From contig CATQHQ010000001.1 in NCBI GenBank assembly GCA_958296005.1, forward strand, positions 574,134-638,133: a DNA stretch of 64,000 bases, given 5' to 3'. How positions within the stretch are numbered: position 1 is the first letter of the stretch; each line of letters begins with the position of its first letter. The position numbers and the translations under genes were made by a program. Positions 1 through 64,000 of the stretch are shown piece after piece. This DNA comes from Longimicrobiales bacterium. Its GTDB lineage: Bacteria; Gemmatimonadota; Gemmatimonadetes; Longimicrobiales; Gaopeijiaceae. Below the pieces are notes generated by a model. The model did no database searches. It saw only the letters and a list, made by a program, of their open reading frames with translations, and was not told the origin of the DNA.

Positions 1-1177
1 GCACCGGCGACCGGTCCGCCGACAGCCCGATCCGCCGGCTGTGGAAGAGCCGGAAGTTCTGCGGCCCGGACCCCGTTCTGAAGTTTCGGACCCGCGCATC
101 CTGGAACGCGAAGATCCCTTCGTTCTCCAGAAAGAAGTCCCGCTTCTCGGGGAAGAACAGCGAGAAGCGCGTCAGGTTGATCTGCTCCTCGTCGGCTTCG
201 GCCTGGGAGAAGTCCGTCAGGGCCGTCACGTCCAACGTCAGCTGCGGAGTCACGCCCCACTTGAGATCAACTCCCGCCTCCAGCGTCGACCCCGCCTCCG
301 CCACGCGTCGCCCGTCGGCCCGAACGCCGTTGGCAAAGGGCTTCACCCACAGGTTTCGGCCCTGGCGCAGGCCTCGGAGGCCCGTCAACGTCCCCGCCCG
401 CGACATCTTGTATACGCGAAACTGTCGCGGCAGCGGCGCCCAGCTGGAGTCTTCCGAGATGCGCCGGATCCGCCGGGAGAAGTTCAGGCCCCACGACTGC
501 TCTCCGTCGACTTCCCGGAAGCGCAAGGTCGTGAACGGCACCGCCACTTCCGCCACCCATCCGTCCGCGTTGACGGAAGTCGCAGTCTCCACCACGCCTT
601 CCCACGCCCGGTTCACGGACTGCTGGTCGTTGAACGCCTGCGCGTCGAAGAGGGCGCCGGCCGGGTTCACCGCAAAGAGAAAGGCGTTCTGCCGGTCCAA
701 GTACGTGTCCAGAGCGAAGCCGAAGATGTCCGAGTCCTGGGTCGCGAAGTCCTGCTCGAGGCCCGCAGCTACCAACGATTCCGGGCGCCGGTCGTACATC
801 TTGGCGCCGATGTACAGGCGTTCGTCGTCGTAGAGGACCCGCACCACCGTCCGCTCCGTGGAAGGCAGGCCCTGAACGGGGATCGACGTGTAGAACACGC
901 CGTCGGTAGAGTCGGCAAGCGCCCAAGCGGCGTCGTCCAGCACGCCGTCCAAGGCGACGGGCAGGGTGGTCCGGCGCGCCTCCAGCGCCGGCCGCGGCAT
1001 CGAATCGGGATCCACCGGGACTGGAACCGGGACCTGATAGCCGACGAAAGCGGCAACGCCGGCAGGGGCGACGATCTGCGGCAGGGCCGAGGCGGCTGCA
1101 AGGACAATGAACAAGCGTGCGCGGCCAACGAACGAGCGTGCGCGGCAGATCGGTCTGGTTCGCAGGACTCGTCTCAT
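1..1177 (-). CDS. DUF5916 / carbohydrate-binding family 9-like exported protein, partial
   Basis: The gene begins at a minus-strand ATG at 1175-1177 and runs off the left edge after about 392 codons without a stop. The N-terminus is basic and then hydrophobic (FIVLAAASALPQIVAP), as in a signal peptide. A family-9-like sugar-binding domain follows (LDGVLDDAAW, VRVLYDDERLYIGAKMYD), and then the start of the DUF5916 barrel, with the typical FFPEKRDFFLENEGIFAF stretch at the edge. A full-length homologue of about 886 residues lies at 24753-27413. The family is exported and thought to form an outer-membrane barrel; its substrate is unknown. It is divergent from the lipoprotein gene at 1337, so the 160 bases between them should hold both promoters, though no clear box is visible. 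Confidence 0.85.
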   Translation of the reverse strand, partial: MRRVLRTRPICRARSFVGRARLFIVLAAASALPQIVAPAGVAAFVGYQVPVPVPVDPDSMPRPALEARRTTLPVALDGVLDDAAWALADSTDGVFYTSIPVQGLPSTERTVVRVLYDDERLYIGAKMYDRRPESLVAAGLEQDFATQDSDIFGFALDTYLDRQNAFLFAVNPAGALFDAQAFNDQQSVNRAWEGVVETATSVNADGWVAEVAVPFTTLRFREVDGEQSWGLNFSRRIRRISEDSSWAPLPRQFRVYKMSRAGTLTGLRGLRQGRNLWVKPFANGVRADGRRVAEAGSTLEAGVDLKWGVTPQLTLDVTALTDFSQAEADEEQINLTRFSLFFPEKRDFFLENEGIFAFQDARVRNFRTGSGPQNFRLFHSRRIGLSADRSPV

Positions 1178-1336
1178 GCGCGGGCTTCGGGGGCGTTGGA
1201 CGGCATCGGAGGGCAATACAATAGCGGAGTCGGCCCCGCCGGGTCTCCCGGACTGGCGCACGGACTCCGGCGGGGCGACCTTGATAGCCGAATCACCAAG
1301 CGGACGAGGCATGACAGAGCTCAAGGAGCAGCGAAG

Positions 1337-1810
1337 ATGATCCGTCGGATCTTGGCAGTCGGAGCCGTCGCGGCGTTCTCGGTCACGGCGTGCACAGGAG
1401 GAGACGCGGGGGACCCGCCCGCCGAGGAAGCGCCCAGCCAAGCCGCCGAGCCGCAGGACGCGGCGATGGAGCCTGCCTCCGTGTCGATCGTCGTCCCGGA
1501 AGACGGCGCCGTCGTCGATCAAGGCCCCCTCCTGGTCGTCATGGAGGTGACGGGCGTGACGATCGCGCCCGCCGGTACGATGGACCCGGGCACCGGCCAC
1601 CACCACCTGATCGTGGACGGCGAAGTGGACTGGACGCTGCCGATCCCCAACGACCCGGGCGTCCACTACCACATGGGCTTGGCGCAGACCGAGTTCACGT
1701 TGGAGGACTTGACTCCGGGCGAGCACCAGATCGTCGCCGTCGTCGCCGACGGGGTGCACATACCCCTCAACCCGCCAGTGGCCGACACAATTACCGTGGT
1801 CGTTCGCTGA
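1337..1810 (+). CDS. DUF4399 domain lipoprotein
   Basis: This is a 157-residue lipoprotein. The start is the ATG at 1337, preceded by an AAGGAG-type site. The signal sequence ends in a lipobox with Cys19 (SVTAC), followed by an acidic and alanine-rich linker. Residues from about 50 to the end match DUF4399: a cluster of histidines (GTGHHHLIVDG, VHYHMGLAQTEF) in an immunoglobulin-like beta fold ending in ADGVHIPLNPPVADTITV. The histidine cluster could bind metal, which is an inference. It heads a run of three lipoproteins on the plus strand (DUF4399, PpiC isomerase, di-heme DUF1111), 23 bases before the next start, and is probably co-transcribed with them. Confidence 0.85.
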   Translation: MIRRILAVGAVAAFSVTACTGGDAGDPPAEEAPSQAAEPQDAAMEPASVSIVVPEDGAVVDQGPLLVVMEVTGVTIAPAGTMDPGTGHHHLIVDGEVDWTLPIPNDPGVHYHMGLAQTEFTLEDLTPGEHQIVAVVADGVHIPLNPPVADTITVVVR

Positions 1811-1833
1811 CCGGGCGTTCCGCCTGCGTCCCA

Positions 1834-3177
1834 GTGGCCGGCCCGGCGCCGCGGGGGCTGGTCGCGCTGGTGGGCGTTGCCCTGCTGGGCCTGGCCGCAT
1901 GCGACGACTTGGCCCGAAGGGGTCTCGTGGCGCGCACGGGGGAGTGGACCCTCTCGGAGGACCGGCTGGCCGAGCTTCTGGTGCTGGCCCAGCCCTTCCC
2001 TCTGGACTCGGCGGCGACAGTCGAACTGGCCCGCCACTGGCAAGGCGCTGCGGCGCTGGCGCTCCGCTCCGCGGCCGGCGACTCCCTTCTCGGCGCCGAA
2101 GCCCTGGAGGCCGCCAGCTGGCTCGACCGCCGGGAAGCCCTCCTCGCCGCCGACCGCGAGGCGCGCCTCGCGACAGCCGCACCATCTCCCGAAGCCGTCG
2201 CCGCGGCGTTCCAAGCAGGCTCCCTGCGTCTGGTCGCCCATGTGCTCCGGCGGGTTGGCCCCGAGACCTCGTCCGCCGAACGGGTGCTCCAGCAGCGTAC
2301 GGCCGAGCGCATTCTGGGGTCGATACTGGAAGGTGCCTCCTGGAACGACGTGGTGGCCGAGAGCGAGGACGCCGCCTCCCGCGACGCTGCCGGGCTCCTT
2401 GGACTCTTCGCCCGAGGGGAGCTTCCGTCCAACGTGGACAGGGCCGTCTTCCAACTCGAACCGGGCCAGGTGTCGGGGGTGGTTCAAACCCGGCAGGGGT
2501 TCCATATCCTCTACCGGCCCCGCTTCGAGGAGGTCAGCCGTATCTTCGGCGCCCGCCTGCGGGAGCGACGCCTCGTCGAAGCCGACGCCGCGGCCGCAGA
2601 GGAGGCTCGAGCGACGTTCGGGATGGAGCTCTCGCCGGTTGCGACCCACCTGATCGGGCTCGTTGCGGAGGACCCGGACGGCTGGTTGGACTCGGCCACG
2701 CCCCTGGCCACATGGGACGGAGGAGCCTTCGCCGCGGCGGATGCGGCTCGCTACCTGGTCTTCTTCCCGTCCTCGTCGCGGGCCGAGCTTGCCGCGGCGG
2801 CCGAGGAACCGCGGGCCGACTTGGTGCGCGAACTGGCGACCCGGGAGCTCCGCCTGGCCGGCCTGCACGAACAAGAGCTCTCTCTGGACTCGGCGACGGT
2901 CGCCGGGTTGGCCGAGGCCCACGCCGAGGAGATCGAGTACTGGACCCAGGCGCTGGCGCTAGACGCCTCCGACGCCCCGTCCCGATCGGCTTTGGCGCGG
3001 CAGATGGAGATGGTCGTGTCGAGACAAGGCCAAGCGCGCTCGCTGTCGCCGCTCTTCGAGGCGTGGCTCCTCGCCCGAGCCGGCACGGAGATGCGGGCGA
3101 CGGGCATCCTGGCGGCGATCGTCAAGGCGCGGGCGATGCTGGAGGGAGCTGGCGCGAGCGCCGTTCCGGGCTCGTGA
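1834..3177 (+). CDS. PpiC-type peptidyl-prolyl isomerase lipoprotein
   Basis: A 447-residue protein. No ATG fits; the GTG at 1834 gives a good lipoprotein signal ending at Cys23 (LLGLAAC), so it is the preferred start. Residues about 130-235 resemble a rotamase (PpiC/parvulin) domain, including GLLGLFARGELPS, the VFQLEPGQVSGVVQT segment and GFHILYRP. The flanks are helical and alanine-rich, as in SurA/PrsA-like chaperones. It would assist folding of exported or outer-membrane proteins on the periplasmic side of a membrane. Its stop overlaps the GTG of the di-heme gene (GTGA), which indicates translational coupling. The client may be the neighbouring heme lipoprotein, but this is inferred from position only. 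Confidence 0.8.
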   Translation: MAGPAPRGLVALVGVALLGLAACDDLARRGLVARTGEWTLSEDRLAELLVLAQPFPLDSAATVELARHWQGAAALALRSAAGDSLLGAEALEAASWLDRREALLAADREARLATAAPSPEAVAAAFQAGSLRLVAHVLRRVGPETSSAERVLQQRTAERILGSILEGASWNDVVAESEDAASRDAAGLLGLFARGELPSNVDRAVFQLEPGQVSGVVQTRQGFHILYRPRFEEVSRIFGARLRERRLVEADAAAAEEARATFGMELSPVATHLIGLVAEDPDGWLDSATPLATWDGGAFAAADAARYLVFFPSSSRAELAAAAEEPRADLVRELATRELRLAGLHEQELSLDSATVAGLAEAHAEEIEYWTQALALDASDAPSRSALARQMEMVVSRQGQARSLSPLFEAWLLARAGTEMRATGILAAIVKARAMLEGAGASAVPGS

Positions 3178-4370
3178 CGAAACTCCGGCGGTTGGCCCGA
3201 CCCGCATGGCTCGCGGCCGCCTGCGCCCTGGCAAGCTGCGGCGACCCCGGGCCGTCAGGGCTCCCCCCCACGACGCCAGGCGAACCCCTTCCCGGGCTGG
3301 ACCCCGCCGCCCGCGGCCGCTTCTTCCTGGGCCGCGCCCTCTTCGAGCGCCTGGCCACGGCGGACGAAGGGCTCGGCCCGCTCTACAACGCCGAGCGGTG
3401 CAGCGAGTGCCACGACGAGCCCGTCACCGGCGGCGGCAGCGCCAGGGTCCCGGTGCTGAAGGCCACCCGCTTCGCCGACGGTCGCTGCGATCTCCTCGAG
3501 TCCCAGGGCGGCGACAACGTCCAGCGCCGCGCCACCGACCTGCTGGCGGCTCACGGCATGGGCCCCGAGAGCGTGCCGGAAGGCGCCACCGCCACGGCCC
3601 GCATGGTCGCGCCGCCTTTAATGGGGCTGGGGCTGGCGGAAGCCCTGCCGGAGGCCGTGCTGGCCGAGCGCGCCGACCCGGACGACCTGGACGGCGACGG
3701 CATCTCGGGCCGACTGCCCCGGCTCCCCGACGGCGGCTTCGCCCGCTTCGGCCGCAAGGGAGACGCCGCCACGGTGGAGGAGTTCGTCGACACGGCTCTC
3801 CGCTTCGAGCTGGGCTTCACCACCCCGGCGCACCCTGCCGAGGAGCCGCGCAACGGCGTCCCCGTCCCCCCGGAGGCGGACCCCATGCCGGACCCGGAGA
3901 TCGACCAGGAGACCCTCGGCCTCCTCGCCGACTACGTGCGCTTCCTGGCGCCTCCGGCCCCTGCCGACGCCCCCGACGCCGTCGCCGAAGGCGCCGCGCT
4001 CTTCCGCCAGATCGGTTGCGAGTCCTGCCACAGGGAGGAGATGCGGACCGGCGCCGCCTCGCCAGCGACGCCGTCGATCCACCCGGCCCTTGCCGACCAG
4101 ACGATCCGCCCCTACTCGGATTTCCTGCTCCACGACCTGGGCCCGGCCCTCGCCGACGTGTGCGGTCGCGACGCCGCCCCCAGCGAACTTCGCACCGCAC
4201 CCCTCTGGGGGCTTCGCTACCGTCGCCGCCTCCTCCACGACGGCCGCGCCACGGACCCCGCAACCGCCGTCGCCGCCCACGGAGGCGAAGCAACCGCCGC
4301 TCGCGACGCCTTCGCCGCCCTGCCCGCCCAAGCCCAGGCGGCTCTCGTCCGCTTCCTGGAGTCCCTTTAG
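3174..4370 (+). CDS. DUF1111 di-heme oxidoreductase lipoprotein
   Basis: A 398-residue lipoprotein starting at GTG 3174, which overlaps the upstream stop. The lipobox LASC places the lipidated Cys at residue 22. There are two covalent heme c sites, CSECH at 76-80 and CESCH at about 282-286, each followed by conserved DUF1111 segments (DDLDGDGISGRLPRL, YSDFLLHDLGP, LLHDGRA, AHGGEA). DUF1111 proteins are di-heme c-type proteins called putative peroxidases or thiol oxidoreductases, and the true electron acceptor is often unknown. A second copy of nearly equal length lies at 13693-14892 next to the SusC/D pair. Expression needs the cytochrome c maturation machinery, which is not in this window. 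Confidence 0.88.
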   Translation: MTKLRRLARPAWLAAACALASCGDPGPSGLPPTTPGEPLPGLDPAARGRFFLGRALFERLATADEGLGPLYNAERCSECHDEPVTGGGSARVPVLKATRFADGRCDLLESQGGDNVQRRATDLLAAHGMGPESVPEGATATARMVAPPLMGLGLAEALPEAVLAERADPDDLDGDGISGRLPRLPDGGFARFGRKGDAATVEEFVDTALRFELGFTTPAHPAEEPRNGVPVPPEADPMPDPEIDQETLGLLADYVRFLAPPAPADAPDAVAEGAALFRQIGCESCHREEMRTGAASPATPSIHPALADQTIRPYSDFLLHDLGPALADVCGRDAAPSELRTAPLWGLRYRRRLLHDGRATDPATAVAAHGGEATAARDAFAALPAQAQAALVRFLESL

Positions 4371-4490
4371 ACGCAGGCTCGCCGAAGCGCGGGGCATTGA
4401 CGGAGCGGGCCCGAATTTCGATTGTTGCAGGAGGAGCAAGGAGGAGGATTGGAGCACCCGCCCGCCCGCCGACAACGGCCCGCCAACCCT

Positions 4491-5465
4491 ATGGTCCAAC
4501 TGGACGGCGTCACCAAGTACTACGGCCCCAAGCGGGCCCTGGGCCCCGTGTCCTTCGAGATCGAGAAGGGCGACGCGGTGGGCTTTCTGGGCCTCAACGG
4601 CGTAGGCAAGACCACGTTGCTGCGCATCCTCGCGTGCGGCCTTCGCCCGTCGTCGGGCACGGTTCGCATCGGCGGCCTGGACGTGCTCCGGGACCCCCAT
4701 GAAGTCCGCAAGCGGGTGGGCTACCTGCCGGAAACGCCACCCGTCTACGGCGACATGACCGTAGGCGACTACTTGGCGTTCGCGGGGCGGATCAAGGGCA
4801 TGTCGCAGGAGGCGGTCGCTCGTCGCGTACCGGAGGTGGAGGAGTACGCGCGGGTGGCCGAAGTCCACGACGTCCTGACCCGCAACCTCTCCCAGGGGTA
4901 CCGCCAGCGCGTCGGCGTAGCCCAGGCGATCATCCACGATCCGGAGCTTCTGATCCTCGACGAGCCGACCCACGACCTGGACCCGGTGCAGATCATGGAG
5001 ATGCGGGGGATGATCCGGGAGCTGAAGGACTCGCACACCATCCTCATCTCCAGCCACATCCTGCCCGAGATCAGCGAGACCTGCGACCGTCTCCTCGTGC
5101 TGAACGACGGCGAGATCGTGGCGTCGGGGACCGAAGCCGAGCTGGGCGAAGGACTCCTGCGCTCCCGACGACTCTCCGTCACGGTGCGCACCCCGGCCCA
5201 GCAGCCGGCCGACGGCAGCCCCGGGACCACCCCCGAAGCCGCGATCCGAGCCGTCCCCGGCGTGACCCGCGTCGAGCCCGCGCCCGCAACCCGTCGTCGC
5301 TCGGAACCGCAAGCCGTCACCTACCACGTGGAGGGCGACGCCGACCTGCGAGCCGCCGTCTGCCGGGCGTTGGTGGAGGCCGGCCACGACGTCGTGGCCC
5401 TGGCTCGCGCCGAACGGGAGCTGGAGCGCGTCTTCGTCGGCTTGGTGGGAGGCGTCGAAGCATGA
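4491..5465 (+). CDS. ABC transporter ATP-binding protein (GldA-like)
   Basis: A 324-residue ATPase with Walker A GLNGVGKTT (34-42), the ABC signature LSQGYRQRVG (about 133) and Walker B LLILDEPTHDLDP. The last motif has His-Asp where many relatives have Asn-Gly. A poorly conserved C-terminal domain follows after residue 215. The ATG at 4491 has no good ribosome site. An in-frame TTG at 4422 or 4449 lies by a purine-rich AGGAGG stretch at 4429-4448, so the true start may be up to 23 codons earlier. It is the first of four overlapping genes (ATPase, permease, GldG-like, DUF4340). The module resembles the gliding-type ABC system and would drive export or membrane remodelling; its substrate is unknown. 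Confidence 0.9.
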   Translation: MVQLDGVTKYYGPKRALGPVSFEIEKGDAVGFLGLNGVGKTTLLRILACGLRPSSGTVRIGGLDVLRDPHEVRKRVGYLPETPPVYGDMTVGDYLAFAGRIKGMSQEAVARRVPEVEEYARVAEVHDVLTRNLSQGYRQRVGVAQAIIHDPELLILDEPTHDLDPVQIMEMRGMIRELKDSHTILISSHILPEISETCDRLLVLNDGEIVASGTEAELGEGLLRSRRLSVTVRTPAQQPADGSPGTTPEAAIRAVPGVTRVEPAPATRRRSEPQAVTYHVEGDADLRAAVCRALVEAGHDVVALARAERELERVFVGLVGGVEA

Positions 5466-6220
5466 CCGCCGCCCAGCCAGCGATCACCGCGGGCGCAACC
5501 GGCGTCGTCTTCCGCCGCGAACTCGGCGCGTACCTCCGGTCGCCGATGGGGTACATCGTCGCGGCGACGGTCCTGCTGCTCGACGGCCTCCTCTTCTACG
5601 CCCAAGCCCTGGGACCCTCCGCCGGCGAGCGTCTCTCGGGGCAGGTCCTGGCGGGGTTCTTCTACAACGCGAGCGGCCTCACCGCCATCGCCGCCGTGGC
5701 CCTCTCGATCCGACTCGTCGCCGAGGAGCGCCAGACCGGCACCCAACTTCTGCTGGACACCTCTCCCGTGCGCGACTGGGAGATCGTCCTGGGCAAGTTC
5801 CTGTCGGCGCTGGCGTTCCTCACCGCCATCAACCTGGCGACCCTCTACATGCCCCTGCTGATCCTCGTGAACGGCAAGGTCTCCCTCGCCCACGTCCTCA
5901 CGGGGTACCTGGGGCTCACCCTCATCGGCGGCGCAGTGCTGGCCGTCGGCCTCTTCGCGTCCGCCCTCACCCGCCATCAGCTCGTGGCGGCAGCCACCGC
6001 GTCGCTCGTCACGGGGACGCTCTTCCTCCTCTGGCCCCTCTCTCGAATCGTCGGTCCGCCCGTCTCTTGGGTGTTCGCTGCCCTGGCGATCCACGGCCGC
6101 CACTTCGCCGGCTTCCAGTCCGGCCTCTTCCACCTGCGCGACGTGGCGTACTACGTGGCCCTGACCTACTTCTTCCTGTACGCGGCCACAAAGATCATGG
6201 AGGCGAAGCGATGGGAGTGA
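5462..6220 (+). CDS. ABC-2 type permease (GldF-like)
   Basis: A 252-residue integral membrane protein with about six predicted transmembrane segments (for example IVAATVLLLDGLLFYAQAL, GGAVLAVGLFASAL, DVAYYVALTYFFLYAATKI). It carries the ABC-2 permease features RRELGAYLRSPMGY near the N-terminus and the coupling-loop segment EERQTGTQLLLDTSPV. The ATG overlaps the ATPase stop by four bases (ATGA), so the two are co-translated. It forms the channel half of the Gld-like module. The next gene starts inside its last codons, at 6211. Confidence 0.9.
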   Translation: MTAAQPAITAGATGVVFRRELGAYLRSPMGYIVAATVLLLDGLLFYAQALGPSAGERLSGQVLAGFFYNASGLTAIAAVALSIRLVAEERQTGTQLLLDTSPVRDWEIVLGKFLSALAFLTAINLATLYMPLLILVNGKVSLAHVLTGYLGLTLIGGAVLAVGLFASALTRHQLVAAATASLVTGTLFLLWPLSRIVGPPVSWVFAALAIHGRHFAGFQSGLFHLRDVAYYVALTYFFLYAATKIMEAKRWE

Positions 6221-8223
6221 CGCGCCTCTGGACGACTTGGCTCCTCTTCGGCGGACTGGTCGCGGCGTTCGCCGGCGTCCGCGTCTTCGACGGAACCCCA
6301 GCGGTCCGTCTGCTTCTGATCCTGGCCGGCGCCGCCGCAGCCCTTGCCGCCGTGGTCCTCCGAGTCGCCGCTTGGCGCCGCGCCGCGGCCGCCGACCCGG
6401 ACGACGTCTCCGCCGGCGCCCGGGCCACCGAGGCCGTCTTCGCCCTCTGCAGCATCGGCTGTGTTCTGGCCCTCGCCGGGTTCCTGCCGGGAACCCAGGA
6501 CGGGATCGAGTGGCTCGGGCTGGAGTTGGGCGGCGCCCGGGAGGAGCGACGGGTGCGACGGTTCTTCCTCGCGGCGTCCTCTATTCTCATGGCCTGCTCA
6601 GCCCTTCCGGCGCTGGCGGCCCACTGGGCGGCCAAGAAAGGCGGTGCCCAAGGCCGAAGCGCCCAAGCCGCTCTCCACGTGGACGCGCTCCGCATCCGCG
6701 AGACCGCCTCCAACGCCTTGAGCTTGGCGCTGGCCGGAAGCGCGCTGATGCTGCTGGGCTACGTCGCCGCCGAGCGGAACCAGACGCTGGACTTCAGCTA
6801 CTTCAAGACCGCCACCCCCGGCGACGCCACCCTCGAGATCGTCCGCAGCCTGGACGGACCGCTTCAAGTCGCCCTCTTCTTCCCGCCGCTGAACCCGGTC
6901 GGGGAGCAGGTCCGCACCTACGTTCAGGCGCTGGCGGCCGCCGCCGACAACGTCGCCGTGGAGGAGCACGACCGCTTCGCCGACCCCGCCGCCGCCGCCG
7001 ACTGGAACGCCCGCACCGACGGCCAGATCTTCTTTCGCGTGGGCGACCGCACGGAGCAGATCGCCCTGTCCGTGGAGATCGACGACGCCCGCGGCCGCCT
7101 GCGGGTCCTCGACGGCTTGGTCCAGCAGGCCCTCCTCCTCCTGGCCCGAGGCCGACGCGTCGCCTACCTGACCACCGGCCACGGCGAGATGAACGACCCC
7201 TTGGCCCAAGACTCCCTGGCCCCTCGGAACGAGCCCCGGGAGCCGTGGATGCCTCGCGACGCCCCCCCGGGACCCCGAGAACCGCCGCTCCCCGTGCTCC
7301 GCCGGATGCTGGAGCTCCTCAACTACGATGCCCGCGACCTGGGAGCGCGGGAGGGGCTGGGCGACCAGATCCCCGACGATGCCGCCTTCGTCATGATCCT
7401 GGGACCCCGGCGGCCGTTCTTCGACTCGGAGGCCGACGCAATCCGAGAGTACCTGGACCGGGGCGGCTCGCTCCTGGTGGCGCTGGAGTCGGGCTCCGAG
7501 TTCCGGATCGGCGACTTCCGGCAGCGCCTGGGAGTGGAGCACGACCCGGCGACCGTCGTGGACGACCAGAACCACATGCGCGAGACGGGCGCGCCTGCGG
7601 ACCGCCGCCTCATCGTCGCCAACCGCTTCTCCACTCACCCGTCGGTGACCACCGCCAGCCGCCAGGGCCGGGGCGGGGGCGTTCTGATGCTCGGCGCGGA
7701 GGCCCTTTCGCCAGCGGAAGACGTGGAGGGACTCCGCCACTCGCTGGTCGTCCGCTCGATGCGCTCCAGCTTCGCCGACCGAAACGGGGACTTCCGCTTC
7801 GACGAGGGCGACGAGACGCGGGAAAGCCTGGGCGTGGCGATCGCCGTGGAAGCGGACCTCCCGACAGACCCGTCGGCGGATTCCGCGGCGCCGGACTCGG
7901 CTTCGGACGCGACGCCCGCCCCGGCCGCCCCCGCCCCTGGGATGCGCGCACTGGTCTACGGCGACGCCGAGATCTTCGCCGATAGGGTTCTGGTCAGCCT
8001 CCAGCTCAACGCCGCTCTGGTGGCCGACGGCATCCGCTGGCTGGGCAGAGAGGAGGCGTTCTCCGGCCAGGTCGTGTCGGAGGAGGACGTGCCGATCGTC
8101 CACACCCGCACCGAGGACGTGGCGTGGTTCTACGCGATCATCTTCGGCGCGCCGTCGCTGGTGCTGGCGGGCGGCGCAATAGCGATCTACGGCCGCAGGG
8201 CCAGACGGAGGACGGTGGCGTGA
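6211..8223 (+). CDS. GldG-like ABC transporter auxiliary protein
   Basis: A 670-residue protein that starts at ATG 6211 within the last codons of the permease. Its N-terminus has several membrane segments (about 10-30, 30-50, 75-95 and 110-160). A transmembrane stretch near residues 165-185 is followed by a large extracytoplasmic domain of the GldG / ABC_transp_aux type, with the motifs LEIVRSLDGPLQVALFFPP, YLTTGHGE, VMILGPRRPFFDSEADAI and LDRGGSLLVALE. A final membrane helix near 640-665 is followed by basic residues. The Ala/Pro/Asp-rich linker at about 550-575 is low complexity. GldG partners GldA and GldF in Bacteroidetes gliding, but homologues occur in non-gliding bacteria, so motility should not be assumed. 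Confidence 0.88.
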   Translation: MGVTRLWTTWLLFGGLVAAFAGVRVFDGTPAVRLLLILAGAAAALAAVVLRVAAWRRAAAADPDDVSAGARATEAVFALCSIGCVLALAGFLPGTQDGIEWLGLELGGAREERRVRRFFLAASSILMACSALPALAAHWAAKKGGAQGRSAQAALHVDALRIRETASNALSLALAGSALMLLGYVAAERNQTLDFSYFKTATPGDATLEIVRSLDGPLQVALFFPPLNPVGEQVRTYVQALAAAADNVAVEEHDRFADPAAAADWNARTDGQIFFRVGDRTEQIALSVEIDDARGRLRVLDGLVQQALLLLARGRRVAYLTTGHGEMNDPLAQDSLAPRNEPREPWMPRDAPPGPREPPLPVLRRMLELLNYDARDLGAREGLGDQIPDDAAFVMILGPRRPFFDSEADAIREYLDRGGSLLVALESGSEFRIGDFRQRLGVEHDPATVVDDQNHMRETGAPADRRLIVANRFSTHPSVTTASRQGRGGGVLMLGAEALSPAEDVEGLRHSLVVRSMRSSFADRNGDFRFDEGDETRESLGVAIAVEADLPTDPSADSAAPDSASDATPAPAAPAPGMRALVYGDAEIFADRVLVSLQLNAALVADGIRWLGREEAFSGQVVSEEDVPIVHTRTEDVAWFYAIIFGAPSLVLAGGAIAIYGRRARRRTVA

Positions 8224-9149
8224 GGGGGGTGCGGGCTCACGCGATCCTGCTGGCGGCGGCTGCCCTGTGGGCGTTCCAGACCTGGACACGCGACGAAGTG
8301 CGGCAGGAGGACCGGAGCCGGGCGCTGGCGTGGGAGCAGGACACGACGGAGGTGGTGGCGATCCGCTACCGCTCCCCGGAGAAGGAAGTGCGGATCGAGC
8401 GCCGAGAAGACGGCGAAGGCGTTTTCCTCTGGGGGTTCCAGATCGAGGACGGGGGACGCGACACCCTGGAGTTTCCCGTCGGCGCGTCGGGCCACGTGGT
8501 GGTGGCACGGCTGGCCGCCCTCCGGGTGATCCGCGACTTCGGCCCGCTGTCGGCGGAGCAGGAGATCCAGTTCGGGCTGGACCGCTCCACCGAGCGGATC
8601 ACGGCGACGTTCGAGGACGACCAACGGGAGCTGGTTCTGGGGGACACGACCTTCAGCGGCTCCAACAGGTACGCCGCCCAGCTTGCCACCGGCGCCGGCT
8701 ACGTCGTCCCCGGGGAAGTCGTGCGCCCGCTGGCGATTGGGGAAGGCTCGCTCCGGGAACGCTGGCTCCATCATTACCCCGCCAACGAGGTGGCTCGGGT
8801 CCGGGCGGCGATCGACGGCCAGGCGCGGACGATGACCCGCCTCGCCTCCGGAGAGTGGGCGGACGCCGACGAAGAGGCTCCCGACGCCGGCTTCGGCAAC
8901 TTCATGCAGCGCGTGGACCAGCTGGCGATCGCCGGGTACGACTCGCCGCCGCCCGCCGGCGCCCTCCGCACCCTGCTCCGAGTGGAGTACTTCGACGAGG
9001 ACGGAGACCCGCTCGGCTTCGTGGAGCTCTTCCGCGACGACGCCGAGCGCGACCCCTACTACATCCGGAGCGAGCGCACCCGGATCCTGGCAGGGGCGGT
9101 CACGGCCCTGGCGGAACGCGTGGCGGAGGGGCTCGGGGAGGTGTTTTAA
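8220..9149 (+). CDS. DUF4340 domain protein
   Basis: A 309-residue protein starting at a GTG that overlaps the GldG-like stop (GTGA). One N-terminal membrane helix (ILLAAAALWAFQTW) anchors an extracytoplasmic DUF4340 domain. That domain has the repeated pattern of beta strands and short helices, including DFGPLSAEQEIQFGLD, VLGDTTFSGSNRYA and ASGEW. DUF4340 proteins regularly follow GldG-like genes and probably form part of the same membrane assembly; the role is unknown. It is the last gene of the four-gene module. No hairpin is seen in the 141 bases before the SusC gene. Confidence 0.85.
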   Translation: MRGVRAHAILLAAAALWAFQTWTRDEVRQEDRSRALAWEQDTTEVVAIRYRSPEKEVRIERREDGEGVFLWGFQIEDGGRDTLEFPVGASGHVVVARLAALRVIRDFGPLSAEQEIQFGLDRSTERITATFEDDQRELVLGDTTFSGSNRYAAQLATGAGYVVPGEVVRPLAIGEGSLRERWLHHYPANEVARVRAAIDGQARTMTRLASGEWADADEEAPDAGFGNFMQRVDQLAIAGYDSPPPAGALRTLLRVEYFDEDGDPLGFVELFRDDAERDPYYIRSERTRILAGAVTALAERVAEGLGEVF

Positions 9150-9290
9150 AGTGTCCGAAAAAAGGATGTTCGACATCTAGGTGGCGCGAATCGGACTTGC
9201 GTACTACTATGTTCCGACTCCGTAGCGAGGCGTTGGGGAGCGCAGTGCTGCCCAAGCCGACAGTCATCCATCACCGAAGGAGAGGACGAC

Positions 9291-12263
9291 ATGACACAAC
9301 CGCTACAACCTCATCGGGGGAGGCTTTCCTCCCTCCTGGCGGTGGCAGCCGCCCTGGCTCTTGTCCTGCCGGTCGGCGCAGCCGCCCAGGACGGGACCGT
9401 AACGGGCTCGGTCACCGCGGCCACGACCGGGGAGCCGATCAACGGCACCCAGATCACCATCATGGACACCCAACTCGGCGGGCTGTCCAACGTCAACGGA
9501 CGGTTCCTCATCACCCGAGTGCCGCCGGGGACGTACACCATCCAAGCCGTCCATGTCGGCTTCGGCACGCAGACCGAGGACGTCACGGTCACCGCAGGGG
9601 GCTCCGCAACCGTGGAGTTCCGAATGGAGGTCTCCGCCGTCGACCTCGACGAGATCATCGTCACCGGCACTGCCGGCGCGGTCGAGCGTCGGAAGCTGGG
9701 GGTGTCCGCCGCGTCTCTGAACGTCAGCGACATCCAGGAGACCATTCCCCTCGACGGATTCAGCCAAGCCCTGGAAGGCCGGATACCGGGCGTGCGATCG
9801 ATCGGATCGGTCGGCGGGGTAGGCGCGTCGCGGGTATTGACCGTCCGCGGCATGGACTCCTTCTCGCTAGGCCAGCGGCCCGTCATCTACATCGACGGCA
9901 TCCGTGTCGACGCCCTGGGCCGCGAGTGGGGAAGCAGCGCCGGCGGGCAGACTACCTGTTGCGCCTTCAGCGGAGGATCAGGCGAGGACCGGCTGTCGGA
10001 TCTGAACCCCGACGAGATCGAGCGGGTCGAAGTCCTGAAGGGACCGGCGGCCGCGACGCTGTACGGCTCCGAGGCTTCCGGCGGCGTGATTCAGGTCTTC
10101 ACAAAGCGGGGCCGGAACAACAGCCCGGCAAACTTCACCTTCGAGGTCGGCGCCGGGTTCAACCGGCACCGGGCGAACTTCCCGACGTCGCTGCGCAGCA
10201 ACTTTAGGGGCGAGGACGGAACGGTTGCTCTGGATCCAAACGAGTCGCTCATCGAAAACGGGCTGATCAACACCTACAGCCTGACCGTGGACGGCGGTGG
10301 CGAGAACGTCACCTACTTCGTCTCGGGTGGCTTCTCGTTCGAGGAGGGTTCGATCAAGCCCAACGACCAGAAGCGGGCCAACCTGCGAGTCAACCTCAAC
10401 TGGACCGCCGGAGAAAACCTCACGGTGGGCGTGACCTCCAGTTACGTCAGAAACCGCGTCTACGCCCTTCAGTCGGGAAACAACTGGCTCGGCATCTACA
10501 CCAACGCCCTTCTTACCAACCCCAATAACGCCTCGGTGGACGAGCCGTACGGGGGGGGGCTGGACGTCAACGTGGAAGACGCTCAGGCGATCAAGACGTA
10601 TTCGGATGCGGATCGGTTCCAAGGCTCGGTACAGCTCAACTACAACCCGCGACCGTGGTTCCACCACCGGGCGACGCTGGGACTTGACGCCGTCAATGAC
10701 CAGAAGAGCCGGAACCTCCCCTTTGGGCGCCATTACACGTACATCGGCACGCTTGGCGAGAGGAACATCGGTTACCGGAACATCCGCAACTTTACGCTCG
10801 ACTACACCGGCAACCTTGACTACACGCTGCCGTTCGCCGGCAACATCGGCGGGAGCTTCGCCTTCGGTACCCAGGGCTACTGGGAGATCGGCTCGCTGTC
10901 GATGGCGACGGGCAAGGACTTCGCCGGCGAAGGCGTGACCACGGTCAGCGGTGCGGCGCGCAACTTCGGCGGAGAGTCGTTCTCCGAGGAGATTAACCTC
11001 GGCTTCTTCGGCCAGAACCGCTTCGACATCGGAGACGATCTCTTCGTGACGGCGGCCGTGCGCGTAGACGGCAACAGCGCCTTCGGGAAGAACTACGGCT
11101 TCCAGGTGTACCCAAAGGCGGACATGGCCTACAACTTGAACGAGGACATGCTTCCCGGGTTCATCAGCAGCGCCAAGCTCCGAGGGGCCGTAGGAATGGG
11201 CGGCAAGGCGCCCGGCGCCTTTGCGCAGTTCCAGACCTATGTGCCGTCTACGGTACTCGAGGACTTGGCTGGCGTAGCCCCGAGCAACCCAGGGAACGAC
11301 CTGCTCGAGCCCGAGACCAAGGTTGAGTACGAGGCCGGTTTGGACCTGGGTCTGATGGACGACAGAATCGGGATCGACGCCACGTACTGGCACGCCACGA
11401 CCAACAACGCGCTGCTCGGCATCGCTCTCCCGCCCAGCGAAGGGTTCGGTTCTTCCCAGCAACGCAATACGGGCAAGATCCTGAACCGGGGCGTGGAGCT
11501 CTCGGTCAACAGCACGATCATTGACCGCAGCGACTTCAGCTGGTCCACGGGAATCAACTACGAGTGGAACTACAACGAGATCCTGGACTTGGGCGAAACG
11601 GCCGTTGCCGATTCCCTGCCGATCTACCAAGGCACCGAGTTGACGGGTTGGACCCAGCACACTCGCTTGGGAGGTCTGTGGGAAGGGTTCCCCATCGTCG
11701 AGATCATCCGGCGTGGAATCTTGGGATGGGATCCGACCAAGAGGGAACACATCAGGTCCGTGTACAGCTACTATCAGGGCCAAGCCTTCCCTGATCACTT
11801 GGCATCCCTCAACACGCACTTCTCGGTCGGTCGGTCGCTTCGAGTAGCTGTCCAGTTCCGGGGAGAGTGGGGCGCCTCCATGGTCAATTCGGACCGAGGA
11901 TACGGCGTGCGCCAGCTGGCCTACGACGAGTACCTGATGCACCTCGGCCCCAACGGCGAACGCACGCCGGCCGCCGACTCGGTCCTCAACTGGCACCGGC
12001 TTGCGTATCCCGTGGATTCCCGGGACAACATCCGTCTGCAGGAGGTGTCGGTCTCGTACACGTTGCCGGAATCCCTCACCAGCATGGCTGGCCTCCAGCG
12101 TTCGACGTTAACGCTGTCGGGGTACAACCTGCACTGGTGGGACAACTGCAACTGCCCGGACCCCAACCAGCTCTACCAGGGAGGCCGAGACTACGCTTCC
12201 TCTCCGTTCCTGGGACTCCCGCAGCCCAGGCAGTTCAAGCTGACCTTCAAGACTCGGTTCTAG
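9291..12263 (+). CDS. SusC/RagA-family TonB-dependent outer-membrane transporter
   Basis: A 990-residue protein with an AAGGAG ribosome site just before ATG 9291. The domains in order are: a signal peptide (1-32, ending VGAAAQ); a carboxypeptidase-regulatory-like domain (35-115); a plug with DIQETIPLDGFSQALEGRIP, YIDGIRV and IERVEVLKGPAAATLYGSEA (about 140-270); and a 22-strand-type barrel ending in the aromatic FKLTFKTRF. A Cys pair (TTCCAF) in the plug region is unusual for the family. It should import oligomers too large for porins, powered by TonB/ExbBD; a TonB-like gene is at 46058. The SusD-type partner starts 15 bases downstream. Confidence 0.95.
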   Translation: MTQPLQPHRGRLSSLLAVAAALALVLPVGAAAQDGTVTGSVTAATTGEPINGTQITIMDTQLGGLSNVNGRFLITRVPPGTYTIQAVHVGFGTQTEDVTVTAGGSATVEFRMEVSAVDLDEIIVTGTAGAVERRKLGVSAASLNVSDIQETIPLDGFSQALEGRIPGVRSIGSVGGVGASRVLTVRGMDSFSLGQRPVIYIDGIRVDALGREWGSSAGGQTTCCAFSGGSGEDRLSDLNPDEIERVEVLKGPAAATLYGSEASGGVIQVFTKRGRNNSPANFTFEVGAGFNRHRANFPTSLRSNFRGEDGTVALDPNESLIENGLINTYSLTVDGGGENVTYFVSGGFSFEEGSIKPNDQKRANLRVNLNWTAGENLTVGVTSSYVRNRVYALQSGNNWLGIYTNALLTNPNNASVDEPYGGGLDVNVEDAQAIKTYSDADRFQGSVQLNYNPRPWFHHRATLGLDAVNDQKSRNLPFGRHYTYIGTLGERNIGYRNIRNFTLDYTGNLDYTLPFAGNIGGSFAFGTQGYWEIGSLSMATGKDFAGEGVTTVSGAARNFGGESFSEEINLGFFGQNRFDIGDDLFVTAAVRVDGNSAFGKNYGFQVYPKADMAYNLNEDMLPGFISSAKLRGAVGMGGKAPGAFAQFQTYVPSTVLEDLAGVAPSNPGNDLLEPETKVEYEAGLDLGLMDDRIGIDATYWHATTNNALLGIALPPSEGFGSSQQRNTGKILNRGVELSVNSTIIDRSDFSWSTGINYEWNYNEILDLGETAVADSLPIYQGTELTGWTQHTRLGGLWEGFPIVEIIRRGILGWDPTKREHIRSVYSYYQGQAFPDHLASLNTHFSVGRSLRVAVQFRGEWGASMVNSDRGYGVRQLAYDEYLMHLGPNGERTPAADSVLNWHRLAYPVDSRDNIRLQEVSVSYTLPESLTSMAGLQRSTLTLSGYNLHWWDNCNCPDPNQLYQGGRDYASSPFLGLPQPRQFKLTFKTRF

Positions 12264-12278
12264 GGGGGAGGACAACCA

Positions 12279-13577
12279 ATGAACGGAAGCAAGACGAAGG
12301 GGTGGGCGACCGCCCTAGTGGCCGTCTTGGCCTTGGGGGCCTGCGAGTCCCTGCTGACGGTCCAGGACCCGCAACGCTACACCGCGGACGACTTGGACAC
12401 GGCTCTCCCGGCCGTGGCCAACGGCGTAGAGGGGGCCATACACTCGGTCATGGACGGTTTCGTGACCTACCAGGCCCTCCTGGCCGACGTGTACCAGCAC
12501 ACGGGAACGTGGGGCGGGTACGACGAGGTGGACCATGGGCGGTTCCAATACGGGACTAGCCCGATGGACGGCACCCACAACGCATGGCTGAGGGCCAACT
12601 GGTTCGCGATGGACGCGGAAGAACGCTTCAAGAACGTTCTGGGCGAAAGCGAAGCGGCCTCCAGCCCAATGACGGCTCAAGTCCGGCTAGGCGGTGCCTT
12701 TGCCGACCTGTACATGGGCTTGACGTTCTGCGAGTCCGTGGGCCAGCCCAGCGGCCCCGCAATCACGGACATGGATGCGCTGCGGCAAGCAGTCCAGGAG
12801 TTCACGAACGCCATGCAGACTGCCCAGTCGGCGGGGCGCTCGGACTACGCCATGGCCGCACAGGCCGGCAGAGCCCAGGCAAACCTGCTGCTGGGCGACC
12901 TGACGGCCGCAGCGGCCGACGCCAGCGCGATCGGCGACGGTTATTCCTACGAAGCCGTATTCAACCAGTCGTCCAACAACTCGGTCGTTTTGCTCACCAC
13001 CAAGAACTTCAACGAGGCCGCCGGCCTCTTGCACAAGTGGTGGGATCAGATCGACATCAGCGACGACCCCGGCTTCATGCGCGATCCGTGGACAGACGAG
13101 TACGACATGCGCCTCCCGGTGTACTTTGACGGCGAGGTGGCGACGGACAACGAGACGCCCCACTACAGCCAGTGGAAGTACAACGGCCTGACGGACAACA
13201 TCCCGATGGTGCACTCGGACCTCATGCGCCTGATCGAGGCCGAGGCCGCCATGAGTGCGGGAGACTACGCAGGGGCAACGGCGATCCTCAACAACCTGCG
13301 GGATGCCGTGGGGTTGGCGCCGTTCGAGACGCCGACCGATCAGGGCATGATGATGGACTACCTGCTCTCCGAGCGGTTCGCCGAACTGTTCATGGAGGGT
13401 CAGCGGGCCGCTGATCTTTACCGCTTCGGCCTGACCCGCCAGATATTCGACGCCTTGGACGACGACGAGCGTGAGGGAAGCGACCGGCCCACCAAGTTCA
13501 CCATGACGGACTCGGAACCGCTGTACAACGACAACATCGACGACGACCTGACGAAGCGGTGCGCGCCCAAGACCTGA
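12279..13577 (+). CDS. SusD/RagB-family substrate-binding lipoprotein
   Basis: A 432-residue lipoprotein, with ATG 12279 preceded by a GGGGAGGAC site. The signal ends at Cys22 (LALGAC). The C-terminal part carries the RagB/SusD signature: alternating helical repeats, LMRLIEAEAAMSAGDYAGA, the ILNNLRDAVGL segment and LLSERFAELFMEGQRAADLYR. It sits on top of the SusC barrel as a lid and captures substrate. The sequence does not reveal the substrate, and no glycoside hydrolase is adjacent, so a peptide or another polymer is as likely as a sugar. The gene ends at a strong hairpin at 13630-13680. Confidence 0.93.
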   Translation: MNGSKTKGWATALVAVLALGACESLLTVQDPQRYTADDLDTALPAVANGVEGAIHSVMDGFVTYQALLADVYQHTGTWGGYDEVDHGRFQYGTSPMDGTHNAWLRANWFAMDAEERFKNVLGESEAASSPMTAQVRLGGAFADLYMGLTFCESVGQPSGPAITDMDALRQAVQEFTNAMQTAQSAGRSDYAMAAQAGRAQANLLLGDLTAAAADASAIGDGYSYEAVFNQSSNNSVVLLTTKNFNEAAGLLHKWWDQIDISDDPGFMRDPWTDEYDMRLPVYFDGEVATDNETPHYSQWKYNGLTDNIPMVHSDLMRLIEAEAAMSAGDYAGATAILNNLRDAVGLAPFETPTDQGMMMDYLLSERFAELFMEGQRAADLYRFGLTRQIFDALDDDEREGSDRPTKFTMTDSEPLYNDNIDDDLTKRCAPKT

Positions 13578-13629
13578 CGCGTCGCTGAGGACCACGACGC
13601 CGGCGACGGCGTCGCGGTGGGAAGTCGAA

Positions 13630-13680
13630 GACAAAGACTGGGGTGCCACCTCTTGCAGGTGGTGCCCCAGTTGCTTTGTC
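13630..13680. terminator. Bidirectional hairpin terminator between convergent genes
   Basis: The sequence forms a long stem. The outer arms GACAAAG and CTTTGTC and the inner arms ACTGGGGTGCCACCT and AGGTGGTGCCCCAGT pair around the loop CTTGC, with two G-U wobbles and a two-base bulge. It lies between the convergent SusD and DUF1111 genes (stops at 13577 and 13693) and has no long T-run on either side, so termination efficiency is uncertain. Confidence 0.75.
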
Positions 13681-13692
13681 GGCCCAGGCTTC

Positions 13693-14892
13693 CTAGAGCG
13701 ACTGAAGGAAGAGCAGCACCTGTCGCCGGGCGTCGCTGGCGAGCCGCCGAAAGAGGTCGCGGCTGGGTGTCGCTTCCCCGCCGTGGAGGAGGATCGCGTC
13801 CTCGATGCTTGGCGCTCGACCGTCGTGGAGGAACTCGAACCGGTGGCCTAGGCCGACGAGACGGGCGGTCTTCCACTCGGAAGGGCTCGTGCCCGGTATG
13901 CACGGGCCAGCGAGCTCGGGTCCCATGTCGTGGAGGAGAAGGTCCGAGTACAAGCGGAAGCGCCGGCGGTCGAAGGAAGGCGAGCCACTGGCGGCGGTCG
14001 TGAACAACGGGACGTGGCACTTCGCACACCCCATGAAGTCGAAGATCTTTGCTCCTTCTTCGAGGTCGCGCGCGGCATCGGTGGTGGTGCGCCCTTCGCC
14101 TGCGCCTGGGGCAGCCAACGCTCTGGGAGGGGCGAGGAACCGGATGTAGTCGGTGAGGAGCTGAAGCGTCGCTTCGTCGACTTCAGGGTCGGACGCGAGA
14201 TCCGCTCCCTCCGGCAGGGGACGCCCGTTGGGCAGCTCCTCGCTGGGGCGGCTGGGCGTGGTGATGCCCATCTCCAGCCGGATCGCTTCCTCGACAAAGC
14301 CGCGAAGCGTCGCGTGCTGGGCCCTCCGCCCAAACCGACCGACACGTCCGTCGGCGTCGAAGTTGGCACGGCCCGAGATGCCGTCGGCGTCGGTGTCGTC
14401 CGGGTCCGCTCGGCGGAGCAGGTCGGCTTCGGGAACGGCCGCCACCAGGCCCAGCCCATAGACGGCTGGGGCGCGGATGTCAGCTGTGATGGTCGCGCCC
14501 TCGGGGGTCTGTTCGGGCTGGACGCCCAGCGCCCGAGCGGGTTCGGTCACGATCTGCTGCAGAAGGTCGCCGCCGTGCTCGGACAACGTGGTGCACCCCT
14601 CTACCGGGTCGAAGCGGGCCGCCTTGACCACCGGCTCGGCCCCGTGGCCCCCACTGGTAGGAAGGTCGTGGCATGAGCCGCACCTGTCTTGATTGAAGAT
14701 CGGGCCCAAGCCTTCGGCGACGGCGAAGGGACGGTTGAAGAGCGCTTGTCCTTCGGCGAACCGACGAAGCTGTTCTTCGTCCAGATCCGGGAGCGGCGCG
14801 CCGGGCTCCCCTTCGGTGTACGGCGGCAGAGTGCAGGCGAAGGCCAGTCCTGCGCCGGCCGCCACGGCGACAGCCCGGAGGTTGCGGGGCAA
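13693..14892 (-). CDS. DUF1111 di-heme oxidoreductase lipoprotein (second copy)
   Basis: A 399-residue protein if it starts at TTG 14892, which gives a short signal and a lipobox Cys at 20 (LAFAC). An AAGGAG site lies 17 bases upstream, so the start is not certain. The CGSCH (71-75) and CAKCH (about 290) sites bind two hemes c. The conserved segments DTDADGISGRANFDADG, YSDLLLHDMGP, LHDGRAPSIEDAI and LLHGGEAT match the copy at 3174-4370. It is translated after the small lipoprotein gene (stop at 14919) on the same strand and faces the SusC/D pair, from which it is separated by a hairpin. A link to metal or substrate uptake through the SusC homologue is possible but rests on position. Confidence 0.87.
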   Translation of the reverse strand: MPRNLRAVAVAAGAGLAFACTLPPYTEGEPGAPLPDLDEEQLRRFAEGQALFNRPFAVAEGLGPIFNQDRCGSCHDLPTSGGHGAEPVVKAARFDPVEGCTTLSEHGGDLLQQIVTEPARALGVQPEQTPEGATITADIRAPAVYGLGLVAAVPEADLLRRADPDDTDADGISGRANFDADGRVGRFGRRAQHATLRGFVEEAIRLEMGITTPSRPSEELPNGRPLPEGADLASDPEVDEATLQLLTDYIRFLAPPRALAAPGAGEGRTTTDAARDLEEGAKIFDFMGCAKCHVPLFTTAASGSPSFDRRRFRLYSDLLLHDMGPELAGPCIPGTSPSEWKTARLVGLGHRFEFLHDGRAPSIEDAILLHGGEATPSRDLFRRLASDARRQVLLFLQSL

Positions 14893-14918
14893 CCGGACGG
14901 GGCGGGGTTCTCCTTGCG

Positions 14919-15407
14919 TCAGGGAACCCTGGCCTGGGTGTACTGGTAGACGAAGCGCAACGTCTCGGGCATTCCGTCTTCGTCTTCCGGTTGCAGAGTG
15001 CGCGAGTTGTTGTACCACTCCCGATCGTCCACATGGGCGGTCATCGACAGGGTTACTGGCACCTGGGCCGACGGGAACGCCTCAGCGTAGAACTGGAGAC
15101 GGAAGTTGAAGGGATACGTGCCCGTGAACGGAAGAGGGGCGACCGTTGTGTCGCTCTCGACAAGCTCGATATCTGGATCGCAGCCCGGGCAGTCGGGGTC
15201 GGCCACTCGAACGAACCACTTGGAGGTGATCAGTGTGACTTCCGACACGTCGTTGCTGTCGATCTGGATGCGGGCAGCCTCCGGTTCCCGGCTCAAGATC
15301 AGCGAGTCGCAGGCGCCCAGTAGGACCAGCGCCGCTGGAGCGGCAAGGAAGAACGCCCAGCGTTGGCCGGCCGATCTGCCCTGCGACTTCCTGCGTAGTG
15401 ACCTCAT
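14919..15407 (-). CDS. Small lipoprotein of unknown function
   Basis: A 162-residue protein starting at ATG 15407, with a GTGGAAG-like site upstream. A long basic N-terminus is followed by a hydrophobic stretch and lipobox Cys33 (LVLLGAC). The mature part looks like a single beta-sandwich: ITSKWFVRVADPDCPGCDPD, then TYPFNFRLQFYAEAF and a C-terminal YQYTQARVP. It has three more cysteines in the mature protein (DCPGCD region). No family was recognised. It precedes the di-heme DUF1111 gene by 26 bases and is probably in the same operon, so it may be a partner of that heme protein. Confidence 0.7.
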   Translation of the reverse strand: MRSLRRKSQGRSAGQRWAFFLAAPAALVLLGACDSLILSREPEAARIQIDSNDVSEVTLITSKWFVRVADPDCPGCDPDIELVESDTTVAPLPFTGTYPFNFRLQFYAEAFPSAQVPVTLSMTAHVDDREWYNNSRTLQPEDEDGMPETLRFVYQYTQARVP

Positions 15408-15486
15408 GGCTTCCACCCCTGTCGCTGCCGCCAGCACGCCCCGTTCGTGTGACGGGCGCTAAAGGTAAGCCGTCTGGCGCACAGGG

Positions 15487-16632
15487 TCAAACGGAGGGGG
15501 CGGGGACCGCGTTCGACCCTGGCTCCCAGCCGTCGGGGAACATCAACCGCAGGTGCTGATCGACAGACGGTCCCACGGAGTAGTACTTGGCGCGAGCGAC
15601 TAGGGCCTCGGAATCGACCGGCTGGTCCAGCGTCCGCAGGATCGCCTTGGCCATCGCCTTGGAGTCCCCCACCGGAACCAGCGCACCCCACTTCCCGTCT
15701 TCCAGAACTTCCCTCGGCCCGGTAGGGCACGCCGTGCTGACCACGGGCGTTCCGCACGCCATCGCCTCGATCAACACCGCCGGCGACCCCTCGCATATCG
15801 ACGACAGCGCAAAGACCCGCGCCCGCCGGACGTAGGCGAACGGGTTGTGCTGGAACCCGGGGAGGTCGAAGAACTCGGCAATGTTCAGCTCCTCGGCGAT
15901 CGCGGTCAGCCGTGGCCGGTCGGGTCCTTCTCCAACGATCACGAGCCGGGCCGGGCGCACCGCAACGACCTCGGCAAACGCCTTGAGAAGCGTCGCATAG
16001 TCCTTTTGCAGATCCAAGCGGCCAACGGACACGACCACCGGCAGCTCGGGGCCGGGGTCGCGCAACCAGCGATGGGCGACCGGCTGGTCGGCGAGCTCGA
16101 GGATCCGCGGCTCGAAGATCGGGTTGGGGATCGCCGTCATCTTGGCGGACGCCCGCGGGGAGGCGCGCACGATGTCCGCTGCCGCGTCCTCGCAGACTGC
16201 CACCGCCGCATCGGCGGATGGGAGCAAGCGGGCGTGCAAGCGAATCAACAACCGACCAACGGTGTCGTTGATGAGGTAGTCGCCCGTGTAGGAGCCCTCG
16301 TACCGAATCAGCGTGCGCCAGGGCCCCTTTACAATGCGGGCGGCAAGCAGAGCGACGATGCCCGCGCGCATCGTCGCCATGACCGCATCCGGGTGCTCTC
16401 GTCTCAAGTACCGGCAAAAGTGCGGAACGCTGGTCATGCATCGTCGAGAGCCCAGAACGACAAGCCGCACACTGTCGGCGACCAACTTGCGAAACGGCCC
16501 GTTGCCGTCCACGACCACCAGATCGACGGACAGCCCGCGCTTGGCAAACTCGTTTGCCATGGCCGTGTTCGTGCGCTCGGCGCCGCCGCCAGTAAGAGAC
16601 GGAACAAACACAGCCACCTTCTTTGCGCTCAT
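15487..16632 (-). CDS. GT4-family glycosyltransferase
   Basis: A 381-residue enzyme starting at ATG 16632, which overlaps the stop of the next glycosyltransferase (ATGA). The fold is GT-B: the N-terminal half begins KKVAVFVPSLTGGGAERT, and the C-terminal nucleotide-sugar domain has VSVGRLDLQKDYATLLKAF, LVIVGEGPDRPRL, FDLPGFQHNPFAYVRRA and the E-x7-E region EGSPAVLIEAMACGTPVV. It would add a sugar to a lipid-linked oligosaccharide in the cytoplasm. Its closest relative in the window is the adjacent GT4 at 16629-17753, likely an old duplication. The donor and acceptor cannot be read from the sequence. Confidence 0.92.
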   Translation of the reverse strand: MSAKKVAVFVPSLTGGGAERTNTAMANEFAKRGLSVDLVVVDGNGPFRKLVADSVRLVVLGSRRCMTSVPHFCRYLRREHPDAVMATMRAGIVALLAARIVKGPWRTLIRYEGSYTGDYLINDTVGRLLIRLHARLLPSADAAVAVCEDAAADIVRASPRASAKMTAIPNPIFEPRILELADQPVAHRWLRDPGPELPVVVSVGRLDLQKDYATLLKAFAEVVAVRPARLVIVGEGPDRPRLTAIAEELNIAEFFDLPGFQHNPFAYVRRARVFALSSICEGSPAVLIEAMACGTPVVSTACPTGPREVLEDGKWGALVPVGDSKAMAKAILRTLDQPVDSEALVARAKYYSVGPSVDQHLRLMFPDGWEPGSNAVPAPSV

Positions 16633-17753
16633 GCGGCGCCTTCGTTGCCGGAGCTGTCGGGGAAGAAGACCTTCTTCACGTACTCCTCGGCTATCGATCT
16701 CGCGGAAAAGCGATTCGCTCGCTCCACGAGCGCGGTCGAATCCACAGGTTCGTCCAATGAATTCAGTATTGCGCGGGCCATCGCCTGCGCGTCCTCCACG
16801 GGCACTAGCTTCCCCCACTTGCTATCTTCCAGCACCTCCCGGGTGCCGGGACACGCTGTGCTGACGACTGGCGTCCCGCACCCCAGGGCTTCGACGAGCA
16901 CGAGCGGCAGCCCTTCGAAGATCGACGACAGGACGAACAGGTTCGCGTTCTTCATGAACGGATACGGATTGGGCTGAAACCCGGGAAAGTCTACGAACTG
17001 TACGATATCCAACTCCTTGGCACGCGCCAAGAGCGATGCTCGGTCCGGTCCCTCGCCGATGACCACAAGCCGTGCCCGTCGCGACCGCACAACTTGTGCA
17101 AAGGCCGCCAGCAGGGTCTCGTAGTTCTTCTGCGGCACCAGTCGGCCGACCGACAGAATCACCGGAACCTCCGAGTTGTTGAACCACGGATGAGCAAGAG
17201 GTTCGTTGGCAAGCTCGACGATGCCGGGTTCGAACGCGGGGTTGTAGATCGACACCACTTTGTGGGACGTCTTGGGGAACATGCCGACGAGATCGTCCGC
17301 CGCCTCGTTGGATACCATCACGATTGCGTTGGCGGACGGCAGCAGAGCACCGAGCAGACGCAGCCAGAGTCGAGCGACTGGACGGGCGTCCTGGTACTGC
17401 ATGGAGAGCGTATTCTGGTGCTGGACAACAAAACGACTCTGTCCGCCGACCAGTCTCCTGGCGAGCAAAGCGATGACGCCGGCGTGCTGCATTGACGCCA
17501 TCACCACGCTTGGACGCTCCCGAGCCAAGTAGCGGCAGAAGCGGAGGACGCCAGTATCGAACCTGCGAGAGCCGAGAACCACAAGCCGAACATTCTCAGC
17601 GACCCGCTGTCTAAAGGGCCCGTCGGCGTTGTAGACTACAAAGTCGACGGTCAGCCCCTGCCTAACGAGTTCGTTGGCCAAATTGACGTTGGCGAGCTGG
17701 GCACCGCCGCCATCCAGATCCGGGATGAAGATTGCCACCTTGCCTGGATTCAT
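16629..17753 (-). CDS. GT4-family glycosyltransferase (second)
   Basis: A 374-residue GT-B enzyme starting at ATG 17753, which overlaps the flippase stop by four bases. The motifs match its neighbour: VAIFIPDLDGGGAQ, VILSVGRLVPQKNYETLL, LVVIGEGPDRASLL, VDFPGFQPNPYPFMKNA and EGLPLVLVEALGCGTPVV. The pair probably adds consecutive residues of one glycan. The gene order flippase, GT4, GT4 on the minus strand is a typical minimal surface-polysaccharide cluster. Base composition looks less GC-rich than in the flanking operons, which fits a transferred island. Confidence 0.92.
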   Translation of the reverse strand: MNPGKVAIFIPDLDGGGAQLANVNLANELVRQGLTVDFVVYNADGPFRQRVAENVRLVVLGSRRFDTGVLRFCRYLARERPSVVMASMQHAGVIALLARRLVGGQSRFVVQHQNTLSMQYQDARPVARLWLRLLGALLPSANAIVMVSNEAADDLVGMFPKTSHKVVSIYNPAFEPGIVELANEPLAHPWFNNSEVPVILSVGRLVPQKNYETLLAAFAQVVRSRRARLVVIGEGPDRASLLARAKELDIVQFVDFPGFQPNPYPFMKNANLFVLSSIFEGLPLVLVEALGCGTPVVSTACPGTREVLEDSKWGKLVPVEDAQAMARAILNSLDEPVDSTALVERANRFSARSIAEEYVKKVFFPDSSGNEGAA

Positions 17754-19090
17754 GAGATGCTCACTGCTTCTGGACGACGGTTCTGGCGCAGAACGGGAAC
17801 GACAAGCGGTATGGCGACTGCGGTCAACGAAAGGTAGAACAGCGTGCGCGAGAACGCCGCGCCGTTTGCCCCGAACTCGGGTACAAGCAAGAAGATTGCA
17901 AGAACCTGCACAAGCACGGCGACGGCGTTCCATACGAACGAAGGCCACACCTTCCCAACGGAGGCCGGTAGCATCTGCGCTGCCGTTGAAGCCAGAAAGG
18001 CAAAGGCTCCGGGGAGAACCCACGCCAACGTCGTCGCCCCGCCGGCGCCGGCGAACTCCTCGCCCAGCAACTTGGCCACCGTGTCCCGAAAGACGAAAAT
18101 GCCGCCGCATATCGCCAGGGCCGCCGCCGCGAGCGCTACGGTGGAGCGGCTCCAGAGCGAGCGAACGCCGTCGCCGGTTGAACCAAACCACCTTCTGCTG
18201 TACTCCGTCTGTATCACTTGACCGACGGTACGAGCGAGCGAGTCGAGCGTGTCCGTGACCCGACGCACGAGGCCGTACAGCCCCGCCTGCGCGTCGGTAC
18301 CTAGCTTGGCGGTCAGGATCGGGTCGAGGTGCCAGCCCAGGGCGCCGGCTTTCGTTTGCCAGAAGGATGCTCGCAGGAACTTGGCCATGTCGCTGGGCAT
18401 CTCTCGGAACGACATGCCGGACAACGGCCCCGACAGTCCGATCTTTCGAGCGGCCGAGAGTGCCGCCGTGAACATTCCGAGTCCGTTGACTGCTGCCGCT
18501 CCAGTCGCGATCAGGACGACCAGCCACAGCGACCCGCCCGTCAGCCAAATCGCCACCAGGGCGCCAAGCTGGACGACGCCCGTAACGACGGCGACGACGA
18601 AGGCGTAGGAGTAGCGGTCTGCCAGCCTCAGAACCGCGAGATAGTCCTTCTGATTGGCCAGGAACAGCGCGGTCAGGCCGAATACCAGCAACAAATGGCG
18701 GTGTTCCGCGTCGACGCCAATCAGACCGGGGATCGCAAACGCCAGGGTTGCCACACTGAAGTAGGTGGCCAGCCCCAGGACAAAGGACAGCTTGACGTTG
18801 GACCAGAGTATCAGAGAAGCTTCCCTTGGTCGTCCGTCGGCAAGAGCTCTGGCGGCGTAGGTCGTGATCGCTTGATCGCTCAGAACCGATAGTCCGGCCT
18901 GCAACAGTCCAGTGACGTAGTAGATCGGCACCAGCACGCCGTAACTCTCTCTGCCGAGAACTCTGAACACAATTATGATTTGTGCAATTCCACGCGACAG
19001 CTCGAAGGCCGTTATAGCCACGGACCACTTGCTCTGGCGCTTGACCCGGCCGGATGCCAACGACTTCGACAGCAACTTCGGCAGGGACAT
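17750..19090 (-). CDS. Wzx-like lipid-linked oligosaccharide flippase (MATE/MVF superfamily)
   Basis: A 446-residue polytopic membrane protein with about 12 transmembrane segments and very few charges within them. Examples are IAQIIIVFRVLGRESYG, LVVLIATGAAAVNGLGMF and VWNAVAVLVQVLAIFLLVP. The overall pattern fits polysaccharide biosynthesis (Wzx/RfbX-type) proteins, and the length is typical. It would flip an undecaprenyl-linked sugar unit to the periplasm. It is the first gene of the three-gene glycan operon. Upstream, on the other strand, lies the first decayed IS remnant. Confidence 0.85.
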   Translation of the reverse strand: MSLPKLLSKSLASGRVKRQSKWSVAITAFELSRGIAQIIIVFRVLGRESYGVLVPIYYVTGLLQAGLSVLSDQAITTYAARALADGRPREASLILWSNVKLSFVLGLATYFSVATLAFAIPGLIGVDAEHRHLLLVFGLTALFLANQKDYLAVLRLADRYSYAFVVAVVTGVVQLGALVAIWLTGGSLWLVVLIATGAAAVNGLGMFTAALSAARKIGLSGPLSGMSFREMPSDMAKFLRASFWQTKAGALGWHLDPILTAKLGTDAQAGLYGLVRRVTDTLDSLARTVGQVIQTEYSRRWFGSTGDGVRSLWSRSTVALAAAALAICGGIFVFRDTVAKLLGEEFAGAGGATTLAWVLPGAFAFLASTAAQMLPASVGKVWPSFVWNAVAVLVQVLAIFLLVPEFGANGAAFSRTLFYLSLTAVAIPLVVPVLRQNRRPEAVSIS

Positions 19091-19175
19091 TGGTCGGAGC
19101 CTGGGCTTAGCGACGCGGGGGCATGAGGCGAACTCCCCAATCTAGGACTTTCCCCCAGCCTCGCAAGACCAAGTC

Positions 19176-19500
19176 CCGGCGGCGGGAGCGGCGCGGCTGG
19201 GGGTGACGCGGCGCTACTTTCGGCGTCTGATGCGCCGGTTCGAGGCGGGGGGCGACGGTGCTGCGGTCCACCGGTTGCGGGGCCGGAGGTCGAACCAGGC
19301 GCCGGTGCCGGAGGTGCGAGAAGGCGAACCGGTTCCTTGAGGAGTGCTGGATTCCGTTCTGGAACGAGTGCTTCGCCGTGGCGCCCGCCGATCCTCTGGA
19401 CGCGCACCGCCCGTTGCCGCCGGACGCCGATCTCGAAGCCCTGTTCGCGGACACGGCTGCGCGGGTCGTGGGACGCGACGGAGGCTCGTCCCACGCCGCG
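19176..19500 (+). pseudogene. ISNCY-like transposase remnant A (internal deletion)
   Basis: Translation in broken frames gives a helix-turn-helix N-terminus (ARLGVTRRYFRRLMRRFEAG, then HRLRGRRSNQAP) and, after a gap and a frame change, the C-terminal catalytic edge FWNECFAVAPADPLDAHRPL with ALFADTAARVVGRD. The DDE catalytic core between them is missing. About 80 bases (19193-19272) match remnant B at 20454-20533 almost exactly and in the same orientation. No terminal inverted repeat was found for this copy. It ends at the stop of the TylF-type methyltransferase gene. Assignment to the ISNCY-type family is from recalled family motifs. Confidence 0.7.
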
Positions 19501-19502
19501 CA

Positions 19503-20261
19503 TCAGTGTTTCTCGACGTAGTACAGCCTTCTCATCAGGCCGTGGTTGGCGATGTTCTCGAGGTTGTCCGCAACAAATGCGTCTACGATCGGCTTTACTC
19601 CCAGAAAAGCCCGGGACGTGTAGTCGTCGAACGCCATGATGCCGCCGGACGCGAGCCGAGGCCAGATGGTCTCGGCGCAGAACATCATGCTGTCTTCCAG
19701 GTCGCAATCGACAAACGCCAAAACGACCTCTCGGTCGCAGACCGCGGGCAACGTGTCTTCGAAGAAGCCCTCGACCGGGAATATCGTGTCCGCCAGCTTC
19801 AGCTTGCGCAACTTGGCAACAACATACTCAAAACTCGTGAGAGTGAAGCTATCGTCCGAAACTTCCGTCAGCCCAGCGCCCCGCACGCGATCCAGTTCGT
19901 CTCTTCGAAATCCGGCGAAGCTGTCCAACGCAAATATCGGCCGGATCCGACCTCGCCTCTCGTTATGTCTTGCCAACAGGATGGCGGAGCCCAACCGATA
20001 CGAGCCGCATTCGATGATCACGCCAGGAAGCGACGCCACGCGATCTGCTAGTTCATACAGATCTAGCAACCCGATCTCGTCCAGACTGCTCTCATAGCGG
20101 ACAAACCGGAAGAGAACGGGGCACATAAGCTTCAAGCGTTGAAAGGTTGGTGAGGCCGTCTTGCGGATCGAGCCGCTCTTGGTCATCAAGTCGAAGAACC
20201 TTTCCAAGCAAGGAATCGGCGGCCCGCCGACCGGAACGCCAAGGTGAAGATAATGGGGCAT
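19503..20261 (-). CDS. TylF/MycF-family methyltransferase
   Basis: A 252-residue protein starting at ATG 20261. It shows the TylF/MycF pattern: the SAM-binding region VIIECGSYRLGSAILLARHN, FALDSFAGF, the metal-binding segment LAFVDCDLEDSMMFC and the catalytic GGIMAFDDYTSRAFLGVKPI near the C-terminus. These enzymes methylate sugar hydroxyls or related small groups with Mg2+. In this setting it could decorate the glycan made by the neighbouring GT4 enzymes. It lies between two decayed IS copies that point the same way, and 400 bases of IS debris separate it from the flippase gene. Confidence 0.85.
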   Translation of the reverse strand: MPHYLHLGVPVGGPPIPCLERFFDLMTKSGSIRKTASPTFQRLKLMCPVLFRFVRYESSLDEIGLLDLYELADRVASLPGVIIECGSYRLGSAILLARHNERRGRIRPIFALDSFAGFRRDELDRVRGAGLTEVSDDSFTLTSFEYVVAKLRKLKLADTIFPVEGFFEDTLPAVCDREVVLAFVDCDLEDSMMFCAETIWPRLASGGIMAFDDYTSRAFLGVKPIVDAFVADNLENIANHGLMRRLYYVEKH

Positions 20262-20303
20262 CGGTTCGGGTCAAACATGCGGGCGCGACTTCCGGTCTTA
20301 CCA

Positions 20304-20319
20304 AAGTAGAAATGTCCTC
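20304..20319 (+). repeat. Left terminal inverted repeat of IS derivative B
   Basis: AAGTAGAAATGTCCTC is the exact reverse complement of 20817-20832. Weaker similarity continues outward for about eight bases on both sides (GTCTTACC here against GTCAAACC at the other end). Confidence 0.8.
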
Positions 20320-20770
20320 TTTCGGCTCATGTTCGGTCGGAGGCCGAACGCGATCCGGGAGGAGCGAATGGAGTTGAGCGTAAGGGAGCGGGACCGCATG
20401 GCGGTGTTGAGGCAGGTGGACGAGGGGATGTTGGCGGCGGCGACGGGAGTGGTGCGGCTGGGGGTGACGCGGCGCCACTTTCGGCGTCTGATGCGCCGGT
20501 TCGAGGCGGAAGGCGACGGCGCTGCGGTCCCCGTGCTGGAACGAGCGCTTCACCGTGCGCTGGAAGAACGCCTTCTGGCAGATTGGGCAGGAGGAGGCCG
20601 TGGCGGCAGGAGTCCGGCCGGGCTCGCGGATCGTCGTCGAACGGCGTCTTTCGGGTGAGCTGCGCTTTGCGCCACGGCGGCCGGTACTTGGCGGCCCAGG
20701 CGCTGGGCACCGCCCGGCCTGCTGCCGGCCTCCCGGGCTTGGCGTCCAAGCCCCGCGCCTGCCCCGTGTT

Positions 20771-20794
20771 CCGGGGCCTCCGCGGAGGCCCCGG
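20771..20794. repeat. Perfect 24-bp palindrome inside IS derivative B
   Basis: CCGGGGCCTCC followed by GC and GGAGGCCCCGG is fully self-complementary over 24 bases. It lies downstream of the transposase tail and 22 bases before the right end of the element. It could be an extruding hairpin or the terminator of the element. Confidence 0.75.
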
Positions 20795-20816
20795 CAACCC
20801 ACCACCACACCAACGG

Positions 20817-20832
20817 GAGGACATTTCTACTT
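20817..20832 (-). repeat. Right terminal inverted repeat of IS derivative B
   Basis: GAGGACATTTCTACTT matches the left end at 20304-20319 in inverted orientation without mismatch. The stretch from here to the thioesterase start at 21033 shows no recognisable gene. Confidence 0.8.
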
Positions 20833-21032
20833 GGTTTGACACCAAGTCCCTTGGCGTGCGCCAGCGAGTCGCGACGGCTTTACGTCGGAGGTGCGCTGTT
20901 CCGAGGAGTCGAAGGAAGGTATCTTGTCGGCGTCCGGCAAAACGCAGCGTCGACGTCGGTTGCCGGCGGGGGCGGCGTTCTCGACAAACAGGTGCCGTGC
21001 CCGCAAACGCTTGAGTCGGGGAGAGAACTAAC

Positions 21033-21533
21033 GTGCGCGGTCCGGCAGGCCTTCGCAGCAGCCGTGCAGTTGCTGGCCCAACGGGGCCTGCCTCGGCGCG
21101 GGCCGTTTCCTACGCCCGAGGCGCTCGCACGTGCTTCGTCTGTGGTCCCGACAACCCGGTCGGCCTCCACCTCGTCTTTCGCCTCGAGGACGGTGCGTGC
21201 GTGTCCGAGTTCACCCCCGGCGAGCACCATGTCGGCTATCCCGGCGTGGTCCACGGCGGGATGATCTACAGTGCGTTGGACGACGTGATGGCCAACTGGC
21301 TGTACCTGCGCGGCGCCCGGGCGTACACCGCGAGTTGCCGGATCCGCTACCGGACCCCGGTTGCAGTGGGCGAGCCGATCCGGCTGGAGGGCCGACAGGT
21401 CGAGCGGCGGCGCAAGGTGACGAAGATGGAGGGAAGGGCCGTTCGGGCGTCCGACGGCGAGGTTGTTGCCACCGCGACGGCCACCTTCGTGATCCTCGAC
21501 GAGACGGAGTTCAAAGATGTCCGCACTGGGTAG
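21033..21533 (+). CDS. PaaI-type hotdog thioesterase
   Basis: A 166-residue protein starting at GTG 21033 after a GGGGAGAG site. It has the hotdog fold signature CFVCGPDNPVGLHLVF, then the central helix motif GYPGVVHGGMIYSALDDVMA, and a final beta strand VVATATATFVILD. Such enzymes hydrolyse acyl-CoA or acyl-carrier thioesters in the cytoplasm. The N-terminal 28 residues are not conserved in the family, so a later start is possible. Its last 17 bases overlap the start of the VPS10 gene, although the products seem unrelated. Confidence 0.85.
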   Translation: MRGPAGLRSSRAVAGPTGPASARAVSYARGARTCFVCGPDNPVGLHLVFRLEDGACVSEFTPGEHHVGYPGVVHGGMIYSALDDVMANWLYLRGARAYTASCRIRYRTPVAVGEPIRLEGRQVERRRKVTKMEGRAVRASDGEVVATATATFVILDETEFKDVRTG

Positions 21534-24500
21534 CGTTGTTCTTGTCGCGAGCTTGGCCGTCGTGTCCTCGCCTGCCGCCCGGCAGGCGGTTGCCCAGCCA
21601 CCCGTCGCCCAGCCGCCCGTCGCTCGGCAGCCGGGATCGCCGCTTCTCGCGTCCGATCCGGCCCGCTGGCAGGTGCCGCCCGTCGAACTCCAAGCCCTCC
21701 GCTACCGAGAGCTTGGGCCGTTCCGGGGCGGGCGGGTGACGACCGTAACCGGCGTGGCGGGCCAGCCCCACGTCTTCTACTTCGGTGCCACCGGGGGCGG
21801 CGTCTGGAAGACCGAAAGCGCCGGGCAGGCCTGGGCGAACATATCGGGCGACGCAATAGCCGTAGGGTCGATCGGAGCCGTGGCGGTCGCGCCCTCCGAC
21901 CCCCAAGTGCTGTACGTAGGCACCGGCTCCGACGCGATCCGGGGCAACGTGTCCACCGGCCGGGGCGTGTACAGGTCCGACGACGACGGTGCCGCTTGGC
22001 GGTACCTGGGGTTGCGGGAGGCGGGCCAGATCGGGCGCATCCGCATCCATCCGTCCGATCCCGACATTGCTTGGCTCGCGGCCACCGGCCATCCCTTCGG
22101 CCCCAACCCGGAGCGAGGCGTTTTCCGCACGCGGGACGGCGGTCGCTCGTGGGAACGGGTGCTGTTCGTGTCCGACTCGACGGGCGCAATTGAGCTGCTC
22201 TTGAACGAACACAACCCGGACGAGCTCTTCGCGGCGATGTGGCGGGGCGAACGGAAGCCGTGGACGATGACTTCGGGAGCTCGGGAAGGAGGCGTCTACC
22301 GCTCCCGAGACGGCGGCGACAGCTGGGAGAGGCTGGGGGGAGGGCTGCCTCCGCTCGCCGTACCTGGCCCAACCGGCCGCGAAGAGCCGGGCCTGGTCGG
22401 CAAGATCGGCATCGCCCAGGCCCGCTCGGAACCGTCCCGGCTCTACGCGATCGTCGAGGCGGACCCGGGACCCGGCATCTATCGCTCCGACGACGGGGGC
22501 GACAGCTGGACCCTCGTCAACGACCAGTCCTTCCTGCTGGGGCGCCCCTGGTACTTCCACAACGTCTTCGCCGACCCCGTGGACCCGGACGTCGTGTACG
22601 TGGCTGGCGGCGGTTTCCACCGCTCTGACGACGGCGGCGCATCCTTCCGGGCGGTCTCGATGCCCCATTCGGACCATCACGATCTGTGGATCTCCCCCGA
22701 CGATCCCAACGTCATGGTCGAAGGCAACGACGGGGGCGCGGTGGTGACGGTGGACGGAGGCCGCACATGGTCGTCCCAACTGAACCAGCCCACCGCGGAG
22801 ATGTACTCGGTGACGGTGGACGACCAGTTCCCCTACCGGGTGTACGGTTCCCAGCAGGACAATTCGACGCTGTCGCTTCCCAGTGCGGCGACCGGAACGG
22901 GGATCACCCTTCAGCACTGGCGGTCCCACGGGGGATGCGAGACGGGCCCGGTGACGGTTCACCCCCGAGACCCGGCGATCGTCGTGTCGGGTTGCTTCGG
23001 GGGGCGGCTGGCGCGCTACAACCGCCGGACGGAGCAGTTTCGCCAGATCCGCCCCTACCCCGAGCGGCAGGACGGCGCCCCGGAACGGGAGCTGCGCTAC
23101 CGGATCCAGTGGAACGCGCCGGTGCTCTTTTCCCGCCACGACCCGGACGTGCTCTACCACGGTTCCCAGTACGTCGCTGCGAGCCGGGACCAGGGAGGAA
23201 GCTGGACGGTGATATCGCCCGACCTGACGGGGAACGACACCACCCGCTTCGGCCAGGCGGGCGGCCCCATCACCGCCGACGTAACGGGCGTGGAGATATA
23301 CTCGGCGCTGCTCCAGATCGCCGAGTCGCCCCACAGTCCCAGCGTGCTATGGACAGGCTCCAACGACGGCCGCGTGCACGTCACCCGCGACGGCGGCGCC
23401 ACCTGGACCGACGTGACGCCCCCCGAGATGCCCCAGCCGGCGACCGTCAACCGAATCGAGGCGTCGCCCCACCGGGAGGGGACGGCGTACCTGGCGGCCT
23501 ACCGCTATCGGCTGGACGACTTCCGGCCGTTCGTCTATGCGACCCGCGACTTCGGCGCCAGCTGGACGCTCCTGACCGACGGCGCCAATGGGATCCCCGC
23601 CGACCATCCCACCCGCGTGGTGCGGGAGGACTCGCAGCGGGAAGGGCTCCTCTACGCGGGCACCGAGTTCGGCCTCTTCGCGTCCTTCGACGCGGGCGGC
23701 GCTTGGCAACCCCTTCAGCTGAACCTGCCGCCCACGCCGGTCACGGACTTGGTGGTCCACCGTGGGGACTTGGTGGTTGCCACGCAGGGTCGCGGGTTCT
23801 GGATCCTGGACGACGTCACGCCACTGCGGCACTTCGTTCGCCTCAGGCCCGGTGACGGGCTGGTGCTCTACCCTCCCCGCCCGGCGTACCGCACCGCCGC
23901 CCAGGAACGCGACGGCCACTACGTCCGCGACCACGTCTACGGCGCCATGATCCCCCGCTACATGAAGGCGTCGAACCCTCCCGAGGGCGCAGTCTTCTAC
24001 TTCTCGCGCCCGGTGGGGGCGTCAGGGTCCGTCGTCGTGCGCATTCACGAGGACGACGGGGACTCGGTGCGCACCTTCCCCGAGATCGAGGCGAGTCCAG
24101 GGCTGACCCGCTTCAACTGGAACCTGGACTACCCCGGACCCCGGGCGGGCGGGCCTGCGGCCCGGGCAGTGCCGGGACGCTATCGAGCGACGGTGGAAGC
24201 GCCGGAAGGGGTGGCGTCGGCCGAGTTCGAGGTTCGCATGGACCCGCGCCTCCAGGAGGAGATCGCGACGGCGGACTTGGTAGCGCAGTTCGACTTTCTG
24301 ATCCGCGCCCGCGATCGGCTGAACGAGCTGGAGGACGCCTTGAGCGGCCTGCGTCGAGTGCGCGGCGAGGCGGTGGCGGCCGCGGCGTCCGGGGACGGGA
24401 ACGCCGCCGTTCGGGAGGCGGCGGGCAGGGCAATAGCGGAATTGACCGCCGTGGACGAGGTGCTGGTGCAGCCCAAAGGCGCCGGTTTCGCCGCTCCTTC

Positions 24501-24756
24501 GCGCCTGCGGAGCCATATCCGCTTCGTCATGACCGCGGCAAGCAGCCAGCGAGGCGAGGACTTGGACGTGCGCCCCACCGACGCGCTCTTCGAACGTCTG
24601 GACGACTTGGAGGCCGGACTGGAGGAGGCTCTGGACCGTCTGATGGCCGTGTACGCCGGCGAGGTCGCCGACCTGAACGACCGGCTGGACGCCGTCGGCA
24701 TGGACCCCATTGAAGTGCCGACCGTGCCGCGCCGGAGAGCCGTCAGCCAGCCATGA
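21517..24756 (+). CDS. Exported VPS10/sortilin-like BNR-repeat protein
   Basis: A 1079-residue protein starting at ATG 21517, inside the thioesterase gene. A signal-like N-terminus is followed by a Pro/Gln/Ala repeat (PPVAQPPVARQP). Residues about 60-780 form beta-propellers with many Asp-box repeats (SDDDGAAW, RDGGRSWERV, SDDGGDSWTL, RSDDGGASF, VTRDGGATW). After about 800 comes a beta-sandwich region and a helical tail (DLVAQFDFLIRARDRLNELE). The family is often labelled glycosyl hydrolase, but catalytic residues are not obvious and the substrate is unknown. The stop overlaps the DUF5916 start by four bases, so the two exported proteins are probably made together. Confidence 0.9.
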   Translation: MSALGSVVLVASLAVVSSPAARQAVAQPPVAQPPVARQPGSPLLASDPARWQVPPVELQALRYRELGPFRGGRVTTVTGVAGQPHVFYFGATGGGVWKTESAGQAWANISGDAIAVGSIGAVAVAPSDPQVLYVGTGSDAIRGNVSTGRGVYRSDDDGAAWRYLGLREAGQIGRIRIHPSDPDIAWLAATGHPFGPNPERGVFRTRDGGRSWERVLFVSDSTGAIELLLNEHNPDELFAAMWRGERKPWTMTSGAREGGVYRSRDGGDSWERLGGGLPPLAVPGPTGREEPGLVGKIGIAQARSEPSRLYAIVEADPGPGIYRSDDGGDSWTLVNDQSFLLGRPWYFHNVFADPVDPDVVYVAGGGFHRSDDGGASFRAVSMPHSDHHDLWISPDDPNVMVEGNDGGAVVTVDGGRTWSSQLNQPTAEMYSVTVDDQFPYRVYGSQQDNSTLSLPSAATGTGITLQHWRSHGGCETGPVTVHPRDPAIVVSGCFGGRLARYNRRTEQFRQIRPYPERQDGAPERELRYRIQWNAPVLFSRHDPDVLYHGSQYVAASRDQGGSWTVISPDLTGNDTTRFGQAGGPITADVTGVEIYSALLQIAESPHSPSVLWTGSNDGRVHVTRDGGATWTDVTPPEMPQPATVNRIEASPHREGTAYLAAYRYRLDDFRPFVYATRDFGASWTLLTDGANGIPADHPTRVVREDSQREGLLYAGTEFGLFASFDAGGAWQPLQLNLPPTPVTDLVVHRGDLVVATQGRGFWILDDVTPLRHFVRLRPGDGLVLYPPRPAYRTAAQERDGHYVRDHVYGAMIPRYMKASNPPEGAVFYFSRPVGASGSVVVRIHEDDGDSVRTFPEIEASPGLTRFNWNLDYPGPRAGGPAARAVPGRYRATVEAPEGVASAEFEVRMDPRLQEEIATADLVAQFDFLIRARDRLNELEDALSGLRRVRGEAVAAAASGDGNAAVREAAGRAIAELTAVDEVLVQPKGAGFAAPSRLRSHIRFVMTAASSQRGEDLDVRPTDALFERLDDLEAGLEEALDRLMAVYAGEVADLNDRLDAVGMDPIEVPTVPRRRAVSQP

Positions 24757-27413
24757 CCCTAGGCGCGGCGTTCGTCCTGTTGCAAGCCGCCGCGGTCGGC
24801 CAAGCCGTTCCACCCGACTCGTCGCTGCTGCACGCCGACGGGAGCGTGCCGCCCGCGGTGACCGCCGTCCGCGCCGCCCGTCCCCCCGCACTGGACGGCT
24901 ATCTGGACGAACCTGCGTGGCAGGCCGCCGTTCCCGTCACAGGGTTCCGTCGTGACCGTCCCGGCGACGGGCTGCCCGCCGCCGAACGCACCGAAGTGAA
25001 GGTGGCGTACACCGAAACCGCCCTCTACGTGGGCGCTCGCATGTTCGACCGGGACCCGGCACGGATCTCCCGGCTCCGGGGACGTCGCGACTCCTTCATG
25101 CAGTCCAACGATCAGTTTCTGGTGCTGATCGACTCCTACCACGACCACCGGTCCGCCTTCATCTTCGGCGTGACCCCGGCCGGCGGACGGAACGATCTGG
25201 TCGCTCCGAACGACGGCTTCCAGGGGATGGACGCAGGCTGGGACCCGGTGTGGGACGTCGCCACGCGGATCGACTCGCTGGGATGGGTGGCCGAGATCCG
25301 CATTCCGTTCTCCCAACTGCGCTTTCCCGGGGCAGAGGACGCCGCCCAAGCGTGGGGGATCAACTTTCGCCGCGACATCCTGCACGCAGGCGAGGCGGTG
25401 GACTGGGCTTGGCGTCCATCGACGGAAACTGGGCTGGCTTCGGCCTTCGGCCACCTGCTCGGCCTGGAAGACATTCCCCGTCCCGGACGGCTGGAGGTCC
25501 TGCCCTACGCTCTCGCCCAGGGTGACTTTGATCAGCGGGCGAACCCGGCGAACCCCTTCAACGACGGATCCGTCTATGGCGGATCGGTGGGACTCGACCT
25601 CAAGTACGGCTTGACCAGCGGCCTGACGCTGGACGCTACGGTAAACCCCGACTTCGGCCAGGTCGAAGCCGATCCGGCGGTGGTGAACCTCACCGCGTTC
25701 GAGACCTTCTTCGAGGAACGGCGACCCTTCTTCGTGGAGGGTGCCGGCGTCTTCGGGTTCGGGGGCGTGGAGTCCCTCCGCTTCTTCTACTCCCGGCGGG
25801 TTGGGCAGCGGCCCGCTTTGTTCGCCCGCGGGGCGGGGCAATACGTGGACCAGCCGACGGCGTCCAGGGTTCTGGGCGCGGCCAAGCTGTCCGGGAGGAC
25901 CCAGTCGAACTGGCTTGTCGGCTTCCTGACGGCGACCACGCGGCAAGAGAAAGCGCGACTGACCGCCGGCGCCGGCTCGCCCGTCCTGGAGTCGCCGGTG
26001 GACCCGCGCTCCAACATCACCGCGTTGCGGGTTCGCAAGGACGTGAACGCGGGCGACAGCTACGTGGGCGCAATCGCCACGACGGTCGTGCGCGACCTCT
26101 CCCACGAAGCGTTCAGCGGCCTGCGGGACCGGGCAATAGTCGGCGGGACCGACTTCCTGCACCGCTTCTCGAACCGCACGTACGAGCTGCAGGGGTGGGC
26201 CGGCGCATCCTACGTTCGCGGGTCGTCGCAGGCGATCGCTCGGGCCCAACGGTCGTCCGTTCGCTACTACCAGCGGCCGGATCAGGAGTACGCGACCTTG
26301 GACCCGGATCGGACGTCCCTGGCGGGCTACGGAGGAGAAATGAGCCTCCGAAAGGTGTCGGGGGAATGGCTGTACGGGCTGGAGGGCAGCGTCATCTCCC
26401 CCGGCTTCGAGATGAACGACGCCGGGTTCCAGACGATAGCGGACGTGTACGCGCTGGTGGCCAACGTCGCCCGTCGCTGGGTGGAGCCGGGGCGCTGGTT
26501 CCGGTCGTCCAGGATCGAAGTAAACGTCGCCGAGATGCGAAACTTCGGCCACTTGGCGTTCAACCGACGCGTGTCAGCAAGCGCCAACGGCCAGACCCAC
26601 GGCTTCCGCTCCCTGCGGGCGTCGCTCGGCCACGGCTTTGGAGTCTGGGACCACCGTGCAACCCGAGGGGGACCCGCAATGGCCAGTCCCGCTACCTGGA
26701 ACGGCAGCGTGTCGGTGACGGGCGACTCGCGAAACCGGGTCTCGGGCACCGTCTCCCTTACGTACTCCCGCGACGCGGAGGGCTCGTACTCGGTCTCGGC
26801 GCGACCCGGCGTCTTGGGCAGGGGAGAAGGGTGGTTCAGCTGGAGCCTCCGCCCACGCCTCACGCGGAGCCGCAGCGCAGCGTTCTACGTGACCCAAGCC
26901 GAGGACGCCACGGCGGTGGCCACCTACGGTCGTCGCTACATCTTTGCCGAGCTCGCGCGGTCGTCGATCGACGTCACCGCCCGCATGGACATGGCGCTGA
27001 CCCCGACCATGACCCTTCAAGTGTACGCCCAGCCGTTCGTAGCCACGGGCACCTACGACGACTTTGGCGCCCTGGCGGCCCCCCGCACCTTCGACTTTCT
27101 CCGCTATGGGGCCGGCGCGGCGACGATTTCCCGCTCCGAGGGACGCTACCAGACGGACGCCGACGGACCAGCCGGCCCAGCGGTCGCCGTGAGCTTCCGC
27201 GACCCGGACTTTCGCGTCCGCTCCTTCCGCAGCAACGTGGTCCTCCGCTGGGAATACCTCCCCGGATCGACCTTGTACCTGGTGTGGAGCCAGGATCGGG
27301 CCGATGCCGCCACCGACCCGCGCCTGGGCGGTCCCGGCGACCTGGCCCGCCTCTTCTCCGACCCGATGCGCAACGTATTCCTGGTCAAGGCGAGCTACTG
27401 GCTGAACTTCTAG
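24753..27413 (+). CDS. DUF5916 family exported protein, full length
   Basis: An 886-residue protein starting at ATG 24753, coupled to the VPS10 stop (ATGA). After a short signal there is a family-9 carbohydrate-binding-like domain (ALDGYLDEPAWQAAVPVTGF, TALYVGARMFD, about 40-230). The DUF5916 barrel follows (FETFFEERRPFFVEGAGVF, FFYSRRVGQRP), ending in strands and FLVKASYWLNF, with a terminal Phe typical of outer-membrane barrels. It is a paralogue of the partial gene at the left edge. The likely location is the outer membrane. Function is unknown, though the family is common in Gemmatimonadota and Bacteroidetes. Confidence 0.9.
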   Translation: MTLGAAFVLLQAAAVGQAVPPDSSLLHADGSVPPAVTAVRAARPPALDGYLDEPAWQAAVPVTGFRRDRPGDGLPAAERTEVKVAYTETALYVGARMFDRDPARISRLRGRRDSFMQSNDQFLVLIDSYHDHRSAFIFGVTPAGGRNDLVAPNDGFQGMDAGWDPVWDVATRIDSLGWVAEIRIPFSQLRFPGAEDAAQAWGINFRRDILHAGEAVDWAWRPSTETGLASAFGHLLGLEDIPRPGRLEVLPYALAQGDFDQRANPANPFNDGSVYGGSVGLDLKYGLTSGLTLDATVNPDFGQVEADPAVVNLTAFETFFEERRPFFVEGAGVFGFGGVESLRFFYSRRVGQRPALFARGAGQYVDQPTASRVLGAAKLSGRTQSNWLVGFLTATTRQEKARLTAGAGSPVLESPVDPRSNITALRVRKDVNAGDSYVGAIATTVVRDLSHEAFSGLRDRAIVGGTDFLHRFSNRTYELQGWAGASYVRGSSQAIARAQRSSVRYYQRPDQEYATLDPDRTSLAGYGGEMSLRKVSGEWLYGLEGSVISPGFEMNDAGFQTIADVYALVANVARRWVEPGRWFRSSRIEVNVAEMRNFGHLAFNRRVSASANGQTHGFRSLRASLGHGFGVWDHRATRGGPAMASPATWNGSVSVTGDSRNRVSGTVSLTYSRDAEGSYSVSARPGVLGRGEGWFSWSLRPRLTRSRSAAFYVTQAEDATAVATYGRRYIFAELARSSIDVTARMDMALTPTMTLQVYAQPFVATGTYDDFGALAAPRTFDFLRYGAGAATISRSEGRYQTDADGPAGPAVAVSFRDPDFRVRSFRSNVVLRWEYLPGSTLYLVWSQDRADAATDPRLGGPGDLARLFSDPMRNVFLVKASYWLNF

Positions 27414-27420
27414 TCTGTTC

Positions 27421-27770
27421 TAGAGTCGCTGGAGGGCCTCCACCAGTGCGTAATCTTGACCAGCCAAAATGTCTTCTTGAGACCCATGCCATTCAGGAAG
27501 TGCGGCTTAGGATCGTTCAACAACACCAAGTATGCAAACATCTTGATGGTGCCGTCCGACAAATATCAGGCAACAAAGAGTCCGCGAAGCTGCTGTTGCG
27601 GAAACGCAGCACTAGGCATCCATCCTCCGTAGGCTTTGCTTCAACATTGGTGATCTCCGGCGCTCGCTCTCGCATCGCTACGACTCTATTGAAGCGTTCC
27701 CGATGCCGCTCGTACACGTACCGAACAACCTGACGGTCGGGCCGGGCGATCCGTGATCGACCCGGCGACT
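27421..27770 (-). pseudogene. Relic of an AAA (RecF/SMC-like, AAA_21) ATPase
   Basis: Read on the minus strand, one frame gives AMRERAPEITNVEAKPTEDG and LVLRFRNSSFADSLLPDI (about 27572-27735). After a small indel at about 27565 another frame gives SDGTIKMFAYLVLLNDPKPH, followed by FLNGMGLKKTFWLVKITHWW. The pieces match the conserved SDGT block of AAA_21-type ATPases. The Walker B and EEPE segment that should follow NDPKPH is absent, so the relic has both a frameshift and an internal deletion. No N-terminal Walker A part is present. The composition is visibly AT-richer than the neighbouring genes, suggesting foreign origin. Confidence 0.65.
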
Positions 27771-27836
27771 CGGATTGGCGCTTGATCTGCGGACTTGGTA
27801 CCTTGGCCAGGAACCTCCGACGAGGAGCCGCCGTAG

Positions 27837-30047
27837 ATGACCCGGAACAACTGCCGATACGCGTTTCCCGCGACCCGACGGTTCCACATTGGCTTCGCCT
27901 TGAAGGTGATCGCCGCCGTCGCGGTCCTGCCGGTCGTCGCACCGGTCCCAGCCGAGGCCCAGACCCTGGCAGTAACCGGCGGCACGGTCATCGACGGTAC
28001 CGGCGGTCCTCCCGTGAGCAACGGGGTGGTGGTGGTCGCCGATGGTCGCATCGCAGCTGTCGGAGCCGTCGCCGACGTAGCGGTCCCGGCCGACGCAACC
28101 TTGGTGGACGCCACCGGCAAGTACGTCGTACCGGGGCTGATGGACGCCAACCTTCACCTCTTCCTCAACATCGATCTCGAGACGCTGATCAAGCACGAGG
28201 GTCGGTATCACGAGATCGTGCTGGAAGCGGCGCAGATCGCGCTCAAGACAGGTCAGACCACGGTGTTCGACACGTGGGGGCCCCGGGAGGCGCTGGCGAA
28301 GGCGCGGGACATGATCAACCGAGGCGATGCGCCGGGCAGCCGCATCTACTTGGCGGGCAACATCATCGGCTTCGACGGACCGCTCTCTGCGGACTTTCGC
28401 CGGCAGGCGGCGCCCCATGTGAGCAAGGCGTTCGTGTCGCGCACGAACGAGACGTGGGAGCAGGGGACGGGACGCTCGCTGATGTGGATGCCGCCGGACT
28501 CGGCGCGCGCGGTCGTCCGGGAGTACGCCGGCAAGGGCGTCGATTTCCTGAAGTACGGCGCCAGCGGCCATGTGGACATGAACTTCGTGTCGTTCTCGCC
28601 CGCCGTTCAAAGGGTGATCGTCGAGGAAGGGCATCGCGCCGGCATTACCGTTCAGACCCACACGACTTCCGTCGAGAGCTTCGACATGGCCGTCGAGGCC
28701 GGCGTGGACATCATCACTCACTGCGGCATCACCGGGCCGACGCACCACCTGCCGTTGGCGTACATCCGCAAGATGGTGGACCGGGGCGTCGCGTGCTCGG
28801 TGCTGTCGATCACTCAGAGGCGCTTGGACGCGTTGCAGAAAGAAGTGCCGGACGGCGTCCTGACGCCCTACATGAAGGTGGCGAAGGTCAACCACCGCAA
28901 CATGATCGAGGCCGGAGCGGTCTTGCTCGTCTCCACGGACGCGGGCATCGAGAACCCCGTGCTGCGGGCCGAATCGGAGACGCTGGCGGCCGACACGGTG
29001 GACCCGCGCGTCAAGCTCGGCGAAGGCCACTTCAACGCCTTGGTTGCGTTGGAGGAGCTGGGGATGGACCCCATGGAGATCCTCAAGTCGGCCACCAGCC
29101 ATGTGGCACGGGCGTACAAGGTGGACGACCGACTGGGCACGCTGGAGCCGGGCAAGGCGGCCGACATGGTGATCTTGGACGCGAGCCCGTTGGAGAGCGC
29201 TCGGAACTACCGTCGCATCCACGCGGTCATCAAGGACGGCGGAATCGTGGACCGTGATGCGCTCCCGACGTCGCCGTTGATCAGCTCGATGAAGCCGCCT
29301 GGGGTCCCGGCCTCGTCCGACGGGGACAGGAGCGACGGCACCCGCGGCTACGGCGCTCCAGCCCGCCAAGCTGCGGCCACGTTCGTAGAGGTCGGCAGTT
29401 CGGTTCCGCCCGACGACGACGTCGAGGCGATGATTGCGCCCTACCGGTCCCGGATGGAAGCCCACTTGTCCGAGGTGCTGGCCGAGGCCACCGGCCTGTT
29501 CGTCAAGGCCGACCCGGAGGGGGCGCTGGACAACTTGGTGGCGGACGCGGTTCTCGACGGCGCGCGCGAGCTCTCGCGAGACACCGTGCACGTGGCGCTG
29601 GTCAACGACGGCGGCCTTCGGGTGCCGATCGCCAAGGGTCCCGTCTTGATGCGCCATACGTACGAGCTCTTGCCGTTTGAGAACTACATCACCGTGCTCA
29701 CGCTGACGGGAACGCAGTTGGAGCGCCTAGCCGACGAAGTTGCCCGAAGCAACGGCGAGCCCGTGGCCGGGTGGAGCATGGTGCTGGAGGGCGAAGACGC
29801 GACCCGGGTTCTCGTCGGCGGTACACCGATCGACCCGCGAGGGAGCTATCGCGTGGCGACGGTGGACTACTTGGCCGACGGCGGAGGCACGTGGAGCGTC
29901 CTCTGGGAGCCGACCGCGCACGACGACCGGGAGGACCTGACCGTGCTGATCCGGGACGTGTTCGTCGAGTACATTCGGGAGCGCGGCGTGATCAGCCCGG
30001 AGCTGGACGGCCGCATCCGCCGGGACGGCCAAGGAGCTCGGGAATGA
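27837..30047 (+). CDS. Amidohydrolase fused to a 5'-nucleotidase C-terminal domain
   Basis: A 736-residue protein with ATG 27837 after a GAGGAG site. It has a signal-like N-terminus (FALKVIAAVAVLPVVAPVPA) and an amidohydrolase domain of about 45-478. A linker of about 35 residues follows, and then a 5'-nucleotidase C-terminal domain (about 514-730, LVNDGGLRVPIAKGPV, YELLPFENYITVLTLTG, YRVATVDYLADGGG). In the amidohydrolase the usual DxHxH metal motif reads DANLHL (103-108), so the first His is Asn105; later motifs such as VQTHTT, DIITHCG and STDAG are present. The N-terminal catalytic half of the nucleotidase is the next gene, overlapping by ATGA. The exported pair may act together on nucleotides or their breakdown products, which is an inference. 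Confidence 0.88.
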   Translation: MTRNNCRYAFPATRRFHIGFALKVIAAVAVLPVVAPVPAEAQTLAVTGGTVIDGTGGPPVSNGVVVVADGRIAAVGAVADVAVPADATLVDATGKYVVPGLMDANLHLFLNIDLETLIKHEGRYHEIVLEAAQIALKTGQTTVFDTWGPREALAKARDMINRGDAPGSRIYLAGNIIGFDGPLSADFRRQAAPHVSKAFVSRTNETWEQGTGRSLMWMPPDSARAVVREYAGKGVDFLKYGASGHVDMNFVSFSPAVQRVIVEEGHRAGITVQTHTTSVESFDMAVEAGVDIITHCGITGPTHHLPLAYIRKMVDRGVACSVLSITQRRLDALQKEVPDGVLTPYMKVAKVNHRNMIEAGAVLLVSTDAGIENPVLRAESETLAADTVDPRVKLGEGHFNALVALEELGMDPMEILKSATSHVARAYKVDDRLGTLEPGKAADMVILDASPLESARNYRRIHAVIKDGGIVDRDALPTSPLISSMKPPGVPASSDGDRSDGTRGYGAPARQAAATFVEVGSSVPPDDDVEAMIAPYRSRMEAHLSEVLAEATGLFVKADPEGALDNLVADAVLDGARELSRDTVHVALVNDGGLRVPIAKGPVLMRHTYELLPFENYITVLTLTGTQLERLADEVARSNGEPVAGWSMVLEGEDATRVLVGGTPIDPRGSYRVATVDYLADGGGTWSVLWEPTAHDDREDLTVLIRDVFVEYIRERGVISPELDGRIRRDGQGARE

Positions 30048-31015
30048 ACCGCCGGGAGTTCGTGCGCGCCGTTGGAATTGGCGCCGCCGCGAGCGCGGGG
30101 GGTGCCGGCAAGCTGTCCGCGCTCGCTCCCGCGTTGTCGCCGAGGCCTGCGCCGACGTTCGGGCCGCTTGTCGATGCCGACGTGCGCTTGGTCGTGCTTC
30201 ACACCAACGACACCCACTCGCGCATGGACCCGTTTCCCCTCGACGACGGCCCCTTCGCCGGGTTGGGAGGCGCAGCGCGTCGCGCCACCCTCGTGCAGCG
30301 CGTTCGCGATGCCAACGAGCACGTTCTGCTGGTGGACTCCGGCGACATCTTCCAGGGTACGCCGTACTTCAACTTCTTCGGCGGCGAACTGGAGTTTCGC
30401 GTCATGACGGAGATGGGGTACGACGCCGCGACGCTGGGCAACCACGACTTCGACAACGGCGTGGACGGCTTGGTCGCTATGTTGCCCGAAGCCGGATTCG
30501 ACTTCGTGTGCGCCAACTACGACGTGTCCGATCCAGCCCTTGCGGAGCGCGTCCAGCCCTACGTCGTTCGCGAGTTCGGAGGGGTGAAGGTCGGCATCTT
30601 CGGCCTTGGGATCGGGTTCGAGGGACTGGTTCTGGCGTCGCTGCACAAGGGCGTGGAGTACCGGGACCCCGTCGATGCGGCGCGTTCAACCGCTCGCATG
30701 CTGCGCGATCAAGGTTGTGCGCTGGTGATCTGCTTGTCGCACTTGGGCTACCGCTACTCCAACCCGAGCCGTCCGAGCGACCGAGTCGTGGCCGAGGCCG
30801 TGCCGGAGGTGGACCTCGTTCTGGGAGGCCACACGCACACGTTCCTCGACGAGGCGGAGCTCTTCGAGCAAGGGCGTACCGGGTTCACGCTGGTCAACCA
30901 GGTCGGCTGGGGCGGCATGAGGCTGGGGCGGATCGACGTTGCCTTCGGCTCGGCGGGACAGCCCTCCGGCTGGGCGTCCGCGGGCTACGAGATCGACGAC
31001 CGCTACGACCCGTAG
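30044..31015 (+). CDS. Metallophosphoesterase, 5'-nucleotidase N-terminal half, Tat-exported
   Basis: A 323-residue protein with ATG 30044 and AAGGAG at 30031-30036. It opens with a twin-arginine signal (NRREFVRAVG, then alanine-rich). The calcineurin-like metal motifs are complete: HTNDTHSRMD, DSGDIFQGTPY, LGNHDFDNG, and GGHTHTFLDE near the end. It stops at the end of the catalytic domain and lacks the substrate-binding C-terminal domain of UshA-type enzymes, which is instead fused to the amidohydrolase encoded just upstream. Split nucleotidases encoded by adjacent genes are known in some Bacteroidetes; the fusion of one half to an amidohydrolase is the odd part. Confidence 0.88.
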   Translation: MNRREFVRAVGIGAAASAGGAGKLSALAPALSPRPAPTFGPLVDADVRLVVLHTNDTHSRMDPFPLDDGPFAGLGGAARRATLVQRVRDANEHVLLVDSGDIFQGTPYFNFFGGELEFRVMTEMGYDAATLGNHDFDNGVDGLVAMLPEAGFDFVCANYDVSDPALAERVQPYVVREFGGVKVGIFGLGIGFEGLVLASLHKGVEYRDPVDAARSTARMLRDQGCALVICLSHLGYRYSNPSRPSDRVVAEAVPEVDLVLGGHTHTFLDEAELFEQGRTGFTLVNQVGWGGMRLGRIDVAFGSAGQPSGWASAGYEIDDRYDP

Positions 31016-31027
31016 CCTGCAGAACCG

Positions 31028-32038
31028 TCAGCGCCGCCCAACGTCGAAGGAGCCGCTAGCCGTTCGCTCGATCCGATAGTCGGCTTCCAAGGCACCCGAC
31101 ACGGCGTTTCGCTCCACGACAGCGTCCGTTGCCTGCCGCACCATGATCCCGTACTCGGTCCAAGGCGGCGACCTGTCGTCCCGCACGGTGTTCCCCTCCA
31201 CCACCACATCCTCCGCCGGCCCTTCGGTGGTGCCGCTCACCACGATGCCCACGACCTCCGACGACGAATCCGGCCCCGGTCGGCGAAAGCCCGTATCCAA
31301 GACGTGGTTGCCTTCGATCCGACCGCCGACTACTCCGACTTGGCCGATTCCGTGCCACTTGGAGCCGCGCACCAAGTTGTTGCGAAGCACGATCCCTTCG
31401 GCCCTTCCTGCGGTGTGGTTGAACTCGCACCAAATGCCTCGGTTGCAACGTTCCACGGCCACCCCTTCCACAAGGGCGTCACCGCACGCAACCGCAGGAT
31501 CCGAGTTGTTGAAGGTGATTCCCTGGCCGTCCGCAGTGCCAAGAAAACCGTCGTCGATCTCCTGGACGCGTCCCCCGTAGATCCGCCAGCGTTGCCACCC
31601 TTGGTTGGGCTTCGCGCCCAGGTAGCCGTCGTCGGCGGGCGAGTGGCACTGGATCCCGTTGTTGCGGCAGTTGGCTATTCTGGGACTGACCCACGTCACG
31701 TTGCGACACTTGTACAGCTTGGCGCCTTCCTCGATCCCGTCCTCGATCTCGACGAGGGCGAAGAAGAGATCGTCCCCTCGCACGATGTGAAACGCGCTGA
31801 CGGTATCGCCGACCGTGGCGGCGTCTCGGCTCAGTTCGAAGCGACCGCCGAGCACCCGCAACCCGTCGCATGCGGCGTGCCGATCGACGAACATGTGCTC
31901 GGTGTTGGTGCTCCCGAACCGGCCTTCGGGGTGCTTCCGCAAGACCGCTCGGTGACACATGAGCGTGAGCCCAGGCGATCCGCTCTCGCCCAGATCGACC
32001 GAATCGATCAGGTACGTCCGGCCTGCAGGGAAGGCCAC
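31028..32038 (-). CDS. Right-handed beta-helix (pectate-lyase-like) protein, start unclear
   Basis: The frame encodes parallel beta-helix rungs (RVQEIDDGFLGTADG, IVLRNNLVRGSKWHGIGQV, VVVEGNTVRDD). The first in-frame start is GTG 32038, giving 336 residues. However, the same frame continues upstream to about 32146 with the family's typical N-terminus (SRRYGARGDGRTDDTAAVRA), and the frame stays open to a stop at 32237-32239 with no ATG, GTG or TTG. A signal peptide is also missing. The gene is therefore 5'-truncated, has suffered a frameshift, or uses a rare start codon. The substrate is unknown. Confidence 0.7.
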   Translation of the reverse strand: MAFPAGRTYLIDSVDLGESGSPGLTLMCHRAVLRKHPEGRFGSTNTEHMFVDRHAACDGLRVLGGRFELSRDAATVGDTVSAFHIVRGDDLFFALVEIEDGIEEGAKLYKCRNVTWVSPRIANCRNNGIQCHSPADDGYLGAKPNQGWQRWRIYGGRVQEIDDGFLGTADGQGITFNNSDPAVACGDALVEGVAVERCNRGIWCEFNHTAGRAEGIVLRNNLVRGSKWHGIGQVGVVGGRIEGNHVLDTGFRRPGPDSSSEVVGIVVSGTTEGPAEDVVVEGNTVRDDRSPPWTEYGIMVRQATDAVVERNAVSGALEADYRIERTASGSFDVGRR

Positions 32039-32168
32039 GGTGTCGCCCGTCCGAGCGTCGGCGACGGCGGCCCGAACCGCCGCGGTGTCGTCGGTGCGCC
32101 CGTCCCCCCGGGCACCGTAGCGCCGCGAGGTGACGTCAAGGACGCGGCCGCCTTGCCTACGTGTCCGA

Positions 32169-32564
32169 CTAGCCGTCGGTCGCGCCTTCTCCTCCGCCCA
32201 GCAACTGCGCCACGACGATGCCGACCACGCCGTACATCAAGGCGCCGATCACGGCGTCGCGAAGCACGATCCACGTGTTCGGCTCCGCTTCCATCATTCC
32301 CATGAGGGAGAAGCCGACGGCGAGACCAAGGAGGACCCCGAACCCTGCGCTTGCCTTGAACGCATCCCCGGCACCGGTGGTGCCTCTCCAGCTAAGCACG
32401 AGGGCGAGGACGGCGCCCAGGAACAAGGATCCGAGGGCGATCGCCCACAGCGCGGGCTCTGCCGCCGCGTTGGGATCCGGAGGGATGAGCATCCCGTAGA
32501 TGATCCATCCCAGGACGAAGTAGACCAGCCCGCCGGCGACGCTAGCCGTTACGCACTTGACCAT
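32169..32564 (-). CDS. Small four-helix membrane protein
   Basis: A 131-residue protein starting at ATG 32564 with a clear AAGGGAG site. It has four hydrophobic segments: ASVAGGLVYFVLGWIIYGML, LWAIALGSLFLGAVLALVL, FGVLLGLAVGFSLMGMM and IGALMYGVVGIVVAQLL, the last followed by a short GGGEGATDG tail. I do not assign a function. It lies between two minus-strand genes (the beta-helix gene downstream and a methyltransferase upstream) and may be transcribed with them. Confidence 0.75.
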   Translation of the reverse strand: MVKCVTASVAGGLVYFVLGWIIYGMLIPPDPNAAAEPALWAIALGSLFLGAVLALVLSWRGTTGAGDAFKASAGFGVLLGLAVGFSLMGMMEAEPNTWIVLRDAVIGALMYGVVGIVVAQLLGGGEGATDG

Positions 32565-32691
32565 GTTTTCGATCTCCCTTTGCCGATGTGAACCGGGTTG
32601 CGCTGAACCCCCATGAGGGGAAGGGGCAACTTGGGATGGAAGCGGGCGCCGTGCAAGGGGAAGGCTAGGTTCTTGAACGCGGATCGCGAAG

Positions 32692-33567
32692 TCAAGGGCC
32701 GCCCGAGATCTCCGCGTGGTCCGTCGGAGGCGAGACGTGAAATACGTAGCTAGAGGGTCCAATTACGGATGCGAGCGCCCGTCTCGCCGATAGACCAAGA
32801 GGTGTCTCCCAAAAGCCGCACCAGACGAATGGGATCGGGAACTCCGCGGAAATCGTCCAGCCATGTTGCCGAAAGTGGCGGCGCCACCATGTCAGACGAA
32901 AGTACAGCAGTTCCGTGATCACGTTGCCCCTCTCGCCATGGCGTCGTGGGAAGATCCCCGAGCGCAGCCGCCGCAGCAACCGGGACACGCCTTCCTCTGG
33001 GAGGTTGTTTTCCGGCCACGCCCATGGCCCGGACCGCGGCAAGCGTCTCAGCAACCGGGACATGTCTTCCTCCGGGGGAGTGGTTGGCAGGGCGGCATCC
33101 CGCCCGTCGGCGTCGCTCGGTCTCCGAACGATCCGAGCAAGTTCGCCAACTGCTCTGTGGGCCATGAACGGATAGAACTGAAGCCAACTCAGCAACAACC
33201 ATTGGGGGGTCGGGACGACGTGAACGGCGGACCCTCCGTCGCGCAGAACTCGGGCCATTTCGTCGTGAAGACGAGACAGCGACACGACGTGCTCCAAGCA
33301 GTCGGACGTGAACACTTTGTCGAAGACCTTGTCCGGGAACGGAAGAGTGCGGCCGTCGTACTCGACTATGCGGTGGATCCGGTCGTTGCGATAGCAGGAC
33401 CCAGCGACGTCGACCGACACGACAGACACTCCCCGCTTACTGAGCACACTCGCCTGGTAGCCTGTTCCGCCGCCGATCTCCAGCACTCGGTCGCCGTCGC
33501 CGATCAGATGACCCCACACCTGCATTTCAGCGTACCGAATGGCATGGAGCCAAGCTTGATCCCTCAT
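32692..33567 (-). CDS. SAM-dependent methyltransferase, tandem copy 1
   Basis: A 291-residue class I methyltransferase with ATG 33567 overlapping the stop of its paralogue (ATGA). The Rossmann motif I is RVLEIGGGTGYQASVLSKRG, followed by VVSVDVAG and the motif-IV-like FTSDCLEHVVSLSRL. It is a type 11-like enzyme acting on an unknown substrate. Between about 150 and 220 there is an internal repeat: PEEDMSRLLRRLPRSG and then PEEGVSRLLRRLRSG. It is nearly identical to the next copy over most of its length, so the duplication is recent. Confidence 0.85.
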   Translation of the reverse strand: MRDQAWLHAIRYAEMQVWGHLIGDGDRVLEIGGGTGYQASVLSKRGVSVVSVDVAGSCYRNDRIHRIVEYDGRTLPFPDKVFDKVFTSDCLEHVVSLSRLHDEMARVLRDGGSAVHVVPTPQWLLLSWLQFYPFMAHRAVGELARIVRRPSDADGRDAALPTTPPEEDMSRLLRRLPRSGPWAWPENNLPEEGVSRLLRRLRSGIFPRRHGERGNVITELLYFRLTWWRRHFRQHGWTISAEFPIPFVWCGFWETPLGLSARRALASVIGPSSYVFHVSPPTDHAEISGGP

Positions 33568-34425
33568 CCTATCTTACTCCCCTTTGCCGATGTCGGAGGC
33601 GAGACGTGAAATACGTAGCTGGAGGGTCCGATTATGGACGAAAGCGCCCGCCTCGCCGATAGACCAAGAGTCGTTCTGAACAAGCCCGAGGCGATCGGGA
33701 TCGGGAACTCCGCAGATATCGTCCAGCCATGTTGCTGAAAGTGGCTGCGCCACCACGCCGGACGAAAGTACAGCAGCTCCGTAAACACGTTGCCCCTCTC
33801 GCCATGGCGTCGTGGGAAGATTCCCGAGCGCAACTGCCGCAGCAACCGGGACACGCCTTCCTCTGGGAGGTTTTCCGGCCGCGTCCATGGCCCGGACCGC
33901 GGCAAGCGCCGGAGCAACCGAGACATCTCTTCCTCCGGGAGACCGGCTGGCAGAGCGGCATCCCGCCCGTCGGCGTCGCTCGGCCTTCGAACGATCCGAG
34001 CAAGTTCGCCAACTGCTCTGTGGGCGATGAGCGGATAGTGCTGAAGCCAAGTCAGCAACAACCACTGGGGGGTCGGGAGGACGTGAACGGCGAACCCTCC
34101 GTCGTGCAGAACTCGGGCCATTTCGTCCTGAAGACGGGAGAGCGACACGACGTGCTCCAAGCAGTGGGACGTGACCACTTTGTCGAAGACCCCGTCCGGG
34201 AACGGAAGAGTGCGGCCGTCGTACTCGACTATGCGGTGGACCCGGTCGTTGCGATAGAAGGAGCCAGCGACGTCGACCGACACGACCGACACGCCCCGCT
34301 TACTGAGCGCATGTGCTTGGTAGCCTGTTCCGCCGCCGACCTCCAGCACTCGGTCGCCGTCGCCGATCAGATGACCCCACACCTGCATTTCCGCGTACCG
34401 AATGGCATGGAGCCAAGCTTGATCC
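32720..34425. repeat. Tandem duplication of a methyltransferase gene
   Basis: Two direct copies of about 840 bases (roughly 32720-33560 and 33590-34425) are highly similar along their length, including the shared edge GGAGGCGAGACGTGAAATAC. Small in-frame differences give proteins of 291 and 288 residues. Confidence 0.85.
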
Positions 34426-34430
34426 GCCAC
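33564..34430 (-). CDS. SAM-dependent methyltransferase, tandem copy 2
   Basis: A 288-residue paralogue of the gene above. Motif I is VLEVGGGTGYQAHALSKRG, then VVSVDVAGSFY and the active-site block VVTSHCLEHVVSLSRLQ. The internal repeat is present here too (PEEEMSRLLRRLPRSG and PEEGVSRLLRQLRSG), so the repeat predates the duplication. The start is ATG 34430, six bases from the symporter stop at 34436. The two copies may have diverged in acceptor specificity. What they methylate is not evident. Confidence 0.85.
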   Translation of the reverse strand: MADQAWLHAIRYAEMQVWGHLIGDGDRVLEVGGGTGYQAHALSKRGVSVVSVDVAGSFYRNDRVHRIVEYDGRTLPFPDGVFDKVVTSHCLEHVVSLSRLQDEMARVLHDGGFAVHVLPTPQWLLLTWLQHYPLIAHRAVGELARIVRRPSDADGRDAALPAGLPEEEMSRLLRRLPRSGPWTRPENLPEEGVSRLLRQLRSGIFPRRHGERGNVFTELLYFRPAWWRSHFQQHGWTISAEFPIPIASGLFRTTLGLSARRALSSIIGPSSYVFHVSPPTSAKGSKIG

Positions 34431-34435
34431 CTACC

Positions 34436-35947
34436 TCAACCTTCTCCGTAGACGAACCGCTCCACCTCTCCGTGGATCCGCTCCACCGTCTCCTGGGAGG
34501 GCGGCCGCGTGAAGCGCGACACGACAACCGTCGTCGCGAAGTTCACGAGCAGCGAGAAGACGGCGTCGTGCATACCCCAGGGCATGCCTCCCAAGCGCGC
34601 TAGAACGTCGTCCGGGATCAGGGTCAAGGCGAGAAAAGCAGTCAAGCCGACGACGATGCCCGCCACGGCTCCGGCGCTGGTGGTAAGCCGTCGCCTCGGA
34701 TAGCAGACGCCCAGGACTGCCGGCATCAGCTGCAAGGCGCCCGCCGCCGACAGAGCCACGATCGTGACGAGGAAGTCCAAGTTGCGCACGGAGAGGAACC
34801 AGCCCACCGCCAGCAGCCCCACGACCACCGCCCGTCCGAAGGCGATGTAGTGGGCTTGGCTCCGCTCTTTGGCGATGTAGCGCTGATACACGTCCCTCGT
34901 GAGCACGGTCATGTTCGAGTGAAGGATCGAATCCAGCGTGGACATCGCGGCCGCCGTTGCGCCGGCCAGGATCAGCCCGGTCAGCCACGCCGGCGCATAG
35001 CGGAACAGCAGCTCGGGAAAGACCCTGTCCGGCTGGGCCAGATCGGGCAGCACGAGCGCCCCGCCCAGCCCGACCATCGCAATCGGAATGAACAAGGAGA
35101 ACAAGTACAGCGGCGTCGTCGCGCCCAGCAGCTTCAACGTCTTGGCGGACGCGGCCGTGTAGTAGCGGATCATCATGTGCGGCTGAAGGATGATCCCAAA
35201 GGAGAGCGCAACCGTCATTCCGAACCACATCCCGGGCGTGAAGTAGCCCTCCGGTCCGGGCAGCGAGAGCAAGTCGGGCCGCTCGGCGACGAGTCGCCGC
35301 CACAGTTCGACAGGCCCTCCGAAGAGCTTGTAGACCAGAACGAGGGCGCCGGTCCACACTGCCACGTACATCCACACGCCCTGGATCACGTCGGTCCAGT
35401 AGACGGCCCGCAGCCCGCCGGCCATCAGGTACGCCGCCGCCACGACCAACAGGATTGCCGTTGCGAGACCGAAGGAGATGCGGTCGCCCGTCGCCACGGA
35501 GAGGATGTATCCGAGTCCTGCGGCCTGCACCTGTATGTACAAGATCGTGAACAGCACCGACACGATCGCGACGGCGACGCGCACCGTCTCGCTCTCGTAG
35601 AAGTCGGCCAGCATGTCCGCAGGCGTGATGTAGCCGAACTTCTTCCCCAACGCCCAGATCCGCGTGCCGAGCGTGTAGGTGATCGCGCCGACCAGAACCG
35701 TCCATGTGCCGGCGGCCCAGAAGCCGATTCCATGCGTGTAGAAGAACCCGCCCGACCCCAAGAACGCGAACGCCGAGTGGAAGGTGGCGACCACGGTCAG
35801 GTAGAGGACGATGAAGCCGGCTTGGCGGCCGTACAGGAGGAAGTCCTCCATGTTCACCGTCAGCCTCCTGTTGGCCAGGACGCCGATGACGATGGTGGCC
35901 AGCAGGTAGACGAAGATCAGGCTGGTGGCGACGACCCACGGCTCCAT
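34436..35947 (-). CDS. Sodium:solute symporter (SSS/SLC5 family)
   Basis: A 503-residue membrane protein starting at ATG 35947, with about 13 hydrophobic segments. The SSS features are present: an N-terminal helix, DFLLYGRQAGFIVLYLTVV, GYITPADMLADFYES, and a helix-8-like segment AAAMSTLDSILHSNMTVLTR, which holds the Ser/Thr residues of the sodium site. A short cytoplasmic tail (PPSQETVERIHGEVE) follows the last helix. It imports an organic solute with sodium; the solute cannot be read. The small gene four bases upstream appears to be its partner. Confidence 0.92.
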   Translation of the reverse strand: MEPWVVATSLIFVYLLATIVIGVLANRRLTVNMEDFLLYGRQAGFIVLYLTVVATFHSAFAFLGSGGFFYTHGIGFWAAGTWTVLVGAITYTLGTRIWALGKKFGYITPADMLADFYESETVRVAVAIVSVLFTILYIQVQAAGLGYILSVATGDRISFGLATAILLVVAAAYLMAGGLRAVYWTDVIQGVWMYVAVWTGALVLVYKLFGGPVELWRRLVAERPDLLSLPGPEGYFTPGMWFGMTVALSFGIILQPHMMIRYYTAASAKTLKLLGATTPLYLFSLFIPIAMVGLGGALVLPDLAQPDRVFPELLFRYAPAWLTGLILAGATAAAMSTLDSILHSNMTVLTRDVYQRYIAKERSQAHYIAFGRAVVVGLLAVGWFLSVRNLDFLVTIVALSAAGALQLMPAVLGVCYPRRRLTTSAGAVAGIVVGLTAFLALTLIPDDVLARLGGMPWGMHDAVFSLLVNFATTVVVSRFTRPPSQETVERIHGEVERFVYGEG

Positions 35948-35951
35948 CAGG

Positions 35952-36176
35952 TCAGACGCCCTTCCTCGCGGTCCAGATCAAGACCCCGATCATTAGGAGG
36001 TAGACGACCAGCAGGTAGGCGAAGAGGAAGGGCATCTCCAGGACCCGCGGCTCGATCCGGTTCGCCCAGCCGTGGACGATCGGAGGCTGGGCCAGGACCA
36101 TGCCCGCCAGGAAGGCGACGGTGGCGATCCAGCCGGTCCGGGTTCGGGGCAGGTAGTGGGAGCGAGGTACGAGCAT
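35952..36176 (-). CDS. Small DUF3311-like membrane partner of the symporter
   Basis: A 74-residue protein starting at ATG 36176. It has two hydrophobic helices: TGWIATVAFLAGMVLAQPP and FLFAYLLVVYLLMIGVLIW, with RIEPRVLEMP between them. This matches the arrangement of DUF3311-type small proteins that accompany SSS transporters. It ends four bases before the symporter start, so the two are very likely co-expressed. The family label is my recognition rather than a search result. Confidence 0.75.
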   Translation of the reverse strand: MLVPRSHYLPRTRTGWIATVAFLAGMVLAQPPIVHGWANRIEPRVLEMPFLFAYLLVVYLLMIGVLIWTARKGV

Positions 36177-36343
36177 CGACCAAAGGTACGTGCAAACGCC
36201 GACGCCTGCACAACCCCCCGATCTCGGGCGCGGAACTGCTTGACGAACGCCTGTGCTCTGGCGAAGGTTAGCTCTGCCAAACTGCGAGCGCCGGTCGCTT
36301 CCCCCCGGAGGCGCCGGCGTTTTTCCGCCGTGCCTCAATTGCC
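36177..36343. promoter_or_regulatory. Divergent control region with hairpin just before hisG
   Basis: The region between the symporter operon and the histidine operon should hold both promoters. A plausible -35 box TTGACG is at 36240-36245, but no convincing -10 box follows at normal spacing. At 36308-36336 a hairpin can form, with arms GAGGC and GCCTC and an inner GGCG and CGCC around a T-rich loop. It ends seven bases before the hisG GTG, which has no visible ribosome site. There is no run of histidine codons, so classical his attenuation is not supported. Confidence 0.4.
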
Positions 36344-37285
36344 GTGACATCCATTCGCAAGCCCGGACGGGCGGTCTCCCCCCGACCTGCGGCCGATCCC
36401 CGCGAGGGGTCCAAGCCCCGGCGGGCGGCGGTCCGCGTCGCCTTGCCCAAGGGGCGGATGCAGGCCGGGGTCCTGAACCTGCTGAGCCAAGCGGGCGTCG
36501 ATGTCCTGCTGGGCGAGCGCGGCTACCGCCCGTCCCTTTCCCTTCCCGGCTTCGACGCCAAGCTCCTCAAGGCGCGCAACGTGGTGGAGATGCTTCACGC
36601 GGGTTCCCGAGACGTGGGCTTTGCCGGTGCCGACTGGGTCGCCGAACTCGACGCCGACTTGGTGGAGCTGCTGGACACGGGGTTGGACCCGGTGCAAGTC
36701 GCGGCGGCGGCGCCGGCGTCCCTCCTCGACGCGGACGGCGCGCTCCCGACCAACCGTCGGCTGGTGGTCGCCTCCGAATACGCGCGCCTGACCGAGGAGT
36801 GGATCGCCGACCAGCCCTTCGACGCCGCCTATGCGCGCTCCTACGGTGCCACCGAGGTCTTTCCTCCGGAGGACGCCGACTTGATCGTGGACAACGTGGC
36901 CACCGGCGCCACCTTGCGGGAGAACGGCCTCGTGGTGGTCGCGACCCTCATGCGCTCCACCACCCGGCTGTACGCCAACCGGGACGCCCTCGCCGACCCG
37001 GCCCGCAACGGTCCCGTTCAAGACCTGACGCTCCTCCTCGCGTCGGTGCTGGAGGCGCGCACCCGGGTCATGCTGGAGCTCAACGTGTCGGCGGACGACT
37101 TCGACGGCGTCGTATCGGCCCTGCCCTGCATGAGGGAGCCCACCGTCTCTCGTCTTCACGGCGGCGACGGGTACGCTGTCCGGGCCGCCGTCCCCCGCCG
37201 GGGGCTGCCGGAGCTGCTCGTATCCGTCAAGGCCCTCGGGGCCACCGATCTGGTAGTCTCCCAGCCCAGGCAGATCGTGCGATGA
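36344..37285 (+). CDS. hisG: ATP phosphoribosyltransferase HisG (long form)
   Basis: A 313-residue enzyme catalysing the first step of histidine synthesis, ATP plus PRPP to phosphoribosyl-ATP. The catalytic domain begins VRVALPKGRMQAGVLNLL at about residue 29, preceded by a basic, Pro-rich extension. The PRPP-binding segment EVFPPEDADLIVDNVATGAT is present, and the C-terminal regulatory domain (about 220-313, VMLELNVSADDFDGVVSALP) makes it a long-form, feedback-inhibitable HisG rather than the HisZ-dependent short form. The start is GTG 36344, the only start codon before the conserved domain. The stop overlaps the next gene's ATG (ATGA). Confidence 0.93.
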   Translation: MTSIRKPGRAVSPRPAADPREGSKPRRAAVRVALPKGRMQAGVLNLLSQAGVDVLLGERGYRPSLSLPGFDAKLLKARNVVEMLHAGSRDVGFAGADWVAELDADLVELLDTGLDPVQVAAAAPASLLDADGALPTNRRLVVASEYARLTEEWIADQPFDAAYARSYGATEVFPPEDADLIVDNVATGATLRENGLVVVATLMRSTTRLYANRDALADPARNGPVQDLTLLLASVLEARTRVMLELNVSADDFDGVVSALPCMREPTVSRLHGGDGYAVRAAVPRRGLPELLVSVKALGATDLVVSQPRQIVR

Positions 37286-38970
37286 TCTCCTACCGGAGCA
37301 CCCTGGCCAGCCCTGCAGCCGCGACGCCACGTCCCGTCCTCGACCTTTCCATGAACGAGGGCGAGCCGCCGCCGGAGGAGTGCATCGAGGTGCTGCGCCG
37401 CGCCGGGACCGGCGTCCTCCGAGAGTACGGGGACCCCAAGCCCTTGGAGGAGGCCTACGCCGACTACATGGGGGTCGCCCCGGAGTGCGTCCTGGCCACC
37501 ACGGGCGGCGACGACGCGATCGACAGGGTGTGCCGAGCCTACCTAGGGCCGGGCCGGCGGATGGTCTTCCCGACTCCCACCTTCTACATGACCCCGGCGT
37601 ACGCCCGCATGACCCGCGGGCAGCTGGTGCCGCTGCAGTACGAGTGGGGAACGGTCCCCCGCGACCAGATACTGGACGCCGTGGACGAAACCACGGGCTT
37701 GGTCGCCGTCATATCCCCGGACAACCCCACGGGACGGGAGTTCCCGACGAGCGCCCTGCTCGAACTGGCCCGCGCCTTGCCGGACCGCGTTCCGTTGATG
37801 GTGGACATGGCCTACGCCGAGTTCGGGGACCGCGACCCGACCCGGGACCTGCTGGAGTGCCCCAACGTCTTGATGATCCGCACGATGTCCAAGTGCTGGT
37901 GCTTGGCAGGCCTCCGCACCGGCTTCGCTGTGGGGCCGGAGGACCGAATCGCCGAGCTGCGGAGCTTCGGCGGTCCCTACCCCCTGAGCGGCCCGGCGCT
38001 GGTCCTGGCCTTGGACGCCCTTCGCAACGGCCGTGCGCGGATGCGGCGCTTCGTCTCCTACGTGCGCGCCGGACGGGAGCGCTTGGCGGAGCTGACGCGG
38101 GAGACCGGCGGCGACCCCCAGCCGTCGTCCACCAACTTCGTCCTCGCGGCCTACCCCGACCCGCGCTGGGTCTTCCGGGGGCTCAACGCCCAGGGCATCC
38201 TGACACGCCGCATCGACGGTTTGGACGGGCACGTGCGGATCACGGTGCCCCGCAACGACGCCGAGTTCCGCCGCCTCGACGCCGCGATGCGGGCGCTGGT
38301 GCGGCCAGACGCGCTGCTCTTCGACATGGACGGCGTGCTGGCGGATGTGCGCCGCTCCTACCGGGCGGCGATCGCGTCGGCGTGCGCGTCCTTCGGCGTC
38401 CGCGTGAGCCCCGAAGAGATCGAAGCGGCCAAGGCTCGGGACGGCGCCAACGACGACTGGGCCGTCACGCACCGGCTGCTGGCGGATGCCGGCGTCGCCA
38501 CGACCCTGGCCGAAGCGACGGCACGGTTCGAGGCGGCGTACCAGGGCACCGACGCCGAGCCGGGCCTCCGCCGTCACGAGCGGCTGATTCCCCGGCGGGA
38601 GCTCTTGGCCGACTTGGCCAGCCGCTTCAAGCTGGCGGTGGTGACGGGCCGTCCCCGGCAGGACGCGGAACGTTTCCTGGAGGATCACGGGATCGGGCGC
38701 TTCTTCGGCGCGGTGGTGTGCCGGGAGGACGCGCCCCTGAAGCCGGACCCGGCGCCGCTGCAGGTCGCCATGGAGCGGCTCGGCGCCGGCTCGGCGTGGA
38801 TGCTGGGGGACACCCCCGACGACGTTCGCGCCGCCCAAGCCGCCGGCGTCGTCCCTGTGGGCGTGGCGAGCCCGGGCGCAGGCCGTCGGATGCGCGAGGC
38901 CCTGGACGCGGCGAGCGCGGCCCGGGTTGTAGACGCCGACCCCAGCCTTGGAGGATTGTTTGATGAGTAG
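37282..38970 (+). CDS. hisC: HisC aminotransferase fused to a HAD phosphatase
   Basis: A 562-residue two-domain protein. Residues 1-345 are histidinol-phosphate aminotransferase: [11 protein letters not shown], the PLP-binding VDMAYAEF, and [18 protein letters not shown] with the Schiff-base Lys near 203. Residues 347-562 are a haloacid dehalogenase phosphatase with all four motifs: [23 protein letters not shown] and [13 protein letters not shown]. Since the separate HisB here has no phosphatase domain, the HAD half is a good candidate for histidinol-phosphatase, giving steps 7 and 8 in one chain. The ATG overlaps the hisG stop, and the stop overlaps hisB. The phosphatase role is inferred from context. 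Confidence 0.9.
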
Positions 38971-39565
38971 CGGAGCCCGAACGGCGACGGTGTCCCGCGA
39001 AACCCGCGAGACCAGGATCAAGGCGACGTTGACGGTGGACGGTTCCAGGGCGGCCCGCCTCGACACCGGGATCGGGTTCCTCGACCACATGCTGCACGCC
39101 CTGGCCTTCCACGCCGGGTGGGACCTGGAGCTGACGTGCACCGGCGACCTTCAAGTGGACGACCACCACACGGTGGAGGACGTGGGCTTGGTGCTCGGCC
39201 AGTCAGTGGACCAGGCGCTGGGCGACCGGGCCGGGATCGTGCGCTTTGGCTCGGCTTATGCGCCCCTCGACGAGGCCCTGGCTCGCGCCGTCGTCGACGT
39301 GTCCGGGCGTCCGTTCTTCGCCGGCGAGATGGGCTTGGCAAGAGAGAGGGTGGGCGACCTGTCGTGCGAGATGGTTCCCCACTTCTTCCATTCCTTCGCC
39401 CAGACCGCCGGGCTCGCGCTCCATGTGGACGTGATCCGCGGGACCAACGACCACCACCGGATCGAGGCGGCGTTCAAGGCCTGCGCGCTGGCGCTTCGGA
39501 CTGCGCTCGGACGGACGACCTCCGCCGGCTCTGGCGGGGTCCCCTCCACCAAGGGAGCCCTCTAG
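38963..39565 (+). CDS. hisB: Imidazoleglycerol-phosphate dehydratase HisB
   Basis: A 200-residue monofunctional dehydratase (step 6). The start is ATG 38963, with GGAGGA eleven bases upstream, overlapping the HisC-HAD stop. The family motifs are complete: [35 protein letters not shown], the mid-protein RPFF and the second His cluster [15 protein letters not shown], which together bind the two manganese ions. There is no N-terminal HAD domain as in the E. coli bifunctional form; here that activity may be fused to HisC. Confidence 0.95.
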
Positions 39566-39568
39566 ACC

Positions 39569-40183
39569 TTGCGGCCGTCGGTGGTCGCCGTGGTGAGGAC
39601 CGGCACGGCGAACCTGGCCTCCGTCGAGACCGCCCTGCGACGGTTGCGGTGCGAAGTGGAGTTCGTTGCCGACGCCGATGCGGTGGCCCGAGCCGACCGC
39701 CTCGTTCTCCCGGGGGTCGGCGCCTTCGCGGCGGCGCGACACGCCGTCGCCGCCTCGGGCCTGGAAGACGCCCTCCGGGATCGGATCGTCCAAGGCCGCC
39801 CGACGCTGGGCGTCTGTCTCGGGATGCAGCTCATGGCCCGCGGCAGCGAGGAGGCCCCGGGCGTGCCCGGACTGGGCGTGCTCGATGCCGTGGCGGAACG
39901 GTTCGGGGATGGCCAGCGAGTCCCGCAGATGGGCTGGAACCGGGTCGTCCCGACGGACGGCTCCCGGATCGTTCCCGAAGGCTTCGCGTACTTCGCCAAC
40001 TCCTACCGCTTGACCCGCTTGGCCACCGGGGACCGGGGCGGCGACTGGAGTCCTGCTTGGTCGGACTACGGCGGGCGGTTCCTGGCGGCGTTCGAGCGAG
40101 GTACCGTGGTGGGTTGCCAGTTCCACCCCGAGCTGTCGGGCGCGTACGGCCGGACGCTCATCGCCCGATGGCTCGCGTCGTGA
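39569..40183 (+). CDS. hisH: Imidazole glycerol phosphate synthase glutaminase HisH
   Basis: A 204-residue class I glutamine amidotransferase that feeds ammonia to HisF (step 5). The catalytic Cys is in GVCLGMQLMA, and the His/Glu pair is in GCQFHPELSG. The start is taken as TTG 39569, three bases after hisB, with AAGGGAG at 39551-39557; no ATG or GTG fits the conserved VVRTGTANLASVETAL opening. HisH and HisF form a heterodimer, and their genes overlap here. Confidence 0.92.
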   Translation: MRPSVVAVVRTGTANLASVETALRRLRCEVEFVADADAVARADRLVLPGVGAFAAARHAVAASGLEDALRDRIVQGRPTLGVCLGMQLMARGSEEAPGVPGLGVLDAVAERFGDGQRVPQMGWNRVVPTDGSRIVPEGFAYFANSYRLTRLATGDRGGDWSPAWSDYGGRFLAAFERGTVVGCQFHPELSGAYGRTLIARWLAS

Positions 40184-40983
40184 CGGGTCTGCCGGTTCGC
40201 GTCGTGCCCTGCCTCGACGTGCGAAACGGGCGCGTGGTCAAGGGGGTGGCGTTCCAAGAACTTCGGGATCAGGGAGATCCCGCCGCCCTCGCTGCCGCCT
40301 ACGAGGAGCAGGGTGCCGACGAGGTGGTGGTGCTGGACGTTTCCGCCACGCCGGATGGGCGCCGAACCCGGCTGGACACGGTTCGCACCGTCCGCGCCGC
40401 GCTCTCGGTGCCCCTCACCGTCGGAGGCGGCGTGGGCCGCGTGGAGGACGCGAGTCTTCTCCTCGAGGCCGGGGCCGACAAGGTGGCCACGAACACGGCG
40501 GCGGTTCGGCGGCCGGGGTTGCTCTCCGAGCTGGCGGCCCGCTTCGGCGCGCAGTGCGTCGTGGTCGCCATCGACGCGGCCGCGACTGGGGAGACGGGGG
40601 CTGGCAGCGGGTACGAGGTCGTGGTGCGGTCCGGCACCGAGCGAACGGGCATCGACGCGGTGGCGTGGGCTGCTCGGGCTGCGGAGGCAGGCGTCGGCGA
40701 GGTGCTCCTCACCAGCGTCGACCGCGACGGCACCAAGCAGGGCTACGACCTGGAGCTCCTGCGCCGGGTGCGTGCCGCCGTCTCCGTCCCGATCGTCGCG
40801 TCGGGCGGTGCCGAGTCGCCCGAGCACATGGCCGAAGCTGTGCGGGCGGGAGCGGACGCCGTGCTGGCGGCGTCGATCTTCCACCAGGCCCGGTGGACCG
40901 TGGAGGGCCTGAAGGAAGCCTTGCGGGCGCGGGGCGTGCGGGTCCGGCCCCACCGAGCCGAGAACTCTTGGAGCGCGCCGTGA
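40180..40983 (+). CDS. hisF: Imidazole glycerol phosphate synthase cyclase HisF
   Basis: A 267-residue TIM barrel that closes the imidazole ring (step 5). The opening VRVVPCLDVRNGRVVKGV carries the first catalytic Asp, and VVVAIDAAATG carries the second. LTSVDRDGTKQGYDLELL and VPIVASGGAESPEHM are the phosphate-binding loops. GTG 40180 overlaps the HisH stop (GTGA), in keeping with the rest of the operon; ATG 40168 in the same frame is an alternative start that adds four residues. The C-terminus overlaps the HisA-HisI-HisE fusion start by four bases. Confidence 0.93.
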   Translation: MTGLPVRVVPCLDVRNGRVVKGVAFQELRDQGDPAALAAAYEEQGADEVVVLDVSATPDGRRTRLDTVRTVRAALSVPLTVGGGVGRVEDASLLLEAGADKVATNTAAVRRPGLLSELAARFGAQCVVVAIDAAATGETGAGSGYEVVVRSGTERTGIDAVAWAARAAEAGVGEVLLTSVDRDGTKQGYDLELLRRVRAAVSVPIVASGGAESPEHMAEAVRAGADAVLAASIFHQARWTVEGLKEALRARGVRVRPHRAENSWSAP

Positions 40984-42266
40984 TCGTCCCCTCGATCGAC
41001 CTGATGGACGGGCGGGCCGTGCAGCTGGTGCAGGGCCGCAGGAAGGTGCTGGACGCCGGCGACCCGCGCCCGCTCGCCGAGCGCTTTGGCCGGGTGGGCG
41101 AAGTGGCGGTCGTGGACCTGGACGCGGCGCTGGGGCGCGGGTCCAACGCCGCCGTGATCGAGGAGCTGTGTCGGCGGGCGCCGTGCAGGGTCGGCGGCGG
41201 CATCCGCAGCCGGGAGGACGCGGTCCGGTGGCTGGATCGGGGCGCCGCGAAGGTGGTGCTGGGCACGGCCGCCGTACCGGAAGTGCTGGAGGGGCTGCCG
41301 CCGAACCGCGTGGTGGCCGCGCTGGACGCCTGGGAGGGCGAGGTGGTCGTGAAGGGGTGGACCGAGCGCACCGGCCGCACGATCCGGCAGGGCATGGAGG
41401 CCCTTCGCGGGCTGGCGGGCGGGTTCCTGGTCACCTTCGTGGAGGGCGAAGGCAAGGAGGCGGGGTTCCCGCGTCACGAGATCGAGGAGCTCGTCGCGGC
41501 TTCGGGCCGTTCTCGCCTTACGGTTGCCGGCGGAATCACGACCGCCGAAGAGGTGGCGTGGCTGGACCGCGTCGGCGCCGACGCCCAGGTCGGCATGGCC
41601 CTCTACCGAGGGACGCTGGAGTTGGCCGATGCCTTCGCCGCCCCCCTGCGCAGCGAGCGCTCCGACGGACTCTGGCCCACTGTCGTCGCCGACGACCGGG
41701 GCGCGGCCCTGGGCTTGGTCTGGTCGAGCGTCGAGAGCATCCGGGCCGCGATCGACGAAGGCCGGGGCGTGTACCACTCCCGCAAGCGCGGCCTTTGGCG
41801 CAAGGGCGAGTCCTCGGGCGCCGTCCAGTCGCTCTTGCGGATCGACCCCGACTGCGATCGCGACGCCCTCCGCTTCACGGTGGCCCAGCGCGGCGCCGGG
41901 TTCTGTCACCAAGGCGACTGGACCTGCTTCGGTCCCGCCGAGGGCTTGCGCGCTCTGGAGCACCTGTTCGGCGAGCGGCAGGCGTCGCCCGTGGAGGGGT
42001 CCCTGACCAGCCGACTCCTGGCGGGCGGCGACGGCAGTCGCTTCCTCCGGGGCAAGCTGATCGAAGAGGCCGGCGAAGTGGGCGAAGCCGAGGGCTGGCA
42101 ACGGGTCGTGGAAGAGGCGACGGACCTCGTCTACTTCTTGTCCGCGGCGATCGCTCGAGAGGGAGCCACATGGGCCGACGTGGAACGAGAGATCGACCGC
42201 CGGCGGAAGAAGATCAGCCGAAGGAAGGTGTCCGCTCCCAAGGGCGCGGCCAAGGAGTTCCGGTGA
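40980..42266 (+). CDS. hisA: HisA-HisI-HisE triple fusion
   Basis: A 428-residue protein starting at GTG 40980 (GTGA overlap with hisF). Residues 1 to about 225 are HisA, the ProFAR isomerase barrel (PSIDLMDGRAVQLVQGR, VGGGIRSREDA, TVAGGITTAEEVAWLDR). Residues about 240-320 are HisI, phosphoribosyl-AMP cyclohydrolase, with YHSRKRGLWRKGESSG, DPDCDRDALRF and the zinc-ligand GAGFCHQGDWTC. Residues about 335-428 are HisE, phosphoribosyl-ATP pyrophosphatase (GKLIEEAGEVGEAEGWQRVV, EEATDLVYFL). The protein therefore covers steps 2, 3 and 4. HisI-HisE fusions are common; HisA joined to them is unusual. Confidence 0.92.
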   Translation: MIVPSIDLMDGRAVQLVQGRRKVLDAGDPRPLAERFGRVGEVAVVDLDAALGRGSNAAVIEELCRRAPCRVGGGIRSREDAVRWLDRGAAKVVLGTAAVPEVLEGLPPNRVVAALDAWEGEVVVKGWTERTGRTIRQGMEALRGLAGGFLVTFVEGEGKEAGFPRHEIEELVAASGRSRLTVAGGITTAEEVAWLDRVGADAQVGMALYRGTLELADAFAAPLRSERSDGLWPTVVADDRGAALGLVWSSVESIRAAIDEGRGVYHSRKRGLWRKGESSGAVQSLLRIDPDCDRDALRFTVAQRGAGFCHQGDWTCFGPAEGLRALEHLFGERQASPVEGSLTSRLLAGGDGSRFLRGKLIEEAGEVGEAEGWQRVVEEATDLVYFLSAAIAREGATWADVEREIDRRRKKISRRKVSAPKGAAKEFR

Positions 42267-43588
42267 GCGTCTCTCCCGGAGGGCCGGCGCGACCGTTCCT
42301 GAGGAGGGTCGCGGCGACCGACGCCCCACGCGCCCGCACGCCGGCGGTGCCGGAGGCCCTCCTCCCCCGGGTCGCGAAGATCGTCGCCAAGGTCCGGGAC
42401 GGCGGCAGCGCGGCGCTGCGGGAGTGCGCCCAGCGCTGGGACCGCCTGCCTCCGGGCGCGCCAATGCTCCGAACGCAAGAGGAGATGGCCGTCGCGCTCT
42501 CCTCCCTGCCGGCCTCGGATCGCCTCGTCCTGGAGCGGACGGCGGGCCGGATCAAGGAGTTCGCGCAGGCCCAGTTGGCGTCGGCTTCGCCCGTTCGCGC
42601 GAAGGTGCTGGGCGGATCGGCGGGCGACGCGCTGGTGCCCGTGCGAGTGGCGGGCTGCTATGCCCCAGGGGGACGCTTCCCCCTTCCGTCCTCGGTCCTG
42701 ATGACGGCGGTGACGGCCCGCGCGGCAGGCGTGGGCGAAGTCTGGGTGGCGTCGCCGGACCCCTCCCGGGAGACGATGGCGGCGGCGGCGGTGGCGGGGG
42801 TGGACGGTCTGTTGGCGGTGGGCGGCGCCCAAGCGGTGGCCGCCATGGCGTACGGAGTCGCACCGGCGCCCCGCTGCGACGTCGTCGCCGGCCCCGGAAA
42901 CCAGTGGGTGACCACCGCCAAGCTGCTGCTGTCGGGGGTGGTCGGGATCGACTTGCTGGCGGGGCCGTCGGAGCTGGTCGTGCTGTCGGACGAAGGCGGG
43001 GACCCGGCCCTGATCGCCGCCGACCTGCTGGCCCAAGCCGAGCACGACGACGACGCGCTCCCGGTTCTGGTCACCACATCGGAGTCGTTGGCTGCCCGCG
43101 TTGATCAGGAGCTGGCGCGCCAGCTGCCGGCGCTCTCCACCGCCGCGACCGCCGCGACCGCGTTGCGGAACGGCTTCGCCGTCGTCGCTTCCGAAGAGGA
43201 CGCGCTGCGGTGCTGCCAGGAGTTGGCCCCGGAACACCTGGAGATCCACGGACGGCGGGCGGAGCAGTGGGCCGAATCGCTGGACGCGTACGGCGCCGTC
43301 TTCGTCGGCGAGGACGCGGCGGAAGTGCTCGGCGACCACGGAATTGGCCCCAACCACACGCTGCCCACCGGCGGGACGGCGCGCTTCGCCGGCGGACTGT
43401 CCGTCTTCTCGTTCCTGCGACGTCCCACTTGGCTGCGTCTGGCGAGCGGCCCCGAACTGGACGAGGCCGCCCGGGACGCTGCCGCCCTGGCGCGCATGGA
43501 GGGACTGGAGGCCCACGCCCGGGCAGCGGAAGCAAGGATCCGCCACCCCCACACCCCAGCGGCAGACCGCCGGCCCGGCCGGAGATGA
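42263..43588 (+). CDS. hisD: Histidinol dehydrogenase HisD
   Basis: A 441-residue enzyme for the last two steps, histidinol to histidine with NAD. GTG 42263 overlaps the upstream stop (GTGA). The motifs include VAGCYAPGGRFPLPSSVLMT, AGPGNQWVTTAKLLLSG and AGPSELVVLSDE. The zinc ligands lie in LLAQAEHDDDA, GDHGIGPNHTLPTGG and EGLEAHARA. It is the last gene of the operon. A 115-base gap then precedes the next amidohydrolase, without a clear terminator hairpin. Confidence 0.95.
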   Translation: MSVSPGGPARPFLRRVAATDAPRARTPAVPEALLPRVAKIVAKVRDGGSAALRECAQRWDRLPPGAPMLRTQEEMAVALSSLPASDRLVLERTAGRIKEFAQAQLASASPVRAKVLGGSAGDALVPVRVAGCYAPGGRFPLPSSVLMTAVTARAAGVGEVWVASPDPSRETMAAAAVAGVDGLLAVGGAQAVAAMAYGVAPAPRCDVVAGPGNQWVTTAKLLLSGVVGIDLLAGPSELVVLSDEGGDPALIAADLLAQAEHDDDALPVLVTTSESLAARVDQELARQLPALSTAATAATALRNGFAVVASEEDALRCCQELAPEHLEIHGRRAEQWAESLDAYGAVFVGEDAAEVLGDHGIGPNHTLPTGGTARFAGGLSVFSFLRRPTWLRLASGPELDEAARDAAALARMEGLEAHARAAEARIRHPHTPAADRRPGRR

Positions 43589-43703
43589 GGCCCCGTCCCT
43601 GTTCAGAGAGATGATCTTCGACCACTATGGCGTGCGATGCCTGCGGCAACGCCGCGGCACCCGACCCGGCCCGGTTTCTCGACTCGCAGCGGAGGCTCGC
43701 CCC

Positions 43704-45359
43704 GTGACCAGACGTACTCCCACCACGACGCTCCTTCGCTCCGTCCCCGCCCTCGTTCTCCTGGCGGCGGCGTCCGCTCCAGCTCCAGCCCTCGCGGGTG
43801 CCCACCCCCAGTCCGAGTTCGTCGCCCCCGCCCCCGCCCGCGCCGAGGGCGAAGGCCCGTTCGAGCGGCTGATCATCCGAGGCGCGATCGTCGTTGACGG
43901 TACCGGCGCGCCGCCCCGCGGCCCCGTGGACATCGTGGTGGAGGGCAACAGGATCGCCCGGATCGTCGGCGTGGGCTACCCGGGCCTGCCGATCGACGAG
44001 AGCCGCCGGCCAGCTGGCGCAACTCGCGAGATCGACGCCCACGGCATGTACGTCCTGCCCGGCTTCGTGGACTTGCACCTGCACACCGGCGGAGTGCCGA
44101 AGACGCCCGAGGCCGAGTATGTGTACAAGCTCTGGATGGCCCACGGGATCACCGCCGGGCGCGGCATCGAGTACGGCCCCGTTGAGTTCTCCCTGGCGGA
44201 GCGGGAGCGAAGCGCGCGGAACGAGATCACCGCGCCTCGCATGTTCGTGTACCAGCGGCCTGGGCAGGGCTGGGATCAAGGGCCGGTGCGGACGCCGGAG
44301 GCCGCCCGAGAGTGGATCCGCTGGGCGTCCCAGCAGGGAATCGACGGCATCAAGCTGGTGGCCTATCCGCCGGAGATCATGGCGGCGCTTCTCGACGAAG
44401 CCGGCAAGCTGGGAATGGGCAGCGTCGCGCACTTGGCGCAGCTCGGAGTCGCCCAGATGAACGCGGTGGACGCAGCGCGCTTGGGGCTGGGAACCGTCAC
44501 CCACTTCTACGGGCTCTTCGAGGCGCTGTACGACGACGCCGACGTGCAGCCCTGGCCCGCCGACATGAACTACGCCAACGAGCAGCACCGCTTCGGCGAA
44601 GTCGCACGCCAGTGGGAGATGATCCACCCCCAGGGCAGCGAGCAGTGGACGGCGATGCTCGAGGAGCTGCTGGAGCACGACGTGATCCTGGACCCGACGA
44701 TGACCGCGTACCTGGCCAGCCGCGACGTCATGCGCGCCCGGACCGCCGAGTGGCACGAGCGCTACACCCTGCCCAGCCTCTGGGAGTTCTACGAGCCGAG
44801 CCGCGAGAACCACGGGTCGTACTACTACGACTGGACCACCCACGACGAGATCGCGTGGAAGAACTTCTACCATGTGTGGATGGCGCTTCTCGACGACTAC
44901 AAGGACATGGGCGGGCGCGTGACGGTCAGCTCCGACGCCGGCTTCATCTACAACCTCTTCGGCTTCTCCACGGTTGAGGAAATGGAGCTCCTGCAGGAAG
45001 CCGGCTTCCATCCATTGGAGGTGATTCGGGGTGCGACGATGCACGGTGCTCAGGCGCTGTTCGAGCCGAAGGGCCAAGCGCCCGAGTTCGGCATCGTGCG
45101 CGAAGGGATGCTGGCGGACTTGGTCGTCTCGCCCGAGAACCCGATCGACAACCTCAAGGTCCTGTACGGCACCGGCCACGAGCGGCTCAACCCGGAGACG
45201 GGGGTCAAGGAGCGCATCGGCGGCATCCGGTACACGATCAAGGACGGGATCGTGTACGACGCGCGACAGCTGCTGGAGGATGTGGCCCGCTTCGTCGAGG
45301 CGCAGAAGCGGCAACGAGCGGCGACGCAGCCGCTGGACGGTCCGGGCCCCTCGCGCTAA
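43704..45359 (+). CDS. Exported amidohydrolase
   Basis: A 551-residue protein. GTG 43704 with GGAGG nine bases upstream gives a clean signal peptide (SVPALVLLAAASAPAPALAG); an in-frame upstream ATG in the 43610s would bury the signal and is disfavoured. The metal-dependent hydrolase motifs are FVDLHLHTGGV, the GIKLVAYPPEI strand, MGSVAHLAQL, TVTHFYG and SSDAGFIYNLFG. The last part (GMLADLVVSPENPIDNLKVL) is the usual small beta domain. It is one of four amidohydrolases in the window; the substrate is unknown, perhaps a dipeptide or cyclic amide. Confidence 0.85.
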   Translation: MTRRTPTTTLLRSVPALVLLAAASAPAPALAGAHPQSEFVAPAPARAEGEGPFERLIIRGAIVVDGTGAPPRGPVDIVVEGNRIARIVGVGYPGLPIDESRRPAGATREIDAHGMYVLPGFVDLHLHTGGVPKTPEAEYVYKLWMAHGITAGRGIEYGPVEFSLAERERSARNEITAPRMFVYQRPGQGWDQGPVRTPEAAREWIRWASQQGIDGIKLVAYPPEIMAALLDEAGKLGMGSVAHLAQLGVAQMNAVDAARLGLGTVTHFYGLFEALYDDADVQPWPADMNYANEQHRFGEVARQWEMIHPQGSEQWTAMLEELLEHDVILDPTMTAYLASRDVMRARTAEWHERYTLPSLWEFYEPSRENHGSYYYDWTTHDEIAWKNFYHVWMALLDDYKDMGGRVTVSSDAGFIYNLFGFSTVEEMELLQEAGFHPLEVIRGATMHGAQALFEPKGQAPEFGIVREGMLADLVVSPENPIDNLKVLYGTGHERLNPETGVKERIGGIRYTIKDGIVYDARQLLEDVARFVEAQKRQRAATQPLDGPGPSR

Positions 45360-45424
45360 CGTCCGGCGGTCGCAGCGGACGCTGGGGTTCGCCGACCTTG
45401 GTTCCCCTTCCTAGGGAGAGTGCG

Positions 45425-46036
45425 GTGACGGAAATGAAGAAGAACGGGAAGCCCAACGCGATCCTTGCGCAGCGGATCGTCCTGGCGGCCACTGCGGCGC
45501 TGGCGTTCCTCGCGGCCCCGACCCTGTGGCGCGGCGAGGCGACGGCTCAGGACGCGGGCACCTCCACCCTCCAGTCCGAGATGCTCATGGACTTGGCGCA
45601 GGTGCGGGACAAGTACGTGGGCCTAGCCGAGGCGATCCCCGAATCCAGCTACGGCTGGCGGCCGGCGGAAGGCGTGCGCTCGGTGTCCGAGGTCTACATG
45701 CACATCGTCGCGGCCAACATCGGGATCGTCGCGAGCACCCTCGGCGAGGCGCCCCCGGAAGACGCGGATCCGATGTGGTACGACTTCGCAAACGCCGAGT
45801 CGATCACCGACAAGGAGACGATCGGCAACGCCCTGGCGGCGTCGTTCGATTACGTGGCGGAAGTGATCGAGGGCTCGTCCGGTGCTCGCCTAGAGGAGCC
45901 GGTCAACCTCTTCGGCCAGGAAACGACCGTCCGGGCGGCGCTCCTGCTGGTGCTGACCCACTGCCACGAGCACCTGGGCCAGTCGATCGCCTACGCCCGA
46001 TCCAACGACGTGACGCCTCCTTGGTCGGGAGGATGA
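45425..46036 (+). CDS. Exported DinB-superfamily protein
   Basis: A 203-residue protein. GTG 45425 has an AGGGAGAG site at good spacing; ATG 45434 is an alternative. A hydrophobic N-terminal helix (LAATAALAFLAAPTL) suggests export or membrane anchoring. The rest is a four-helix DinB-type bundle with three His positions that could bind a metal: SEVYMHIVAANIG, and the C-terminal LTHCHEHLGQSIAYAR. DinB-like proteins include thiol-dependent transferases, but no specific function is clear. Confidence 0.8.
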   Translation: MTEMKKNGKPNAILAQRIVLAATAALAFLAAPTLWRGEATAQDAGTSTLQSEMLMDLAQVRDKYVGLAEAIPESSYGWRPAEGVRSVSEVYMHIVAANIGIVASTLGEAPPEDADPMWYDFANAESITDKETIGNALAASFDYVAEVIEGSSGARLEEPVNLFGQETTVRAALLLVLTHCHEHLGQSIAYARSNDVTPPWSGG

Positions 46037-46057
46037 TCCCGCGGCGCAGCGCCTCGG

Positions 46058-46717
46058 TCACATGCTGATGACGTAGGGGAACCAAGCCGCGACGGGCTTT
46101 CCGTCGAGGGTGCCGGGACGGAAGACCCACTGGGCGGCCTCCCGCGCGAGCTGGCGGTTGAAGCTCCGGTCCCGCGTCGGCGGGTCCAGCCGCGTCGAGT
46201 CGGCCACGACCCGGCCGCGCTCGTTCACGAAGACCCACACCTGCACTTCGACGCCCCGCAGCCCCTTGTTGGCAGGTGGAATGATCATCCCCCGAGGAGT
46301 GGGCGGCAGCACCCGACGCAACCCTTCGGCGGCCGTTCCGCCGTCTCCCTCGCCGTCGCCGTCGGAGAGCCCCGGCGGGCCGGGAAGTCCCGGCTGCTCT
46401 CCCATGACGGCGGCCACCTCCAAGACGGGTTCCGGCGCCAACTCCACCGGAGCGATCTCGATCTCGACGGGCAGGGGGATCGGGGGCGGAACGAGCGGCA
46501 CGCTGGGTGGCACCAGGACGTTCAACGCCTGCATCCCGCCGGCGGCAGGCCGGTCGTCCCCCGCCTTGGGGCCGGCTGCGGCGAACGGCGACGGTGGAAT
46601 CGGTGGGGAGCCGCCTAGAAGCAGAGCCAGAAGGTGCACGAGGAGGGACGCCGCCATGGCGGTTCTCCACAGCTTCCGGTCCTTCCGTCTCCGGGCTGCG
46701 ACGGCCAGTTCGTTCAT
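46058..46717 (-). CDS. TonB-like energy-transducer protein
   Basis: A 219-residue protein starting at ATG 46717. The short cytoplasmic N-terminus is followed by one membrane helix (TAMAASLLVHLLALLLGG), a long Pro-rich region (VPLVPPPIPLPVEIEI and neighbours), and a C-terminal TonB-type domain (VQVWVFVNERGRVVADSTRL, WVFRPGTLDGKPVAAWF). It could transmit proton-motive force to TonB-dependent receptors such as the SusC homologue at 9291. No exbB or exbD gene lies nearby. Two 17-base tandem repeats lie immediately before its start. Confidence 0.85.
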   Translation of the reverse strand: MNELAVAARRRKDRKLWRTAMAASLLVHLLALLLGGSPPIPPSPFAAAGPKAGDDRPAAGGMQALNVLVPPSVPLVPPPIPLPVEIEIAPVELAPEPVLEVAAVMGEQPGLPGPPGLSDGDGEGDGGTAAEGLRRVLPPTPRGMIIPPANKGLRGVEVQVWVFVNERGRVVADSTRLDPPTRDRSFNRQLAREAAQWVFRPGTLDGKPVAAWFPYVISM

Positions 46718-46719
46718 CC

Positions 46720-46753
46720 CGCGTCCTGTCCGGTATCGCGTCCTGTCCGGTAT
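46720..46753. repeat. Two perfect 17-bp tandem repeats upstream of the TonB-like gene
   Basis: CGCGTCCTGTCCGGTAT occurs twice in a row, at 46720-46736 and 46737-46753. On the gene's strand each copy contains GGACAGGA, so the ribosome-binding region of the minus-strand gene is effectively doubled. The copy number could vary by slippage. Confidence 0.85.
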
Positions 46754-46898
46754 ATTGGGCCGCTGGAGGTCCAGTGCTCGTTCCAAGTCTTACCCCGGCG
46801 AGGCGAGGCAAGTTTCGCCCGTCTCCTGCAATGCAACCGCGGCGCCGGCTCGCCAATAGTAGCGACGGGGACCGGCTGCCGACAGGGAGAATCCCAAG

Positions 46899-47690
46899 AT
46901 GGACCTTGGACTGAACGGTAGGGTGGCGCTCGTCACCGGCGCATCGAAGGGACTGGGGCGCGCCGTGGCGGAGCGGCTCGCGATCGAGGGGGCCGACGTG
47001 GCGATCAACTCCCGCTCGGCTGGGCCTCTCGCGGAGACGGCGGCGGAGATCGCGAGGGACACGGGCCGAAACGTGCTTCCTCTGGCCGGAGACGTGTCCG
47101 ACGAACGTTGTTGCGCCGAGTTGGTCGAGCGGACGGTCGCCGACCTTGGTCGCTTGGACGTGCTCGTCGCCAACGCCGGGGGACCGCCCCCGGGAGGCGT
47201 CGACGCGTTCAAGCCGGCGGCCTACCGGCAGGCGCTGGAGCTGAACCTGATCTCCACCGTGCAGCTCGTGCTGGCGGCTTTGCCCCACATGCGGAGGAAC
47301 CGCTGGGGACGGATCGTGGCGATCACTTCGGTCTCGGTGAAGCAGCCGATCAAGGGCCTGCTCCTCTCCAACACGGCCCGGCCCGGCGTCGTCGGCTTCA
47401 TCAAGACGATCTCCCAAGAGCTTGCCCCGGAAGGCATCCTCTGCAACGTGGCGGCGCCGGGCTTCATCCTCACCGAGCGGCTGAAGTCGCTCTTCGAGGT
47501 CCGGAGCAAGGCACAGGGCACGACCCTGGAGGCCGCCCGAGACGCCACGGCCGCGGAGGTCCCCATGCTACGCATCGGCCGGCCCGACGAGTTTGCGAAG
47601 GGGGTCGCCTTCCTGGCGTCCGAAGCCGCGTCCTACGTGACCGGCCACACTCTCCAGATCGACGGCGGATTGGTGCAAGGACTGCTGTGA
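46899..47690 (+). CDS. SDR-family oxidoreductase lacking the catalytic Tyr
   Basis: A 263-residue short-chain dehydrogenase/reductase with ATG 46899. The NAD(P)-binding motif VTGASKGLGRAVAERLA, VANAGG and the active-site Ser region AITSVSVKQPIKG are present. At the position of the usual YxxxK motif the sequence is LSNTARPGVVGFIKT, with no Tyr before the Lys. This matches a FabG-like subgroup with altered chemistry, so it may not be a normal reductase. The C-terminal PGFILTERL and ASYVTGHTLQIDGGL are standard. Its stop overlaps the heme O synthase start. Confidence 0.85.
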   Translation: MDLGLNGRVALVTGASKGLGRAVAERLAIEGADVAINSRSAGPLAETAAEIARDTGRNVLPLAGDVSDERCCAELVERTVADLGRLDVLVANAGGPPPGGVDAFKPAAYRQALELNLISTVQLVLAALPHMRRNRWGRIVAITSVSVKQPIKGLLLSNTARPGVVGFIKTISQELAPEGILCNVAAPGFILTERLKSLFEVRSKAQGTTLEAARDATAAEVPMLRIGRPDEFAKGVAFLASEAASYVTGHTLQIDGGLVQGLL

Positions 47691-48559
47691 GCCTGGAGGA
47701 GCGACTGCGGATTCGCGGACTCTCGGCCTACCTGGAGCTCACCAAGCCCGGAATCACGATCTTCGTGGCGGTCACCGCCGCCGTCGGCTACGTGATCGCC
47801 GCCCTGCCCACCGGCGTCTCGGCGACCCGGCTCTTCCACGTGGTGCTGGGCACGACGCTGACCACCGCCGGGGCACTCGCCCTGAACCAGTACCTGGAGC
47901 GGCGGCCCGATGCGCTCATGGTCAGGACCCGCCAGCGACCGGTTCCTTCCGGACGGCTTCGCCCGGAGCGCGCGCGCTGGTTCGGCTGGGCGCTGCTGCT
48001 CGCCGGGATCGGCCACCTCTGGTTCTGGACCGGATTGCTGCCGGCCCTGGTGGCCGCGGTCACCGCGTTGCTCTACAACGGCGCCTACACGCCCCTCAAA
48101 TCTCGGTCTCCCCTGGCGACCCCCGTAGGCGCGGTTCCGGGCGCCCTCCCGGCCCTCATCGGCTGGACGGCCCACACCGCCGGCGACCCCCGTGGGCTGC
48201 TGCTCTTCGGCATACTCTTTCTTTGGCAGCTCGTCCACGTCCTCGCGTTGGGCTGGAACCTCCGGGAGGACTACGTGCGCGCCGGCTTTCAGCTCATCCC
48301 CCCCGGCCCCTCGCGCCTTGTCGCGGGGCTGATGGTCGGGTACTCGGTTGCGCTGTTGCCGGTCAGCCTCCTGCCGGCGTTCTTCGGCATGACGGGGACT
48401 GTCTACCTGGTGGCGGCCGCGGTTCTGGGAACGGCGATGGCGGGGGCCACGACGGCGTTCCTGCTCCGGCCGACCAGACGCCGGTGCCACCGGGTCTTCC
48501 TCGGGTCGATCTTGTACCACCCGGCACTGATGACGTCGATGGTCGTCGGCGCGATCTGA
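47687..48559 (+). CDS. ctaB: Protoheme IX farnesyltransferase (heme O synthase) CtaB
   Basis: A 290-residue UbiA-family membrane prenyltransferase with about nine hydrophobic segments. GTG 47687 overlaps the SDR stop (GTGA). The first prenyl-diphosphate motif reads NQYLERRPDALMVRTRQRP, which keeps the Asp and the RTxxRP end of the CtaB pattern, although the first Asp is replaced by Glu-Arg. The second region is YTPLKSRSPLATPVGAVPGA with PALIGW. It makes heme O for a heme-copper oxidase. No oxidase subunit gene is in the window, and the SDR gene upstream is an odd partner. Confidence 0.88.
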   Translation: MSLEERLRIRGLSAYLELTKPGITIFVAVTAAVGYVIAALPTGVSATRLFHVVLGTTLTTAGALALNQYLERRPDALMVRTRQRPVPSGRLRPERARWFGWALLLAGIGHLWFWTGLLPALVAAVTALLYNGAYTPLKSRSPLATPVGAVPGALPALIGWTAHTAGDPRGLLLFGILFLWQLVHVLALGWNLREDYVRAGFQLIPPGPSRLVAGLMVGYSVALLPVSLLPAFFGMTGTVYLVAAAVLGTAMAGATTAFLLRPTRRRCHRVFLGSILYHPALMTSMVVGAI

Positions 48560-48591
48560 CCGAGCCGTCGCACACCACGAAGGAGCGTCTC

Positions 48592-49824
48592 ATGAAGGAG
48601 CGTCTGATGGCGAGGCATCGAGCGGTCGCGGCGGGGCTCGCCCTTGCCGCCGCACAGGCGCTGGGCGCCTCGGCGGCCACCGCGCAGAGCCCGACGGGCG
48701 GCGAGGACCAGCGGCCCCGGGCCCGGGATCTGGGGATCGAGCCCGGGATCTTCCAGCCCGGCGCCTTCAACGCCATCACCGACGTGACCGGGGTCCTGGT
48801 GGGCCACGCGACGGTCGTCGAGGGCGACCGGGTGCGCACCGGCGTGACGGCGATCCGTCCCCACGGCGGCAACCTCTACTTCGACCGGGTGCCGGCGGCG
48901 GTGCACGTGGGCAACGGCTTCGGCAAGCTGCTGGGCGTCACCCAGGTGACCGAGCTCGGGGAGCTGGAGACCCCGGTGCTGCTGACCTGCACCCTGTGCG
49001 TGTGGAAGGCGGCCGACGCAATGGTCGAGTGGGCGTTGGAGCAGGACGGGATGGAGAACGTCCGATCGATCAACCCGGTGGTGGGCGAGACCAACGACGG
49101 CGGGCTGAACGACATCCGAAGCCGTCCCGTCACCGCCGCCCACGTTCGGACCGCTCTGGACGAGGCCGCGTCCGGGCTGGTCGACGAAGGCGCCGTCGGG
49201 GCAGGCACGGGGACGTCGGCGTTCGGCTGGAAGGGAGGGATCGGGACCAGTTCGCGGGTGCTGCCCGAGTCGCTGGGCGGCCGGACGGTCGGCGTGCTCG
49301 TCCAGTCCAACTTCGGAGGCATCCTCCGGATCGCCGGTGCGCCGGTGGGCGAGACGCTGGGCCGCTACGCCTTCCGGTCTCAGGTGGAGGGTGGGACGGA
49401 GGGCGGCTCAAGCGTCCAGGAGGAGCGCGACGGGGAGTCCCAAGGGTCGATCATGATCGTGGTCGCCACCGACGCCCCACTCTCGGAGCGGAACTTGGCG
49501 CGCTTGGGACGGCGGGCGATCATGGGGCTGTCCCGCACGGGCTCGTACGCCAGCAACGGCTCCGGCGACTACGTCATCAGCTTCTCGACGGCGGAAAGCG
49601 TCCGCAGGCGACCCGGCGGCGCTCCGGTCCGCAACGTCGAGGACTTGGCCAACGACCGGGTGTCGGCCCTCTTCCAGGCCACTGTCGAAGCCACTGAGGA
49701 AGCGATCTACAACTCGCTCTTCAAGGCCGTCACGGTGACGAGCCGCTGGGGCGAACGCCAAGCGCTCCCCTTGGCCGAGACGCTGGAGGTGCTCAAGCGC
49801 TACGGCGTGGTTCCGAGGGAGTGA
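48592..49824 (+). CDS. Peptidase S58 (DmpA/aminopeptidase) family protein, exported
   Basis: A 410-residue protein with a signal peptide (AAGLALAAAQALGASAATAQ). The family pattern is clear: NAITDVTGVLVGHATV, NGFGKLLGVTQVTELGELET, GETNDGGLNDIR, GAVGAGTGTSAFGWKGGIGT, VGVLVQSNFGG and the Ser-containing RTGSYASNGSGDYVISFSTA region. Members self-cleave and remove D- or L-amino acids from peptides. The start is duplicated: AAGGAGCGTCT precedes both ATG 48592 and ATG 48607 at the same spacing. The first is used here; the second gives 405 residues. Confidence 0.88.
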   Translation: MKERLMARHRAVAAGLALAAAQALGASAATAQSPTGGEDQRPRARDLGIEPGIFQPGAFNAITDVTGVLVGHATVVEGDRVRTGVTAIRPHGGNLYFDRVPAAVHVGNGFGKLLGVTQVTELGELETPVLLTCTLCVWKAADAMVEWALEQDGMENVRSINPVVGETNDGGLNDIRSRPVTAAHVRTALDEAASGLVDEGAVGAGTGTSAFGWKGGIGTSSRVLPESLGGRTVGVLVQSNFGGILRIAGAPVGETLGRYAFRSQVEGGTEGGSSVQEERDGESQGSIMIVVATDAPLSERNLARLGRRAIMGLSRTGSYASNGSGDYVISFSTAESVRRRPGGAPVRNVEDLANDRVSALFQATVEATEEAIYNSLFKAVTVTSRWGERQALPLAETLEVLKRYGVVPRE

Positions 49825-49834
49825 GGGGCTCCGC

Positions 49835-51418
49835 TTACCCGCCCTTCGCCAACACCTCTCCGGCCCGCGTCCCCGTGAACCCCGAGTTGAGGATCGCGGC
49901 TTGGCCGTTCACGAAGAGGTGCACGACTCCCGCAGCGAGTTGGTGAGGTTCGGTGAAGGTGGCGGTGTCGCGGAAGTAGTCGGAGAACACGACCAAGTCG
50001 GCGACCATGCCCTCCTCGATCCGACCCCGATCCGCCATCCCCAGAACTTCGGCGGGCAGTCCGGTCATGCTCCGCACGGCCGCCTCCAGGGACAACACTC
50101 GGTCCGCGAAGACGTACTTGCCGATCTTGCGGGCGAAGGCGCCGTAGGAACGGGGGTGCGGCACGCCGACGCCGAACGACGGGAGGCCGCCGTCGGAAGA
50201 CGTCATCGTCCACTCCTGGGTCATGAAGCGCAGCAGGTCGTCCTCGCTCATGTTGAAGGAGACGATCGACGGCCCACCCTGGCGGATCAGCTCCAGCGCC
50301 GTGTCCACGGGGTCGGCGCCCCGCTCCGCTGCCACCTCCGAGAGTAGCCGCCCCTCGATCGACGGGTCCTCGCGAAAGCGCCTGAACTGGATGCGATCCG
50401 CGCCCCCGCGCCGCGCCAAGTTCTCCACCATGGCGTCGCGGATGCGACTCCGGGTGGCGGGATCGGCGAGACGCTCCTCGAAGGCCTCCCCGCCGCCGGC
50501 CTGGGACCAGCGCGGGAGCAGCGCCGCGGAGAGCCCCGTGGCCGACGCCAAGTAGGGGTACTGGTCCGCGTAGATCGACACGCCCTGCGCTCGAGCGGCT
50601 TCGATCCGCTCCACCACCCCGGCCGACGCGCCCCAGACCGGCGGACCCAGCGCCTTGACGTGGGTCACGACGGCGGTCAACCCGGCGTCTCGTCCCACCT
50701 CGATCACCTCCTCCACGGCGGCGTCGAGGCCGATCGTGTAGTTGGACTCGTCGCGGATGTGGCTGGTGTAGATGCCGCCGTACTCCGCCGCAACCCGCGC
50801 CAGCTCCACCAGCTCCGCGTTCTCGGAGTAGGCCCCGGGCGCGTAGAAGGTCCCGGACGACATGCCCCAGGCGCCAGCCTCCATCCCCTCGCGAACCAAG
50901 CGCCTCATCTCGTCCAGCTCGGCGGCGGAGGGAGCGCGGTCGTCCATGCCGAGCACCTGCCGCCGGACGCTGCCGTGGGCGGTCAGCTGGGCCGCGTTGA
51001 CGCCCAGTCCGTGGGCCTCCAGCTCCAGCCGCTGCTCTGCCAAGTCCACGGCGCCGCCGCCGTCCGGGTTGATCAGGACCGTGGTGATTCCCTGGGCCAG
51101 GAGGGGTTCGCCGTGGCTGAGGGCTTCGGTGGCCAAGCCGGGTCCGGCGTGGGAGTGGGAGTCGATGAAGCCGGGGGCGACGTAGAGGCCCGTCGCGTCC
51201 AGGTTCTGCTCGGCGACTGCACCCGACAGGTCGCCCACCGCGGCGATTCGGCCGTCGCGGATCGCCACGTCGGCTTGGCGGGCGGGGGCGCCGGTTCCGT
51301 CGACGACCTGGCCGCCGCGGAGCACGACGTCGTATGCAGAGCCGTCGGTGCAGGCGGCGGCGAGAACCAAGATCGCCAGCCCGGTCGAGCCGCGCGGCCG
51401 TTGGGGACGAAACGTCAT
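49835..51418 (-). CDS. N-acyl-D-amino-acid deacylase lipoprotein
   Basis: A 527-residue amidohydrolase starting at ATG 51418, which overlaps the gamma-glutamyltransferase stop (ATGA). The signal ends with LVLAAAC, a lipobox. The D-aminoacylase motifs include GFIDSHSHAGPG (DxHxH), HIRDES, THVKALGPP, YPYLASATGL, and TSSDGGLPSFG near the end. It removes acyl groups from N-acyl-D-amino acids in the periplasm. It forms an operon with the gamma-glutamyltransferase gene, so the pair could release amino acids from modified peptides. Confidence 0.9.
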   Translation of the reverse strand: MTFRPQRPRGSTGLAILVLAAACTDGSAYDVVLRGGQVVDGTGAPARQADVAIRDGRIAAVGDLSGAVAEQNLDATGLYVAPGFIDSHSHAGPGLATEALSHGEPLLAQGITTVLINPDGGGAVDLAEQRLELEAHGLGVNAAQLTAHGSVRRQVLGMDDRAPSAAELDEMRRLVREGMEAGAWGMSSGTFYAPGAYSENAELVELARVAAEYGGIYTSHIRDESNYTIGLDAAVEEVIEVGRDAGLTAVVTHVKALGPPVWGASAGVVERIEAARAQGVSIYADQYPYLASATGLSAALLPRWSQAGGGEAFEERLADPATRSRIRDAMVENLARRGGADRIQFRRFREDPSIEGRLLSEVAAERGADPVDTALELIRQGGPSIVSFNMSEDDLLRFMTQEWTMTSSDGGLPSFGVGVPHPRSYGAFARKIGKYVFADRVLSLEAAVRSMTGLPAEVLGMADRGRIEEGMVADLVVFSDYFRDTATFTEPHQLAAGVVHLFVNGQAAILNSGFTGTRAGEVLAKGG

Positions 51419-53202
51419 CTCCCTTCCTCCAGCAAGCTGTCCGGCGATACGTCCAGCTGCTTGCCTGGTATCCTGGCCGCGCCCTCCCAGTCCGGGTCCG
51501 CAGCGCCCACCTTCAACCCGTTGGCGGGATCGATCCAGATGCCGTGGATGCGCCCAAAGGCGCCTTCGCGCTCCACGGTTTGGACCTCCAGCCCGAACGA
51601 CTCCACTTCGGCGACGGTTTCCGGCGTCCAGCCGATCCCCGGCGAAGTCTCCATCGCGACCCCACCGTCGATGGGGTGCACTCGAGCGGCCGCCAGCGCG
51701 TCGGGCAGGCTCATCCCCTGGTCCACGACCCGCAGCACCGCCTGCACCACCGCCGAGACGATCCTGGCGCCGCCCGCCGCGCCCAGCACCAGAACGGGCT
51801 CGCCGTCGCGGGCGACGATCAGCGGCGAGATGTTGGAGCGGGCCCGCTCGCCGGGCGCCATGTGGCCCAAGTACCCGCCGAGGGTCGCGGCGTAGAGGAA
51901 GCCAAGCCCCGGCGTCACCACCTTCGAGCCCAGATTGGGACCGATCGTCTGGGTGAGGGCGACGTACATGCCCTGGCCGTCGGCGGCGGAGAGGTGGGTG
52001 GTGTGGGAGCTGGCCGGCTCCCAGGTGCTGCCGTCCCAGTCGTGATCCCGTGGGGCTGCACCCGCGGCCACGCCGACCCGTCCGGCAACGAACCGAGCGG
52101 GCTCCGCGGCGGATCCCAAGGCCGCCGCCCGCTGCAGCTCGACCCCGGGCAACTCGATCTGCGCGGCCACCTCCGCCGCCCACGCCTTGCTGGTCGTCGG
52201 CTCGCCTTCGGGTCCCCCAAGCCCCTCCCTCCGAGCGAACACCTCCGCCACTGCCGTGCCCACCAGCGCCGCCCATTCGTCGGGGTCGAGCGCCGACATG
52301 TCGAAGTTCTCGAGCACGTGGAGGATCCCGATCGAGACGGCCCCCGCCGCCGGGACGTGGGTGCCCACCAGGTCGTAGCCTCGGTAGCTGCCACGCACGA
52401 TCCGGGCGTCCTCGGCGCGGTACTCGGCCAGCGACTCTCGAGTGACGGCCCCGCCGTTGGCCTCCATGTCGGCCACGATCCGCTCGGCGATCGCCCCTCG
52501 GTAGAAGGCGTCCGTGCCTCCTTCGGCGATCGCGCGCAGCGTCCTGGCCAAGTCGACCTGGACGAAGAGGTCGCCCGCCGCCCGGGGCTCGCCGTCCACC
52601 AGGAAGTGGGAGCTGGAGCCCGCGAACTCGGCCAGCTGCCCGGCCCCGAGGGCGTGGCGAGCGGCCTCGCCGGGCAGGATCCGAAAGCCGCCTTCGGCCA
52701 AGGCGATCGCCCGCGCCATGACCTGCTCCAGCGACATCGTCCCGTGCTCCTCCAGCAACCGAGCCAGCCCCGCCACCGAGCCGGGGACGCCCACGGTGGG
52801 GTATCCGTAGCCGGCCTGGACGGCGGTGTCCGGGTCGTAGGTGGACGGCGCCTGCGTGGTGGCGTCGATCCCCACGAAAGCGCCGTCGGGCCGTCGGATC
52901 AGGATCTGCGTGCGCCCTCCGATGCTGTTCATCGACGGCTCCACCACCGACACGACGAACGCGGCAGCCACCGCCGCGTCGGCCGCGTTCCCACCCTCCT
53001 CCAGGATCCTGGCGCCGGCCTGGGCGGCGAGGGGCTGGGCGGCGACCACCACGCCGTCGAGCGAGCCGGCGACCTTGGGGGGCGGAGGCCTCTCCGGCAA
53101 GGAGTCCGCCTGGGGCGTGCAGGAGAACGCGGCGCCGGCCAGAAGCAGGCCCGGCAAGAGGCGGTGGATGCGCTGTCGGCGAAGACGAAGGCGAAAAGGC
53201 AT
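51415..53202 (-). CDS. ggt: Gamma-glutamyltransferase
   Basis: A 595-residue Ntn-hydrolase starting at ATG 53202. A basic N-terminus and hydrophobic stretch (LLPGLLLAGAAFSC) suggest export, possibly as a lipoprotein at Cys28. The family motifs are GGNAADAAVAAAFVVSVVEP, SIGGRTQILIRR and VTRESLAEYRAEDARIVRGS. The autocleavage site in SSHTTHLSAADGQG puts the nucleophile at Thr401, and AAGGARI follows near 460. It cleaves gamma-glutamyl bonds such as those in glutathione and acts in the periplasm. It overlaps the D-aminoacylase gene downstream. Confidence 0.92.
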   Translation of the reverse strand: MPFRLRLRRQRIHRLLPGLLLAGAAFSCTPQADSLPERPPPPKVAGSLDGVVVAAQPLAAQAGARILEEGGNAADAAVAAAFVVSVVEPSMNSIGGRTQILIRRPDGAFVGIDATTQAPSTYDPDTAVQAGYGYPTVGVPGSVAGLARLLEEHGTMSLEQVMARAIALAEGGFRILPGEAARHALGAGQLAEFAGSSSHFLVDGEPRAAGDLFVQVDLARTLRAIAEGGTDAFYRGAIAERIVADMEANGGAVTRESLAEYRAEDARIVRGSYRGYDLVGTHVPAAGAVSIGILHVLENFDMSALDPDEWAALVGTAVAEVFARREGLGGPEGEPTTSKAWAAEVAAQIELPGVELQRAAALGSAAEPARFVAGRVGVAAGAAPRDHDWDGSTWEPASSHTTHLSAADGQGMYVALTQTIGPNLGSKVVTPGLGFLYAATLGGYLGHMAPGERARSNISPLIVARDGEPVLVLGAAGGARIVSAVVQAVLRVVDQGMSLPDALAAARVHPIDGGVAMETSPGIGWTPETVAEVESFGLEVQTVEREGAFGRIHGIWIDPANGLKVGAADPDWEGAARIPGKQLDVSPDSLLEEGR

Positions 53203-53276
53203 TTTGGCGGAACTCTCCTAGTGCGAGTGCGTCTCGGGGGCGACCGCCCGAATTTGGCGTGCCGCGTCGCGCCGGG

Positions 53277-54170
53277 CTACGGCTCCCCCCACCTAGCAAA
53301 GTACTGAACCATCAGGGCGGGTCCGGCAGGGAGGTTTCTGCCGCCCAAGGCGAACCTGGCCCCGAGCTCGAGCTGACCGGGACCCACGTCGAGCCCCAAC
53401 GACGACTGGATCTGGACCAGGTCCCGCTGAAAGCTGGGGACGGCGATCCCCTCCGTGGTGCCGGATGCACCGTTCCAGCCGTCCAACGCCGCCTTCCATC
53501 CCACGGGACCGACCCGGCCGCCGACCTGAAGGAAGTAGAAGAACTCGTTCCCGAAGTCCTTCTGCGACTCCGGGTTTTCCTCCCGCCAACGGTACCCCGC
53601 CCACCCGGAGAGGTAGAGGGAGCGGGGCCAGAAGGAGTGCCCCGCCTCGGCCATGACTTCCCAGTCCCGCTGACCGTCGCCCAGGGGAACGACGTCCGTG
53701 TTCACGTCGAACTCGCCGGCGGGCACCTTGACTCCGGCCCGAACCGCGACGGGCAGCTCGATCCCAAGCCACTGCAAAGGCGCTGCCCGCAACCAGAACC
53801 GCATGTCGCCGAAGCCGGTCGAGGTGCGGTTTTCCAGCAGATCGTCGTAGCGGAGGCGGTGGAACGAGAACTGGCTCCAGCCGTCCACGCCCGGAACCAG
53901 CCCAAGAGCCACGGTCAGGAACGACGACGTGGTGACTGCCCGGCCTTCGGCGAAGAACTCCCGCACCTCCCCGTCGGAGCCGTAGCGCTCGCGGGTGTCC
54001 TGACGGTATACCGCCAAGGCGGACCAGCCGGCCCCCGGCGCCTCCACCCACTGGGCCTCCAGGCGCGTGGGCGTCCCGACGATCCCGCCGCCGACAGCCC
54101 AGGCGACCAGAGCTGTGGGGACCGCCACCGCCCGATAAGGAGACGGACCCCGAGGCCGCCGCGTCCGCAC
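53277..54170 (-). CDS. Outer-membrane beta-barrel protein
   Basis: A 297-residue protein starting at GTG 54170, whose first base is the last base of the DUF3179 stop. A signal-like N-terminus (AVAVPTALVAWAVGGGIVG) is followed by alternating amphipathic strands rich in Gly and aromatic residues (WSQFSFHRLRYDDLLE, FGDMRFWLRAAPLQWLGIEL, YLSGWAGYRW). It ends FARWGEP. This pattern fits a small outer-membrane porin or transporter, close to MetA-pathway-like barrels. The function is not known. It is probably co-expressed with the DUF3179 gene. Confidence 0.7.
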   Translation of the reverse strand: MRTRRPRGPSPYRAVAVPTALVAWAVGGGIVGTPTRLEAQWVEAPGAGWSALAVYRQDTRERYGSDGEVREFFAEGRAVTTSSFLTVALGLVPGVDGWSQFSFHRLRYDDLLENRTSTGFGDMRFWLRAAPLQWLGIELPVAVRAGVKVPAGEFDVNTDVVPLGDGQRDWEVMAEAGHSFWPRSLYLSGWAGYRWREENPESQKDFGNEFFYFLQVGGRVGPVGWKAALDGWNGASGTTEGIAVPSFQRDLVQIQSSLGLDVGPGQLELGARFALGGRNLPAGPALMVQYFARWGEP

Positions 54171-55276
54171 TACTGGACGAACAGCTCGGTCTCCGGATGG
54201 AACGCGGCCCACGCCAGCCAGAACGCCACGTACGCCTCCGAGATCAGCTCCATCCGCTCTCCGTCCAGAGGTCCCGACTCCGCCTCGCCGGCCACGTTCC
54301 ACACCGAGCCGGTTTCGGCGTCCACGATCCGGCCATTCTCGGTCCGAAGCGTTAGAGGTCGCCCGTCCGCCACCGGCCGAACCGCGGTCGCCGCGAACCG
54401 TCCCCGGTCCCAGAGCACGGTCGCCGGCTCGCCTCCGTACTCGAAATCGGCGACCCAGGCGCGGCCCCGAGCGTCCATGGCGTGGAAGGGAAACGCCAGC
54501 GGGGGATCGCCGTCGCGGGCGGGGAGGCCCAGGACTCGTTCCTTGGGCAGGCGCCGATTGTCGCTTCGGGGGATCGGGAAGCCCAGGTAGTCGCCGTTGC
54601 CGGGAGCCTCGTAGGCGGCGCCGTAGGGGTTGCGAGCGTATCTGGCGACATCCACCAGATCGACGCCGATGACATTGGACACGGGGAAGAGCGTCCGCCA
54701 TCCGCCCCATGTGGTTTCGACCACCGGAAGACGGGTCAGCGGCTGGCCTTGCCGCGGACCGCACCCGGCGACGCCTGCCATCTGCGGCCAGAGAGAGTCG
54801 TCTCCCGTCCTGTCGTACATGATCAGGTTGGCTTGATAGAGCAAGCCCGAGACGCCGAACTCGGCCCCCCCGGCGGACGCCCGGTCGAACGCCAGCGCCG
54901 ACCCGGTCAGGGGACAGTAGGTGACGGCGATCCGCTCGGACTCCGTGTTCAGGTTCACGATCTCGTGGCGGTACATGATGTTGTGCGGAACCGCCATCCA
55001 ATGGCCCCCGACCTCGACCCCGATCACGCGCGAGCCATCCGTCATGTAGGACGTCTCCTCCGACACGGTGGCTTCCACGAACTGCGGGTTCACGAGCGCC
55101 GGGATGCCGTCGCGCCCCACGCCTCCGTCGGCGAGGAACGCCGGGTCCAAGTCGCCGCACTGGACGGGTTGGGGCAAGACGACGGCTGGGTCGCTCCCGG
55201 AGCAGGCGGCCACCGACGCCCAGGCGAGCAAAGCGGTCGCGATCTTGCGCGGAGCGGTCGGTATCTTGGTTGACAT
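54170..55276 (-). CDS. DUF3179 lipoprotein
   Basis: A 368-residue lipoprotein starting at ATG 55276. The signal has the lipobox SVAAC, and conserved DUF3179 features follow: HWMAVPHNIMYRHEIVN, VTYCPLTGSALAFDR, FGVSGLLYQANLIMYDR and RNPYGAAY. DUF3179 proteins are exported and of unknown function. The single Cys in TYCPLTG is conserved and may be catalytic or bind metal. Its start codon overlaps the start codon of the divergent ATPase gene at 55275, so each gene's promoter must lie inside the other. Confidence 0.88.
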   Translation of the reverse strand: MSTKIPTAPRKIATALLAWASVAACSGSDPAVVLPQPVQCGDLDPAFLADGGVGRDGIPALVNPQFVEATVSEETSYMTDGSRVIGVEVGGHWMAVPHNIMYRHEIVNLNTESERIAVTYCPLTGSALAFDRASAGGAEFGVSGLLYQANLIMYDRTGDDSLWPQMAGVAGCGPRQGQPLTRLPVVETTWGGWRTLFPVSNVIGVDLVDVARYARNPYGAAYEAPGNGDYLGFPIPRSDNRRLPKERVLGLPARDGDPPLAFPFHAMDARGRAWVADFEYGGEPATVLWDRGRFAATAVRPVADGRPLTLRTENGRIVDAETGSVWNVAGEAESGPLDGERMELISEAYVAFWLAWAAFHPETELFVQ

Positions 55277-56999
55277 GTGCGACAAGGGCCAAGGGAGCGT
55301 GGAGGAGTTGAGGCGGCGGCTGCGCCGGATCGACGGACGAGGCTACGCCGCGTACCGAGAGCTGATGGGGAGCTGGATTCTACCCGGATTCATATTGGAC
55401 GTTCGCCACGTTCAACGCGACCCCTTCGCCCCGGCAAGCCGGATGGCGGCGAGGCTGTCGCCGGAGCAGGCGGGCTTCCCGCCAAGCGCGATCGCGACGG
55501 CTTCCCGGAGGACGGGAGTGTCGTGCTTTCTGGCGCGACGTTTTGCAGCCGCGGCCCGTCGCGCCCGAGGGCACGGACGCCGCGGTGAGATCGCCATGAC
55601 GGACCCGGGGCAGGTCGTGCTCCCCAACACCGCCGTCCACGTGAGGCAGGACGGGTCGCTGGAGGCCCGGTTCACGGTGGGACTGCCCGCGGCAGGACGA
55701 CGGGTCCTGGGCCGGGCCGCGGACCAGCTGCTGGGCGACGCCCTGCCGACCCTGGTGGACGCGACCCTGCGCTTCGCGGCCCACGACCCGCTCGACGTCG
55801 CCCGCCACGCCGAAGCCAGCGAAGACGCCGACGCCCTCCGGGACCAGCTGCCGGAGCGGGGCTTGGTCGCCTTTCTGGCCGACGGCTCGCTCCTTCCCCG
55901 GCGCAGCGGCACCGACGACCGCCCCCTCGCCCGGGAGCAGACCGTTCTCTTCATGTCGCCGCCGACGTTCCGGGTCGTGCTGGAGCGGCCAAACGGATCG
56001 CCCGTGCCGGGGATGGGCGTCCCACGGGGGGTGACGTTGCTGGTCGGCGGCGGCTACCACGGCAAGTCCACGGTGCTGGACGCGGTGGCCCGGGGCGTCT
56101 ACAACCATCGCCCCGGCGACGGGCGGGAGCTGGTGGTCACGGACCCTGCCGCCATGAAGGTGCAGGCCGAGGACGGGCGCCCCGTGGCGGGCGTGGACAT
56201 CTCGCCGTTCATCGGCGCGCTCCCCGGCGGCCAGGACACGACGAGCTTCTCCACCCTGAACGCCTCCGGCTCCACCAGCCAAGCCGCTGCGGTGATCGAG
56301 GCGCTGGAGGCGGGGTCCCGCTTCCTTCTTGTGGACGAAGACACGGCGGCCAGCAACTTCATGATCCGGGACCGTCGGATGCAGGCGCTGGTCCGGGCCG
56401 AAGACGAGCCGATCACTCCCTTCATCGACCGCGTGCGGAGCCTCTACGAGGATGCCGGCGCCAGCGTGCTCCTGGTGGTGGGCGGCTCCGGCGACTACCT
56501 GGACGTGGCCGACCACGTGATCGGCATGATCCGCTACCGGCCGCTGGACCTGACTGCCCGCGCCAGGGAGGTGGCCGCCGCCTTCCCCACTGGCCGCCGA
56601 AGCTGCGGGGGCGCCGTCCGCTGGCCCGCCCGCAACCGTTGCCCGAACCCGGACTCGGTGCGCTCCCAGCGTGGCCGGCGGCAGCAGAGCATCAGAGCGC
56701 GCGACCGCCAAGTGGTGGACTTCGGCGAGCAGCGGATCAACCTCGCCGGCGTGTCCCAGATCGTGTCCGAGGCCCAGGCCCGCGCGGTTGCTCTCGCCGT
56801 CGCCCACGCCCGCCGGTTCATGGGGAAGGACCGGACCGTCGAGGACGTGTTGAAGGCGCTTGGGACGTCAATAGCCGAGAGGGGCTTGGACGTTCTGGAT
56901 CCGCGACGCGCGGGAGACCTTGCGATGCCTCGGTTGCAAGAGGTCGCCGCCGCCCTCAATAGACTCGAAGCCGTCTCTCTGTACCGAGAAGCGCGTTAG
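55275..56999 (+). CDS. ABC-class ATPase of the P-loop PF09818-type family
   Basis: A 574-residue predicted ATPase. The N-terminus (LRRRLRRIDGRGYAAYRELM, HVQRDPFAPASRM) and the central VLPNTAVHVRQDG match the uncharacterised ATPase of the ABC class. Walker A is GGGYHGKSTVLDAV (about 258-270), and Walker B is RFLLVDEDTAASNFM, followed by MQALVRAEDEPITPF. The basic stretch around residue 460 (RSQRGRRQQSIRARDRQV) could contact nucleic acid. The role is unknown. ATG 55275 is favoured because the conserved domain begins within ten residues of it. Confidence 0.85.
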   Translation: MCDKGQGSVEELRRRLRRIDGRGYAAYRELMGSWILPGFILDVRHVQRDPFAPASRMAARLSPEQAGFPPSAIATASRRTGVSCFLARRFAAAARRARGHGRRGEIAMTDPGQVVLPNTAVHVRQDGSLEARFTVGLPAAGRRVLGRAADQLLGDALPTLVDATLRFAAHDPLDVARHAEASEDADALRDQLPERGLVAFLADGSLLPRRSGTDDRPLAREQTVLFMSPPTFRVVLERPNGSPVPGMGVPRGVTLLVGGGYHGKSTVLDAVARGVYNHRPGDGRELVVTDPAAMKVQAEDGRPVAGVDISPFIGALPGGQDTTSFSTLNASGSTSQAAAVIEALEAGSRFLLVDEDTAASNFMIRDRRMQALVRAEDEPITPFIDRVRSLYEDAGASVLLVVGGSGDYLDVADHVIGMIRYRPLDLTARAREVAAAFPTGRRSCGGAVRWPARNRCPNPDSVRSQRGRRQQSIRARDRQVVDFGEQRINLAGVSQIVSEAQARAVALAVAHARRFMGKDRTVEDVLKALGTSIAERGLDVLDPRRAGDLAMPRLQEVAAALNRLEAVSLYREAR

Positions 57000-57030
57000 A
57001 GGGGCTCGTGCGCAGTGGCCCCGCCCGCGC

Positions 57031-57363
57031 CTACTCGTCGTCGTCCTCGTCCTCGTTCTTCTTCTCGGACTGGAGGGGCCCCGTCGCCTCGTCGTCCTCG
57101 GCCTCCTCCTCTTTCTCCGACCGGAGATGCCCCCCGTCCTCCAGGAGCTGTCGGAGACGGGCCTCCCGTTCGGGCAACGGCGTCTTGGAAATGTCGCGGG
57201 CCAGAGCGATTCTATCTTTCTCCTCCACGGTGTCCAGGGCGACGATCGGCGCTCCGTAGCGGAGCAGGATCCGCTTGGCGTCAACCGCTAACCGCTTGGC
57301 GTCATCCGCTAACGAGTTGTCCACAACCTTCCTCGCAAGAAAGAGATGAACCTCACCGAGCAT
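57031..57363 (-). CDS. Small acidic-tailed protein of unknown function
   Basis: A 110-residue protein starting at ATG 57363. The first 75 residues look folded (LFLARKVVDNSLADDAKRL, ILLRYGAPIVALDTVEEKD), and the last 30 are almost all acidic and Lys/Ser (SEKEEEAEDDEATG, KKNEDEDDDE). No ribosome site is seen, but a TATATT-like box a few bases upstream would allow a leaderless transcript. A 21-base tandem repeat within the gene (57271-57291 and 57292-57312) doubles the AKRL-type segment. No family was recognised. Confidence 0.55.
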   Translation of the reverse strand: MLGEVHLFLARKVVDNSLADDAKRLAVDAKRILLRYGAPIVALDTVEEKDRIALARDISKTPLPEREARLRQLLEDGGHLRSEKEEEAEDDEATGPLQSEKKNEDEDDDE

Positions 57364-57432
57364 CTAATATAGCAGACGCGCACAACCTGACGGGCAACGT
57401 TCCACGCGAGCTGCGGCAGCTCGTGCGCGACT

Positions 57433-58296
57433 TCAGCTCATCGGATCATTGCGGCCCACAACCCGGGCGGCGGAGCCGGCGATCAACGGGTCCGGCCCCG
57501 TCACGACGGACGCTTCCTTGTCGGGGTAGGGCAGTGCGGACAGGAAGTGCTGCATGCACGCCAGCCTAGCCCGCTTCTTGTCGTCGGACTTGATGACGGT
57601 CCAGGGCGCGTCGGCGGTGTCGGTGTAGAAGAACATCGCCTTCTTGGCCTCGGTGTATTCGGACCACTTGTCCAGCGACGCGATGTCGACGGGGGATATC
57701 TTCCACTGCTTCAGCGGGCTGGTCTCTCGGCTCTCGAAGCGGAGCGCCTGCTCGTCCTGCGACACCGAGAACCAGTACTTGAAGAGGCGGATTCCGCTGT
57801 TGACCAGCATCCGTTCCAGTTCGGGGCACTGACGCAGGAACTCCAAGTACTCCTGGCCGGTGCAGAACCCCATCACCCGCTCCACGCCCGCTCGGTTGTA
57901 CCAGGAACGGTCGAAGAGGACGATCTCGCCGGCCGTGGGTAGATGCTTGACGTAGCGCTGGAAGTACCACTGGCCGCGCTCCACGTCTCCGGGCTTGTCC
58001 AAGGCGACGACCCGGGCGCTACGAGGGTTCATGTGCTCCATGAAGCGCTTGATCGTGCCTCCCTTGCCGGCGGCGTCCCGGCCCTCGAAGAGCACCACGA
58101 TCTTGACGCCGGACTGCCTGACCCAGCGCTGGACCTTGAGGAGCTCCACCTGCAGTCGCGCCTTCTCCGCTTCGTACGCCTTGCGTCCCAGCTTGCGTTC
58201 GTAGGGGTAGACCCCTTCGCGGAAGACCGCCTCGATCGTGACGGGCTTGGCGAGGTTGCCGTCGTCGGTGCCGGGGTTGCGAGAGTCGCGGATCAC
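57433..58296 (-). CDS. ppk2: Polyphosphate kinase 2 (class I type)
   Basis: A 287-residue kinase starting at GTG 58296 with a GGAGGA site close upstream. The P-loop is FEGRDAAGKGGTIKRFMEHM and the lid is DRSWYNRAGVERVMGF; LIKYW-like FKYWFSVSQDEQ and DKWSEYTEAKKAM are also typical. It makes nucleoside triphosphates from diphosphates with polyphosphate, or the reverse. The GTG overlaps the SixA stop (GTGA), so the two are co-translated. One-domain length is normal for this class. Confidence 0.93.
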   Translation of the reverse strand: MIRDSRNPGTDDGNLAKPVTIEAVFREGVYPYERKLGRKAYEAEKARLQVELLKVQRWVRQSGVKIVVLFEGRDAAGKGGTIKRFMEHMNPRSARVVALDKPGDVERGQWYFQRYVKHLPTAGEIVLFDRSWYNRAGVERVMGFCTGQEYLEFLRQCPELERMLVNSGIRLFKYWFSVSQDEQALRFESRETSPLKQWKISPVDIASLDKWSEYTEAKKAMFFYTDTADAPWTVIKSDDKKRARLACMQHFLSALPYPDKEASVVTGPDPLIAGSAARVVGRNDPMS

Positions 58297-58811
58297 GAGT
58301 CCTCCAGTCTCCGGGGCAGGACCAGCATCACCATTTCGCCTCCTTGCGCCACGTCCTGCCAGCCGTTGCCGTCCAACGCGACCACCACGGCCGTGCCGGT
58401 TGGCATGCCGACCCGGAGCGTACGGAACTCCTCCGCGTCCGCGCGCCGGGAGAGGTGCAAGGCCAGCTGGAAGATCCCCGGGTTGTGGCCCAGCACCATC
58501 AGCGTCTGCACCTCCGGCGGCGCCGAAGCGACGACCTCCAAGATCGTCTCGAGCGACGCCAAGTAGAGATCGGGATGGAAGCGCGCCTCCGGGCCGGTGC
58601 CGAAGCCGGGCGCCATGAGGCTCCACGTCTCCCGAGTCCGAGCCGACGTGCTGGAGTACGCCAGATCGGGCACGTGGCCGGCGTCGCTCAACGTCGCCGC
58701 GACGATCGGCGCCACCCGCCGCCCACGGGCGTTCAGAGGCCGATCGTGGTCCGCCAACGAGTGGTCGTCCCAGCTGGATTTGGCGTGTCGGACTGCGATC
58801 AGGTGTCGCAC
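58293..58811 (-). CDS. sixA: SixA-type phosphohistidine phosphatase
   Basis: A 172-residue histidine-phosphatase-superfamily protein starting at ATG 58811. It has the RHG-type motif IAVRHAKSSWDDHSLADHDR, SSTSARTRETW, and the second catalytic His in MVLGHNPGIFQLALHL. SixA proteins remove phosphate from histidine on phosphotransfer proteins. The pairing with PPK2 in one overlapping operon suggests a common phosphate or energy control circuit, an inference from gene order. Confidence 0.9.
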   Translation of the reverse strand: MRHLIAVRHAKSSWDDHSLADHDRPLNARGRRVAPIVAATLSDAGHVPDLAYSSTSARTRETWSLMAPGFGTGPEARFHPDLYLASLETILEVVASAPPEVQTLMVLGHNPGIFQLALHLSRRADAEEFRTLRVGMPTGTAVVVALDGNGWQDVAQGGEMVMLVLPRRLEDS

Positions 58812-58895
58812 AGGCGTTGCTCCATCTTCGTTTGCCTTGCCCTGTTATCAATGGCACGTTGGAGCCAAAACCGAAAGGGCCAAGGGGAGGAACCG

Positions 58896-60089
58896 ATGAT
58901 GCGACGTGCCGCTGGACGAAGTGCACCGGCCTCGGCGGGCGTCTGGGGGTCGGCGACCGCTCTGGGCTTGGCGGTCGCCCTGTTCCTGGCGTCCCCGCCG
59001 CTGTCGGCCCAGCCCGTGTCGTCCCAGCTCCCCGCCGCTTGGGGCCCGCTGGTCGCCCAGTTCGCCGCCGAGCTCGCAGCGGATGTGGAGCACGACGCCG
59101 TCGGAGGCGTCACCGCGGCCCTGGCCAGGGACGGCGAGCTGCTGTGGTCCGCGGGGTTCGGCTGGGCCGACCGGGAGGATCGCCGGCTGGCCGGACGCGA
59201 GACGATCTACCGGGTCGGCTCGATCTCCAAGTCCGTCACCGCGGTGCTCATGGCGATCTTGGCTCGGGACGGCACCGTGTCGCTCGACGCTCCCTTGCAG
59301 GAGTTCGTCCCCGAGATCCGACGGCTCCGGCACCGACCCCCGGGTGCCGCCCCGGTGTTGCGACAGGTGGCGAGCCACACCGCCGGCTTCGTTCGCGAGC
59401 CGATGCTGGCCGGCGCGGCGGCGGGACCGATCGGCCTGTGGAAGGCCCGCATCCTGGCGTCGATCCCTACGACCGGCTACCAAGCCTCGCCGGGCGCCGA
59501 GTACTCGTACTCCAACATCGGCTTCGGAATCCTGGGACTGGCGCTGGAGCGAGCCGCCGGCGAGCCGTTCATGGATCAGGTCGAGGAGCGGATCTTCCGC
59601 CCCTTGGGCATGGGCAGCAGCACCTTCGTCGTGGACGGCCGTCTCCAGCCCCGGCTTGCCACGGGGTACGCCAACGGCGGCGACGGCCGAGTGGACGCGG
59701 CAGGACCTGCCCGGGAACATGCGGGACGGGGCTACAAGGTGCCGAACGGCGGCGTCTACTCCACGGTGCACGACTTGGCGGCTTTCGCCGCAGGAGTCAT
59801 GGAACGCGGCGGCGCGGACCTGCTGGGCGACGCGATGCGAAGCGAGGTCCTCTCGGTCCAGACCCCCGAAGACCCGGACGCGGGCTACGGGCTCGGCTTC
59901 TCGGTGGCTTCCGTGGACGGCCGCCTCTACGCGGGTCACGGCGGTTCCGTCGCCGGGTACACGGCGCATCTGCTCTTCGAACCGGCCACGGGGCTGACCG
60001 TCGTTCTCCTTCGCAACTACAACCGAGGCAGGACGAACCTAGGGACCGCGGCGCGGGGCCTGCTCGTCAGCCTGCCTCGACAGGAGTGA
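58896..60089 (+). CDS. Class C beta-lactamase-like serine hydrolase, exported
   Basis: A 397-residue protein starting at ATG 58896 after AGGGGAGGA (ATG 58899 is also possible). The signal peptide ends PLSAQP. The serine active site is SISK at about 110 (YRVGSISKSVTAVLM), the second motif is YSYSNIGFGILGL at about 206, and the third is GHGGSVAGY near 348. Members include beta-lactamases, D-aminopeptidases and esterases; the lack of a standard KTG in the third motif argues against a plain beta-lactamase. It is divergent from SixA, with 84 bases between. Confidence 0.88.
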   Translation: MMRRAAGRSAPASAGVWGSATALGLAVALFLASPPLSAQPVSSQLPAAWGPLVAQFAAELAADVEHDAVGGVTAALARDGELLWSAGFGWADREDRRLAGRETIYRVGSISKSVTAVLMAILARDGTVSLDAPLQEFVPEIRRLRHRPPGAAPVLRQVASHTAGFVREPMLAGAAAGPIGLWKARILASIPTTGYQASPGAEYSYSNIGFGILGLALERAAGEPFMDQVEERIFRPLGMGSSTFVVDGRLQPRLATGYANGGDGRVDAAGPAREHAGRGYKVPNGGVYSTVHDLAAFAAGVMERGGADLLGDAMRSEVLSVQTPEDPDAGYGLGFSVASVDGRLYAGHGGSVAGYTAHLLFEPATGLTVVLLRNYNRGRTNLGTAARGLLVSLPRQE

Positions 60090-60247
60090 TGCCAGAAGGC
60101 CACGAGTTACGGGCGCCCCCGGCGGTGTGGGTGCGGTGGGCGTAGTTGCCAGCGACGCCGGCCAGCCGGCATCTGCGTTATCTTGCCGAGCTGCAACGAC
60201 TTCTAGCGGACTCCCCTGCAACGACAACCCATAAGGAGAACCGACGA

Positions 60248-61057
60248 ATGGCGGACACGCCCAACGGCCGCTTGTGCTGGCACGAACTGATGGTCCCGAA
60301 CATGGACGCGGCGAAGGAGTTCTACGGCCGCGTTGCCGGATGGACGACCACCGTGTGGGAAGGGGCCGCCGGTCCCTACACGATGTGGATGAACGGCGAG
60401 ACGCCGGTCGGCGGCATGATGACCCTGACCGAAGAGCAGCAGAAGCACGGCACGCCCCCCTGCTGGCTCGCCTACGTCTCCACGCCGGACGCGAACGGCA
60501 CCGTGGCCAAGATCAAGGAGCTGGGCGGCGGCGTGATCCACGAGATGGCCGTGCCCGAGGTGGGTCGGTTCGCGGTGGTGTCGGACCCGCAGGGCGGCGT
60601 GTTCGCCGTGCTCGAACCCGAGAGCGACACCCCGGGCCACGACGGGCCGCCCGGGGTCGGCGAGTTCTCGTGGCACGAGCTGGCCACCACCGACTGGGAG
60701 GCGGCGATGCCGTTCTACGCCGAGGTCTTCGGCTGGCAGGAGTCCAGCCGCATGGACATGGGCGAGGCGGGCATCTACCAGATGTTCGGACGGGGCGCCC
60801 ACCCCCTGGGCGGCATCTTCAACAAGCCGCCCGAGATGCCCGTCGTCGCTTGGCTCATGTACGTCCGCGTGCCCGACGTGAACGTCGCCGTCGAGACGGT
60901 GAAGGAGCTGGGGGGCAAGGTCCTCCACGGACCGATGGAGGTCCCGGGGGGCGACTTCATCGCCAGCTGTCAGGACCCGCAGGGCGCCTACTTCGCCGTC
61001 CACGCCGTGACTTGCGCCGAAGAGCAGGAGGACGACTGCCCGGACGACTCGAAGTGA
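60248..61057 (+). CDS. VOC-superfamily protein with two glyoxalase-like domains
   Basis: A 269-residue protein starting at ATG 60248 after ATAAGGAGAA. It has two tandem vicinal-oxygen-chelate domains: WHELMVPNMDAAKEFYG to about 125 and WHELATTDWEAAMPFYAEVF to about 255. Each opens with the same WHEL motif and ends with the DPQGGVFAVLEPE or DPQGAYFAVHAV pattern. A Cys- and acid-rich tail (CAEEQEDDCPDD) follows. This resembles known 27-kDa antigen-like VOC proteins. The substrate is unknown. The next gene overlaps by GTGA. Confidence 0.9.
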   Translation: MADTPNGRLCWHELMVPNMDAAKEFYGRVAGWTTTVWEGAAGPYTMWMNGETPVGGMMTLTEEQQKHGTPPCWLAYVSTPDANGTVAKIKELGGGVIHEMAVPEVGRFAVVSDPQGGVFAVLEPESDTPGHDGPPGVGEFSWHELATTDWEAAMPFYAEVFGWQESSRMDMGEAGIYQMFGRGAHPLGGIFNKPPEMPVVAWLMYVRVPDVNVAVETVKELGGKVLHGPMEVPGGDFIASCQDPQGAYFAVHAVTCAEEQEDDCPDDSK

Positions 61058-62745
61058 CGGAAGCCGGCGTCGGCGCGCGTTCGGACAACACCCGGGCGGC
61101 CGCGGGCGCCGGGCTTCTGCTGCTCCTCGCAGCCGCCTGCTTCCCAGGCGCGCCCCCAGTCGCTGACTTGGTCGTGGCCGGGGGCGTCGTCGTGGACGGC
61201 TTGGGCGGGCCGCCGACGCCTGGGACGGTCGCGATCACGGGCGCCGAGATCGTCTCGGTCGGCGACGCCGCTGCGGAGGGGCGCGACACGCTGGATGCGA
61301 CAGGCTTGGTCGTCGCCCCCGGCTTCATCGACGTCCACAGTCACACGCCCCCCTTCCTGGCGATGCCGGCCAACCGTCTGAACGAAGGCGTCGTCCGCCA
61401 AGGCGTTGCCACGGTGATCGGCGGACCCGACGGGGGCTTCGCGCCGTCGGTGATCGAGCAGCTGTCGGAGGCGTACGCCAGCCACGGTACCGGCACCAAC
61501 GTGGCGTTCTACGTGGGCCACAACGGGATCCGTCGGGAGGTGATGGGCGACGACCAGCGGCGCGCTCCCACGGTCGAGGAGCTGGATCGGATGCGGGCCC
61601 TGGTGCGGGAGGGCATGGAGATCGGCGCCCTCGGCTTCTCCACGGGGCTGATGTACGAGCCCGGGATGTTCTCGGAGACGGCGGAAGTGGTCGCCCTGGC
61701 GCAGGTGGCGGCGGATTACGGCGGCATCTACGACTCCCATGTGCGCAACCCGGTCCACGACTTCGTGGGGTCGGACCGGGAAGTGGTGGAGGTCGCCGAG
61801 CTGGCTGGGTTGCCGGGGAAGATCGGGCACCTGAAGGCGGTGGGGCTCCACAACGAGGGCGCGATCGCGGAGATCGTCGCCTTGGTGGAGGAGGCCCGGG
61901 AGCGGGGCGTGCCGATCGTCTCGGACCAGTACCCCTACGACGGCGCGGCCACCGCCAGCCTGGCAGGGATCGTGGTGGCGCCGCCGGGCGTGGACGGGCT
62001 GGACGCCTTCCGGGCGATGGGGCGGGAAGGCCGAACCGACGAAGGGATCGCCCAGCTGAAGGCGGCCCTCGGGGACCCGGCCAAGCGCGAGCAGCTGCGG
62101 GTGGCCAGCGAGAACGGCGTGGACGGCGGGTTCGCGTGGCTGAAGGCGACGGGGTACACCAGCATGAGGATCACCAGCTCGCGGGACTACCCGGAGCTGA
62201 TGGGCGCATACCTCTCCGAGATCGCCGAGCGGCGGGGCGTCGGCGGCTTCGACGCGGTGGCCGACATGATCGTCGGCGCGGCCCACCCCGTGAACCTGAC
62301 GCTGGGCGCCATCAAAGAGCACGATGTGCGCCGGCTCATGGTCCAGCCGTGGAACATGATCGCCAGCGACGGCGCTTTCGCAGACGGCTCCGATTCGCCC
62401 TCGGGACATCCTCGGAGCGCAGGCACCTTCCCCCGCCTGCTGGGCCACTACGTGCGGGACGAAGGGGTCCTCTCGCTGGAAGAAGCGGTGCGGAAGATCA
62501 CGTCGCTGCCGGCGGAGTTCCACGGGCTGACGGACCGAGGCCGCTTGACGCCGGGCGCCCGAGCCGACGTCGTCGTCTTCGATCCGGCGACGATCATCGA
62601 CCGTTCCGACTGGGACCACCCCCAGCGCTTTGCCGAAGGCGTGGTCCACCTGGTGGTGAACGGCGTTTCAGTGCTGAGGGACGGCGCGATGACCGGAGAA
62701 GCCCCCGGCCAAGTGGTGAAGCCGACGGGAGGACGCTCCCCCTAG
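61054..62745 (+). CDS. N-acyl-D-amino-acid deacylase-like lipoprotein (second)
   Basis: A 563-residue amidohydrolase starting at GTG 61054, coupled to the VOC gene. The signal has LLLLAAAC as a lipobox. The motifs are GFIDVHSHTPPFL (DxHxH), GFSTGLMYEPGMF, YDSHVRNP, KIGHLKAVGLHN, SDQYPYDGAATASL, and NMIASDGAFADG near the end. It belongs to the same family as the protein at 49835-51418 and probably acts on different acylated or D-residue peptides. No tight partner is apparent apart from the VOC protein. Confidence 0.9.
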   Translation: MTEAGVGARSDNTRAAAGAGLLLLLAAACFPGAPPVADLVVAGGVVVDGLGGPPTPGTVAITGAEIVSVGDAAAEGRDTLDATGLVVAPGFIDVHSHTPPFLAMPANRLNEGVVRQGVATVIGGPDGGFAPSVIEQLSEAYASHGTGTNVAFYVGHNGIRREVMGDDQRRAPTVEELDRMRALVREGMEIGALGFSTGLMYEPGMFSETAEVVALAQVAADYGGIYDSHVRNPVHDFVGSDREVVEVAELAGLPGKIGHLKAVGLHNEGAIAEIVALVEEARERGVPIVSDQYPYDGAATASLAGIVVAPPGVDGLDAFRAMGREGRTDEGIAQLKAALGDPAKREQLRVASENGVDGGFAWLKATGYTSMRITSSRDYPELMGAYLSEIAERRGVGGFDAVADMIVGAAHPVNLTLGAIKEHDVRRLMVQPWNMIASDGAFADGSDSPSGHPRSAGTFPRLLGHYVRDEGVLSLEEAVRKITSLPAEFHGLTDRGRLTPGARADVVVFDPATIIDRSDWDHPQRFAEGVVHLVVNGVSVLRDGAMTGEAPGQVVKPTGGRSP

Positions 62746-62770
62746 GCGGAGGGGACCGGTCGGACGCGCC

Positions 62771-63835
<1,065 letters not shown>

Positions 63836-63945
63836 TCGAGCTTTCGAGTCGGTTTTGGCTGTGGGCTGGCGTTGGCGGTCCTACATCGTGGGTCCCTACA
63901 ATGACCGATGGGGAGAAAGGGCGCAATTTGGAAGGAGACGAGGAA

Positions 63946-64000
63946 GTGACCGGATCGGCGAAGTGGACCAAGATCGTCGCGGGTTCCCGGCGTGCGACGC
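63946..64000 (+). CDS. Start of a gene cut by the window edge
   Basis: GTG 63946 follows AAGGAG at 63932-63937 with ideal spacing and opens a frame to the edge (VTGSAKWTKIVAGSRR). ATG 63901 in the same frame is an alternative but has no ribosome site. Only 18 codons are visible, so no function is suggested. Confidence 0.45.
   Translation, partial: MTGSAKWTKIVAGSRRAT

Follow-up and report, generated by a model that had tools for sequence, protein, structure and literature searches.

The gene described here raises the question of why an amidohydrolase should carry at its C-terminus the substrate-binding domain of a 5'-nucleotidase, and whether the two hydrolytic activities belong together. In 5'-nucleotidases, the base is bound by the C-terminal domain and catalysis is performed by the N-terminal domain, with a 96-degree rotation (PMC8475336). 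An initial annotation of the window, i.e. the whole stretch of 64,000 nucleotides of Longimicrobiales DNA that was analysed, had proposed that the gene joins an amidohydrolase to half of a split nucleotidase and that the joined enzymes might dephosphorylate a nucleotide and then open or deaminate the product.

Domain organisation of the fusion gene

The fusion gene (27837..30047, + strand) starts with ATG and is a stop-free frame encoding 736 aa. Pfam searches matched the full Amidohydro_1 profile (1-345) to residues 96-471 (E 5.7e-20), followed by the 5'-nucleotidase C-terminal domain (5NC; 5_nucleotid_C, PF02872) at residues 559-689 (E 7.3e-19, 68.9 bits; profile 19-156 of 158). Both matches are far above chance, and the presence of the two domains in this order in a single chain was thus confirmed. 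No match to PF02872 besides the fusion gene was found in the source genome (3.06 Mb, 2 contigs). While the fusion itself stood, the domain limits first assigned had to be corrected: the amidohydrolase ends at about residue 488, a linker occupies residues 489-512 or so, and homology to 5NC begins at about residue 513, ahead of the start of the Pfam model (559). The GC content by codon position over residues 481-520 (0.65/0.65/0.85) is near that of the rest of the fusion frame. Since this pattern is continuous across the junction, the assembled sequence bears no sign of a frameshift.

Residues 1-41 (27837..27959, +) form, as judged from sequence and hydropathy, a Sec/SPase I-like signal peptide with the h-region FALKVIAAVAVLPVV and the ending ...PAEA, followed by QT, and this segment aligns with the shorter signal peptides of stand-alone amidohydrolase orthologues. 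The linker (VPASSDGDRSDGTRGYGAPARQAA; 29301..29372, +), where the proposed deletion junction is located, consists of ca. 24 residues and is flexible and hydrophilic. Inspection of its sequence and hydropathy found no signal peptide, lipobox or hydrophobic stretch, and alignments on either side found no counterpart of it in the orthologues of the amidohydrolase or of 5NC. As the linker has no hydrophobic segment, there would be no internal start able to export 5NC alone.

The amidohydrolase unit comprises residues 44-488 (27966..29300, +). In a phmmer search of solved proteins, residues 40-484 matched molinate hydrolase (MolA; 4ub9 and 4wgx) and phenylurea hydrolase B (PuhB; 4whb) with E values of 5.6e-87 to 9.3e-81, whereas the next solved family reached only 3.7e-19. 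The site residues N105-L-H107, K239, H245, H275, H295 and D368 fall at the published MolA positions, where Asn takes the place of the first His of H-x-H (a single-metal site) and is followed by Lys, His, His, His and Asp (PMC4407906). N105, H107, K239, H245, H275, H295 and D368 are invariant in the orthologues. NCBIfam models of deaminases and of dihydropyrimidinases/hydantoinases gave weak matches, far under their cut-offs. By its sequence, the unit is assigned to the MolA/PuhB subgroup, and it would probably still cleave an amide, carbamate or urea-like substrate of its own independently of the attached domain.

The two halves of the nucleotidase

The 5NC domain (residues 513-736, with homology to 734; 29373..30044, +) was delimited by PF02872, by an alignment of 14 stand-alone relatives and by alignment with 2z1a, 3ivd and UshA. 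It is complete, aligning with the 14 relatives over their whole mature length at 61-68% identity. In UshA-type nucleotidases, the base is sandwiched between two stacking Phe residues. Alignment with UshA and 2z1a indicated that in the fusion the first is kept (F614) and the second is Tyr (Y678). These residues belong to the motifs L-P-F-E-N and D-Y-L-A-D-G-G-G, and a further motif, N-D-G-G-L-R, contains R595; N-x-GG-x-R and LPF-x-N are invariant across the alignment of the 14 relatives. The Arg-rich motif before NLxxD is replaced by K-x-x-P-E.

The next gene (30044..31015, +), which overlaps the fusion gene by ATGA, encodes a calcineurin-like phosphoesterase of 323 aa with a twin-arginine signal region (NRREFVRAVGIGAAA...; 30044..30160, +). 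It contains a Pfam Metallophos domain at residues 50-266 (E 1.3e-15) and has no C-terminal domain of its own. The catalytic half is, as had been proposed, a separate Tat-exported protein from an overlapping gene. Among solved proteins, it is most similar in sequence to the N-terminal half of 5'-nucleotidases (CD73-type, Thermus and UshA), and the fold of its model (pTM 0.78) matches 5'-nucleotidases with an E value of ca. 1e-18. The dimetal motifs D-x-H, GD, GNH[DE], H and GHxH are all present, with D56, H58, D101, N133, H134, H233, H263 and H265 invariant in the aligned relatives. On the basis of these motifs, 5NC of the fusion and the phosphoesterase are likely to have a nucleotidase-like activity together.

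Gene arrangement in relatives

The locus was compared with 121 genomes of the family of the source organism. In ten genomes of one sister genus, an orthologue with 68-75% identity to the amidohydrolase forms a gene by itself, about 470-490 codons long. These stand-alone orthologues terminate at the very point where homology to the window ceases: they read '...SSMKV', one or two more residues and a stop, whereas the window reads '...SSMKPPG' and continues into the linker. In eight of the ten genomes, the order is amidohydrolase, S15 peptidase, M19 dipeptidase, a gap, lipoprotein 5NC and Tat phosphoesterase, G015 being counted among the eight although its 5NC lies at the contig end; G013 and G020, the remaining two, have the amidohydrolase and the 5NC-phosphoesterase pair on different contigs. 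The DNA of the loci L032 and L033 is collinear with the window in three blocks, namely the amidohydrolase, the 5NC-phosphoesterase pair and a downstream sodium:solute symporter gene (34436..35947, - strand; Pfam SSF), which shows ca. 75% DNA identity to these loci and serves as a conserved anchor, being found downstream in most sister-genus loci. The spacing between the amidohydrolase and 5NC blocks is 4.4 kb in L033 as against 122 bp in the window, and ranges over ca. 3.8-5.1 kb among the relatives. In the source genome, no S15 homologue was found, and the search for M19 returned only distant paralogues (28-35%).

A pattern search recognised a lipobox signal peptide in the stand-alone 5NC of 20 of 25 loci, Bacteroidetes included, and a lipoprotein signal was recognised by eye in four of the remaining five (L055, L062, L063 and L072). 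Other genera of the family and Bacteroidetes (L073-L075) also have a stand-alone 5NC upstream of the phosphoesterase; in L071 (VXNP01000142.1), the pair is 64-70% identical to that of the window. All frames examined elsewhere in the class encode both nucleotidase halves as a single chain that begins with the phosphoesterase. The separate 5NC and phosphoesterase genes of the relatives and of the Bacteroidetes loci bear out the proposal that the nucleotidase is split, and they indicate that the split state is ancestral and the fusion derived. Among the 27 family genomes that have this 5NC, it is a separate gene in 26 and fused in one, and the fusion is thus private to the source genome; none of these relatives has a related fusion, an outcome that the initial annotation had named as speaking against its reading.

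The segment of the window that separates the phosphoesterase from the symporter contains a gene for a right-handed beta-helix (NosD-like) protein beside the catalytic half (31028-32038, -) and two overlapping tandem methyltransferase genes (32692-33567 and 33564-34430, -), the proteins of which are 86% identical; nothing in the DNA of two sister-genus loci aligns at the position of the methyltransferase pair. Directly upstream of the fusion lies a DUF5916 gene (24753-27413). Its orthologues (56-66%) are found upstream of 5NC in L057, L058, L064, L067 and L072 but in the opposite orientation, and the neighbourhood has thus been reshuffled repeatedly. L064 also contains, upstream of 5NC (4528-4799), a remnant of an M19 dipeptidase in which only residues 3-54 and 338-375 of the intact protein are represented. 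The remnant provides a second and independent indication that this interval has undergone deletion.

Search for a second fusion

Further fusions were searched for in the family of the source organism, in samples of its class and phylum, and by pattern scans of GTDB genomes and viral contigs. Frames of 400-555 aa with 5NC in the family were rejected, as their extra length is open sequence upstream of a normal lipoprotein start. Ten candidate frames from the class, 634-841 aa long, turned out to be ordinary proteins of phosphoesterase plus 5NC, in some of which 5NC is matched a second time. In G065 (L025), the alignment passes the end of the amidohydrolase, but there is a stop there and no 5NC. 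The pattern scan of viral contigs found no amidohydrolase-5NC fusion, and in the literature we found no description of such a fusion or of such split nucleotidases. Frames of ca. 1050-1150 aa with two 5NC matches were seen in many members of the class, G214, G270 and G267 among them, and are probably tandem double nucleotidases like YfkN.

Origin of the fusion and alternative explanations

Based on these results, we consider it probable that a lineage-specific gene fusion occurred through an in-frame deletion, and that the fused chain is exported and pairs with the phosphoesterase, which changes the location and stoichiometry of the nucleotidase. The ancestor would have carried, in one direction, (a serine hydrolase,) the amidohydrolase, the S15 peptidase, the M19 dipeptidase, the lipoprotein 5NC and the Tat metallophosphoesterase. 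The lost DNA, which measures 3.8-5.1 kb in today's relatives, would have started just downstream of the final amidohydrolase codons and reached slightly beyond the 5NC lipobox; its deletion would have removed both peptidase genes and the lipoprotein signal of 5NC, leaving 5NC in frame after the amidohydrolase. Such a deletion appears to be the parsimonious reading of the collinearity, the missing peptidase orthologues and the lost 5NC signal peptide. As the ancestral gene order is preserved in the relatives, it is possible to name both the genes that were lost and the export signal that was swapped.

The same arrangement would be obtained if the S15-M19 segment had been dropped in the assembly and the genes were really separate in the organism. 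Such an artefact would agree with the clear ancestral arrangement, with the occurrence of the fusion in no other genome searched and with the presence of only one genome of the source genus among the family genomes searched. However, the genome consists of 2 contigs with 0.8% contamination, and the junction is in frame, free of stops and has a coding GC pattern. The 24-residue linker lacks a counterpart in the orthologues, whereas a disrupted frame or a join of identifiable sequences would be the more likely outcome of a collapse, and an S15 homologue is absent from the whole source genome rather than from this locus only. The locus is also rearranged elsewhere: the position directly upstream of the fusion is without the serine hydrolase, and the gap between the phosphoesterase and the symporter is about 3.4 kb in the window compared with about 0.7 kb in L033. 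Misassembly is, thus, unlikely. A different alternative is that the fusion abolished the nucleotidase function, leaving the phosphoesterase gene that overlaps it as a passenger in a locus under decay. The lipid anchor, which is conserved in nearly all relatives, is gone from the fusion's 5NC, and pN/pS of this domain is 0.34-0.42, compared with 0.27-0.39 in most comparisons between relatives. Nevertheless, 90 alignment columns show no variation among the other 14 sequences, and the fusion's 5NC agrees with them at 85; all phosphoesterase motifs are retained and the frame is intact. Codon comparison with relatives gave dN of 0.16-0.29 and dS of ca. 0.8-1.3 for the amidohydrolase, 5NC and the phosphoesterase (dN/dS of ca. 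0.2-0.3). This purifying selection on all three parts shows an absence of decay. It does not speak for selection on the fused state as such, as the fusion is present in one genome only and most of the sequence divergence may be older. We regard decay in progress as very improbable.

The fusion might also have been favoured by a shared pathway, in which the amidohydrolase and the nucleotidase act in sequence on one substrate, e.g. a nucleotide or a phosphorylated amide. Eight relatives that represent the state before fusion have both genes in one cluster, and a fusion could channel intermediates. On the other hand, the amidohydrolase groups with molinate and phenylurea hydrolases and not with nucleobase deaminases or dihydropyrimidinases, the gene cluster of the relatives holds peptidases too, and the 5NC-phosphoesterase pair occurs without an upstream amidohydrolase in several loci (e.g. 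L055, L064-L067, L069 and L071). Since the pair is found in many relatives without a nearby amidohydrolase, the two activities do not form an obligatory pathway. The proposed dephosphorylation of a nucleotide followed by opening or deamination of the product was not supported, given the MolA/PuhB affinity and the deaminase and hydantoinase scores mentioned above, and we judge a sequential pathway to be quite unlikely.

Under the in-frame deletion that we favour, the 736-aa protein would be exported by the Sec signal of the amidohydrolase, and an UshA-type nucleotidase would result from non-covalent pairing of its C-terminal domain with the Tat-exported phosphoesterase. In this proposed pair, the C-terminal domain would bind the substrate and the phosphoesterase would hold the two metals. 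A soluble amidohydrolase, perhaps an oligomer, would then take over from the lipid anchor as the carrier of the nucleotidase pair, and we infer that the fusion amounts to a change of location and stoichiometry and not to a two-step pathway. Molinate hydrolase is a homotetramer assembled partly through its C-termini (PMC4407906). An oligomeric periplasmic amidohydrolase may, tentatively, have become a scaffold for several split-nucleotidase sites, each completed by a Tat-exported subunit, and so have replaced the lipid anchor in one step, a possibility that we rate as somewhat doubtful. Because the MolA tetramer is held partly by its C-termini, the attachment of 5NC at this end might disturb the amidohydrolase oligomer. 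An AlphaFold2 model of the whole 736-aa fusion, built on a shallow alignment of 17 rows, had a pLDDT of 45 and a pTM of 0.33 and was therefore discarded.

The fusion provides a clear before-and-after case of the formation of a bacterial gene fusion. If the fusion protein works, a split nucleotidase tolerates an unrelated enzyme in place of its membrane anchor, and the locus is a natural test of whether Sec-borne and Tat-borne halves meet in the periplasm. It also cautions that a fusion found in a single genome need not put two activities in one pathway.

Comparison with known systems

The amidohydrolase resembles MolA (PDB 4ub9/4wgx) and PuhB (PDB 4whb) over its full length and shares with them N-x-H instead of H-x-H, Lys, His+6, two His and Asp; unlike these enzymes, it has an export signal and a C-terminal 5NC domain. 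Both nucleotidase halves share metal-site and substrate-site motifs with UshA/CD73-type 5'-nucleotidases (PF00149 plus PF02872; T. thermophilus 2z1a and E. coli UshA), and to judge from these motifs, the two could together rebuild an UshA-type two-domain enzyme. In enzymes of this type, the halves form one chain, phosphoesterase first, and are joined by a helix, whereas in the window they are two polypeptides and the C-terminal half comes first. The substitutions noted above, Tyr for the substrate-stacking Phe before the GG motif and K-x-x-P-E for the Arg-rich motif before NLxxD, are further differences from UshA. The gene order and the halves themselves (27-68% and 41-77% identity) are shared with the split 5'-nucleotidases of related Gemmatimonadota MAGs and of Bacteroidetes (L073-L075), but there 5NC is a stand-alone lipoprotein, while in the window it is the tail of an amidohydrolase without a lipobox. 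YfkN of Bacillus subtilis is a natural fusion of cpdB- and ushA-type genes (PMC8475336) and likewise includes an UshA-type nucleotidase. YfkN, however, unites two complete nucleotide phosphoesterases, whereas the gene in the window joins an unrelated hydrolase to half a nucleotidase. The latter gene seems to represent an isolated, if unusual, fusion and not a new enzyme system.
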